A stretch of 37,910 bases of DNA from Polyangiaceae bacterium (GTDB taxonomy: Bacteria; Myxococcota_A; Polyangia; Polyangiales; Polyangiaceae): contig JAKLKA010000063.1 in assembly GCA_023150915.1 (NCBI GenBank), positions 1 through 37,910 of the forward strand, read 5' to 3'. Under the pieces are notes generated by a model. The model searched no databases. It was not told the origin of the DNA and saw only the letters and a program-made list of their open reading frames with translations. The position numbers and the translations under genes were made by a program. This document shows positions 1-37,910 of the stretch, piece after piece. The stretch's first letter is position 1, and each line of letters begins with the position of its first letter.

Positions 1-3000
1 AGGTCTTGCCGCTGACGGAGTTGCCGTTGCACGTGGTTGGCCCGCACGAAGCGCCGAAAGCTGCCACGGCGCACTTGCCCTCGACTCCCGAGCACGCTGC
101 CTGATCGCCGCACGGGTCGCTGGACTTGACGCACAAGAGGCCTGGGTTCGACCCCTGCTTGGCGGCTTCGCAGTCGCCGCTGGCCGTGCCGCTCTCTTTG
201 TTTGCGGCCTTGCAGGCCTGACACTTGCCCTTGCACTCGGTCGCGCAACAGACGCCGTCCGAGCAATAGAGGCCGGCCTCGCACTCCGCCACCGTGGTGC
301 AGTCTTGGCCCTTGGGCTTCTTGGGCACGCAGCTGCCGGTGTCGCAGAAGTGGGTGGCGGAACAGTCCGCGTTCGTCGTGCAGCCCGTGGCGCAGGTCGC
401 GCTCGCGCCATTGCACAGATAACCGTTGCAGCTCGACTGCGGAGCGCCGCCCTTGGGGATCAGCCCGCAGGTGCCTGCCGTGGGCGAGTCGCAGCGATCG
501 CACGGGCCGCCGGCACAGGCCGTGTTGCAGCACACGCCGTCGACGCAGTTGCCCGAAGAACACAGCTTGCAACCGGGCACCATGCACTCCCCTTGTGGAT
601 TGCACGCCTGCCCGTTGGCGCGCGATGGCAGGCACGTGCCCGCGACCGAGCAGAACTGGTTGGCAGGGCACCCGGCGTCACTGGTGCAGCCGCTGGGGCA
701 GGAGCCGGAAACACCGTTGCACAGCGCACCGCCCGCGCACGGCTGATCCGGGGTGCTGTTCGCCGGCTTGATGCTGCACGTTCCATCCGTGGCGGCGCCG
801 AGCGCCACCGAGCACACCTCGCAGTAGCCGGGGCAGGCGGAGGTGCAGCACACGCCGTCGACGCAGAAGTAGTTGCTGTCGCAGTCGTCGTTCAGCGCGC
901 AGCTCAGGCCGGCGAAGCCCTTGGCGTAGAAGACGTAGGCGGAGCCGTGGTTCGCGTAACTCGAGAACGCGTCGAGTGGCGCGCCCACGAGCACGGACGC
1001 TCCGGACTGCGCCACGCTCGAGCCGAAGTAGTCGCCCGCTGCGGCGTCACCTGCCGTCAGCGTGTTTCGCTGCACCCAGGTCGAGCCGCTGCGAAGGAAG
1101 AGGTAGGCCGCACCCCCGCCGCTGCGTCGGTTGGCACCAGCGACCACGGTCTCACCTTCGATGCTCGCGGCGCTGCCGAAGTTGTTGCCCGCCACGCCGT
1201 CGCTGGCGGTGAGCTTGGCCTGCTGGGCCCAGCTCGAGCCGCTGCGCAGAAAAACGTACACCGCGCCGTTGCCAACCGGCGTGGGGATCAGGTCGCTCAT
1301 CGGCGCGCCGACCACGGCGGTGGAGCCGGAGAGGCCCACGGCTTCCCCGAAGAGATGTTTCGCCGCGCCGTCGCTGGCAATCAGCTTCGCCTGCTGGGTC
1401 CAGGTCGTGCCGCTGCGCGCAAACACGTACGCCGCACCGCGATCGGTGGCCCCGCTCACGTCGGCCTTGGGTGCGCCGGCGATCACGCTGTCGACGCCGA
1501 CGGCGACCGACGAGCCGAGCTCGTCTCCGCTGGCGGCGTCGCCCGCCACCAGCTTCTGTTGCTGGCCGAAGGTGGTGCCCGAGCGCACGAAGACGTAGGT
1601 CGCGCCGGGGCCGCCGAGCGGCGCCCCGACCGCCGCGTCGTTCCCGCGCAGATTCACCGCGGTGCCGAAGGCCTGACCGGCGGTGCCGTCCGCGGCGACG
1701 AGCTTCTGCTGTTGGCTCCAGACCGTGCCCGAGCGTGTGAACGCGTAGACCGCTCCTTGATCCGTGTTCGAGCCCACTTCGGCAGAGGGTGAGCCGATCA
1801 GGGCAGTGTCGCCACTCAGCGCCACCGCGCTGCCGAAACGATCGCCCGTCGCGGCGTCGGCGGCGACCAGTCGCGCTTGCCGGCTCCAGGCGGTGCCCGA
1901 GCGGATGAAAACGTAGGCGGCTCCCGCCGTCGCGAACTTCCCGGCGCCTTCACCAGGTGCGCCCAAGAGCGCGGTGCTGCCGGCGATGGCCACAGCGGCG
2001 CCCACGTCCTTCGCTGCGTCGTTGGCCGTTAGCAGCGGGCCCTGGTTCCACTTGGTCCCGCTGCGCGTGAAGACCACAGCGACGCCCTGGTTTCCGTAGT
2101 CGTAGCCGCCGTAGGGAGCTCCGATCACCGCGACGTCTCCGTCCAGATCGACCGCTTTTCCGAAGTAGTCGTTGGAGCCGGGGAGCTTACCGGAGACGGT
2201 AGGTACCAGCAGTGAGGCTTGAAGGCTCCAACTCGTGCCGGAGCGAAGGAAGACGTAGGTTCGACCCTGGTTCGTCGCCGCTTGGTCGACCTGAGGTGCT
2301 CCGGAAAGCACGGTGTTGCCGCTCACCGAAACGGACTCGCCGAAGCGATCGTCAGCGGCGCCGTCGCTGGCCGTGAGCTTGGCCTGCTCACTCCACGCGA
2401 CCCCACTGCGCGTGAAGACGTAGGCCGCACCTCTTGACGAGAGTCCCCCGGGATCGGCCATCGGGGCACCGGCCACGACCGTGTCGGCGTCGATGCTCAC
2501 GCTCCGCCCGAGCAGATCGCCGAGCATGCCGCCGGTGGCTGTGAGCTTGGCCTGTTGCAACCAGCTGCTACCGCTTCCGACGTAGACGTAGGCGGCCCCT
2601 GGCGTGGTCGTCACGCCCGTCGCGCCGGCGACGATGGTGTTGCCCGAGATGGCGACGGAGTCCCCCAGGCGGTGACCGGATGCGCCATCGCTGGCCGTGA
2701 GCTTGGCTTGCTGGGTCCAGGTGGTCCCGCCACGCGTGAAGACGTACGCGGCACCTTGGTTGCTGTTGCCGCCCACGCTCTTCTGGGACGCGCCGACAGC
2801 CACGGTGTCTCCCGTGATGGCGACGGAGCGGCCGAAAAAGTCGGACTGCGCCGGGTCCTTGTGGACGAGCTTCTGCTCGAGCGCCCAGGTCGCACCGGTG
2901 CGGGTGAACACGTAGGCGCTTCCCTGGTTGCTGTACGCTCCGTCGTCGTAGACCGCGCCGACCACGACGGTCGTGCCGTCCAGATCGATCGACGAACCGA

Positions 3001-4003
3001 ACAGGTCGTTTTCGGCGGCGTCTGGCGCGACGAGCCAGCCATCCAGGATCCAGTCGCTGCCGGATTGCTGGAACACGTACGCTGAGCCCTGCCCGGAGGC
3101 AGTGACGTCGTCGCCCTCGGCACCGATGGCCATCAGGCTCCCGCGGATGGCAACGGAAGTTCCAAAAGCGTCGTTATCGCTCGCGTGCAGGGCCCCCCCG
3201 GTCAAGAGCTTGGCTTCCTGCGTCACCACCAGCGGGTCGACCGTGATCGGAAATGCGGCGCCCGCGAGCCCGACGCGGATGGCGACGCGGTCCCCCCGAG
3301 CCTCGAACCGCGACGGGAGCACCCGACCCGTTGCATCGAGCACGTAGAGATCTTGCAGACGCAGGCTCGGGATGCCGAGCGTTTCGGCCGCCAGCACGAC
3401 CGCGCGCCCGTCGCTGGAAGCCACCGGCGTGCGACCGGCAACGCTCATCTCGACCGCCAGCTCGAGATCGGCGCGCGGGCAGGGGGAGGACTCGAGAGTG
3501 AAGCCTTGCTCCAGTCCCAGGGGGCCGTTGACGTACCACTCGCTGACCCGCGCGTCCCCCGCGACGCGCGGAAGCTCCACGCGATGCGCGCCCCGGGCGA
3601 TGGTCGGGCGGACGTCGTCGAACCCGAGCCACGTTTCCGCGCAGCGAACGCCGCGTGCGCTCAGCGTCACGTCGAACTCACCTTGGCTCGACGCCAGCCG
3701 TACGCGCCCGCCGCCTATCTCGGCGCTGAAGTCGAAGTCCGAGCTCCTGGCGACCAGCCTGTCCTCCGCACGCACCCAGTGGAACCGGGACTCGCGCTCG
3801 CCATCGGCCTGCCGAGCCGTCACGTGGGCGGCCCGGACCGCGGAGGCGTCGTTCTCGGCTGCAGCCAGCTCCGCCAACGGCCCGCTCGACAGCGCGCCTT
3901 CGTGGCTCCACGGGTCGCTGCTCGTCGAGCGCACCGGCTGCCCGCAAGCCACGGACAGTACACATGCTGAGCCAAGCACTACGAATCGGGTTCCCACTGA
4001 CAT
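1..4003 (-). CDS. FG-GAP beta-propeller, cysteine-rich surface lipoprotein (C-terminus cut by window edge)
   Basis: Open reading frame of 1334 visible codons running off the left edge with no stop. The ATG at 4003 has a strong Shine-Dalgarno (GGGAGGAG, complement at 4009-4016) five bases upstream. Residues 1-20 form a lipoprotein-type signal ending LSVAC, with Leu at -4 rather than the usual -3. Residues about 20-250 form an N-terminal domain ending in a YVLDA...FPITVDP motif that recurs in the gene at 5370-8807. Residues about 275-1015 hold 14 FG-GAP-like blades of about 54 residues, each with an xxFGxSV-type signature followed by AYVFxRSG. From about 1035 on, cysteine modules follow, including three CxDGVCC motifs. 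The family usually ends in a MYXO-CTERM tail, which would lie outside the window. Probably an outer-surface adhesive or scaffold protein; its ligand is unknown. Confidence 0.85.
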   Translation of the reverse strand, partial: MSVGTRFVVLGSACVLSVACGQPVRSTSSDPWSHEGALSSGPLAELAAAENDASAVRAAHVTARQADGERESRFHWVRAEDRLVARSSDFDFSAEIGGGRVRLASSQGEFDVTLSARGVRCAETWLGFDDVRPTIARGAHRVELPRVAGDARVSEWYVNGPLGLEQGFTLESSPCPRADLELAVEMSVAGRTPVASSDGRAVVLAAETLGIPSLRLQDLYVLDATGRVLPSRFEARGDRVAIRVGLAGAAFPITVDPLVVTQEAKLLTGGALHASDNDAFGTSVAIRGSLMAIGAEGDDVTASGQGSAYVFQQSGSDWILDGWLVAPDAAENDLFGSSIDLDGTTVVVGAVYDDGAYSNQGSAYVFTRTGATWALEQKLVHKDPAQSDFFGRSVAITGDTVAVGASQKSVGGNSNQGAAYVFTRGGTTWTQQAKLTASDGASGHRLGDSVAISGNTIVAGATGVTTTPGAAYVYVGSGSSWLQQAKLTATGGMLGDLLGRSVSIDADTVVAGAPMADPGGLSSRGAAYVFTRSGVAWSEQAKLTASDGAADDRFGESVSVSGNTVLSGAPQVDQAATNQGRTYVFLRSGTSWSLQASLLVPTVSGKLPGSNDYFGKAVDLDGDVAVIGAPYGGYDYGNQGVAVVFTRSGTKWNQGPLLTANDAAKDVGAAVAIAGSTALLGAPGEGAGKFATAGAAYVFIRSGTAWSRQARLVAADAATGDRFGSAVALSGDTALIGSPSAEVGSNTDQGAVYAFTRSGTVWSQQQKLVAADGTAGQAFGTAVNLRGNDAAVGAPLGGPGATYVFVRSGTTFGQQQKLVAGDAASGDELGSSVAVGVDSVIAGAPKADVSGATDRGAAYVFARSGTTWTQQAKLIASDGAAKHLFGEAVGLSGSTAVVGAPMSDLIPTPVGNGAVYVFLRSGSSWAQQAKLTASDGVAGNNFGSAASIEGETVVAGANRRSGGGAAYLFLRSGSTWVQRNTLTAGDAAAGDYFGSSVAQSGASVLVGAPLDAFSSYANHGSAYVFYAKGFAGLSCALNDDCDSNYFCVDGVCCTSACPGYCEVCSVALGAATDGTCSIKPANSTPDQPCAGGALCNGVSGSCPSGCTSDAGCPANQFCSVAGTCLPSRANGQACNPQGECMVPGCKLCSSGNCVDGVCCNTACAGGPCDRCDSPTAGTCGLIPKGGAPQSSCNGYLCNGASATCATGCTTNADCSATHFCDTGSCVPKKPKGQDCTTVAECEAGLYCSDGVCCATECKGKCQACKAANKESGTASGDCEAAKQGSNPGLLCVKSSDPCGDQAACSGVEGKCAVAAFGASCGPTTCNGNSVSGKT

Positions 4004-4217
4004 CGCGACTCCTCCCGCCAGATCCCAAACTACCAGCTTTTGCTCGCCGGCGGAGCCTCGCGGCTGGGCCCCGCCCCGAGCCCACGCTGGCTCCCTCCGC
4101 AACCCAACGGCGCATGATTGGGTCTCCGGCGTTCGCGCGCTCCAAGTCGCCGGCCGCGCATCGGCGACAGGCGATGCGGCCAGGCTGAGTGGTGGGCTGC
4201 GACCGCTCGCACGTGTA

Positions 4218-4285
4218 CCGCACGATGGCGCGATTCGGCAGCTTCAGGAATCGAGAGGAGCTTCGCGATGGGCGCCATCGTGCGG
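4218..4285. repeat. 14-bp perfect inverted repeat, 40-nt spacer
   Basis: The left arm CCGCACGATGGCGC (4218-4231) is exactly complementary to the right arm 4272-4285. There is no T-run after either arm, so it does not look like an intrinsic terminator. It could be an operator pair, a cruciform or a degenerate element end. Only the symmetry is seen; any function is inference. Confidence 0.6.
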
Positions 4286-4385
4286 GCCGACGCAAGGCCG
4301 ACGAGGTGGTGGACCGGACCGTGCACAGCCTGGTGGGGTGCTCACCCGACTGCCGCCGCTAGAAAATCGTGGCGCCCGTGATTCC

Positions 4386-4415
4386 TTGTTGCCGATGATG
4401 GAACGGTGATTTAAA
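4386..4415 (+). promoter_or_regulatory. Possible sigma70-like promoter for the 4426 lipoprotein
   Basis: TTGTTG (4386-4391), an 18-base spacer and TTTAAA (4410-4415). The predicted start of transcription would fall about 4 bases before the ATG at 4426, which has no Shine-Dalgarno, so a very short leader or leaderless mRNA is possible. Each hexamer matches consensus at only four positions. Confidence 0.3.
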
Positions 4416-4425
4416 AGTCGTCAGC

Positions 4426-5259
4426 ATGCGTGGTCGTGTCCGGTCGGTCGCCTGCGTGCTCGGTCTCGTGCTCATCGCCTGCGGGGGTGACGACTCGTCT
4501 TCCGGCAGCAAGCCCGGCCCGGATTCGGGCCCGAGCGACTCCGGCAGCAACGACTCCGGCAAGACCTGCAGCGGGGACGACGACTGCTCCAAGGGGCCGT
4601 GCCGGACCAGCGTCTGCTCCGCCGGCGAGTGCAAGAAGAACGACGCGCTCGACGGCACCCCGACGCCGGAGCAGACCGCCGGCGACTGCAGCCAGGTGGT
4701 GTGCAACGCCGACGGTACCACGCGCACCGAGGCCGACGACACGGACGTCCCCGCCGCTGCCGGGGAGTGCAGCACGCCGGGCTGCGCCGCGGGCGCCAAG
4801 ACCAGCGAGCCCAAGGCCGCGGCCACCGCATGCACCGGCGGCCTGTGCGACGGCGCCGGGACCTGCGTCGCAGGCGTGGGCGTCACCTGCTCCAAGGCCG
4901 ACGACTGCCCCTCGAAGCAGTGCGTGGACGGCGTCTGTTGCAACGAGGCCTGCACGGGCACCTGCAAGAGCTGCGGCGTAGACGGCAAGAAGGGGATTTG
5001 CTCGAACGTGCCGTACTACAAGGAAGACCTCGCGAGTGGCGGAGTGCCCGAGACGTGCAGCTACGCGGTGGCTGGGGCCTTCTGTGATGGCGAGGGGAAC
5101 TGCAAGAAGGTTAGCGGCACGACGTGCAACGCTGACGCAAACTGCATGAGCGGCAAGTGCAATTTCAAGGGTCTCAAGTGTCTGGGCGCCAAAGGAGAGA
5201 TGTGCAACGCGCACGCCGACTGCGTCTCCGGAACCTGTTCCGGCGGCGCGTGTATGTGA
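4426..5259 (+). CDS. Cysteine-rich lipoprotein with one CxDGVCC module
   Basis: A 277-residue secreted lipoprotein. The signal ends VLIAC (Cys19), a good lipobox, followed by a Gly/Ser/Asp-rich linker (about residues 20-45) typical of myxobacterial surface lipoproteins. The rest is rich in paired cysteines, including CSGDDDCSKGPC near residue 48 and QCVDGVCC followed by CTGTCKSC near residue 165, the module also found in both flanking large surface proteins. There is no MYXO-CTERM tail, so anchoring would be by the lipid. No enzymatic motif is seen. It faces away from the FG-GAP gene and converges on the kelch gene. Function unknown; probably a disulfide-stabilised outer-membrane or secreted protein. 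Confidence 0.85.
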   Translation: MRGRVRSVACVLGLVLIACGGDDSSSGSKPGPDSGPSDSGSNDSGKTCSGDDDCSKGPCRTSVCSAGECKKNDALDGTPTPEQTAGDCSQVVCNADGTTRTEADDTDVPAAAGECSTPGCAAGAKTSEPKAAATACTGGLCDGAGTCVAGVGVTCSKADDCPSKQCVDGVCCNEACTGTCKSCGVDGKKGICSNVPYYKEDLASGGVPETCSYAVAGAFCDGEGNCKKVSGTTCNADANCMSGKCNFKGLKCLGAKGEMCNAHADCVSGTCSGGACM

Positions 5260-5369
5260 GCCCGGGCGCCGAGCGCGGCACGCGCACGCCGTATCTCGCC
5301 ACCGACACGGTCGCCGAGGCCGCTTTCTTGCCCGCCTATCCCCCAGGGCCCTGAGAGGCGGCTCGGGAT
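5260..5369. other. Convergent intergenic spacer with weak stem-loop
   Basis: A short spacer between convergent stops. Bases 5314-5323 can pair with 5358-5366 (nine pairs, one bulge, 34-nt loop), which may help end transcription. There is no T-run, so this is a weak candidate for a bidirectional terminator. Confidence 0.25.
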
Positions 5370-8300
5370 TCAGGTGCCGCTGGCTGTTACCCGCCGCCGT
5401 CGGATCGCCGCGGCTGCCGCCAAGAACGCCGCGAGCCACGGCGCAGTAGAGCCAGTTCCACCCGCCGGCACGCGACACCCGCAGCCGCCGTCGTCGCTGG
5501 CCGCCCCACCGCTCTTCTGCCCGCCGGTCCCGCTGCCGCCGGTCCCCGACGCCTTCACGCAAGAAGAAGCTTCACACTCGTAGCCGTCGGCGCAGTCGTT
5601 CTTGCTCGCGCACTTGGTCTCGCAGGCCCCGGCGCTGCACTTGTAGGGCGAGCAGTCGGTGGTCTGCCCGTTGGGCATCTGCACCGTCGAGCTGTCCTTG
5701 CAGATGGCGCTGGTGATGGCGCACTTCCCGGTGTTCGTGTCGCACTTCGCGCCCTGCGCGCAGTCGGTGTCGCTGGCGCACGTGCTCTTGCACGATCCGC
5801 TCGACGCATCGCAGCCATAGGGGAGGCAGCTCTTGGTCGCCGGCGTGGCGCAGGCTCCCGTGCCGTCGCAGGTGCCCTGGGGCGCGGACACGTCGCCGGT
5901 GCACGAGGCGGCGGGCCCGCACGCGCTGGCCGTTCCCGGGAACGTGCAGGTGTTCTTGTCCGTCCCGTCACACTTGCCCTGACAGCTGCCGCTCCCGTTG
6001 CACGGTGAGCGTCCGGGCCGAGGCGCGCCGCTCACCGTCACGCACTTGCCCAGGTTCCCGGTCTCGGCGCAGGCCTCGCACTGGCCGCCACACTGCGAAT
6101 CGCAGCACACCCCGTCGACGCAGAACCCGGAGATGCACTCCGTCGCGGCGCCGCACGGAACGCCGAAGATCTTGGTCGGTACGCACAGCCCGAGCTCGCA
6201 GTAGCTGCCGGGCGCGCAGTCGGCCAGCGCGGCGCACGTGGTCTTGCAGGTCCCTTTGGCCGAATCGCAGCGGTAGGGCTCGCAGGGCGTGCCGCCGGGC
6301 GTGGCCTGGCACACGCCGAGCCCGTTGCACGAGCTCGCCGCGGCGGTCACCGCGTTCTGACACGTTGCTGCGCCGCACGTGGTTCCGGCGGGCTGCTTGC
6401 GGCACGCTCCGGCGCCGTTGCACGCTCCGTCGTCGCCGCAGCCGTTGGTCGAGTCGACCGCGCACTCGGCGTCCACGTCGAGCCCGTCTTTCACGAAGCC
6501 GCAGTCGCCGTTGGCGCCGTAGCCCTTGCTGGCTGCTTTGCAGCTCTGGCACAGGCCCGTGCACGCCTGGTCGCAACAGATGCCGTCGGCGCACGAGCCC
6601 GTGCTGCACTGCTTGGCGTCGGTGCAGACGGAGCCTTTGGCGAGCTGCGTCTTGCAGGTGCCCGCATCGCACCAGAAGCCGGTCTGGCACGGGCTCCCGG
6701 TGCCGCAGGTCGTCGAGCAGACCTGCGCGTTGGCGCAGGGCGGCCCGCCGCAGCTCTTCGAGCTGAGGGCCTGCGAGCACGCGCCCGCACCGCTGCAGCC
6801 CAGGGTGGTCTGCGTCCCGTTCACGCAAGAGCTGCCGCACTGCGTGCCGGTGGGCCACTTGCGACAAGCGCCAGCTCCGTCGCACATCCCGTCGTTGCCG
6901 CAGGTGCTCTGGGCGTCGGCCGCGCAGTCGTTGTCGGGGTCGGTGCCGGTCTTGATCGAGGCGCAGGTGCCGCTCGCTGAGCCCGTCTTGGCGTTCACGC
7001 AGCTCTGACAGGTCCCCGTGCAATCGCTGTTGCAGCACACGCCTTCGACGCACTTGAGCGAGGCACATTCGCCGGGGCTGGTGCAGGCTTGGCCGTTCGC
7101 GGCCAGCCCGAACACCTCTCCGTCGGCGAGTGGCGTCCCGTTGCTCGGATCCGCCCCGCCGACCACCAGCACCCGGTTGCTGGGGAGGGTGGCACCCGCG
7201 TGATGGTACCGGTTCTTGTTCAAGTTACCGGCAAAATGGAACTTCTGGGCGACCGGGTCGAAGCGCAGGGCGTCGACCCGGAAGCCGGCGATCAGCGCAG
7301 TGCCGTCGCCCAGGGTGAACGCGGTGTGATCGCGCCGCCAGGTTTGGGGGGTGACGTTCCACTTCAGGCCGTCGAAGTACTCGGCGCTGAGGCCCACGCC
7401 GTTGCCGGCATGGACGAGCACCGTGCCGTTGGCCAGCACGGTGGCCGCGAACTCGCTATGCGCGTTGACCATGGGGGGCCCCGCGGCGCGCGTGCCACCG
7501 GTGTACTTGTCGACGGCGCCGGTGGAGCCGGCGCTGCCGGTGTAGCCGCCGACCAGCCAGATCTCGCTGGTCTTGACCGCCAGCGCTTCGTGGTGAGCCC
7601 GCGGCGTCGACATCGGATCCGCGGCGACCCAGGCCGAGCCGTTCCAGAGCTCGGTGCTGGCCAGCACGGTGCTGTTGTAGACCCCGAAGCCGCCGCTCAC
7701 GAGGATCTGGTTGTTCTGCGGGTACACCGCCATGGCGTGCCCGTAGCGCGTGGCCGCCATGTCCAGCCCCGCCGCCCAGGTGTTCGTCGTCACGTCGTAG
7801 ATCTCGACGGACTTGAGCACCACGTTGGTGGTGCCGCTCTTGGTCAGCCCGCCGGCGACGTACACCTTCTCGCTCGCCCCCGACCCGGTGCGCACGGCGG
7901 TGTGGGTCGAGCGAGCGGTGACGAAAGGCTTGGCCGCTGCGAAGGTGTTGGTCGCCGGGTCGAAGATCTCGGCACTGTTCAGTGGCGTAACGCCCGCGTA
8001 TCCGCCGACGACCAGCACCTTCCCGCTCGCTAGTGCGGTGGCCGTGGGCTCGATGCGTGCGCTGGACATGTTGTTGGAAGTCGTCGTCCAGTTCGGATCC
8101 ACCAGAACGGGGTAGTCCAGGCCGAGGTCGTCCCAGGCCACGCGCACGCGACACGTGGGGCTTCCCGGAGCCTTGCTGGGCGGGGCGAAGGGCACCGAGT
8201 CGACGTCGTGCGCGCACCCTTCGACGCTGACCCGGGCGCGCGCGCGCTCGCCCCGCGCGTCCAGGACGTACGGTCGTTCCATGCGCAGGCGTGGTGTGCC

Positions 8301-8807
8301 GAGCGCATCCACGAGCTCGAGCACGTCGTCTGCCAAGCGGACTCCGGCGACTTCGGACACGTCGACGTTCCAGCTCAGCGCCTCCTCGGCGGGCGGCGTC
8401 TCGAAACGGACGAAGTCCTCCACGCCGTAGGTGTGGGAGCGGACCAAGAAGTCACCTCCGTGCGGCGCGGCCCCGCTCGCGAGGCCCTGCGGCCCGTCCA
8501 CTTCCAGAGGCGTCGACCGCGCGCCCGCGAGCGCGACGCGGATGGTCATCCCGCTCGCGGTGTCCTCGAGCTCGAAGGCTTCGTTCGCCATGCTCGGCAG
8601 GCTCGCGCGGACCCGGCTTGCGCCGCGCGCCTCAGAGGGTCGTCGCACGCCGAAGCTCGACAGAAGCGCGTCGAGTCGTGCGGCGACCGCCCGGGTGCCA
8701 CCCGCCGGTGGCGCCGGCGGGGCAGCGTCGTCGGCGCAAGCCGTGGCCAGCACGAGGGGGCAGGAAACGACCAGCGCGACGACCCGACGAGCAGCCCAGA
8801 ATCCCAT
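5370..8807 (-). CDS. Kelch-repeat, cysteine-rich lipoprotein with MYXO-CTERM sorting tail
   Basis: 1145 residues. The N-terminus is a lipoprotein-like signal ending LATAC (Cys24). Residues about 30-235 form a domain ending YVLDA...YPVLVDP, shared with the FG-GAP gene at 1-4003. Residues about 240-565 hold seven kelch-like blades (for example GKVLVVGGY, EKVYVAGGL, NRVLVVGGA), enough for one seven-bladed propeller. Residues about 575-1085 are cysteine-rich, with CVEGVCC, CADGICC and CVDGVCC modules. A Gly-rich linker leads to GCGCRVP, a hydrophobic stretch (APWLAAFLAAAAA) and RRRR, the MYXO-CTERM signal known to direct processing and surface sorting in myxobacteria. Having both a lipobox and a sorting tail is odd; the N-terminal cysteine may not be lipidated. 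The ATG at 8807 has only a weak ribosome-binding site. Confidence 0.9.
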   Translation of the reverse strand: MGFWAARRVVALVVSCPLVLATACADDAAPPAPPAGGTRAVAARLDALLSSFGVRRPSEARGASRVRASLPSMANEAFELEDTASGMTIRVALAGARSTPLEVDGPQGLASGAAPHGGDFLVRSHTYGVEDFVRFETPPAEEALSWNVDVSEVAGVRLADDVLELVDALGTPRLRMERPYVLDARGERARARVSVEGCAHDVDSVPFAPPSKAPGSPTCRVRVAWDDLGLDYPVLVDPNWTTTSNNMSSARIEPTATALASGKVLVVGGYAGVTPLNSAEIFDPATNTFAAAKPFVTARSTHTAVRTGSGASEKVYVAGGLTKSGTTNVVLKSVEIYDVTTNTWAAGLDMAATRYGHAMAVYPQNNQILVSGGFGVYNSTVLASTELWNGSAWVAADPMSTPRAHHEALAVKTSEIWLVGGYTGSAGSTGAVDKYTGGTRAAGPPMVNAHSEFAATVLANGTVLVHAGNGVGLSAEYFDGLKWNVTPQTWRRDHTAFTLGDGTALIAGFRVDALRFDPVAQKFHFAGNLNKNRYHHAGATLPSNRVLVVGGADPSNGTPLADGEVFGLAANGQACTSPGECASLKCVEGVCCNSDCTGTCQSCVNAKTGSASGTCASIKTGTDPDNDCAADAQSTCGNDGMCDGAGACRKWPTGTQCGSSCVNGTQTTLGCSGAGACSQALSSKSCGGPPCANAQVCSTTCGTGSPCQTGFWCDAGTCKTQLAKGSVCTDAKQCSTGSCADGICCDQACTGLCQSCKAASKGYGANGDCGFVKDGLDVDAECAVDSTNGCGDDGACNGAGACRKQPAGTTCGAATCQNAVTAAASSCNGLGVCQATPGGTPCEPYRCDSAKGTCKTTCAALADCAPGSYCELGLCVPTKIFGVPCGAATECISGFCVDGVCCDSQCGGQCEACAETGNLGKCVTVSGAPRPGRSPCNGSGSCQGKCDGTDKNTCTFPGTASACGPAASCTGDVSAPQGTCDGTGACATPATKSCLPYGCDASSGSCKSTCASDTDCAQGAKCDTNTGKCAITSAICKDSSTVQMPNGQTTDCSPYKCSAGACETKCASKNDCADGYECEASSCVKASGTGGSGTGGQKSGGAASDDGGCGCRVPAGGTGSTAPWLAAFLAAAAAIRRRRVTASGT

Positions 8808-8837
8808 GGCAGCAGGATACCCGAGCGGCAGCGAGAG

Positions 8838-8877
8838 GGCGCGGGGCTGCGCCGACCCCCGGCCGTAGCCCCGCGCC
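8838..8877. promoter_or_regulatory. Strong GC-rich inverted repeat in divergent nuoJ upstream region
   Basis: Eleven perfect base pairs (8838-8848 with 8867-8877), extendable by a G-T and two G-C pairs, with a GC-rich loop. It lies 31 bases from the kelch gene start and 107 bases before nuoJ, so it would fall in the 5' region of one of the two divergent transcripts. No T-run follows. Role unknown. Confidence 0.55.
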
Positions 8878-8983
8878 GGAGCGAAATCCCGAACAAAAGG
8901 GCTGACGCGCCACCGACCCGGGGAGTACCCTCCGCGCCCGTTTCGGCCCCGCCCCGCCCTGCCCGGCGGGAGCCGCCCCGGTC

Positions 8984-9526
8984 ATGGACCCCATCGCCTT
9001 CGGCATCGTCGCCGCCTGCCTCCTTCTCGCGGCGCTGTTCGTGGTGACCAGCAAGAACCTGGTCCACGCGGTGCTGTGGCTCGCCGTCACCCTGGCCACC
9101 ACGGCGGTGCTGTTCGTGCTCTTGCAGGCGCCGTTCCTGGCCGGCATCCAGATCCTGCTCTACACCGGCGGCGTCATCACCCTGATGCTGTTCGGGGTGA
9201 TGCTCACCCGCCGGCACGAGCGGGTCTTCATCGAGAACGAGACCGCGCCCCGTCGGCGCGTTCCGGCCATCTTGGCGGCGGCGGTGATGTTCGGGGTGAT
9301 CGCCTCGGCCACCTACCGCACGCCCAACCTGCCCGCCGGCCCGGGGCGCTACGTTGCGGCGGACGAGATCGGTAAGTCGTTCCTGGGCGAGCACCTGCTC
9401 GCCTTCGAAGTGCTGAGCGTGCTGCTGCTGATCGCCATGATCGGCGCCATCGTGCTGGCGCGGAAAGCCGACTTCGGCAAAGAGCAGAGTCGGGTGATCC
9501 CGGTTCGGGGCGAGAAGGCCACATGA
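8984..9526 (+). CDS. nuoJ: NADH-quinone oxidoreductase subunit J
   Basis: 180 residues with about five membrane spans. NuoJ is a membrane-arm subunit of respiratory complex I, which couples NADH:quinone electron transfer to proton pumping in the cytoplasmic membrane. The family core is visible: AVLWLAVTLATTAVLFVLL (about residues 29-47) and the GIQILLYTGGVITLMLFGVM region (about 54-73), whose pi-bulge helix links the quinone site to the antiporter subunits. A final hydrophobic helix (EVLSVLLLIAMIGAIVLAR) precedes a short basic tail. It is the first gene of a nuoJKLMN block; no nuoA-I lies upstream in the window, so the operon is split or the other genes are elsewhere. GGGAG upstream of the ATG is rather far (about 13 bases). 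Confidence 0.95.
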   Translation: MDPIAFGIVAACLLLAALFVVTSKNLVHAVLWLAVTLATTAVLFVLLQAPFLAGIQILLYTGGVITLMLFGVMLTRRHERVFIENETAPRRRVPAILAAAVMFGVIASATYRTPNLPAGPGRYVAADEIGKSFLGEHLLAFEVLSVLLLIAMIGAIVLARKADFGKEQSRVIPVRGEKAT

Positions 9527-9825
9527 TGCCGATCCAACCTCTGCTGCTGCTCTCGGCCGCGCTGTTCTGCGTGGGCATCTATGGTGTGGTCTCGCGCCGC
9601 AACGCAGTGGGCATCTTGCTCAGCGTCGAGCTGATGATGAACGCCGTGAACATCAACCTGGTGGGGTTCGCGCACTACCACGCGAGCCACGTGGGCCAGG
9701 TGTTCGCGGTGTTCTCCATCGCGCTCACCGTGGCCGAGGTGGTGGTGGGGTTGGCCTTGGTGATCTTGCTCGCGCGCGCGAAGAAGGACATCGCGGTGGA
9801 CGGCGCCGAGGCCCTGCGCGGGTGA
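9523..9825 (+). CDS. nuoK: NADH-quinone oxidoreductase subunit K
   Basis: 100 residues, three membrane helices, the normal size for this MrpC-like subunit. The two buried glutamates required for proton transfer in the family are present at E36 (SVELMMNAVNINLV) and E72 (TVAEVVVGLAL), in the same numbering as E. coli NuoK. The start overlaps the nuoJ stop (ATGA, 9523-9526), indicating translational coupling. Confidence 0.97.
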   Translation: MMPIQPLLLLSAALFCVGIYGVVSRRNAVGILLSVELMMNAVNINLVGFAHYHASHVGQVFAVFSIALTVAEVVVGLALVILLARAKKDIAVDGAEALRG

Positions 9826-9829
9826 CACG

Positions 9830-11653
9830 ATGATCTTCGGTCTTCCCCCCCTGACCTGGGCGCTGATCGCGCTCTTCGGCCCGGCCGCGGCGGCGCTGGT
9901 CATCGGCGTGGCTGCGCCCCTGCGCCGGCAGGGCAAGCCGGCGGCGTACCTGGCCGTGGCGGCGGCAGCGCTTTCGCTGGTCGCGGCCCTGGCGCTCTTG
10001 ATGCGCCAGCTCGGCGCGCCCACGGAAGCCTTGGTTGCCACTACCCGCTGGCTGCCGTCGTCGGGTCAGACCCTCGCCGAGATCGGCGTGCGGCTGGACG
10101 GTATCAGCGTGCCCATGCTGGTCGTGGTCACGCTGGTGGCCACTTGCGTACAGGTCTTCTCGCTGGGCTACATGGCAGGCGAGCCGCCGCCTGCCTTCGG
10201 TCGCTATTTTGGCTACCACTCGCTGTTCATCTTCAGCATGAACGCGCTGGTCCTGGCGCCGAACGTGCTGCAGCTGTTCGCGGGCTGGGAGCTGGTGGGC
10301 CTGACCAGCTACCTCTTGATCGGTTTCTATTGGCAGAAGCCCAGCGCCGCCCGCGCTGCGGTGAAGGCCTTCTGGATGACCAAGCTGGCCGACATGGGCT
10401 TCGTGGCCGGCGTGGTGCTCTTGTTCGTGGCCACCGGCGGCTTCGGCTGGGCGGCGCCCGCCGACCCCAAGCTGCACATGTGGATTGGCCTCGGCCTGTT
10501 CCTGGCGGTGATGGGCAAGAGCGCGCAGTTCCCGCTGCACGTCTGGCTGCCCGACGCGATGGAGGGGCCGACGCCGGTCTCTGCTCTGCTCCACGCGGCC
10601 ACCATGGTCGCCGCCGGCGTCTACCTGATCGTCCGCGCCAACCCGCTGTTCCAGGCGGTCGAGGTCCGCGAGCTCATGACCTGGCTGGGGGCGTTCACCG
10701 CGCTCTTCGCTGCGACCATCGCGGTGGTGCAGACCGACATAAAGAAGGTGCTGGCGTACTCCACCTGCTCGCAGCTCGGCTACATGGTGAGCGCCCTCGG
10801 AGCAGGGTCGCTGATGGGCGGGTACTTCCACCTGACCACCCACGCGGCCTTCAAGGCGCTGCTGTTCCTGGGTGCGGGCAGCGTGATCCACGCGGTGCAC
10901 TCCAACGAGCTGGCCGACATGGGCTACCTCTGGCCGAAGATGAAGGTCACCGCGATCACCTTCATCATCGGGGCGCTGGCGCTGGCGGGTGTGCCCGGGC
11001 TCGCCGGCTTCTTCAGCAAAGATCTGATCCTCGAAGCTTTGCACGCGAAGCAGCTGTGGGGCCCCCTCGGCATGCTGATGGCCGCCGCGTTCTTGACCGC
11101 GTTCTACATGGGGCGCGTGATCTTCTTGGCCTTCTTCGGCAAGCGCACGAAGCGCGCCGACCGTGCCCACGAGAGTGGCCCCGCGATGACCGGGCCGCTG
11201 GTCCTGCTCGCAGGGGTGGCGGCGTCCGTGGGCTACTTCGGCAAGAGCTTCGCGGGCCTGGCTGGCACCACCTATCACTTCCACCTGGGCGCCGTCGGCG
11301 GCATCGCCACCGCGCTCGGCCTCGGCGGCCTCGTGCTCGCTTACCTGATGTACGGCAAGGGGTCGGTGCCCGAGTCCACCTTTGCGTTCCTCGCCCCCGT
11401 GGGTCGGCTGGCGCGCTCGGGCGCGGTGGACCAGCTCTATCTGTTCGGCTTCCGGAGGGTGGCCCTCGGGCTCGCCGGCGCCATCGGCTGGTTCGATCGC
11501 TACGTGGTCGACGGACTGATCAACCTTCTGGGCTTTGCCACCATCATGGGCGGCCGCCGCGTGCGGAAGCTGCAGACCGGGAACGTCTCGGACTATGTCT
11601 ACGCCGTGATCGCCGGCGCGGTGGTGCTCGCCACCTGGGGGATCCTGCGATGA
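9830..11653 (+). CDS. nuoL: NADH-quinone oxidoreductase subunit L
   Basis: 607 residues, close to the usual 610-650, about 16 membrane helices. NuoL is the distal antiporter-like proton-pumping subunit with the long lateral helix at the C-terminus. Visible motifs include AGWELVGLTSYLLIGFYW with the pumping glutamate E154, the discontinuous helix region KSAQFPLHVWLPDAMEGPTP with K230 and H237, SALLHAATMVAAGVYL, and KVLAYSTCSQLGYM. The start is four bases after the nuoK stop; the stop overlaps the nuoM start. Confidence 0.97.
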   Translation: MIFGLPPLTWALIALFGPAAAALVIGVAAPLRRQGKPAAYLAVAAAALSLVAALALLMRQLGAPTEALVATTRWLPSSGQTLAEIGVRLDGISVPMLVVVTLVATCVQVFSLGYMAGEPPPAFGRYFGYHSLFIFSMNALVLAPNVLQLFAGWELVGLTSYLLIGFYWQKPSAARAAVKAFWMTKLADMGFVAGVVLLFVATGGFGWAAPADPKLHMWIGLGLFLAVMGKSAQFPLHVWLPDAMEGPTPVSALLHAATMVAAGVYLIVRANPLFQAVEVRELMTWLGAFTALFAATIAVVQTDIKKVLAYSTCSQLGYMVSALGAGSLMGGYFHLTTHAAFKALLFLGAGSVIHAVHSNELADMGYLWPKMKVTAITFIIGALALAGVPGLAGFFSKDLILEALHAKQLWGPLGMLMAAAFLTAFYMGRVIFLAFFGKRTKRADRAHESGPAMTGPLVLLAGVAASVGYFGKSFAGLAGTTYHFHLGAVGGIATALGLGGLVLAYLMYGKGSVPESTFAFLAPVGRLARSGAVDQLYLFGFRRVALGLAGAIGWFDRYVVDGLINLLGFATIMGGRRVRKLQTGNVSDYVYAVIAGAVVLATWGILR

Positions 11654-13221
11654 TGGGCTTGCCCCTGCTCAGCCTGATCGTGGCGGCGCCCTTCGTGGCG
11701 GCGGTGCTGCTGTTCTTCATCCCCGACGCGCAGCGCGCGCTGGTGCGCTGGGTCTCGCTGGCGGGCGCGGCTGTCGCCCTGGCGGGCAGCGTGCAGGTGG
11801 CGCGGATCTACGACATGGGCAAGGGCGGGCTGCAGCTCGCCGAGCGCTACCCGCTGGTGCCCAGTCTGGGCATCGAGCTCAGCTTGGCGGTCGACGGCTG
11901 GGGCGTGTCGCTGCTCTTGCTCACCGGCATCATCATCTTTGCGGGCGTCCTGGCCAGCTGGACGCTGAAAGAGCGCGGCAAAGAGTTCTTCATCTTCTTG
12001 CTCGTGCTGGTGGCCGGCGTGTTCGGCGTGTTCGTGGCGCAAGACCTGTTCGTGTTCTTCCTGTTCTACGAAATCGCCGTCTTGCCGATGTACCTGCTCA
12101 TCGGCATCTGGGGCTCGAGCCACGCGGTGGCCGAGGCGGGGCCCTTCCGCTTCGTGTGGAAGCTGCTCGACATCGGCGGTCGCGAGTACGCCGCGATGAA
12201 GCTCACGCTGATGCTGCTGGTCGGCTCGGCCTTCATCCTGGTCGCCATCTTCGCGATGTACGTGGCGGCAGGCGCGCGCACCTTCGACATGGCGGTGCTG
12301 GGCAGCCACCCTTACAGCCGCGACCTGCAGCTCTGGGCGTTCCCCTTCTTGTGGCTGGGCTTCGGCTCGCTGGGTGGCGTGTTCCCGTTCCACACCTGGT
12401 CGCCGGACGGCCACGCCTCGGCCCCCACGGCCGTGTCCATGCTGCACGCTGGAGTGTTGATGAAGCTCGGCGCCTTCGGCGTGATGCGCGTGGGCATGGT
12501 CATGCTGCCCGAGGGCGCACAGGTCTGGGCACCCTGGGTCGGCGGGGTCGCGGTGATCAACGTGGTCTACGGCGCACTCAGCGCCATGAGCCAGAAGGAC
12601 CTCAAGTACATCATCGCGTACTCGTCGGTCAGCCACATGGGCATCGTGATGCTGGGCGCGGCCACGCTCACGCCCAACGGCTGGAACGGCGCCATCTATC
12701 AGATGTTCGCCCACGGCATCATGACCGGGCTGTTCTTCGCGCTGGTGGGCCTGGTCTACGAGCGCGCGCACTCGCGCCACGTGCCGGGCATGGGCGGCTT
12801 CGCCAAGACCATGCCGGCGGTGGCGGTGTTCTTCACCCTGGCCGGCCTGTCGTCCCTGGGGCTGCCCGGCACGGCGGGCTTCGTAGCCGAGATGCTGGTG
12901 TTCATCGGCGCGTGGCAGAGCGCGCACTGGTGGTGGGCGTTGCCGGGCATCTTGGGTGCGTTCGTCACCGCGGTGTACGTGCTGCGCGCCGTGCGGCAGA
13001 TCTTCTGGGGCCCGGGCCCGAGCGACAAGTTCCACGATCTGTCGGACGCCGCCCGCACCGAGTGGGGCGCGCCCATCATCCTGGGGACCTGCATCGTGGT
13101 GTTCGGCTGCTACCCGGTGATCGTGCTCGACTTCATCGACAAGGCGACGCCGATGTACCTGCAGCAGGCCAAGGGAACGTTGCGCCTCTTGGCCGCGGCG
13201 CCGCCGGGAGCTGGGCGATGA
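11650..13221 (+). CDS. nuoM: NADH-quinone oxidoreductase subunit M
   Basis: 523 residues, about 14 membrane helices. The frame stays open far upstream inside nuoL, but the true start is the ATG at 11650, where ATGA overlaps the nuoL stop and the protein begins MMGLPLLSLIVAAPF. Family motifs seen: FFLFYEIAVLPMYLLIG with the key glutamate E141, FPFHTWSPDGHASAPTAVSM, LMKLGAFG, and KYIIAYSSVSHMGIVMLG. It is one of three antiporter-like proton channels of complex I. A second ATG at 11653 is an alternative start one codon on. Confidence 0.96.
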   Translation: MMGLPLLSLIVAAPFVAAVLLFFIPDAQRALVRWVSLAGAAVALAGSVQVARIYDMGKGGLQLAERYPLVPSLGIELSLAVDGWGVSLLLLTGIIIFAGVLASWTLKERGKEFFIFLLVLVAGVFGVFVAQDLFVFFLFYEIAVLPMYLLIGIWGSSHAVAEAGPFRFVWKLLDIGGREYAAMKLTLMLLVGSAFILVAIFAMYVAAGARTFDMAVLGSHPYSRDLQLWAFPFLWLGFGSLGGVFPFHTWSPDGHASAPTAVSMLHAGVLMKLGAFGVMRVGMVMLPEGAQVWAPWVGGVAVINVVYGALSAMSQKDLKYIIAYSSVSHMGIVMLGAATLTPNGWNGAIYQMFAHGIMTGLFFALVGLVYERAHSRHVPGMGGFAKTMPAVAVFFTLAGLSSLGLPGTAGFVAEMLVFIGAWQSAHWWWALPGILGAFVTAVYVLRAVRQIFWGPGPSDKFHDLSDAARTEWGAPIILGTCIVVFGCYPVIVLDFIDKATPMYLQQAKGTLRLLAAAPPGAGR

Positions 13222-14681
13222 ACGCCACCCTCGCCGACCTCTTGCCGCTCAGCCTGGATCTGGCGCTGTGCGCTGGCATCTTGCTCACCTTCCTGGCCGA
13301 CCTGTTCTCGGGCCCGAAGCCCAACCGCGCCATCGGCGTGATCCCGCTGGCCACCTTCGCGGGCGCGCTGATCGCGTCCTTCCAGATGGACCTCGGGGGC
13401 AGCGCCTTCGGTGGCGTCTACGTGGGCGATCACTGGTCGCTGTTCTTCAAGCGCGCGTTCCTCGCGGCGGGCCTCCTCACCACGCTCGGCAGCATGGACC
13501 ACGTGGCTCGCCGGCAGCCCCACCGCCAGGGCGAGTACTACCTCTTGCTCATGTGCAGCGTGCTGGGCATGACGCTCTTGCCTGGCGCCCGGGATCTGGT
13601 GCTGCTCATCGTCGCCTTCGAGTTGATGGGGTTGCCGCTGTTCGTGCTGGCGGCCTTCGCCAAGACCGAAGATCCGAAGGGCGTCGGCAAAGACGGCCCC
13701 GAGGCAGCGCTCAAGCTCTACCTGGTGGGCGCGGTCAGCGCGGCCATCACGCTGTTCGGCATGTCGTTCGTTTACGGCATGACCGGCGCGACCCGGATCG
13801 AGGCCATTGCGCTGGCGCCCGTCAGCCCGCTGTTGCTGCTGGGCGTGATGCTGGTGCTGGGCGGCATGGCCTTCAAGATCGGCGTGGTGCCCTTCCACAT
13901 GTGGGTGCCCGACACCTATCAGGGCGCGCCCACGCCCTTCGTGGCCTTCCTCTCGGTGGCGCCCAAGCTGGCCGGGTTCGCGGCCCTGGCCACCCTGTTC
14001 CACCACGGCTTCGGCCAGGTGAAGAGCGAGTGGCAACCCGTGCTGATCGCGCTCTCGCTGGTCAGCATGGTGCTCGGCAACCTGCTGGCGGTGGTGCAGA
14101 CCAACGTGAAGCGCATGCTGGCCTACTCGGGCATCGGCCACATCGGCTACATGCTGATGGCCTTCGTCTCGGGCGCCGGCGGCAGCACCATGCTGCTGTT
14201 CTACTTCGTGGCCTACCTGGTCACGAACATCGGCGCGTTCCAGGTGGTCGAGGCGGTCGAGCGCGAGACGGGCGATGCGTCGCTGGGCGCGTTCGCGGGC
14301 ATGTGGAAGCGCTCGCCGCTGCTCGCCTTTGCCATGCTGATCTTTTTGCTCTCGCTGGCGGGTATCCCATTCGTGGTGGGCTTCTGGGCCAAGCTCTACG
14401 TCTTCATCGTGGCCTGGCACAGCGGGCTCTACCTCTTGGTGATTCTCGGCGCGGTGCTCGCGGTGGTGGGCCTGTTCTATTACATGCAAATCGCCCGCTC
14501 GATGTACATGCTGCCGCCCGAACGCGAGGGCACCTTCCGCGCGCCACCGGCGCTTTTGGTGTCGGTGCTGTTGTGCCTTTGCGCGGTGGTCGCCATCGGC
14601 GCGTGGCCCAGCCCGGTGCTCGAAGACGCCGGCAAAGCGACGCAGCCGTTCGTGTCGGCGCGCACTGCGGCGCTGAAGTAG
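13218..14681 (+). CDS. nuoN: NADH-quinone oxidoreductase subunit N
   Basis: 487 residues, about 14 membrane helices, normal length. The open frame extends back into nuoM, but the ATG at 13218 (protein MNATLADLLPLSL) has a GGGAG Shine-Dalgarno at 13206-13210 and an ATGA overlap with the nuoM stop. Motifs: IVAFELMGLPLFVLAAF with glutamate E135, KIGVVPFHMWVPDTYQGAPT, the LSVAPKLAGFA helix, and KRMLAYSGIGHIGYMLM. NuoN is the antiporter-like subunit nearest the NuoJ/NuoK side of complex I. It is the last gene of the block. Confidence 0.97.
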   Translation: MNATLADLLPLSLDLALCAGILLTFLADLFSGPKPNRAIGVIPLATFAGALIASFQMDLGGSAFGGVYVGDHWSLFFKRAFLAAGLLTTLGSMDHVARRQPHRQGEYYLLLMCSVLGMTLLPGARDLVLLIVAFELMGLPLFVLAAFAKTEDPKGVGKDGPEAALKLYLVGAVSAAITLFGMSFVYGMTGATRIEAIALAPVSPLLLLGVMLVLGGMAFKIGVVPFHMWVPDTYQGAPTPFVAFLSVAPKLAGFAALATLFHHGFGQVKSEWQPVLIALSLVSMVLGNLLAVVQTNVKRMLAYSGIGHIGYMLMAFVSGAGGSTMLLFYFVAYLVTNIGAFQVVEAVERETGDASLGAFAGMWKRSPLLAFAMLIFLLSLAGIPFVVGFWAKLYVFIVAWHSGLYLLVILGAVLAVVGLFYYMQIARSMYMLPPEREGTFRAPPALLVSVLLCLCAVVAIGAWPSPVLEDAGKATQPFVSARTAALK

Positions 14682-14715
14682 CGCGGCGCTCGCGGCGCTC
14701 GTGCGAGGGCGATTT

Positions 14716-14738
14716 CGGCGTGCGCACGTGCGCCGCCG
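14716..14738 (+). terminator. Stem-loop 35 bases after nuoN (possible transcript end)
   Basis: CGGCG at 14716-14720, a single bulged T and the 12-bp palindrome GCGCACGTGCGC (14722-14733) followed by CGCCG form a stable hairpin. It lacks a downstream T-run, so it could be an atypical terminator or a 3' stabilising structure. Confidence 0.35.
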
Positions 14739-14828
14739 CGCGAAGGGCCATGGTCACCGTTTTCGTGGCGCAGTTGCGCCCCGGGCTTTCGCTATACGGC
14801 CGGGCTTTTTGCTGATAAATGACGAGCA

Positions 14829-16730
14829 ATGGGGCACTCGACATTTCTCGCTTCGTTCGCCGCGCTGGGGATCGGGCTCGCGTTGCTCTTGCCGGCCTGT
14901 GCCAGCGACCCGGCCGACGAAGAGTCCACGCCGATCGACGAACCCGGGGACGACGCCCAGGATCAGAGCCCCGGCGACGGCAAGTTCGACGGCCCGGGCA
15001 GCACGCCGGGCACCACGCTGGTCTTGCGCGGCACCATCCTCACGATGGACGAGGCCCGCGGCAACGGGCAGGTGATCGACAACGGCGCGGTGGTGATCGA
15101 AGGCGGCAAGATCTCGAAGGTGCTCACTGCGGGGCAGCCGCTGCCGAGCGGGAGCGCCGTCACCGTGCTGCCCTCGGCCACCGGCGCGAGCGACTGGGTG
15201 ATTTCGCCCGGCCTGATCAACCTGCACAACCACCTGGCCTACAACACCGCGCACATCTATCGCGAGCTGTCGCTCTACGAGAACACGTATCAGTGGCGTG
15301 ACGAGAAGTACTACGACACCCACATCATGTACCCGAAGAAGGTCTTCGAGAGCTCTACGGCGAGCCCGACCGAGTTCGGGCTGCCGGGGGCAACGAAGCG
15401 CGTCAGCCTGGCAGGCGTCGTCGGTCGCTACACCGAGGTCAAAGAGCTGGTGAGCGGCACCACCTCGACGCAGGGCTCGTTCTTCGGCATCAAGCTGCCC
15501 TCGGGCTACGGCCTGCACCTGGCCCGCAACGTCGATTCGTCCAACTTCGGGGTCAAACGCGTCAGCCAGACGGCGCTCGGCATCTTGGTCTACAACTTCG
15601 ACCCGCGCCCGCTGGTGAAGAAGTTCGATGCGAACAGCGTCGACGCCTGGCTGGTGCACCTGGCCGAGGGCACCGACCAAGAGAGCAGCGACGAGTTCGA
15701 GTGCCTCGACGCCATGGGCTTGGTCCGCGAGCAGACCGTGATCATCCACGGCACCGCGCTCAGCTCCGACCAGCTGAAGCGCATGGCGCAGGCCGGCAGC
15801 AAGCTGATCGCGTCACCGGTCGACAACCTGCTCTACTACGGCAAGGTTCCGGACATCGTCGAGGCGCACCGGGTCGGCGTGAACGTCTCGATTGGCAGCG
15901 ACTGGTCGCCGGCGGGCTCGAAGAACCTGCTCTCGGAGCTGAAGACGCTCGACATGCTGAACCAGCAGGCGTGGGGCGGCGAGCTCACCGACGACGACAT
16001 GCTGCGCATGGTGACCACCAACCCCGCCGACGCCATTGGCTGGACCAAGAACGTGGGTCGCATCAAGCCGGGCCTGTGGGCGGACATCGCGGTCTACAAG
16101 AAGCGGCCGGGCGCGGCTCAGCGTTCGGTGATCGACGCCACCGAAGCCGACGTGCGGCTGGTGATGGTCGCCGGCGACCCACTGGTCGGCGACGTAGCGG
16201 TGATGAAGAAGCTGAAGAAGACCGACTACGAAGTGGTGCAGGGCTGCGGGTTCGAGAAGGCCATCGACATCACGACCAGCGACACCCGGGTCGAGTACGG
16301 CAAGATCACGTTCCAGCAGGTGGTGAGCACCCTGGAACAGGGATTGAAGTTCGACGCCGCCTGGATGCAATCCCACTGGGAGCCGGCCCGCACCGCCGGG
16401 GCCACCGGCGGCGCTCTGGCCGATCTGATCGACGACAAGTACCCGCGCGGCCTGGAGCCCCGCACCCTCGACCCGCTCTTCGTCTGTCAGGACAAGCCGT
16501 ACATCGAAGAGCTTCGCACCGACCCCAACATCCGCACCGCCGAGGGCGGGCTGTGCTTCGACCTCAGGCCGAAGTACCTGGGGACCTCTACCGCGAGCTG
16601 CGGCACGCCGCCCGCCAAGCCCAAGACCCTCACCGTTGCCATGCACGACGGCACCGTGCCTCAGCGCCCGCCGGCCTGGTGCGCTCAGCAGAACTGGTCG
16701 GGCAGCGGTTCCCTGCCGACGCCGCCCTGA
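14829..16730 (+). CDS. Lipoprotein amidohydrolase (ATZ/TRZ-like metal-dependent hydrolase)
   Basis: 633 residues. The signal ends LLPAC (Cys24), then an acidic linker to about residue 60. The amidohydrolase fold starts with TTLVLRGTILTMD and the GAVVIEGGKI strands. Metal ligands expected for the family are present: HNH (H133, H135), H277 (AWLVHLAEG), H307 (TVIIHGTAL) and D358 (SIGSDWSP). The C-terminal beta part (GRIKPGLWADIAVYKK) closes the composite sandwich, followed by about 150 extra residues with several cysteines. No carboxylated-lysine signature is seen, which fits deaminase or chlorohydrolase-type subgroups; the substrate cannot be told. Lipid anchoring suggests action outside the cytoplasm. 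A GATAAA hexamer (14814-14819) lies 10 bases before the ATG and there is no clear Shine-Dalgarno. Confidence 0.85.
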   Translation: MGHSTFLASFAALGIGLALLLPACASDPADEESTPIDEPGDDAQDQSPGDGKFDGPGSTPGTTLVLRGTILTMDEARGNGQVIDNGAVVIEGGKISKVLTAGQPLPSGSAVTVLPSATGASDWVISPGLINLHNHLAYNTAHIYRELSLYENTYQWRDEKYYDTHIMYPKKVFESSTASPTEFGLPGATKRVSLAGVVGRYTEVKELVSGTTSTQGSFFGIKLPSGYGLHLARNVDSSNFGVKRVSQTALGILVYNFDPRPLVKKFDANSVDAWLVHLAEGTDQESSDEFECLDAMGLVREQTVIIHGTALSSDQLKRMAQAGSKLIASPVDNLLYYGKVPDIVEAHRVGVNVSIGSDWSPAGSKNLLSELKTLDMLNQQAWGGELTDDDMLRMVTTNPADAIGWTKNVGRIKPGLWADIAVYKKRPGAAQRSVIDATEADVRLVMVAGDPLVGDVAVMKKLKKTDYEVVQGCGFEKAIDITTSDTRVEYGKITFQQVVSTLEQGLKFDAAWMQSHWEPARTAGATGGALADLIDDKYPRGLEPRTLDPLFVCQDKPYIEELRTDPNIRTAEGGLCFDLRPKYLGTSTASCGTPPAKPKTLTVAMHDGTVPQRPPAWCAQQNWSGSGSLPTPP

Positions 16731-16733
16731 CGC

Positions 16734-17004
16734 TCAGTACCACGGGTCGATCAGATCCTTGCGATCGTCGGCCTGCATGCTGACGCGACGCGCGCTGACC
16801 TGACCCGCGGCGATCTGCACGACCAACCGCTTCACCACGCTCTCGCGCCGGAGCTCGACCTGAATCGAACCGGTGGGGACCGCCTCGCGAACCACCGGCG
16901 ACGGACCGACGTGCTTGCCGTTCACCCGCACGCTGTCGCAGTTCGGCGCTCACCTTCGGATTGAACGGCGGCACCCCGGCGTTTGTCACGCTGGCGGCGG
17001 GCAC
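16734..17004 (-). pseudogene. Frameshifted, 5'-truncated PEGA-domain protein remnant
   Basis: On the minus strand, the last about 70 codons read CDSVRVNGKHVGPSPVV...VPTGSIQVELRRE, resembling a PEGA domain (surface-associated beta domain with a V.VNGK.VG.SP signature), and end DLIDPWY-stop. That frame is closed by a TGA just upstream, while the adjacent frame continues as NAGVPPFNPKVSA, so one extra base near 16944 would restore a continuous reading. The upstream frame is itself closed by TAA at about 17010-17012, inside the dinB promoter. It therefore looks like the 3' remnant of a larger gene. A short real gene starting at the GTG at 16931 is the alternative. The stop is four bases from the convergent amidohydrolase stop. 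Confidence 0.5.
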
Positions 17005-17012
17005 TGTATATT
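16983..17012 (+). promoter_or_regulatory. Sigma70-like promoter of dinB
   Basis: TTGTCA (16983-16988), an 18-base spacer and TATATT (17007-17012), each one mismatch from the consensus hexamer. Transcription would begin near 17019, right at an in-frame GTG (17019) and nine bases before the ATG at 17028, with no Shine-Dalgarno, so the message may be leaderless. The -10 element lies inside the LexA-like box. Confidence 0.55.
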
Positions 17013-17021
17013 AGTTCAGTG
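17002..17021. promoter_or_regulatory. LexA/SOS-like box over the dinB promoter
   Basis: CACTG (17002-17006), ten bases, CAGTG (17017-17021): a dyad with the CTG-N10-CAG spacing of proteobacterial SOS boxes. The 17-mer 17004-17020 matches 14 of 17 positions of the Myxococcus LexA motif as I recall it (CTRHAMRYBYGTTCAGS), including the whole GTTCAG half. It covers the -10 hexamer, so a bound repressor would block transcription. SOS control of a translesion polymerase is well known in bacteria; binding here is inference. Confidence 0.6.
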
Positions 17022-17027
17022 TCTGCC

Positions 17028-18272
17028 ATGTCGGCAAGGATCTGTTGCCTCGATCTCGACACCTTCTTCGTGTCCGTCGAGCGCCTCTTCGACCCGGCGC
17101 TGATCGGGCGGCCGGTGGTGGTGGGGGGCGCGCGCGGGTCTCGGGGCGTGGTCACGGCCGCCAGCTACGAGGTGCGTGCGTTCGGCGTGCGCTCGGGCAT
17201 GTCGATGCGCGACGCCAGTCGCCTGGCGCCGAAAGACGCCGTCTTCTTGCCAACTCGACACGGCGCGTACGGCGAGTACTCGAAGCGCGTGCGCGCCGTG
17301 CTCGAGCGCTTCAGCCCCGAGGTGCGCGCCGCCAGCATCGACGAGTTCTACATGGACTTCTCGGGCTGCGAGCGGCTCTACCAGCGCTCGGCCGACGAGA
17401 CTGGCGACACGAGCATCGAGCGCGCGGTGCGCGACATGTGTGAGGCGATCCGCAGCGACACCGGCCTGCCGGCGAGCGCGGGCATCGGGGGGACGCGGAT
17501 CGTCGCCAAGATCGCCAGCGGGCGCGCCAAACCCGCAGGCGTGCTGCTGGTGCCGGTTGGCGCCGAGCGCGACTTCTTGCTCCCCTTGCCGGTCCGGAAG
17601 TTCCCCGGGATCGGGCCCAAGGCCGAAGCGCGGATGGTGGCGGATGGGATCCACACGCTCGGCGAGCTGGTGCGGCTTCCGAGCGGGCTGCTACGCGCGC
17701 GGTACGCGCGCGTTCTTGCCGTCGTCGAGCGTGAGTGCGCTGGGGTCTCGAATGGCACGCCCCTCGGGGCCGAGCGTCCGGCGTTTCGCGAGCACGATCC
17801 GTCGGGCCTTCGCGTCGGAAGCATCTCCAACGAGCGCACCTTCTTCGACACGCTCGGCGGGGACCAGCGGTCGCTCGAGCAGCTCTTGCGGCTGTGCGAG
17901 CGAGTCTGCTTTCGGGCCCGAAAACGCGGGGTGCGCGCCCGCACCCTCACGCTCAAGCTGCGCACCTCGGACTTCCACACCGTCACCCGCTCGCGCAGCG
18001 TGGAACCCACGTGGGACGAGGCCAGCGTCATGGCCACGCTCACCGAGCTGTTCCACGCCGCACGCGATCGGCCCCTGCCGATCCGGCTGCTGGGCGTGCA
18101 GCTCTCGAACCTGATCGCCGACGGCGACCCCGTGCAGCTCGCGCTGCCCTTCGACCGGCCGCGCCCGGTGGGTCACGCCATGGACAAGGTTCGCAAGAAG
18201 TACGGCTACGACTCGGTGCACCTGGGCGGCGCTCCGCGCAAGCGGGGCGGCAAGGTCAGCCGCCCGGGCTGA
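17028..18272 (+). CDS. dinB: DNA polymerase IV (Y-family, DinB)
   Basis: 414 residues from the ATG at 17028; an in-frame GTG at 17019 is the alternative start. Error-prone translesion polymerase acting at stalled replication forks. Catalytic residues are intact: D9 in the CCLDLDTFF motif and D105-E106 in SIDEFYMDFSG; F14 is the likely steric gate against ribonucleotides. GIGGTRIVAKIAS and the KFPGIGPKAEARM helix-hairpin-helix (thumb) follow, then the little-finger domain (about residues 255-365). QLALPF (370-375) matches a beta-clamp-binding hexapeptide. An LexA-like box overlaps the promoter, suggesting DNA-damage induction. The gene stands alone, flanked on both sides by minus-strand gene remnants, which may mean that it was inserted here. 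Confidence 0.93.
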   Translation: MSARICCLDLDTFFVSVERLFDPALIGRPVVVGGARGSRGVVTAASYEVRAFGVRSGMSMRDASRLAPKDAVFLPTRHGAYGEYSKRVRAVLERFSPEVRAASIDEFYMDFSGCERLYQRSADETGDTSIERAVRDMCEAIRSDTGLPASAGIGGTRIVAKIASGRAKPAGVLLVPVGAERDFLLPLPVRKFPGIGPKAEARMVADGIHTLGELVRLPSGLLRARYARVLAVVERECAGVSNGTPLGAERPAFREHDPSGLRVGSISNERTFFDTLGGDQRSLEQLLRLCERVCFRARKRGVRARTLTLKLRTSDFHTVTRSRSVEPTWDEASVMATLTELFHAARDRPLPIRLLGVQLSNLIADGDPVQLALPFDRPRPVGHAMDKVRKKYGYDSVHLGGAPRKRGGKVSRPG

Positions 18273-18402
18273 ACTTGCAGGTCGCGATGTCGCAGTAGAG
18301 GTAGCCGTCCCCGGCCACGGAACAGCAGTCGTTGTCGCCGCTGCACAGCTTTCCCTCGTGGTAGGGCACGGGTGATATGCTCGGCGGTGCGGAGGTTCCC
18401 AT
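18256..18402 (-). pseudogene. Remnant 3' end of a cysteine-rich protein
   Basis: Minus-strand reading of 48 codons containing KLCSGDNDCCS and YLYCDIATCKFSPGG before a TGA. The cysteine spacing is that of secreted disulfide-rich proteins, and five cysteines (an odd number) suggests a fragment. It overlaps the last 17 bases of convergent dinB and the start of the divergently placed FG-GAP lipoprotein, which leaves no room for an upstream coding part with normal composition. A small intact peptide starting at the ATG at 18402 cannot be excluded but no signal peptide is present. Confidence 0.4.
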
Positions 18403-20851
18403 GGCGCGGCGCTCGAGATTGGCAGTTGGTATTTCAGTGGCGACCCTGGCACTGGCGCAGGCTTGCAGCTGCAGCGACGAAGGGGGCGACGAGGCGTCGA
18501 ACCAGCCAGGCACGGGGGGCACCGGAGGCAACGCAGGTGACTCGAGCAGCGACGGCTTCGTGTTCCCCGACGGCCAGGGTGGCGAGGGCAGCGTCACCTG
18601 TCCTGGCGGCTGCCCGGAAGGGCAGATCTGCAGCAACGGCTTCTGCGTGACCGTGACCGCGTGCACCGACGACGACGACTGCAAGAACGACACGTACTGC
18701 GCGCCCGGCACGGGCTGCATTCCCTGGGGAACGCCCCCCGGGAAGGACAACGATCCCAACTGCCAGGTGGGTCTTCCGCCCGGCAACTTCGCGCCCGCCA
18801 TCAAGTGCGAGTTCTCGGCGCCGCCCGCGGGCGATCCGTTCCCGAACCACAAAGACGTGCAGGCCACCCCGGTGGTGGTCAACCTCAACGCCCCGGGGCA
18901 AGGGGTGCCGAGCATCGTCGCGCCGTTCACGGCCACGGTCGTAGGGGGGTACACCGAGAATCAGGGCGTGGTGCGCGTGCTGCGTGGCGACACCTGCCAG
19001 CTCGAGGCGAACCTCGGCGGCGGCCAAGGCGGGTACCAGGGCTGGCTGATCTCGTCGTCGTCGGTCGCGGCCGGTGACCTGGACGGTGACGGCGCGGCAG
19101 ACATCGTCGCCAACGCGGCCGATGGCTCGCTCGTCGCCTTCACGCGCAAGGCGGGCACGTGGGGCAAGCTCTGGCAGTCGCCCACGGGTCTGGGCGGCGG
19201 TCAGTGGGCTGGCCCCTCCATCCACGATCTGGACGACGACGGCGTACCCGAGGTGATCCGCCACGGCGCGGTGCTCGATGGCAAGACCGGTGCGCTGAAG
19301 AGCGCCAACCCCGCGGGCTATGCCACCTACAGCCAGGGCCTCGATCCCGTGCTCGCCGATCTCGATCAAGATCCAGGCGTCGAGCTCACCAATGGTCAGT
19401 TCATCTGGGAGTGGAAGGGCGGCGCCTGGGTACAAGAGACCTACTTCCCCGGCGCCACGCCTTCCGCGCCGGGCTTCGTGGCCGTGGCGGACTTTGGCGC
19501 CTTCGGCGCCAGCACACCGGCCACCAATCCCGAGATCGCCGTGGTGCGCTCGGGATACGCCATGATCTATGCCATCGACGGTTCGCTGCCGCTCGCGGCG
19601 CTGACCGTGCCCGGCGGCGGCGGCGGGCCGCCCACCGTCGCGGACTACGACGGCGACGGCCTGCCGGAGCTCGGCGTTGCCGGCCAGGCCTTCCTCACGG
19701 TGTTCGACATCGACTGCACTGCCGCCCCGCGACCCAGCGGGAAGTGCCAGAACACCAACGGGTGCGACGACGCCACGGGCACCCCGGGCGCGTGCCCGAG
19801 CGGCATCCTCTGGTCACGGCGCACGCAAGACATCTCCAGCAACATCACCGGTTCGAGCGTGTTCGACTTCGAAGACGACGGAAAGGCCGAGGTCGTGTAC
19901 GCCGACGAGTGCTTCGTGCGGGTGTACGACGGAACGAACGGGAAGGTCCTGTTCAGCCAGTATCGTTCGTCGTGCACCTGGTACGAGAACCCGGTGGTCG
20001 CCGACACCGACGGCAACTTCCGAGCCGATCTGGTCACGCCCTCGAACCTGGCGTGCTCCGACGGCACCAACGGCATGGCGTGCAACATGCTCAATGCCGA
20101 CGGCGTGGATCCGCAGTTTGCCGGTGCCGGCTGCCTGACCAACAAAGACTGCGTGAGCAACGTCTGCGACAACGGTTACTGCCGTTGCACCACCACCTCG
20201 CAGTGCTGCGCCGCAGGTACCGATCCGGCCTGCCTCGACGCCGGCGTGAAGTGCGCCGCGCCGCCCGCCGGGTTGCCGGGCACCGGCAACACCTGTCGCG
20301 CCAATCACCCCAAGGGCGTGTCGGGCATCCGGGTGTACCAAGACGCCACCGATCGGTGGGTGCGCTCGCGCACCATCTGGAATCAACACGCCTACGCCGT
20401 CACGCACGTGAACGAAGATGGCACCATCCCCAAGACCAGCGCGTGGAAGAAGAACTGGCTCGATCCGAAGCTGAACAACTTCCGCCAGAACGTGCCGGGG
20501 AACGCCAGCGGGCAGGACATTCCCGACATGACGGCGGGGATCGCCGGCTTCAGCTGCGGCTCGGGCGGCGCGCTCTTGAACGCACCGGTCTGCAATCGCG
20601 GCACCGCACCCATCGGCGCTGGCGTGAAGGTCGGGTTCTACGACGGCGCCACCAAGGTGTGCGACGCCGCCACCAAGCAGGCGCTGGCGCCGGGCAAGTG
20701 CGAGACCGTGACCTGCCTGTGGGCCACGCCCCCGACAGCCACCCCGGTCGACATCAAGGTGATGGCCGACGACGACGCGGCCAAGACCGAGTGCAAAGAA
20801 GGCAACAACGAGGGCACCGTGGTCGGCGTGAAGTGCAAGCCGCCGGCCTGA
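18401..20851 (+). CDS. FG-GAP/VCBS-repeat cysteine-containing lipoprotein
   Basis: 816 residues from the ATG at 18401, chosen because GGAGG (18391-18395) lies five bases upstream and the signal peptide begins there; an ATG at 18377 adds eight residues. The signal ends LAQAC (Cys22), with Leu at -4, followed by a Gly/Ser linker. Cysteine motifs CPGGCPEGQIC and CTDDDDC occupy about residues 65-110. Calcium-binding-type FG-GAP loops recur: DLDGDGAADIV, DLDDDGVPEVI, DYDGDGLPELG, DFEDDGKAEVV and DTDGNFRADLV, indicating a beta-propeller at about 145-570. The C-terminal about 130 residues (PVCNRGTAPIGAGVKVGFYDG onward in shorter pieces) look like a CARDB-type adhesion domain. Likely an outer-surface protein; the ligand is unknown. 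Its stop is six bases from the convergent fibrinogen-like gene. Confidence 0.87.
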   Translation: MARRSRLAVGISVATLALAQACSCSDEGGDEASNQPGTGGTGGNAGDSSSDGFVFPDGQGGEGSVTCPGGCPEGQICSNGFCVTVTACTDDDDCKNDTYCAPGTGCIPWGTPPGKDNDPNCQVGLPPGNFAPAIKCEFSAPPAGDPFPNHKDVQATPVVVNLNAPGQGVPSIVAPFTATVVGGYTENQGVVRVLRGDTCQLEANLGGGQGGYQGWLISSSSVAAGDLDGDGAADIVANAADGSLVAFTRKAGTWGKLWQSPTGLGGGQWAGPSIHDLDDDGVPEVIRHGAVLDGKTGALKSANPAGYATYSQGLDPVLADLDQDPGVELTNGQFIWEWKGGAWVQETYFPGATPSAPGFVAVADFGAFGASTPATNPEIAVVRSGYAMIYAIDGSLPLAALTVPGGGGGPPTVADYDGDGLPELGVAGQAFLTVFDIDCTAAPRPSGKCQNTNGCDDATGTPGACPSGILWSRRTQDISSNITGSSVFDFEDDGKAEVVYADECFVRVYDGTNGKVLFSQYRSSCTWYENPVVADTDGNFRADLVTPSNLACSDGTNGMACNMLNADGVDPQFAGAGCLTNKDCVSNVCDNGYCRCTTTSQCCAAGTDPACLDAGVKCAAPPAGLPGTGNTCRANHPKGVSGIRVYQDATDRWVRSRTIWNQHAYAVTHVNEDGTIPKTSAWKKNWLDPKLNNFRQNVPGNASGQDIPDMTAGIAGFSCGSGGALLNAPVCNRGTAPIGAGVKVGFYDGATKVCDAATKQALAPGKCETVTCLWATPPTATPVDIKVMADDDAAKTECKEGNNEGTVVGVKCKPPA

Positions 20852-20857
20852 GCGGTC

Positions 20858-21604
20858 TCAGCGCACGAAGAGCATCCCCTGCTTCCAGTTGATGTCGGCG
20901 TTGTAATCGCACTGGTTCGACTCGCCCAGGTTCCACCCGCTCGGCATCAGCCCGAAGTTCTCGAAGGTTTCGTGGTCGCGCACGAAGTAGATATCGGTGC
21001 GGTTGGTGTACCCGACCCAGCTCATCATCGACACGCCGCCGCTCGGCGGGCAGTTGCCGGCGACCGTCTGTACCGGCGGATTCAAGAGGTACGGCGTCTG
21101 CGCATGGAGCTTCAAGAAGCCCGGCGGAACGCTGCCCACGAACGCCTTGGTGATGCCGTAGTCGGCATCGCGCTCGGCCAGCAGAATCTCGCTGAACGCC
21201 AGGCCCTTGGCACCCACGTTCATCGAGTAGGGCTGGGTCGGGTCGTCTGCCGCGCCGGCCGCGCTGCGCCAGCCGAAACTCACGTCTTGGTCGGTGTCGA
21301 AAGAGCGCGCAATCAGGGTCCACCCCCCGTTCGCGACCGTCATCTCGCAGCGCGCAGAGAAAGCGACGCCGTTCTTGTCGAGCAACGGGTAGAGCCCGCT
21401 TTCGGTCACACCGCTCGCCCTCAGCTCTTTGCAGCTCGAAGCGGTGGCGCTGCCGCCCGCGCCGCCGGCCGACCCACCCGTGCCGCCGGCCGACCCGCCG
21501 GTGCCGCCACCCCCGGCGCCGCCGGTCGCTTCCGACGCGAATTCCTTCCCGGAGCACGCCCAGGCCAGGGCCACCAAGCAGAGCGCGGCGCAGCGCAGGG
21601 ACAT
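20858..21604 (-). CDS. Fibrinogen-C-like domain lipoprotein
   Basis: 248 residues from the ATG at 21604. Residues 1-17 are a lipoprotein signal ending LAWAC; residues 27-53 are a Gly-rich spacer with GGTGGSAGG repeats. From Cys58 the sequence follows the start of fibrinogen-related domains: SCKELRASGVTESGLYPL, a second cysteine at 86 (ARCEMTV) and GGWTLIAR (93-100). The final part (NQCDYNADINWKQGMLFVR) fits the family's C-terminal core and ends without an anchor. In animals such domains bind carbohydrate or protein; a bacterial lipoprotein with one is likely a surface recognition protein, which is inference. No Shine-Dalgarno is evident. It reads away from the methyltransferase operon in the same direction, 46 bases downstream of it. 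Confidence 0.75.
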   Translation of the reverse strand: MSLRCAALCLVALAWACSGKEFASEATGGAGGGGTGGSAGGTGGSAGGAGGSATASSCKELRASGVTESGLYPLLDKNGVAFSARCEMTVANGGWTLIARSFDTDQDVSFGWRSAAGAADDPTQPYSMNVGAKGLAFSEILLAERDADYGITKAFVGSVPPGFLKLHAQTPYLLNPPVQTVAGNCPPSGGVSMMSWVGYTNRTDIYFVRDHETFENFGLMPSGWNLGESNQCDYNADINWKQGMLFVR

Positions 21605-21650
21605 CACAGCAAGTGAAGCCGGGGATCTGGCCTCCGTCAATGCGGTTCCG

Positions 21651-22286
21651 TCATGGGCGCTCTGCCGTGGCGGCGAGCACCCAACCGAACGCGAGTGGCT
21701 CGATGCGTGTGCGCCGAGCAGACACCGAGGAAAACAGCCGTCGCAGAGCGGGTTCGTCGAGCTTCGAGGGGTGCAGGTCGCGCCGGCTGAAGCCTTGTGC
21801 CCGCGCGACCAGCTCGAGCGCGGTGCGTTCGAGGAGCACCAGCGAGCGCGACGCATAGTTGGGTGTGGTCAGGAACACGAGGCCGCCGGGTCGCACCACC
21901 CGGAAGGTCTCGGCAAGCCACGCCGCAGGATCGGGTACGTGCTCGATCACGTCCATGGACACCAGGCCGTCGAACCGGCCGTCCGGGTAGGGCAGGGGCG
22001 CGCCGGCTTCGATCACGTCGGCGCCGGCAATGCGCGAGCCGTGCAGCTCGCGGGCCAGCCGCATCGCCCGCGGGTCGATGTCGGCCAAGGTGAGCTCTTT
22101 GCCCGTGGCGCCCAGCTGATCGAGCTCGAAGAAAGGCCCTGAGCCCAGGTTGAGGAGACGCGGGCCGGGGGCCTTCTGCACCGCCCACGCGAGCGCGGCC
22201 ACGATCGGCGCATGATACAGGCGCCAGGGGAACCGCAGCTTGAGCTGGTGATTCGAGAAGTAGTCGACGGGCTCGGCCACGCTCAC
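21651..22286 (-). CDS. SAM-dependent class I methyltransferase
   Basis: 211 residues from a GTG at 22286 whose GTGA overlaps the stop of the preceding methyltransferase gene, so the two are translationally coupled. The SAM-binding motif I is RLLNLGSGP (about residues 43-51), LTLADIDPRAMRLA is motif II, and SMDVIEHVPDPAAWLAETFRVVRPGG matches the motif IV/V region of the Methyltransf_11 type. LTTPNYASR is the post-motif common in sugar and small-molecule methyltransferases. The acceptor is unknown. The first GxG is GSG, slightly unlike the usual GCG. Confidence 0.8.
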   Translation of the reverse strand: MSVAEPVDYFSNHQLKLRFPWRLYHAPIVAALAWAVQKAPGPRLLNLGSGPFFELDQLGATGKELTLADIDPRAMRLARELHGSRIAGADVIEAGAPLPYPDGRFDGLVSMDVIEHVPDPAAWLAETFRVVRPGGLVFLTTPNYASRSLVLLERTALELVARAQGFSRRDLHPSKLDEPALRRLFSSVSARRTRIEPLAFGWVLAATAERP

Positions 22287-23086
22287 CCCGGTCGCGAGCA
22301 GACGACCAAGAGCTCGGCCGTGGGCGCCGTCTCACCGTCGGCGGCCATCGCAGCGCTCACCAGCTCGAAGGCGGGGCGCGCCGCGCGCCGTCGCCAGCGC
22401 GGAAAGTTCGTCCAGCGGGTGGTCAGCTTCTTGTTCACCAGACCGAACAGCGACGGCAAGAGCAAGAGCTCGAAGGTCACCGTGGTCGCCGTGCTGAGCA
22501 CCGGGTCGACCTGCTCGACGCGCAGCCCGGCTCGTTCCACCCGTGCTCGCCAGCCTGCCTCGTCGTACAGGTGGCGGTGCTTGAAGACCCTGTCCACGGC
22601 GCCCTGCAGGCTGCGCGCCGGGCCTTCGAGCCCCAGCGAGCTGAGGGCGCGCACGCTCAGAAACCAGCTGGCCCAATCTCGATTCGGCACGAACAGGTAG
22701 GCTCGCCCCCCGGGCTCGAGGCTATCGCGGATGTTGGCGAGCGCCGCGTCCAGATCGGGGACGTGCTCGAGCGAGCAGTTGGCGATGCAGGTGGCGAAGA
22801 ACCCACGGGGCAGCTTCGCCCGCGTGATGTCGCCCAGAATGATCTGCGCATAGGCCCGGCTCGCCAGCGCCCAGCCCCCCTCTTTGGCGTCCACGTCGAT
22901 GCCCCAGATCTCTGCGTCCGCGAAGGCGATGCGTGCGAACAAGCCGTCGCCGCAGCCCACGTCCAAGATCGGGCCTGGGCATGCGTAACGGCGGATTTGG
23001 GTCAGCCGTGCGCACTCTTTCACGCACAACGCTGCCGGCGCGAAGGGGAAGTATCGCGCAAAGTCGTCGAACGACAGCTCGCTCAT
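22283..23086 (-). CDS. SAM-dependent class I methyltransferase
   Basis: 267 residues, ATG at 23086, seven bases after the darP stop. Motif I is LDVGCGDG (41-48), WGIDVDA is the acidic end of strand 2, and CSLEHVPDLDAALANIRDSL then EPGG follow the Methyltransf_11 pattern. The C-terminal half carries a hydrophobic stretch (TTVTFELLLLPSLFGLV) seen in membrane-associated relatives, so a lipid or glycan intermediate is a possible substrate. It shares an operon with the following methyltransferase; both have the layout of cell-surface polysaccharide or lipid methylases, but nothing adjacent fixes the substrate. Confidence 0.78.
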   Translation of the reverse strand: MSELSFDDFARYFPFAPAALCVKECARLTQIRRYACPGPILDVGCGDGLFARIAFADAEIWGIDVDAKEGGWALASRAYAQIILGDITRAKLPRGFFATCIANCSLEHVPDLDAALANIRDSLEPGGRAYLFVPNRDWASWFLSVRALSSLGLEGPARSLQGAVDRVFKHRHLYDEAGWRARVERAGLRVEQVDPVLSTATTVTFELLLLPSLFGLVNKKLTTRWTNFPRWRRRAARPAFELVSAAMAADGETAPTAELLVVCSRPG

Positions 23087-23093
23087 GCCGGCG

Positions 23094-23618
23094 TCATCTT
23101 AGCAGCAGCCGAATCACCTCGGCGAGCTTGGCCTCTGCCCGCTTGCGGCTCTCGGGCGAGCCGTGGGTTGCATTGCGGATCAAGTCTCGGAGGTGCCGGC
23201 GGTCGGCCGACGGGCGTAGCGCAATCAGAGCATCGAGCGCCAGCGCACCCTCGCCCATCAGCCGCACCGCCCACTGCCGGGCGGCCCCCTCTTCCGGGCT
23301 GGGCTCGACGCCCTTGGGGGGGGCCTTGCCGTGCAAGAGCAGCGTCTCCAGGCGGCTGGCGACGGCCCCCCACTCGCCGTCGCGGAGCAACCCTCGCACC
23401 ACCCTCAGCTGCCGATCTTTCGCCCGCGCGCTCTTGATCAGCCGGGCGTCACGGATGGCATCGACCAGGCCCTCGTCGAGGCCGAGCCGGCTCAGCGTGC
23501 CGTCGCTGAGGCTCACCAGCTCTTTGGTCAGGCGCGAGAGCGCGTCCTCGCGCACGCGGCGAGCGCGCTTCTTGTCGCTGCGCGATACCAGTGATTCGTC
23601 TTCGGCTTCGTCGCGCAC
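23094..23618 (-). CDS. darP: Ribosome-associated assembly factor DarP (YjgA, DUF615)
   Basis: 174 residues from a GTG at 23618, 11 bases after the stop of the MocR-type gene. The all-helical DUF615 family pattern is recognisable: ESLVSRSDKKRARRVREDAL near the N-terminus, LVSLSDGTLSRLGLDEGLVD, IKSARAKDRQLRVVRGLLRD, and the conserved ADRRHLRDLIRNA near the C-terminus. In E. coli this protein binds late 50S precursors and aids 23S rRNA peptidyl-transferase-centre folding. No better start with a Shine-Dalgarno was found; the GTG is chosen because the frame upstream runs into the preceding gene. Placement before two methyltransferases is unusual, but only spacing ties them together. Confidence 0.82.
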   Translation of the reverse strand: MRDEAEDESLVSRSDKKRARRVREDALSRLTKELVSLSDGTLSRLGLDEGLVDAIRDARLIKSARAKDRQLRVVRGLLRDGEWGAVASRLETLLLHGKAPPKGVEPSPEEGAARQWAVRLMGEGALALDALIALRPSADRRHLRDLIRNATHGSPESRKRAEAKLAEVIRLLLR

Positions 23619-23629
23619 GGCCCGGGAAC

Positions 23630-25111
23630 CTAGCGTTGGCGCGTCGGCCGGGCAACCCACAGGCGGCGAACTGCTTCGGCCAGCTCGCGCTCGTTCAAGC
23701 TGGCGTACCCGAGCCGAAGGTACGGGCGGCTTCGGCCACCGAGGGCGAAGTGGCGCGCGCTCCGAACCGACAGCCCGCGCGCCAGCGCGGCCTCCGACCA
23801 CGCGTCGGCGTTCACGCCGCGGACGCGTGCCCAGAGGGCCATGCCCCCCGAAGGGACCTGGAAGGCCAGCTGGTCCGAGAGCCGGCGCTCCAGCGCGGCG
23901 ACCAGGTAGTCCCGCCGAGCCTGGTAGATCCGCCGGGCCCGCCTCGCGTGGCGCTGCACCACACCGTCTTCCATCAGCTCGGCCAGCGCCGCCTCGAGCG
24001 GCAGGTCGCCCTGCCCGTCCAGGTGTGCGCGAAGCCCGGCCAGCGTGGCCACCACCGGCGGCGGCGCCACGACCCAGCCCACGCGTAGCCCCGGCGCGAA
24101 GATCTTGGAGAGCGTGCCCACCGTGATCACCACTCCGGCCGCGTCCGCGCTGGCGAGCGGCAGCACCGGCCGCCCCTCGTAGTGGAACTCGTGATCGTAG
24201 TCGTCCTCGATCACGGCAAAGCGGTGACGCCGCGCCAGCTCGAGCAGCGCCAGCCGGCGCGGTGCGGCCATGGTCGCGAGGGTCGGGTATTGATGATGGG
24301 GCGTGACGTAGACCGCACGGACACGGCGGCGGGCGCACAGCGCCGACAGGCTCTCGATGTCCAGGCCCGAAGCGCCGACCCCGAGCGGTGCCAGCTCGAC
24401 CCCCCGCGCGCGGAAGGCCTCCCACGCAGGTCGGTACCCGAGCTCTTCGACGCCCACCACGTCGCCGGGCTCGAACAGCGCCTGCGCGATCAGGTAGAGG
24501 GCCATCTGGCTGCCGCGCGTCACCAGCACGTCGTCGGCGCCCACCGCGAGCCCGCGGGTGCTCGCCAGCATTTCGGCGATGGCGGCGCGCAGACGCGGGT
24601 GACCCAGCTCGTGACCGTACGAGAGCACGCGCGTTCTGTCGCGCACCAGGGCGCGGCGCAACGCCCGACCCAGCTCGGCCGCCGGCGCCAGCCGCACGTC
24701 GGGGATCCCGCCAGCCATGGACAGCGTTCCAGGTGGCAGCGGCGCCTCGCAGCTGCCCCGAGCCGGGCCAAGGTCGTAGCCGGGACGCGCGGCGAGGCCG
24801 ACCGCCCGCGCGAAGCGGCGCGGCGGCGCCTCGGGCAGCGCGCCGGACACGAACGCGCCCCGCGCCGGTCGGGTCTCGACCCAGCCCTCGGCCTCGAGCT
24901 CGGCGAAGGCAGCGACCACCGTGTTCCGGTGCACCGCCAGCGATTCGGCCAGCGTTCGGGTGCCGGGCAACCGCTGCCCCGGCTTCAGGCGGCCGCGCCG
25001 GATGTCGTCGGAAAGGGCCCGGGCGATCCGCGCGAACAGCGGGGTGGCGTCACTCTCGCCCAGGGGCAGCGCCAGCTGCCACGTCCGAACTGGTCTGTCG
25101 GAATTCTTCAA
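23630..25111 (-). CDS. MocR-type (GntR wHTH + aminotransferase) PLP-dependent transcription regulator
   Basis: 493 residues if the TTG at 25111 is used, which has AAGG seven bases upstream; the frame remains open to a TTG at 25159, but that TTG is more likely the start of a TTGACA -35 element. Residues about 20-90 are a GntR winged helix (LFARIARALSDDIRRGRLKP, LAVHRNTVVAAFAELEAEGW). Residues about 130-490 are a type-I aminotransferase fold: SYGHELGHPRLRAAIA, TRGSQMALYLIAQAL, VIEDDYDHEF and TLSKIFAPGLRVGW with the PLP lysine K336. MocR proteins sense PLP or amino-acid adducts and control a divergent gene, here the PNPOx-family flavoprotein. Operator-like repeats overlap its own promoter. Confidence 0.9.
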   Translation of the reverse strand: MKNSDRPVRTWQLALPLGESDATPLFARIARALSDDIRRGRLKPGQRLPGTRTLAESLAVHRNTVVAAFAELEAEGWVETRPARGAFVSGALPEAPPRRFARAVGLAARPGYDLGPARGSCEAPLPPGTLSMAGGIPDVRLAPAAELGRALRRALVRDRTRVLSYGHELGHPRLRAAIAEMLASTRGLAVGADDVLVTRGSQMALYLIAQALFEPGDVVGVEELGYRPAWEAFRARGVELAPLGVGASGLDIESLSALCARRRVRAVYVTPHHQYPTLATMAAPRRLALLELARRHRFAVIEDDYDHEFHYEGRPVLPLASADAAGVVITVGTLSKIFAPGLRVGWVVAPPPVVATLAGLRAHLDGQGDLPLEAALAELMEDGVVQRHARRARRIYQARRDYLVAALERRLSDQLAFQVPSGGMALWARVRGVNADAWSEAALARGLSVRSARHFALGGRSRPYLRLGYASLNERELAEAVRRLWVARPTRQR

Positions 25112-25135
25112 ACTGGACCTTACCACTGGTCCAGT
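25089..25135. promoter_or_regulatory. Three ACTGGWCY repeats and dyad: likely MocR operator
   Basis: ACTGGTCT (25089-25096), ACTGGACC (25112-25119) and ACTGGTCC (25125-25132) are direct repeats 23 and 13 bases apart. The middle copy also forms a perfect dyad with GGTCCAGT (25128-25135), 8-base arms and an 8-base spacer. Mixed direct and inverted repeats in the divergent region are typical of MocR-type regulators. The sites cover the leftward promoter's -10, so autoregulation is likely. Confidence 0.6.
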
Positions 25136-25159
25136 ACCGAGGCACACCCAGGGTGTCAA
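25131..25159 (-). promoter_or_regulatory. Likely promoter of the MocR-type regulator
   Basis: On the minus strand a perfect TTGACA (25159-25154), a 17-base spacer and TACTGG (25136-25131). The predicted start near 25124 gives a leader of about 13 bases to the TTG at 25111. The -10 is poor, and it lies within the ACTGGWCY operator. Confidence 0.4.
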
Positions 25160-25161
25160 CC

Positions 25162-25791
25162 ATGAGCAATCTCGAACCCACTGTGCGCACCACCCTCTCT
25201 CGCCGGAAGGAACGCGGCTCGTACGACCGCGACACCGTCTTCGGAATCATCGACGAGGCCCGGATCTGCCACGTCGGGTTCGTCCACGAGGGGCACCCGT
25301 TCGTGCTGCCCACCGCCCACGTTCGGGTGGGGGGGGCGGTGTATCTCCATGGCGCACTGCGCGGCCGCATGCTCGGCGCCGCGTGCGCTGGGGCGTGCCT
25401 GACCTTCACCTTGCTCGACGGACTGGTGCTCGGCCGCAGCGCCATGCATCACTCGATGAACTATCGCTCCGTCGTGGTGCTGGCGCGGGGGCGCGACGTC
25501 ACCGACCGCGACGAGAAGGCGGCAGCGCTCGCCGCGCTGGTCGAACGCGCGGTGCCCGGTCGCTCTCGCGAGGTGCGTCCGCCGAACGAGGCAGAGCTGG
25601 CGGCCACGCGGGTGGTGGCGTTTGCGATCGAAGAGGCCTCGGCCAAGATCCGCTCCGGCCCGCCGGTGGATCTTGCTTCGGACCTCGAGGCGCGGTGCTG
25701 GGCGGGGGTCATTCCCCTTGCACTGGTTGCCGGGTCGCCCGAGCCTGACCCCCTGATGCGCGCAGGGATTGCGCAGCCTCCGCGGGTTTGA
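25162..25791 (+). CDS. Pyridoxamine 5'-phosphate oxidase-family (NimA-like) flavoprotein
   Basis: 209 residues from the ATG at 25162 (MSNLEPTVRTTLSRR), with AGGGTG eight bases upstream; the frame is open much further back through the opposite gene, but no start there makes sense. The fold is the split-barrel FMN-binding type: DRDTVFGIIDEARICHVGFV, HPFVLPTAHVRVGGAVYLHG, and the characteristic HHSMNYRSVVVLARGRDV strand pair. Relatives bind FMN and reduce small substrates; some confer 5-nitroimidazole resistance. Its position opposite a MocR gene is a recurrent arrangement and suggests that the MocR protein controls it in response to a PLP-related signal. The substrate is not known. Confidence 0.85.
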   Translation: MSNLEPTVRTTLSRRKERGSYDRDTVFGIIDEARICHVGFVHEGHPFVLPTAHVRVGGAVYLHGALRGRMLGAACAGACLTFTLLDGLVLGRSAMHHSMNYRSVVVLARGRDVTDRDEKAAALAALVERAVPGRSREVRPPNEAELAATRVVAFAIEEASAKIRSGPPVDLASDLEARCWAGVIPLALVAGSPEPDPLMRAGIAQPPRV

Positions 25792-25844
25792 GCTGATCTT
25801 CGTCACTGGCGCCCGCCGCCGATCCTGGCAAGATCAGGAGCACG

Positions 25845-26036
25845 ATGTTGCGCACGCTCTCCGCCGCTGGCCTCGCCCTCGCGTTGTTCGGCGTCCTCGC
25901 GCCGTCCGCCCCCTCTGCTCGCGCTGGCGAGCCCGCCGAAGCGGCGGACGTCTACGTCTGCCCCATGCACCCCGAGGTCACCGACACCAAGCCCAGTCGC
26001 TGTCCGAAGTGCAAGATGAAGCTGGTACCCAGGTAG
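25845..26036 (+). CDS. Small exported heavy-metal-binding domain protein
   Basis: 63 residues. The ATG at 25845 has AGGAG (25836-25840) four bases upstream. Residues 1-27 form a Sec signal peptide with an ARA cleavage site. The mature peptide is essentially one heavy-metal-binding domain: YVCPMHPEVTDTKPSRCPKC followed by KMKLVP, with C39, M41, H42, C53 and C56 as likely ligands. The same YxCPMHP module sits at the N-terminus of copper/silver efflux proteins; as a free periplasmic peptide it probably binds or hands over Cu or another soft metal. No metal exporter lies adjacent. Confidence 0.85.
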   Translation: MLRTLSAAGLALALFGVLAPSAPSARAGEPAEAADVYVCPMHPEVTDTKPSRCPKCKMKLVPR

Positions 26037-26038
26037 CT

Positions 26039-26752
26039 TCAGTTCCGGCGTGCCTTCTTCGCCTCTTCGCCGACCTTCTCGAGCATGCGGGCCAGCTCGG
26101 CCATGGCCTCGGGGCTGGCCTTGCCGGGCGGTGACGCCGCGCCGCGCGCGGGGGGTGGGTTCGACGGGGGCTTTCGCCCCGCAGCGCGCCAGCCCGACCA
26201 CGTCGGGGGCGGGCGCCAGGCAACGGCATCGACGCGCTCGGCGTTGGGGGCTCGGCGCGACCGCCCGCCGCCCCGCGCCAGGTGGCCGAGAAGCTTCCAC
26301 GCCTCGTAGCCATCGAGCGGCGGGACCGGGAGCAAGTTGATGGCCATCAGCCACAGGTTGGTGAAGGTGAACACGCTCACCAGCTCGGCCACGAACGGCG
26401 TACGCGGTCGGCCGACCAGGGCGAGGCCGGCGAAGGTGACCGCGAGCACGACGGCCTGCGCCAGCACGCCGCCCCAGGCGATGGCCCCGCGCTGCGTGGG
26501 GGTGGCGCGACCCGACCAGTGACACAGACCACCGAAGCCGGTGATGTCGATGCCCTCGACGCGCAGGCGGAACGCCCGGACCAGGAAGGCGTGGCCCAGC
26601 TCGTGGATCAAGACCAGCAGGAAGAACCCAGCCCAGAAGCCCGGCGCGAAGCGAAACCCGCTGAACACCAGGGCGCCGAGGGGGATCGTCCAGTGCAGCC
26701 GGATCGGGATGCCGCGCAGGCGGGCGACGGTCAGGGAGCCGCGTTCGAGCAT
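26039..26752 (-). CDS. Site-2-type intramembrane metalloprotease (M50 family)
   Basis: 237 residues from the ATG at 26752 (MLERGSLTVARLRGIPIRLHW); longer open frame upstream overlaps the divergent GDT1 gene and is unlikely. Motifs: zinc-binding HELGH (H50-H54) within a membrane helix, and NLLPVPPLDGYEAW with the third ligand D147. About five membrane segments. The last about 85 residues are a Pro/Ala/Arg-rich cytoplasmic tail (PPPTWSGWRAAGRKPPSNP) ending in a short charged helix. S2P-type enzymes cleave membrane-embedded anti-sigma or regulatory proteins; the compact N-terminus without a PDZ domain resembles the SpoIVFB-like/rhomboid-independent group. No obvious substrate is adjacent. It diverges from the GDT1 gene with a 67-base gap. 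Confidence 0.88.
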   Translation of the reverse strand: MLERGSLTVARLRGIPIRLHWTIPLGALVFSGFRFAPGFWAGFFLLVLIHELGHAFLVRAFRLRVEGIDITGFGGLCHWSGRATPTQRGAIAWGGVLAQAVVLAVTFAGLALVGRPRTPFVAELVSVFTFTNLWLMAINLLPVPPLDGYEAWKLLGHLARGGGRSRRAPNAERVDAVAWRPPPTWSGWRAAGRKPPSNPPPARGAASPPGKASPEAMAELARMLEKVGEEAKKARRN

Positions 26753-26819
26753 GGCCGCTGCATCGTAATCACCCGGCGGACCTTGCCCAAGGGGGGCCTC
26801 CGAGTGGTAGTTGGACCCG

Positions 26820-27092
26820 ATGGACCCCAAGCTCTTTGCCACGGTTTTTGCCACGGTGTTCTTGGCCGAGCTCGGTGACAAGACCCAGCTGGCCACGCTG
26901 CTCTATGCCTCGGACGGCAAAATCTCGAAGTGGACGGTCTTCGCGGGGGCTTCGCTGGCGCTGGTGGCCACGTCGGCCATTGGAGTGGTGGGCGGCGCCG
27001 TGATCTCGCGCTACGTCTCCGAGAGGGTGCTGCATTGGGTCGCGGGGGTCGGGTTCGTGGCGGTCGGGGTTTGGACTTTGGTGAAGGCGTGA
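26820..27092 (+). CDS. Half-size GDT1/TMEM165-family (UPF0016) cation transporter
   Basis: 90 residues from the ATG at 26820. It contains one copy of the family unit: the ELGDKT signature (residues 17-22) in FATVFLAELGDKTQLATLLY, then two more membrane helices (FAGASLALVATSAIGVVGGA and HWVAGVGFVAVGVWTLV). Usual members are about 200 residues with two inverted copies of this unit, so this is a half-size protein that would have to form a dimer or pair with a second half. Family members move Mn2+ and Ca2+. The GTGA overlap with the dipeptidase start indicates co-translation. Confidence 0.85.
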   Translation: MDPKLFATVFATVFLAELGDKTQLATLLYASDGKISKWTVFAGASLALVATSAIGVVGGAVISRYVSERVLHWVAGVGFVAVGVWTLVKA

Positions 27093-28408
27093 GGGCCCTG
27101 GCCGGTGTCGCGCTCTTGTTGCTGGCGGTCGCCTGCGCGCAAGGGGCACCGCTGGCCGGCGACCCGCAGCCGCCGCCCCCGAGCCCCGCCGTCAGCGTGC
27201 GCGCGGCCGAGCTGCCCACGGCCCAGCCAAGCGCGCCGCCCGCGCCACCGCCGCCACAGGATCTCGACGCCCGGTCCAGCGAGCTCGCCCGGCGGTTCAT
27301 CATCCTCGACGGTCACATCGACGTCCCGCACCGGCTGTGGTCGTCGCGGGACAAGGCTGGCCAGCTCACCGAGGACGTCACCGCACGCACCGAGAAGGGG
27401 GACTTCGACTTTCCGCGCGCCCGGGCCGGCGGGCTCGACGCGCCATTCATGAGCATCTACGTGCCCGCCAAGCTCGAGGCGGGGGGCGCCAAGAAGCTGG
27501 CCGACCAGCTGATCGATCTGGTCGAAGGCATCGCGAAGAAGGCGCCCGACGACTGCCGCATTGCGCGCTCGGTGGCCGAGGTCCGAGAGAACGCCAAGCA
27601 AGGCAAGCTCTCGCTGCTCTTGGGGATGGAGAACGGCTCACCCATCGAGAAGAAGCTCGAGAACGTGACGCACTTCCACGGGCGCGGCGTTCGGTACATC
27701 ACCCTGGCGCACTCGAAGGACAACCATCTCTCGGACTCGTCGTACGACGACCGTCACACCCACAAGGGGCTCAGCCCCTTCGGCGAGAAGGTCGTCGGCG
27801 AGATGAATCGCCTGGGAATCATGGTCGATGTCTCGCACCTCTCGGACGACGCATTCTGGGACGTGATGGTAGCCAGCAAGGCGCCGGTCGTGGCTACCCA
27901 CTCGTCGTGTCGCCACTTCACCCCCGGCTGGTCGCGCAACATGAGCGACGAGATGATCTCGGCGCTGGCCAAGAAGGGCGGGGTGATCCAGATCAACTTC
28001 GGGTCTGGGTTCATCGACGAGAAGATCCAGAAGGCCGAAAGCCAGCGCTGGAAGGACCGCGCGGCGTTGCTGAAGAAGCACAAGCTCGAGTCGAGCGACC
28101 CCAAGGCCAAGCCCTTGCTGGCGAAGTTCGAGAAGGACAGCCCCCCGAAGTTCGCCACGGTGGCGCAGGTGGCCGACCACATCGATCACGTGAAGAAGCT
28201 GGTGGGTGTCGACCACGTGGGCCTGGGCAGCGATTTCGACGGTGTGGGCGACTCGCTGCCGACCGGCCTGAAGGACGTGTCGCAGTACCCCGGGCTGATC
28301 AAGGTGTTGCTCGAGCGCGGCTACACCGAGGCCGAGATCGAGAAGATCTGCTCGGGCAACGTGCTGCGAGTGTGGGAAGCGGTGGAAGCTTTCGCCGGCA
28401 AGCGCTGA
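27089..28408 (+). CDS. Lipoprotein membrane dipeptidase (renal dipeptidase family, M19)
   Basis: 439 residues from the GTG at 27089, overlapping the GDT1 stop (GTGA). The signal ends LAVAC (Cys16); residues about 20-58 are a Pro-rich spacer. The M19 barrel starts with ILDGHIDVPHRLW (zinc ligands H76, D78). GMENGSPIE carries the bridging glutamate, THSSCRHF and HIDHVKKLVGVDHVG supply later histidines, and GLGSDFDGV the active-site aspartate. YITLAHSKDNHLSDSSYD and MVDVSHLSDDAFWDVM are family landmarks. These binuclear zinc enzymes hydrolyse dipeptides, including D-amino-acid dipeptides; with a lipid anchor it likely works in the periplasm, perhaps on peptidoglycan-derived peptides. Confidence 0.92.
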   Translation: MRALAGVALLLLAVACAQGAPLAGDPQPPPPSPAVSVRAAELPTAQPSAPPAPPPPQDLDARSSELARRFIILDGHIDVPHRLWSSRDKAGQLTEDVTARTEKGDFDFPRARAGGLDAPFMSIYVPAKLEAGGAKKLADQLIDLVEGIAKKAPDDCRIARSVAEVRENAKQGKLSLLLGMENGSPIEKKLENVTHFHGRGVRYITLAHSKDNHLSDSSYDDRHTHKGLSPFGEKVVGEMNRLGIMVDVSHLSDDAFWDVMVASKAPVVATHSSCRHFTPGWSRNMSDEMISALAKKGGVIQINFGSGFIDEKIQKAESQRWKDRAALLKKHKLESSDPKAKPLLAKFEKDSPPKFATVAQVADHIDHVKKLVGVDHVGLGSDFDGVGDSLPTGLKDVSQYPGLIKVLLERGYTEAEIEKICSGNVLRVWEAVEAFAGKR

Positions 28409-28411
28409 GCT

Positions 28412-28966
28412 TCAGCCCCCGCGCTTCACCCAGGGAACGTCCGCCACGCCGCTGTCGTGGTTGGCGCGACGCGCCAGCACGAACAACAGATCGCTGAGCC
28501 GGTTCAAGTACACGATCAGCTCGCTGCGCACCGGCGAATTCCGGCGCAGCGCCACCGCCCCACGCTCGGCCCGGCGGCAGATGGTGCGGGCGGCGTGCAG
28601 CAAAGCGGCCCCCGCCGTGCCCCCGGGAAGCACGAAGGCAGAGAGCGCGGCCATTCCGGCCTCGGCCGCGTCGATGGCCTGCTCGAGCCGCTCGATGTCG
28701 GCGGCCCCGAGCAGAGCCATCTTCATGCGGGCCTCGTGACCTGGCACGCAGGCGAGCTCTGCCCCCAGCGTGAACAGGTCACTCTGCACCGCGGCCAAGA
28801 TCTCGTCTATTTCGGCGGGCAGCCCCGCCGCGCGTGCCACACCAATCGACGCGTTGGTCTCATCGACGTTGCCGTAGGCATCCACCCGGGCATCGTCTTT
28901 GTCCACACGTGTCCCACCGAAGAGCCCGGTCGAGCCGGAATCCCCGGTCTTGGTGTAGATCTTCAC
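28412..28966 (-). CDS. Cob(I)alamin adenosyltransferase, PduO type
   Basis: 184 residues from a GTG at 28966 that overlaps the carD stop (GTGA). The N-terminal KIYTKTGDSGSTGLFGG motif (residues 2-18) is the ATP-binding signature of PduO-type ATP:corrinoid adenosyltransferases, followed by VDAYGNVDETNASIG. The C-terminal pair RRAERGAVALRR and YLNRLSDLLFVLARRAN supplies cobalamin-site residues of the five-helix trimer. It makes adenosylcobalamin from cob(I)alamin and ATP for B12-dependent enzymes. The open frame extends into carD, but the GTG gives the normal family N-terminus. Confidence 0.93.
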   Translation of the reverse strand: MKIYTKTGDSGSTGLFGGTRVDKDDARVDAYGNVDETNASIGVARAAGLPAEIDEILAAVQSDLFTLGAELACVPGHEARMKMALLGAADIERLEQAIDAAEAGMAALSAFVLPGGTAGAALLHAARTICRRAERGAVALRRNSPVRSELIVYLNRLSDLLFVLARRANHDSGVADVPWVKRGG

Positions 28967-29478
28967 GCAGAGAAGATCTCTTGAATCTCGCCCTCGATGC
29001 TGGCTGCCGTCACCTTCTTGGCGAGCGCCAGCTCCTGAATCAAGAGCGAGCGAGCCTGGTCGAGGAGGCGGCGCTCGCCGAACGACAAGTCCTTGTCGAA
29101 CTTCAGGCGATACATGTCGCGCAGCACCTTGGCGATCTCGGCGGGCAGCCCGCTCTTGAGCATCTCGGTGTACGCGCGGAAACGGCGGTTCCACGGCTGC
29201 ACGTCCACGGCGACTTCCGGCGCACGCAGGATGTCGAGGATCTTCTCGGCTTCCTTCTTCTTCATCACCGCGCGGAGCCCCACGCGGGTTGCCGCCTCGG
29301 TCGGCACCATCACCTTGAGATCCGAGTCGACGATCTTCAGGACGTAACAGCTGGTGCGGTGCCCCCCGAAATCGCGCTCTTCGAGCTGAACCACTTCACC
29401 AACCCCGTGGGCGGGATGCACGGCCCTGTCTCCGACTTTGAAACTGGGCGCGGTCGAACCATTCACCTGCGACTGCAT
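28963..29478 (-). CDS. CarD/CdnL-type RNA polymerase-binding regulator
   Basis: 171 residues from the ATG at 29478, chosen because AGGAG lies five bases upstream; an ATG at 29499 lacks this. Residues about 12-80 are the Tudor-like RNA polymerase interaction domain (FKVGDRAVHPAHGVGEVV, VMVPTEAATRVGLRAV). Residues about 95-165 are the helical DNA-binding part: PWNRRFRAYTEMLKSG with W96 at the position of the wedge tryptophan that stabilises the upstream edge of the open promoter, and LSFGERRLLDQARSLLIQEL. Such proteins stabilise open complexes at housekeeping promoters and are essential in Myxococcus (CdnL). Linked by overlap to the cobalamin adenosyltransferase. Confidence 0.9.
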   Translation of the reverse strand: MQSQVNGSTAPSFKVGDRAVHPAHGVGEVVQLEERDFGGHRTSCYVLKIVDSDLKVMVPTEAATRVGLRAVMKKKEAEKILDILRAPEVAVDVQPWNRRFRAYTEMLKSGLPAEIAKVLRDMYRLKFDKDLSFGERRLLDQARSLLIQELALAKKVTAASIEGEIQEIFSA

Positions 29479-29531
29479 ATCCACTCCTGCTCGGCTCATC
29501 GGGGTCCCCCTGATCGACGAGTCGGAGGCGC

Positions 29532-29558
29532 TTACTACGAGCCGGCTCCCCGGGTCAA
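29532..29558 (-). promoter_or_regulatory. Possible carD promoter
   Basis: On the minus strand TTGACC (29558-29553) and TAGTAA (29537-29532) separated by 15 bases, upstream of the carD ribosome-binding site. The spacer is short, so this is a weak call. Confidence 0.25.
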
Positions 29559-29606
29559 TCACGACGCGCGCCTCGAAACGAGAATCGGGCGGCGATCGAG
29601 GCGGAA

Positions 29607-30629
29607 TCACGGCAAGTCCGTGCTCTTGTCACTCGGCGGGCTCAAGTCGAGAATTTCCCAGACCTCGGCCATGACGGCGGCGCGCAGGCCTTGCGCCAAG
29701 GGCAGCGCGTCGACCTCGACCGCCAGCCGGATCGAATCCGGCGTGGCGACGATCGAGGGCGGCGGCGCGCGATCGAGCCCCAGCAGCTTGCCCAGCCCGC
29801 TCTGCGTCAGGTCTTCCCACGCCTTTCCGAAGCGGCTGCTGGCGTCGCCCTCGGCGCTGTCGAAGCTGCCGGCGATCACGATCACCGCCGAGAGCTTGCC
29901 GCCCGCGACGGGCCGGACGGCGACGGCGACGGCGGTGGCGGTGGCCAAGAGGCCGCCAGCGCCCCGCGTCCACTCGCCGCTGAAGGGTCCGGGTGCGTAG
30001 AACCGCATCGGCGCCGACTCGAGCTCCCGGAGCGGCAAAGACGACAGCGCAGAGCCCTTCAGAGCGGAAGGCGACTTGGTCAGCTTCTGACGCGCGTACA
30101 GCTCGACGATGCGCGCCGGCAGCGCGGAGCCGACCGACACGGCGACCAGTCGGTCCTCGATCCGCACCAGTGTCTCCGGGGTCTGGCCGACGACGCCCGA
30201 AAGACGATGGATGCGCGGGTGCGGCTTGGCGATCCGGGTGCCCGCGATCAGGCGCGCCGCGAACCGCTCTTCCGCCAGCGTGGACGGCGCGCGCATGTCC
30301 GCGACGTACAGCGTTGCGTGATCGAATCCGGCGATCAGGCCGGCGTCCAGCGACCCCAGGGCGATGCCGCTCGACTTCGAGAAGGCCGCGAGGCGCGGTT
30401 TGGGCAAGAGCAGCTCGATGGCCTTGGCGAGCTCTGCGTCGGACGCCACCTCTTTGGGGCGGCCCACCACCAGCCAGCGCAGGCCGGCCGACGGAACGTA
30501 GTCGGTGAGGGGACCATCGTGGAGCGGCGGAGCCGAAGCCGGGGGCGCCTTGGCCGGCGGCGGGGGCGCTGCGCCGCCGCACCCCAGCGCCAGTGCGGCG
30601 CCCAGGCACAGCGCCCAGAGCGACCTCAC
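29607..30629 (-). CDS. Lipoprotein of unknown function
   Basis: 340 residues from a GTG at 30629 that overlaps the tyrS stop (GTGA). The signal ends LALGC (Cys17) with Leu at -4, then a Pro/Ala linker to about residue 36. The rest is a mixed alpha/beta globular domain with few cysteines and no motif I recognise; VVGRPKEVASDAELAKAIE and VVGQTPETLVRIEDRLVAVS are regular beta-alpha stretches. It is probably anchored to the outer membrane facing the periplasm. Translational coupling to tyrS suggests co-expression only. Confidence 0.7.
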   Translation of the reverse strand: MRSLWALCLGAALALGCGGAAPPPPAKAPPASAPPLHDGPLTDYVPSAGLRWLVVGRPKEVASDAELAKAIELLLPKPRLAAFSKSSGIALGSLDAGLIAGFDHATLYVADMRAPSTLAEERFAARLIAGTRIAKPHPRIHRLSGVVGQTPETLVRIEDRLVAVSVGSALPARIVELYARQKLTKSPSALKGSALSSLPLRELESAPMRFYAPGPFSGEWTRGAGGLLATATAVAVAVRPVAGGKLSAVIVIAGSFDSAEGDASSRFGKAWEDLTQSGLGKLLGLDRAPPPSIVATPDSIRLAVEVDALPLAQGLRAAVMAEVWEILDLSPPSDKSTDLP

Positions 30630-31846
30630 GGGGCGACCCGGAGCCGGCAGAACCGGCGATTCTTCGAGCCGACGCGGACCAGGTAGCTTCCGCCGGCATC
30701 CAGCGCGAAGAGCGCGTCTTTGACCACGGCTCCGTCGACCTCGACGCCCCCGCCCTGGATCAGGCGCCGCCCCTCACCGTTCGAGGAGACCAGCTTGGCG
30801 TGGGCCAGGGCCTTTGCCAAGAGCAGCTTCCCGCCCTCGGACGGCACGCTGGCCTCGGGTACCTGGTCCGGCACGCCGTCGCCCAGGTAGGTCGCGCGGA
30901 ACGTGGCTTCGGCGCTCTGGGCTCGAGCCGCATCGTGAAAGCGCGTGACCACCTCGGCGGCGAACGCGGCCTTGGCACCGATCGGGTCGTTTCGGTCGCG
31001 CAGCGCGGCGATCTCGGCGGTGGTGCGCGCCGACAAGAGCTCGTAGAAACGCCAGACGACCTGGTCGTCGATCTGCATGCACTTGCGGAACATGTCGACC
31101 GGCGCCTCGGTGAGCCCGATGTAGTTGTCCGCGGACTTGCTCATCTTCTTGCCGACCACCTGGCCGCCCTCGATGCGGGCGTCGATGCCCTCGAGGATGG
31201 GCGTGGTCATCACCAGCTGCGGCTTCTTTCCGAAGCGCTGCATCAGATCGCGCCCGACCATCAGGTTGAAGAGCTGGTCGGTGCCACCGAGCTCGACGTC
31301 GCTCTCGAGCGCCACCGAGTCGTAGCCCTGGAGCAGCGGGTAGAGCAGCTCGTGCAGATAGATGTCGCGGTGCTGCTCGAACCGCTCCCGGAAGTCGCGA
31401 CGCTCGAGCGTCCGAGCCAGCGTGCGCTTGGCGGCGAGCTCGACCACCTTGTCGAGCGACAGGCTCGCCAGCCACTCGCTGTTGTATCGAACGGTCGTCT
31501 TGACCGGGTCCAGCACCCTAAAGGCCTGTTCTTGATAGGTTTTCGCGGCTGAAAGCACCTCTTCGCGGGTCAGCCGCGGGCGCATGTCGTTCTGCCCCGT
31601 CGGGTCGCCCACCATGGCGGTGAAGTCGCCGATCAAGAACGTGACCTCGTGGCCGAAGTCCTGGAACTGACGCATCTTCTGCAGCAGCACCGTGTGACCC
31701 AAGTGCAGATCGGGTCGCGTGGGATCGAAGCCGGCTTTGATCTTGAGCGGGCGACCCGCGCGCAGCCGGTCGAGCAGCTCGTCCCGCTGCACCAGATCGA
31801 CGACTCCGCGGGTCAGCTCGGTGAATTGCTCTTCGGCGCTCGCCAT
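30626..31846 (-). CDS. tyrS: Tyrosyl-tRNA synthetase
   Basis: 406 residues, class I aminoacyl-tRNA synthetase charging tRNA-Tyr. The HIGH-type motif is HLGH (48-51) in DPTRPDLHLGHTVLLQK; GTDQLFNLMVGRDL (about 188-201) binds tyrosine and the KMSKS motif is at 234-238 (GKKMSKSADNYIGL). The C-terminal S4 RNA-binding domain spans about 340-406 (LIQGGGVEVDGAVVKD). The KMSKS spelling and length fit the TyrZ-like bacterial clade rather than the E. coli KFGKT type. The ATG at 31846 has GGAAGGAG-like bases upstream within about 12 bases (weakly spaced). No T-box leader is seen in the 83-base gap to the upstream gene. Confidence 0.96.
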   Translation of the reverse strand: MASAEEQFTELTRGVVDLVQRDELLDRLRAGRPLKIKAGFDPTRPDLHLGHTVLLQKMRQFQDFGHEVTFLIGDFTAMVGDPTGQNDMRPRLTREEVLSAAKTYQEQAFRVLDPVKTTVRYNSEWLASLSLDKVVELAAKRTLARTLERRDFRERFEQHRDIYLHELLYPLLQGYDSVALESDVELGGTDQLFNLMVGRDLMQRFGKKPQLVMTTPILEGIDARIEGGQVVGKKMSKSADNYIGLTEAPVDMFRKCMQIDDQVVWRFYELLSARTTAEIAALRDRNDPIGAKAAFAAEVVTRFHDAARAQSAEATFRATYLGDGVPDQVPEASVPSEGGKLLLAKALAHAKLVSSNGEGRRLIQGGGVEVDGAVVKDALFALDAGGSYLVRVGSKNRRFCRLRVAP

Positions 31847-31929
31847 GCGAAAGGCTCCGGAAGGAGAGTGATTTCTCGCTCTCCTTGCCGCGTTCTGCTC
31901 CGGAAAGCTACTGCCGAAGCGGCGTTGCC

Positions 31930-32256
31930 TCAGTCGTCGTCGTCGTCGCTGTCGTCGCCACCGCTGATGGCAGTGTGCCGGCTGGCGTTCACGAGCTCTT
32001 TCAGCTCTTTGCCGACCTTGAAGAACGGCAGGCGCTTGGCCGGCACCGGCACTGGCTGCCCAGTGCGCGGGTTGCGACCGTCGTACGGTTTGTACGGGCG
32101 CACGGTGAAGCTGCCGAAGCCACGGATTTCAATGCCTTCGCCTTTCTGCAAGGCCTCGGTCATCGCATCGAAGACGCAGTTGACGACCATCTCGGCGCGG
32201 GCCTTGGTCAGGTCCCCGCGGGCCGCGATGGCTTCGATGAGCTCGCTCTTGGTCAT
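31930..32256 (-). CDS. IHF/HU-family DNA-binding protein with acidic tail
   Basis: 108 residues from the ATG at 32256. The first about 92 residues follow the HU/IHF fold and are closest in feel to IHF-beta: MTKSELIEAIAARGDLTKAR, GEGIEIRGFGSFTVRPYKP, GRNPRTGQPVPVPAKRLPFF and KVGKELKELVN. The RNPRTG loop contains the DNA-intercalating proline arm. The added C-terminus, HTAISGGDDSDDDDD, is a run of aspartates not present in ordinary HU or IHF and may tune DNA affinity or interactions. Dimeric nucleoid-bending protein. GGAGGAGG lies 11 bases upstream, GAGGGG one base upstream. Confidence 0.9.
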   Translation of the reverse strand: MTKSELIEAIAARGDLTKARAEMVVNCVFDAMTEALQKGEGIEIRGFGSFTVRPYKPYDGRNPRTGQPVPVPAKRLPFFKVGKELKELVNASRHTAISGGDDSDDDDD

Positions 32257-32284
32257 GCCCCTCGAGCCTCCTCCGGAAAGCCTG

Positions 32285-32313
32285 ATGCTTCGCCCTAACG
32301 CCTCAATTGTCAA
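32285..32313 (-). promoter_or_regulatory. Possible promoter of the IHF/HU-type gene
   Basis: Minus-strand perfect TTGACA (32313-32308), 17-base spacer and AAGCAT (32290-32285). The -35 partly overlaps the end of the upstream glycosyltransferase gene. The -10 matches at only three positions. Confidence 0.4.
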
Positions 32314-34282
32314 CGCCTTTTCCTGGGGCGCCGACCGAGGGAACGAGCCGGACGGCCAGATTGTCCAGCACCAGGGCGTCGCCTCGCGCGGCGATTCGCA
32401 CGCGGAAAGTCCCCTTCCGCAGCGGGATCGGCGGGCCCGGCGTGTCGAGGCACTCGCCTGCCCGGGCAGCCCAGCGGGCGGTCCAAATGACCCCCTGAGC
32501 CTCGATCTCGACCTCCGCCGGGCCGTCGCGGAGGGGTACCCACCGCGGCACGACCCGGTGGCTCCCCTCGGCGGCCGCGGCAAGCTCCAGATCGACCTCG
32601 GCCTCGTGGAGGCGCAAACCGTAGTGTCCCCCCGCACAGGCGGCCCCCGGGTAGTCCGGGTGGGCGTATCCGCGGCGCACGGCGAGCGGAGGCCACTCGG
32701 CGCCCGCCTCGAAGTCCGAGGTGTCGCGGGGGGTGTAGGGCTCGACCTTGGGGGGCCCCGCGTGCTCGCTCGCGTCGAAGACGTACCGGTAAGCGGGCGG
32801 ACGCCCGAGGCCGCTCCAGAGCGCGTGATCGTGAGCGTCGTTGCGGAAGCGCGCCACCACCAGGTCGCGGCCGCCCGGCACGTGCCCCAGGTTGAACCCG
32901 TGGTCGGTGTTCACGAACACCAACCCGCGATGCACCCCGGCTGCGCTGAGCACGCTTGCCTCGAACATTGGCCGACCCCCCTCGCGATCGCGCAAGGCCT
33001 CGTGCATGCGGCTGCCATGCACGCTGAACGCGACGCACATCGCGCCGGGCGCGAAGTGCGCGATGCGTAGCCGCAACAGCCCCCAGGCGATCAGCGCGTG
33101 CTCGACCGGCAGTGCCTCGGCAAGCAGCCGGGCTCCGCCGCCCGGGTAGTTGCCGTCGAAATAGAAGGGCGCATAGGCCGCGACCAGCGCCACCACCACG
33201 AACGCCCCGAGACGCACGGCGCGCTCGTTTCGCCCCACGAACAGCGTCGCGAGCAGCGCGGCGAACAGCGGCCAGGCGTTCATCACGTCGCCGAAGTGCA
33301 TCCACAGCCGGCGGCCGGTGGTCCCCAGCGCGGCGCCCAGGCCATGGCCTCGAGCCAGCCGGCTCTGCACGAAATCGCCGTGCTCGAAGCCGCAGCCGAT
33401 GCCCGCGCCAAAGCCATAGCGAAAGCAGCCTGGCGGTCCGTCGGCCAGGGCGTAGTAGCGCAGCTGGGCCGACCCGAGCCACGACCCGGTGGCGGCGTGC
33501 TGGTGCGACAGCAGCAGCGCCACGCCGGGCAGCGCGCCCAAGGCCAGCAGCAAGAGCCCCGCGCGCTGCCGGCGCAGGCACAAGAGCGCAGCGAACAGTC
33601 CGGCGGTGAGCCCGCTGACCGGCCGCGTCGCGAGCAGCATTCCCAGCGCCAGCCCGGCGCCCACCAGCCAGCGCCCACCCTTCAGCGCGCCGAGCAGCGT
33701 GAGCGACAGCAGCACCGCGGCCCAGCCGTGGGACATGGTGTCGGCGGTGTGGTAACGCAGCGCCGCGCAGAGCGCCGACAGCGTTGCGGCCAAGAGGGCG
33801 ACCTCGACCTTGCCGAACAGCTCGCGCGCCAGCGCGGCGGTGACCCAGGTCAGCGCTGCTGCCAAGAGGGGGCCCACCGCCAGCGGTGCGCCCAGCATGA
33901 AGCCGAGCGCCAAGAGCGCCGGGTAGCCCGGTGGGAACAGCACGGCCAGCGTGGTCTGCTCGGGGGGAGTCAACAAGAAGCGGCCGCGGAACGCGCCGGA
34001 CGGATCGGGAACCGGAAACGCCAGGTACCCGCGCGCCAGGGCGCGCGCCTCCAGGAAGTAACTGGTGGCGTCGATGATGCGCGGCCCGCCGCGCAGATAG
34101 TGATGCAGGTACCCGGCAGAGAGCAACGCGGCGCCGAGCGACAGCAGTGCGAGCGTCAGCCGGGGCCGCGACCGAACCAGGCGGGCAACGGGCTCTCTGC
34201 CGAGCGCACCCGCGGCCAGTGCGCCCACGCCGATCACCAGCACGGCCCACGCCACTGTCTCCCGCGGCAGCCCGAAGGTCAT
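32303..34282 (-). CDS. GT-C-type membrane glycosyltransferase (putative)
   Basis: 659 residues; the first about 400 hold roughly ten membrane helices, the rest is a soluble C-terminal region. The layout is that of polyprenyl-phosphate-sugar-dependent GT-C enzymes: short first helix, then a periplasmic loop with an acidic residue (GGPRIIDATSYFLEARALA, D71), followed by PPGYPALLALGFMLGAPL, a motif common to the family (PMT/ArnT-like). The C-terminal about 250 residues (FEASVLSAAGVHRGLVFVN, RVRIAARGDALVLDNLAV) look like beta-rich carbohydrate-binding structure. GGTGAG lies four bases before the ATG. It starts four bases after the stop of the other GT-C gene, so they form an operon. Acceptor and donor sugar unknown. 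Confidence 0.7.
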   Translation of the reverse strand: MTFGLPRETVAWAVLVIGVGALAAGALGREPVARLVRSRPRLTLALLSLGAALLSAGYLHHYLRGGPRIIDATSYFLEARALARGYLAFPVPDPSGAFRGRFLLTPPEQTTLAVLFPPGYPALLALGFMLGAPLAVGPLLAAALTWVTAALARELFGKVEVALLAATLSALCAALRYHTADTMSHGWAAVLLSLTLLGALKGGRWLVGAGLALGMLLATRPVSGLTAGLFAALLCLRRQRAGLLLLALGALPGVALLLSHQHAATGSWLGSAQLRYYALADGPPGCFRYGFGAGIGCGFEHGDFVQSRLARGHGLGAALGTTGRRLWMHFGDVMNAWPLFAALLATLFVGRNERAVRLGAFVVVALVAAYAPFYFDGNYPGGGARLLAEALPVEHALIAWGLLRLRIAHFAPGAMCVAFSVHGSRMHEALRDREGGRPMFEASVLSAAGVHRGLVFVNTDHGFNLGHVPGGRDLVVARFRNDAHDHALWSGLGRPPAYRYVFDASEHAGPPKVEPYTPRDTSDFEAGAEWPPLAVRRGYAHPDYPGAACAGGHYGLRLHEAEVDLELAAAAEGSHRVVPRWVPLRDGPAEVEIEAQGVIWTARWAARAGECLDTPGPPIPLRKGTFRVRIAARGDALVLDNLAVRLVPSVGAPGKGVDN

Positions 34283-34286
34283 GCGC

Positions 34287-36458
34287 TCACCGGGGCTGGA
34301 TCAGCCAGAGGTGGTGGAGCGAGTGCTCCGATTCGATCGCATGGACCTCGAAGGTCGAGCGCCCGGGCGCGAGGTCGTCGGGGAGGTCGAGCGACAGCTC
34401 GACCCAGCCATCGGTGTGCTCGAACGAAAGCTCACCCACCTGCCTGCCGCCGGCTTTCACGGCCAGCTTGCCGGGCCGCGCGGGCGCCATGCGAAAGACC
34501 AGCTTCGACGCGCCCCCGCGGGAAGTCAGCGCGAAACGCACGTGCTTGCCCGCGGGCACGATGCGCCCGGCGTCGAACAGATCGCGGTGCGGCTCCTTCG
34601 GGTGCGTCAGGCGCTTCATCTCCACATGGGGCGTGCCAAAGCTGGTGTCGTAGCCGTGCTCGCGTTCGCTCACCACGTCGGCCAGGTCGAGCTCGTCGGA
34701 GGGCGCGTGGCCTGCTGCGAGCGAAAACGGGCGACCGCTGCCCTCGAGCGGGCTCCAGTCCGGCCGGTACAAGACCTTGGCGGCGCCACCGCAGATCACG
34801 TTGCCGCTCACCGGAACTTCTCCGATCACCTGGCCGAACCACAGCGGCAGCACGCCCCACCACGATGGGTAGATGGCCATGATGTCGGGGCGCTCGGCGG
34901 GCGGCATGCGCTCGATCAGCTCCACGGCGGCGCCCACCCCCTGGCGCGTGGCGCGCGCGAAGGGCAGCCCGCGCATCCCGCCCAGGCCGATGATGTCGAG
35001 GGCGGGCAAGTCCGCTGCATAGGGAATGGCGCCCGCGTCCCCCAAGAGCACGCGCCGTGGCGGGGCCGGCAGCATGTCGCGCAGCAGGCGGCCCGTGCGG
35101 ATGTGCTGATCGCGGATGTTGCGCGAGGCACGGCCGAAGAACCAGACTTGGTCCCGGAACTTGGGCTGATGCAGCCACGCGAACGCACCCACCGCCGAGA
35201 GCACCACGGCAGTGAGTAACGCGCGCAGCACCAGCCCGCGCCGTCCGAGGGCGAAGCTCTTGCCCAAGACCGCGCCCACCCCCAGACACGCCGCGAGAAG
35301 CACCCACGTGAGCGCGGGCATGGTGTAGCGCTCGTTCTGCCAGCGCACCTGCCCGTTGAGCGCCACGGTCAGCACCCAGAGCCCCGCGCTCACCCACAGC
35401 AGCAGCGCATAGCGGCGGGTTTGTCGTGGAAACAGCGCGATCGCGCCGAGCACGAAGGGCACGTAACCCACGCCAAAGGTGCCGCTCAGGTGGTACTCGG
35501 CGACGCGCCGCACCTGGTACTCGACGTGAAACTTCCAGGCGTTCCAGGCCTCGGTTGCGCTCAGGTGTGGGTGGTGCAGCTCGAGCTTCACCAGTGCCCC
35601 CGCGGCGGTGCCGTCCCCGGTGATCAGCCTGTTGGCCAGGGTCTGCGCCACCACCACGGCCAGCGCCGGCGCGCCGGCGATCACGGGGATCCACAGCCAA
35701 CGGCGGGCGCCCAGCGCCCGGCGCGAGAGCCACCCCGCCGACAGCGCGAACACCGCGACCACCACCGCGGCCTCGGGGCGCGTGGCCACCAGCACCGCGC
35801 ACCAGAAGCCCAAGAGCGCGGCCGCCAGCCACGGTCGCGCGGCAGTTGAAGCATTGGGCACACCGCGCGTGAGGTCGTCCCAGGCGACCAGCGCTGCCAC
35901 CCACACGGCCAGGAAGAACGCGACCTCCATGCCGCTGAACAAGCTCCACGACAGCACGCCGATGCCAAGCAGCGCCGGCGGCACCAGGTAGGTGGTGTAC
36001 CTCGGCAGGTCGCGAAACAGCCGGCGCGCCGCCAGCAGCAGCGCGAACGTGCAGACGCAGGCGACGATGCCCGCCCACACCATCAACGAGAGCTTGCGGA
36101 AGCCGATCCAGTATCCGAGCGACAGCACGAAGGGGTAGAGCAGGCTGGTGCCGCCGCTCGAGTAACCGTTGCCCTCGGACCACTCGAAGGGGTGCCCGCG
36201 CGCGCTCGACCGGGCGAAGTCGAAGTGGATGAACACGTCGTCGAGCGGCCCGGACCAGTCACTGGCAGCCGCCAGGGGCTGGTTCGAGGTGTACAGGATC
36301 TGCTGGCGCATCGAGCCGTAGAACAGGCACGCCACCCACAGCGTCAGCGCCCCGGCGAACAGGGCGTAGAGCACACGTTCGGCGCCGACCCCCCAGCTGG
36401 CGCGAGCGCGCGGCATTCCGCTCTCGGGGCCCGAATCCATGGCGGCCGCTTCTAGCAT
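34287..36458 (-). CDS. GT-C-type membrane glycosyltransferase (putative)
   Basis: 723 residues from the ATG at 36458 (AGGGGG three bases upstream); ATGs at 36440 and 36416 are alternatives. After a first membrane helix the external loop carries the paired aspartates D73-D74 (GPLDDVFIHFDFARSSARGH) followed by GYSSGGTSLLYPFVLSLGYW, the pattern of arabinofuranosyl- and mannosyl-transferases of the GT-C class. About 11-13 membrane helices to residue about 430, then a soluble beta-rich C-terminal domain (VGELSFEHTDGWVELSLDLP). Probably glycosylates a lipid-linked or surface glycan or protein on the outer face of the inner membrane. It is the first gene of the pair with the 32303-34282 gene. Confidence 0.72.
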   Translation of the reverse strand: MLEAAAMDSGPESGMPRARASWGVGAERVLYALFAGALTLWVACLFYGSMRQQILYTSNQPLAAASDWSGPLDDVFIHFDFARSSARGHPFEWSEGNGYSSGGTSLLYPFVLSLGYWIGFRKLSLMVWAGIVACVCTFALLLAARRLFRDLPRYTTYLVPPALLGIGVLSWSLFSGMEVAFFLAVWVAALVAWDDLTRGVPNASTAARPWLAAALLGFWCAVLVATRPEAAVVVAVFALSAGWLSRRALGARRWLWIPVIAGAPALAVVVAQTLANRLITGDGTAAGALVKLELHHPHLSATEAWNAWKFHVEYQVRRVAEYHLSGTFGVGYVPFVLGAIALFPRQTRRYALLLWVSAGLWVLTVALNGQVRWQNERYTMPALTWVLLAACLGVGAVLGKSFALGRRGLVLRALLTAVVLSAVGAFAWLHQPKFRDQVWFFGRASRNIRDQHIRTGRLLRDMLPAPPRRVLLGDAGAIPYAADLPALDIIGLGGMRGLPFARATRQGVGAAVELIERMPPAERPDIMAIYPSWWGVLPLWFGQVIGEVPVSGNVICGGAAKVLYRPDWSPLEGSGRPFSLAAGHAPSDELDLADVVSEREHGYDTSFGTPHVEMKRLTHPKEPHRDLFDAGRIVPAGKHVRFALTSRGGASKLVFRMAPARPGKLAVKAGGRQVGELSFEHTDGWVELSLDLPDDLAPGRSTFEVHAIESEHSLHHLWLIQPR

Positions 36459-36590
36459 TTGCCCCCTGCGCGCCGGGTATCGTCCCGTACAAATCGATGC
36501 TTGCCCAGAGCGAGCGGAGGCGCTCTACTACCTGCCTCCCCAAGCAATTCCTGCTTTGGAACGCTCTCTGCCCACCCCCCGCCTCGCCGG
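36459..36590. other. Divergent promoter region, no gene
   Basis: A 132-base spacer between divergent genes. No convincing -35/-10 pair or repeat is seen on either strand. Confidence 0.5.
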
Positions 36591-37910
36591 ATGACGATGC
36601 GCTGGTTCATAGAGGTGTCTCGCCTCGGCGAGGAAACACCTCTCGAAAAGTACTGCCTCGAGGCCAAGCAATGGCAGGCCGCGCTGCAAGAAGCGCGGAA
36701 GCGCCGTGGTGACACCGGTCCGCTGTCGAAGTTCTCCATCGAGCTGCTCGAGCAGGGCTATCGCGCCGTCGATCCGGGTCAGAAGATCCGCTACGTGGTC
36801 AACAAGGCGCCACCCGAAGCGTCGCTCTCACAGCCGCCGCCTGCCGGGCCCGTCGCCGCGCCGGGTTCGTTCCCCTCGCCGCAGGTCCCGGCCGAGCCGG
36901 TGATCAAGTCCGCCCACGAGCCCGCCGCGTCGACCGATCCGATGGCTTCGCCGCTCCCGCACAGCGACCCGCTGGCGTCGGCCCCGAAGACCGATCCGAT
37001 GGCCGCGCTCCCGCCCGAGTCGCATCCTCCGCGCACCGATCCGTTGCCGCATCCGCCGCCGGCCCCGACGGTGACGATTCCGCCGGACGAGGTGCCGCCC
37101 ATCGGAGCCGGCGCGCCCTCGTCGACCACGCAGCCCATGACGCCGCCGGCTGCCCCGCCCCGGCCGGCCAGCACCCAGCTGACCCAGCGCAGCCTGGAGG
37201 TAGCCCGCGAGCCCGACTTCCAGGTGGTGAAGAAGCGCGAAGAAGAGCCCACCGAGAAGATGCCGATGCTGTACCGCGAGTACGCGTACGCGGTCCGGCC
37301 GGGCACCGAACGCGCCAGCACCGAGGTGCTGCTCTGGCTCAGGTTCCGCGAGCTTCGCGACGCGCTTCAGGGGCGGACCGAGCGGAAGTTCATCCAGCTC
37401 GCGGTCTTCGATCACGTCTTCGAGAAGAAGCCGGCGCGGCCGCCGATCGCGACCCTGATGTGGAAAGACTGGCGCGGCGATCCGGCGCTTCAGTTCCCCG
37501 ATCCGTCGGGCCCCGTGGGCACGCTGTCGCCCCCGGCGGTCACCGCGCCGCCGCCCGCGGTCACGCTTCCGCCCAGCACCACCCAGCCCGCGGCCGCGCT
37601 CACCGAGCCCGCGTCGCCTCCCACCGAGATCAGCCTTCCGAATCCAGCGGCCACAGCGGTCGTGTCGCAACCGTTCGCACCCGCGCCCTCGTCACCCATC
37701 GCGTCCGAGAAGCCGCTGGACCCGCCGCCCGCGCCGCCCGCCCCCTCGGCGCCCACCGCGTCGTCGCCGTCGTCGCCGGCCACCGTGCCTTCGGCGCCGC
37801 CGCCCCCCGAGCCGGCGCCTGCCACCTCGCCCATGGCGTCGCCGTCGCCGGTTTCCGCCCCGGCCGCCGCGCCCGCGCCGGCCGCCGCGCCTGCGCCGGC
37901 CGCCGCGCCG
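36591..37910 (+). CDS. Pro/Ala-rich protein of unknown function (C-terminus cut by window edge)
   Basis: 440 codons from the ATG at 36591 to the right edge with no stop; an ATG at 36597 is the alternative start. No signal peptide or membrane segment is visible, so it is probably cytoplasmic. Two folded stretches are separated by low-complexity linkers: residues about 1-75 (MRWFIEVSRLGEE, QWQAALQEARKRRG) and about 205-300 (MLYREYAYAVRPGTERASTE, WLRFRELRDALQGR, FIQLAVFDHVFEKKP). The linker at about 110-150 repeats [TS]DP[ML] four times, and the visible end is an 18-bp tandem repeat coding APAAAP. I recognise no family. A strong inverted repeat spans codons 7-18. Confidence 0.65.
   Translation, partial: MTMRWFIEVSRLGEETPLEKYCLEAKQWQAALQEARKRRGDTGPLSKFSIELLEQGYRAVDPGQKIRYVVNKAPPEASLSQPPPAGPVAAPGSFPSPQVPAEPVIKSAHEPAASTDPMASPLPHSDPLASAPKTDPMAALPPESHPPRTDPLPHPPPAPTVTIPPDEVPPIGAGAPSSTTQPMTPPAAPPRPASTQLTQRSLEVAREPDFQVVKKREEEPTEKMPMLYREYAYAVRPGTERASTEVLLWLRFRELRDALQGRTERKFIQLAVFDHVFEKKPARPPIATLMWKDWRGDPALQFPDPSGPVGTLSPPAVTAPPPAVTLPPSTTQPAAALTEPASPPTEISLPNPAATAVVSQPFAPAPSSPIASEKPLDPPPAPPAPSAPTASSPSSPATVPSAPPPPEPAPATSPMASPSPVSAPAAAPAPAAAPAPAAAP
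36611..36643. repeat. Nested inverted repeat in the first codons of the 36591 gene
   Basis: AGAGGTGT (36611-36618) pairs perfectly with ACACCTCT (36636-36643), and the inside CTCGC-CTCG-GCGAG (36619-36632) forms a second stem, with three unpaired bases. The hairpin starts 20 bases after the A of the ATG, where it could slow translation initiation. No T-run follows. Confidence 0.6.
37863..37910 (+). repeat. 18-bp tandem repeat coding Ala/Pro
   Basis: Units 37863-37880 and 37881-37898 differ by one base, and a third partial unit (37899-37910) runs off the window. It encodes APAAAP repeats in the linker of the edge-truncated protein. Confidence 0.8.

Follow-up and report, generated by a model that had tools for sequence, protein, structure and literature searches.

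A predicted operator of two direct boxes and one inverted box between a MocR-type regulator gene and a divergent PF12900 gene in a Polyangiaceae bacterium

Operators composed of two direct boxes followed by an inverted one are described for 245 MocR regulons (32 %) in the survey of Suvorova and Rodionov (2016; PMC5320631), which includes 19 deltaproteobacterial MocR regulators and in which other MocR groups have cytochromes and cytochrome oxidases among their targets. On the side of the target proteins, Anf3 and MSMEG_4975 both bind heme and FAD, and Anf3 reduces oxygen to water. Binding in Anf3 involves His70, Arg21 and Lys170, and its heme occupies the place that PLP takes in PdxH (PMC6579470). 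The related Nim proteins use the same His for heme (PMC10338468).

The window, a stretch of 37,910 nucleotides from a Polyangiaceae bacterium (contig JAKLKA010000063.1 of assembly GCA_023150915.1), encodes a MocR-type regulator on the minus strand (23630..25111, likely start TTG 25111). The predicted protein has the domain combination of the MocR subfamily, with a GntR-type winged helix-turn-helix domain (PF00392, residues 27-88) and a class I aminotransferase domain (PF00155, residues 152-484), and scores above the cut-off of the NCBIfam PdxR model (354.6 bits; cut-off 320). In an alignment with the aminotransferase homologue 1x0m its segment GTLSKIFAPGLRVGW pairs with GTFSKILAPGFRIGW, and the aligned lysine is taken to be the PLP-binding one. 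The divergent gene, referred to here as the cargo gene, lies on the plus strand (25162..25791, ATG 25162, stop codon 25789-25791) and encodes a PF12900 split-barrel protein (135.4 bits). Directly downstream of it (25845-26036) is a gene whose small product looks secreted and has a heavy metal binding domain (PF19335); among the fetched loci it was seen in one other species of the genus only.

Four copies of ACTGGWCY occur within 47 bp at 25089-25135. The motif scan places three on the plus strand, at 25089-25096 (ACTGGTCT), 25112-25119 (ACTGGACC) and 25125-25132 (ACTGGTCC), and a reverse copy on the minus strand at 25128-25135; the second direct copy and the reverse copy (GGTCCAGT) form a perfect 8+8 dyad with 8 bp between the arms. 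The three direct repeats and the dyad reported in the first-pass annotation are therefore present where it put them. The total motif count in the window is ordinary (5 against 3.24 expected, with at least 5 in 21 of 100 shuffles), and it is the clustering that is unusual: the largest cluster in 500 dinucleotide shuffles held two copies (11/500). We define box 1 as the copy at 25089..25096, box 2 as that at 25112..25119, 23 bp after box 1, and box 3 as the inverted copy at 25128..25135, whose core CCAGT (25131-25135) lies 19 bp after box 2. Such repeated direct and inverted boxes beside a divergent target are characteristic of the MocR subfamily, and, judged from the sequence comparisons described below, the segment 25089-25135 is very probably the operator of the adjacent regulator.

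These definitions follow a profile of orthologous sites. MocR orthologs were found in 89 of 377 genomes of the phylum (E 1e-60), and we used the best 56 MocR places of the phylum search (30 loci and 26 fetched), leaving out weaker places (269.5 bits and below, most 32-40 % identical). Four of the 56 were dropped: L146, which has no MocR N-terminus, and L131, L141 and L148, which missed the stricter E-value and had scored 14, 13.5 and 13 in the first operator scan. The 52 that were left (window included), with seven loci chosen by their cargo (L005, L006, L007, L008, L011, L014 and L037), make up a set of 59. The site in this set consists of ACTGG, a second ACTGG 23 bp on, and CCAGT a further 19 bp on (ACTGG-N18-ACTGG-N14-CCAGT). 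At this spacing at least 12 of the 15 box letters are matched in 43 of the 59 loci and fewer in the other 16, where shuffled sequences gave a mean of 0.10 loci and a maximum of 1; every other box spacing tried reached at most 12 loci. With a narrower search range the count was 42/59, spread over 31 genera. The prediction that an operator common to both genes would recur in front of homologous MocR/PNPOx pairs is thus borne out. As to its composition, the two direct boxes are conserved, and a third direct copy is not. In a profile of 48 sites (those with at least 11 letters at the exact spacing), ACTGG occurs at +36, the place of the copy at 25125..25132 on the plus strand that overlaps box 3, in two sites only (the window and L135), and the conserved third box is inverted; the third direct copy was rejected as an operator box.

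The cargo gene is present in 21 of 108 genomes of the family, strongly in 16. Fifteen family loci have the cargo and a readable upstream region, and ten of them reach 12/15; of the five that miss the site, three have no MocR, and in two the MocR is distant (33 and 38 % identity). The genome of the window itself (an 8.0 Mb assembly in 295 contigs) contains, as assembled, one full operator copy, so the regulon probably consists of this gene pair. Further regulon members in this genome were sought and rejected, with six hits at two mismatches against 21 in the reversed control. Beyond the phylum, MocR/PF12900 pairs of Cyanobacteria and Verrucomicrobia (L023, L026-L028, L040; L035, L044, L051) have similarly spaced boxes by eye, with changed letters (ATTGG, AGTGG) and scores of only 9-11 on the ACTGG pattern.

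Opposite this operator lies in some loci a PF12900 protein on its own and in others a fusion of PF12900 with a GNAT-type acetyltransferase domain (L100-L153). The 59 loci comprise 20 with a lone PF12900 protein, 31 with the fusion, two with GNAT only and six with none or an undefined divergent protein; when the seven loci picked for their cargo are set aside, the counts for the other 52 are 13 (window among them), 31, 2 and 6. Classes were assigned with Pfam for five divergent proteins and by tblastn for the rest. Among the six, L140 and L154 are cut off by a contig edge, and L130 has fusion-type sequence in the other orientation. Operator scores of at least 12 were found in 18/20 lone PF12900 loci and 23/31 fusion loci (two and eight, respectively, fall below the mark), and they drop in loci without a PF12900 gene, where 0/2 GNAT-only loci and 1/6 of the remainder reach 12. 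That single locus is L140, whose cut reading frame starts like a PF12900 protein. The motif KxKLxQ was found by pattern search in at least 18 of the 31 fusion proteins, a lower bound because divergent frames were picked by length, which is wrong for some loci; the His is not settled for this class, and its matches to the nearest solved relatives are weak (best E 0.0008). Across several phyla, 50 of 70 cargo homologs from named genomes are encoded divergently to a MocR gene.

The distance from the operator to the cargo start codon is also conserved. The ATG lies at +66/67 from box 1 in 31 of the 48 sites (20 genera), and 25 of these 31 have a sequence xAxxxT at 54-59, 12-13 bp before the ATG (its first base is C in 24/31 and T in 3/31). 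Leaderless genes are marked by a TANNNT-like signal some 12 bp ahead of the start codon (PMC3160421). Because of the recurrent ATG spacing and the position of xAxxxT, the mRNA of the divergent gene is probably leaderless. The window has CAGGGT (25149..25154, plus strand) as the probable -10 element, 13 bp before the ATG, an element-to-ATG spacing as in L109. Its cargo ATG is at +73, not +66/67, and CAGGGT and ATG are both 6 bp farther from the operator than in L109. No good -35 for the divergent gene is visible in the window.

We infer autoregulation together with control of the divergent gene. A MocR dimer, or possibly more than one, would read the two direct boxes 23 bp apart and the inverted box 19 bp on. 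When bound, it would cover its own start region, leading to autorepression. It would also cover the promoter region of the divergent gene, whose mRNA would start at, or within a base or two of, the start codon, and would repress that gene by occlusion. Relief of the repression would come from a PLP-linked signal sensed by the aminotransferase domain. Counted from the cargo start codon, boxes 2 and 3 of the orthologs occupy about -43 to -20, where the -35 region and the spacer would be, and for this reason we favour repression of the divergent gene, which we consider probable. The converse, activation of the cargo gene by a MocR that is also its own repressor, as described for GabR and PdxR, with boxes 2 and 3 beside a weak -35, has a smaller but substantial chance of being right. 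Activation of the divergent gene is described for several MocR regulators (PMC5320631), and in the window the promoter is about 6 bp farther from the boxes and a consensus scan of 25000-25300 found no sigma-70 promoter. Against this, box 3 in the 31 of 48 sites with the ATG at +66/67 would fall between the -35 and the -10 of a leaderless promoter, a placement that suits repression, and two species keep the cargo gene without the regulator.

Both of these species belong to the genus of the window (G021 and G022; L002 and L003) and have no MocR match at E 1e-60. In G022 the homology stops at window position 23673 and resumes at 25154, and the three-box site is gone (best 10/15), with one ACTGG word about 20 bp before the cargo ATG. 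In G021 a remnant up to 23701 is left, and box 3 can still be made out by eye in the sequence after it. As the junctions differ, the two genomes suggest separate losses of MocR, and because both species lost the regulator along with all or most of the operator and kept the cargo gene, operator control appears to be dispensable.

The cargo protein, described in the first-pass annotation as a flavoprotein of unknown substrate, can be specified further as a probable Anf3-type heme-flavoprotein. PF12900 is its sole Pfam match, and the PdxH models PF01243 and PF10590 do not match. The best solved relative is Anf3 (6rk0, E 8.8e-42, residues 6-206), followed by MSMEG_4975 (4ybn). The alignment to 6rk0 places the proximal His and the propionate-binding Arg and Lys of Anf3 at H63, R14 and K162 of the cargo protein (with an offset of 2 in the chain numbering, worked out from the alignment as printed). 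These heme-contact residues are kept in 91/91, 84/88 and 92/92 aligned homologs, window included (out of 92 homologs; L002 is excluded because it and L022 are one locus). We therefore lean towards a heme-flavin protein of the Anf3/MSMEG_4975 type.

It is unlikely that the cargo is instead a true PNP/PMP oxidase ('pdxO') and the regulator a PdxR- or PdxW-type B6 regulator that tunes PLP supply, even with several observations in line with such a role. The few genes that PdxW regulators were predicted to control are for the most part putative PNP oxidases (PMC5320631), and the MocR protein exceeds the PdxR cut-off. Since PdxJ is present in the genome and neither PdxS nor PdxH was recognised, PNP may be oxidised by another protein. 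A PdxH match is also missing in 7/16 family genomes with a strong cargo match against 18/92 others (Fisher p 0.052, with a true weight that is less, as the genomes are related and some are incomplete). The sequence relationships argue against it: the match is to PF12900 without PF01243 or PF10590, both of the best solved relatives bind heme, and the heme sits where PLP sits in PdxH (PMC6579470). No match to TIGR00558 was found anywhere in the genome, the cargo protein included. Nor is the cargo a general replacement for PdxH, which is also present in 9/16 cargo genomes, while 18 genomes have neither, and the one PNPOx_N protein of the genome (L157) is another candidate for a PNP oxidase. Across the family, 25/108 genomes lack a PdxH match and 99 have PdxJ; some of these genomes are incomplete, and an unrecognised PNP oxidase may exist.

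The start of the MocR gene bears on a promoter proposed for it. The candidate starts of the frame are, from the most upstream, TTG 25159, GTG 25147 and GTG 25126, with TTG 25111 later. The suggestion that the gene starts at TTG 25111 is strengthened by L109, where the equivalent codon is the sole candidate start found; L111 and L005 have ATG at this position, both with other candidates too. We regard TTG 25111 as the likely start on this comparison, and GTG 25126 as a possible one, with L135 having a GTG at the same place. GTAAGG (25118..25123, minus strand) may serve as a Shine-Dalgarno sequence for TTG 25111 or, one base on, supply a -10-like TAAGGT. With this start, box 1 lies within the coding start, as was proposed. 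In all, 26/59 loci have a candidate MocR start within 9 bp beyond box 1, so this overlap is a trait of the window and some relatives only.

The most upstream start, TTG 25159, does coincide with the first letters of a TTGACA (25159-25154, minus strand), which with TACTGG (25136-25131) at a spacing of 17 had been read as a promoter of the MocR gene. The letters are there, and the reading of them as a promoter does not hold across the orthologs. TGTCAA is exact in the window alone (1/48 sites) and present with at most one mismatch in 5/48, window included, at varying places; CCAGTA at +42 occurs in 2/48 sites, window included. The TTGACA promoter was rejected, as its elements are not common to the 48 sites, and no MocR promoter could be defined from the orthologs. 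That this species uses TTGACA-N17-TACTGG together with three direct repeats seems quite improbable. TTGACA is a perfect -35, and transcription from it would begin about 13 nt ahead of TTG 25111, but TACTGG agrees with TATAAT at just 2/6 positions, and the exact TGTCAA (1/48), CCAGTA at +42 (2/48) and the extra direct copy (2/48) are rare among the sites, the window being included each time.

Chance, or the persistence of the repeats merely because box 1 is MocR coding sequence, hardly deserves credence and was rejected: in the window, as in some relatives, box 1 does overlap the coding start, and the total motif count is ordinary, but the position of the boxes relative to the MocR frame and start candidates differs among species while their spacing is constant, shuffles average 0.10 loci in the ortholog scan and give no cluster larger than 2 in the window, and one genome (G046) has a full operator with no MocR gene beside it. 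The cargo gene of G046 (L009, G046:C2) has a 15/15 operator and adjoins a GNAT acetyltransferase gene, not MocR, so the boxes do not simply follow from MocR coding. The MocR ortholog of this genome is on another contig and has no full operator adjoining it (10.4). Two internal stops were counted for this match in the search, and the alignment has one stop, five residues before the end, which we take as the natural end of the protein.

Taken as a whole, the locus allows a tentative wider reading, that the widespread 'B6' MocR divergons ('pdxO') may control heme-flavin redox proteins of the Anf3/Nim type, with sensing of a PLP adduct and a geometry locked to a leaderless promoter. The adduct might form with a small reactive molecule, for example an amine or cyanide, as proposed for MpaR. 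The analysis defines the operator across the phylum by box, spacing and distance to the start codon; we found no experiment on this MocR group. If the cargo is a heme-flavoprotein, 'vitamin B6 oxidase' genes in MocR regulons may need re-annotation, and PLP-sensing regulators would gain a redox or gas-related role. Among the titles listed in literature searches, none linked MocR to Anf3, to myxobacteria and heme, or to a flavin protein, and among the matches listed neither a heme reading of the target nor an operator-locked leaderless start was found. Searches for PdxW with MocR listed PMC5320631 and a paper on lysine production.

The locus can be placed among described systems from both of its genes. 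The cargo protein shares its sequence family and putative heme-contact residues with Anf3 (6RK0) and MSMEG_4975 (4YBN). It shares the sequence family of the Nim proteins too, at a similarity far below the Nim cut-off (33 against 260 bits). MpaR of Pseudomonas aeruginosa is likewise a MocR-type regulator that controls an oxidase gene, but it is described as responding to cyanide and as acting at a short palindrome, 61-62 bp upstream of the transcription start, to drive expression (PMC10790758). With PdxR of B. clausii, C. glutamicum and L. monocytogenes the regulator shares the domain layout and the mixture of direct and inverted boxes. It differs from PdxR in its target, which is not a B6 synthesis gene by sequence. 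PdxR controls genes for PLP synthesis or salvage (pdxST, pdxK, pdxU); here the genome has no PdxS match, and the genome scan found one full operator and none at pdxJ. A close counterpart is the PdxW group, which likewise has two direct boxes and one inverted box with a TGG core and very few targets, mainly putative PNP oxidases plus RimI/RimL-type acetyltransferases (PMC5320631). The passages of that survey on PdxW do not mention heme-flavin targets, a leaderless cargo gene or the PF12900-GNAT fusion. With one full operator and a PF12900 cargo, the locus has the few targets of PdxW type, and its box layout, already known as the commonest described for MocR regulators, fits PdxW with its 'pdxO' and acetyltransferase targets (PMC5320631).
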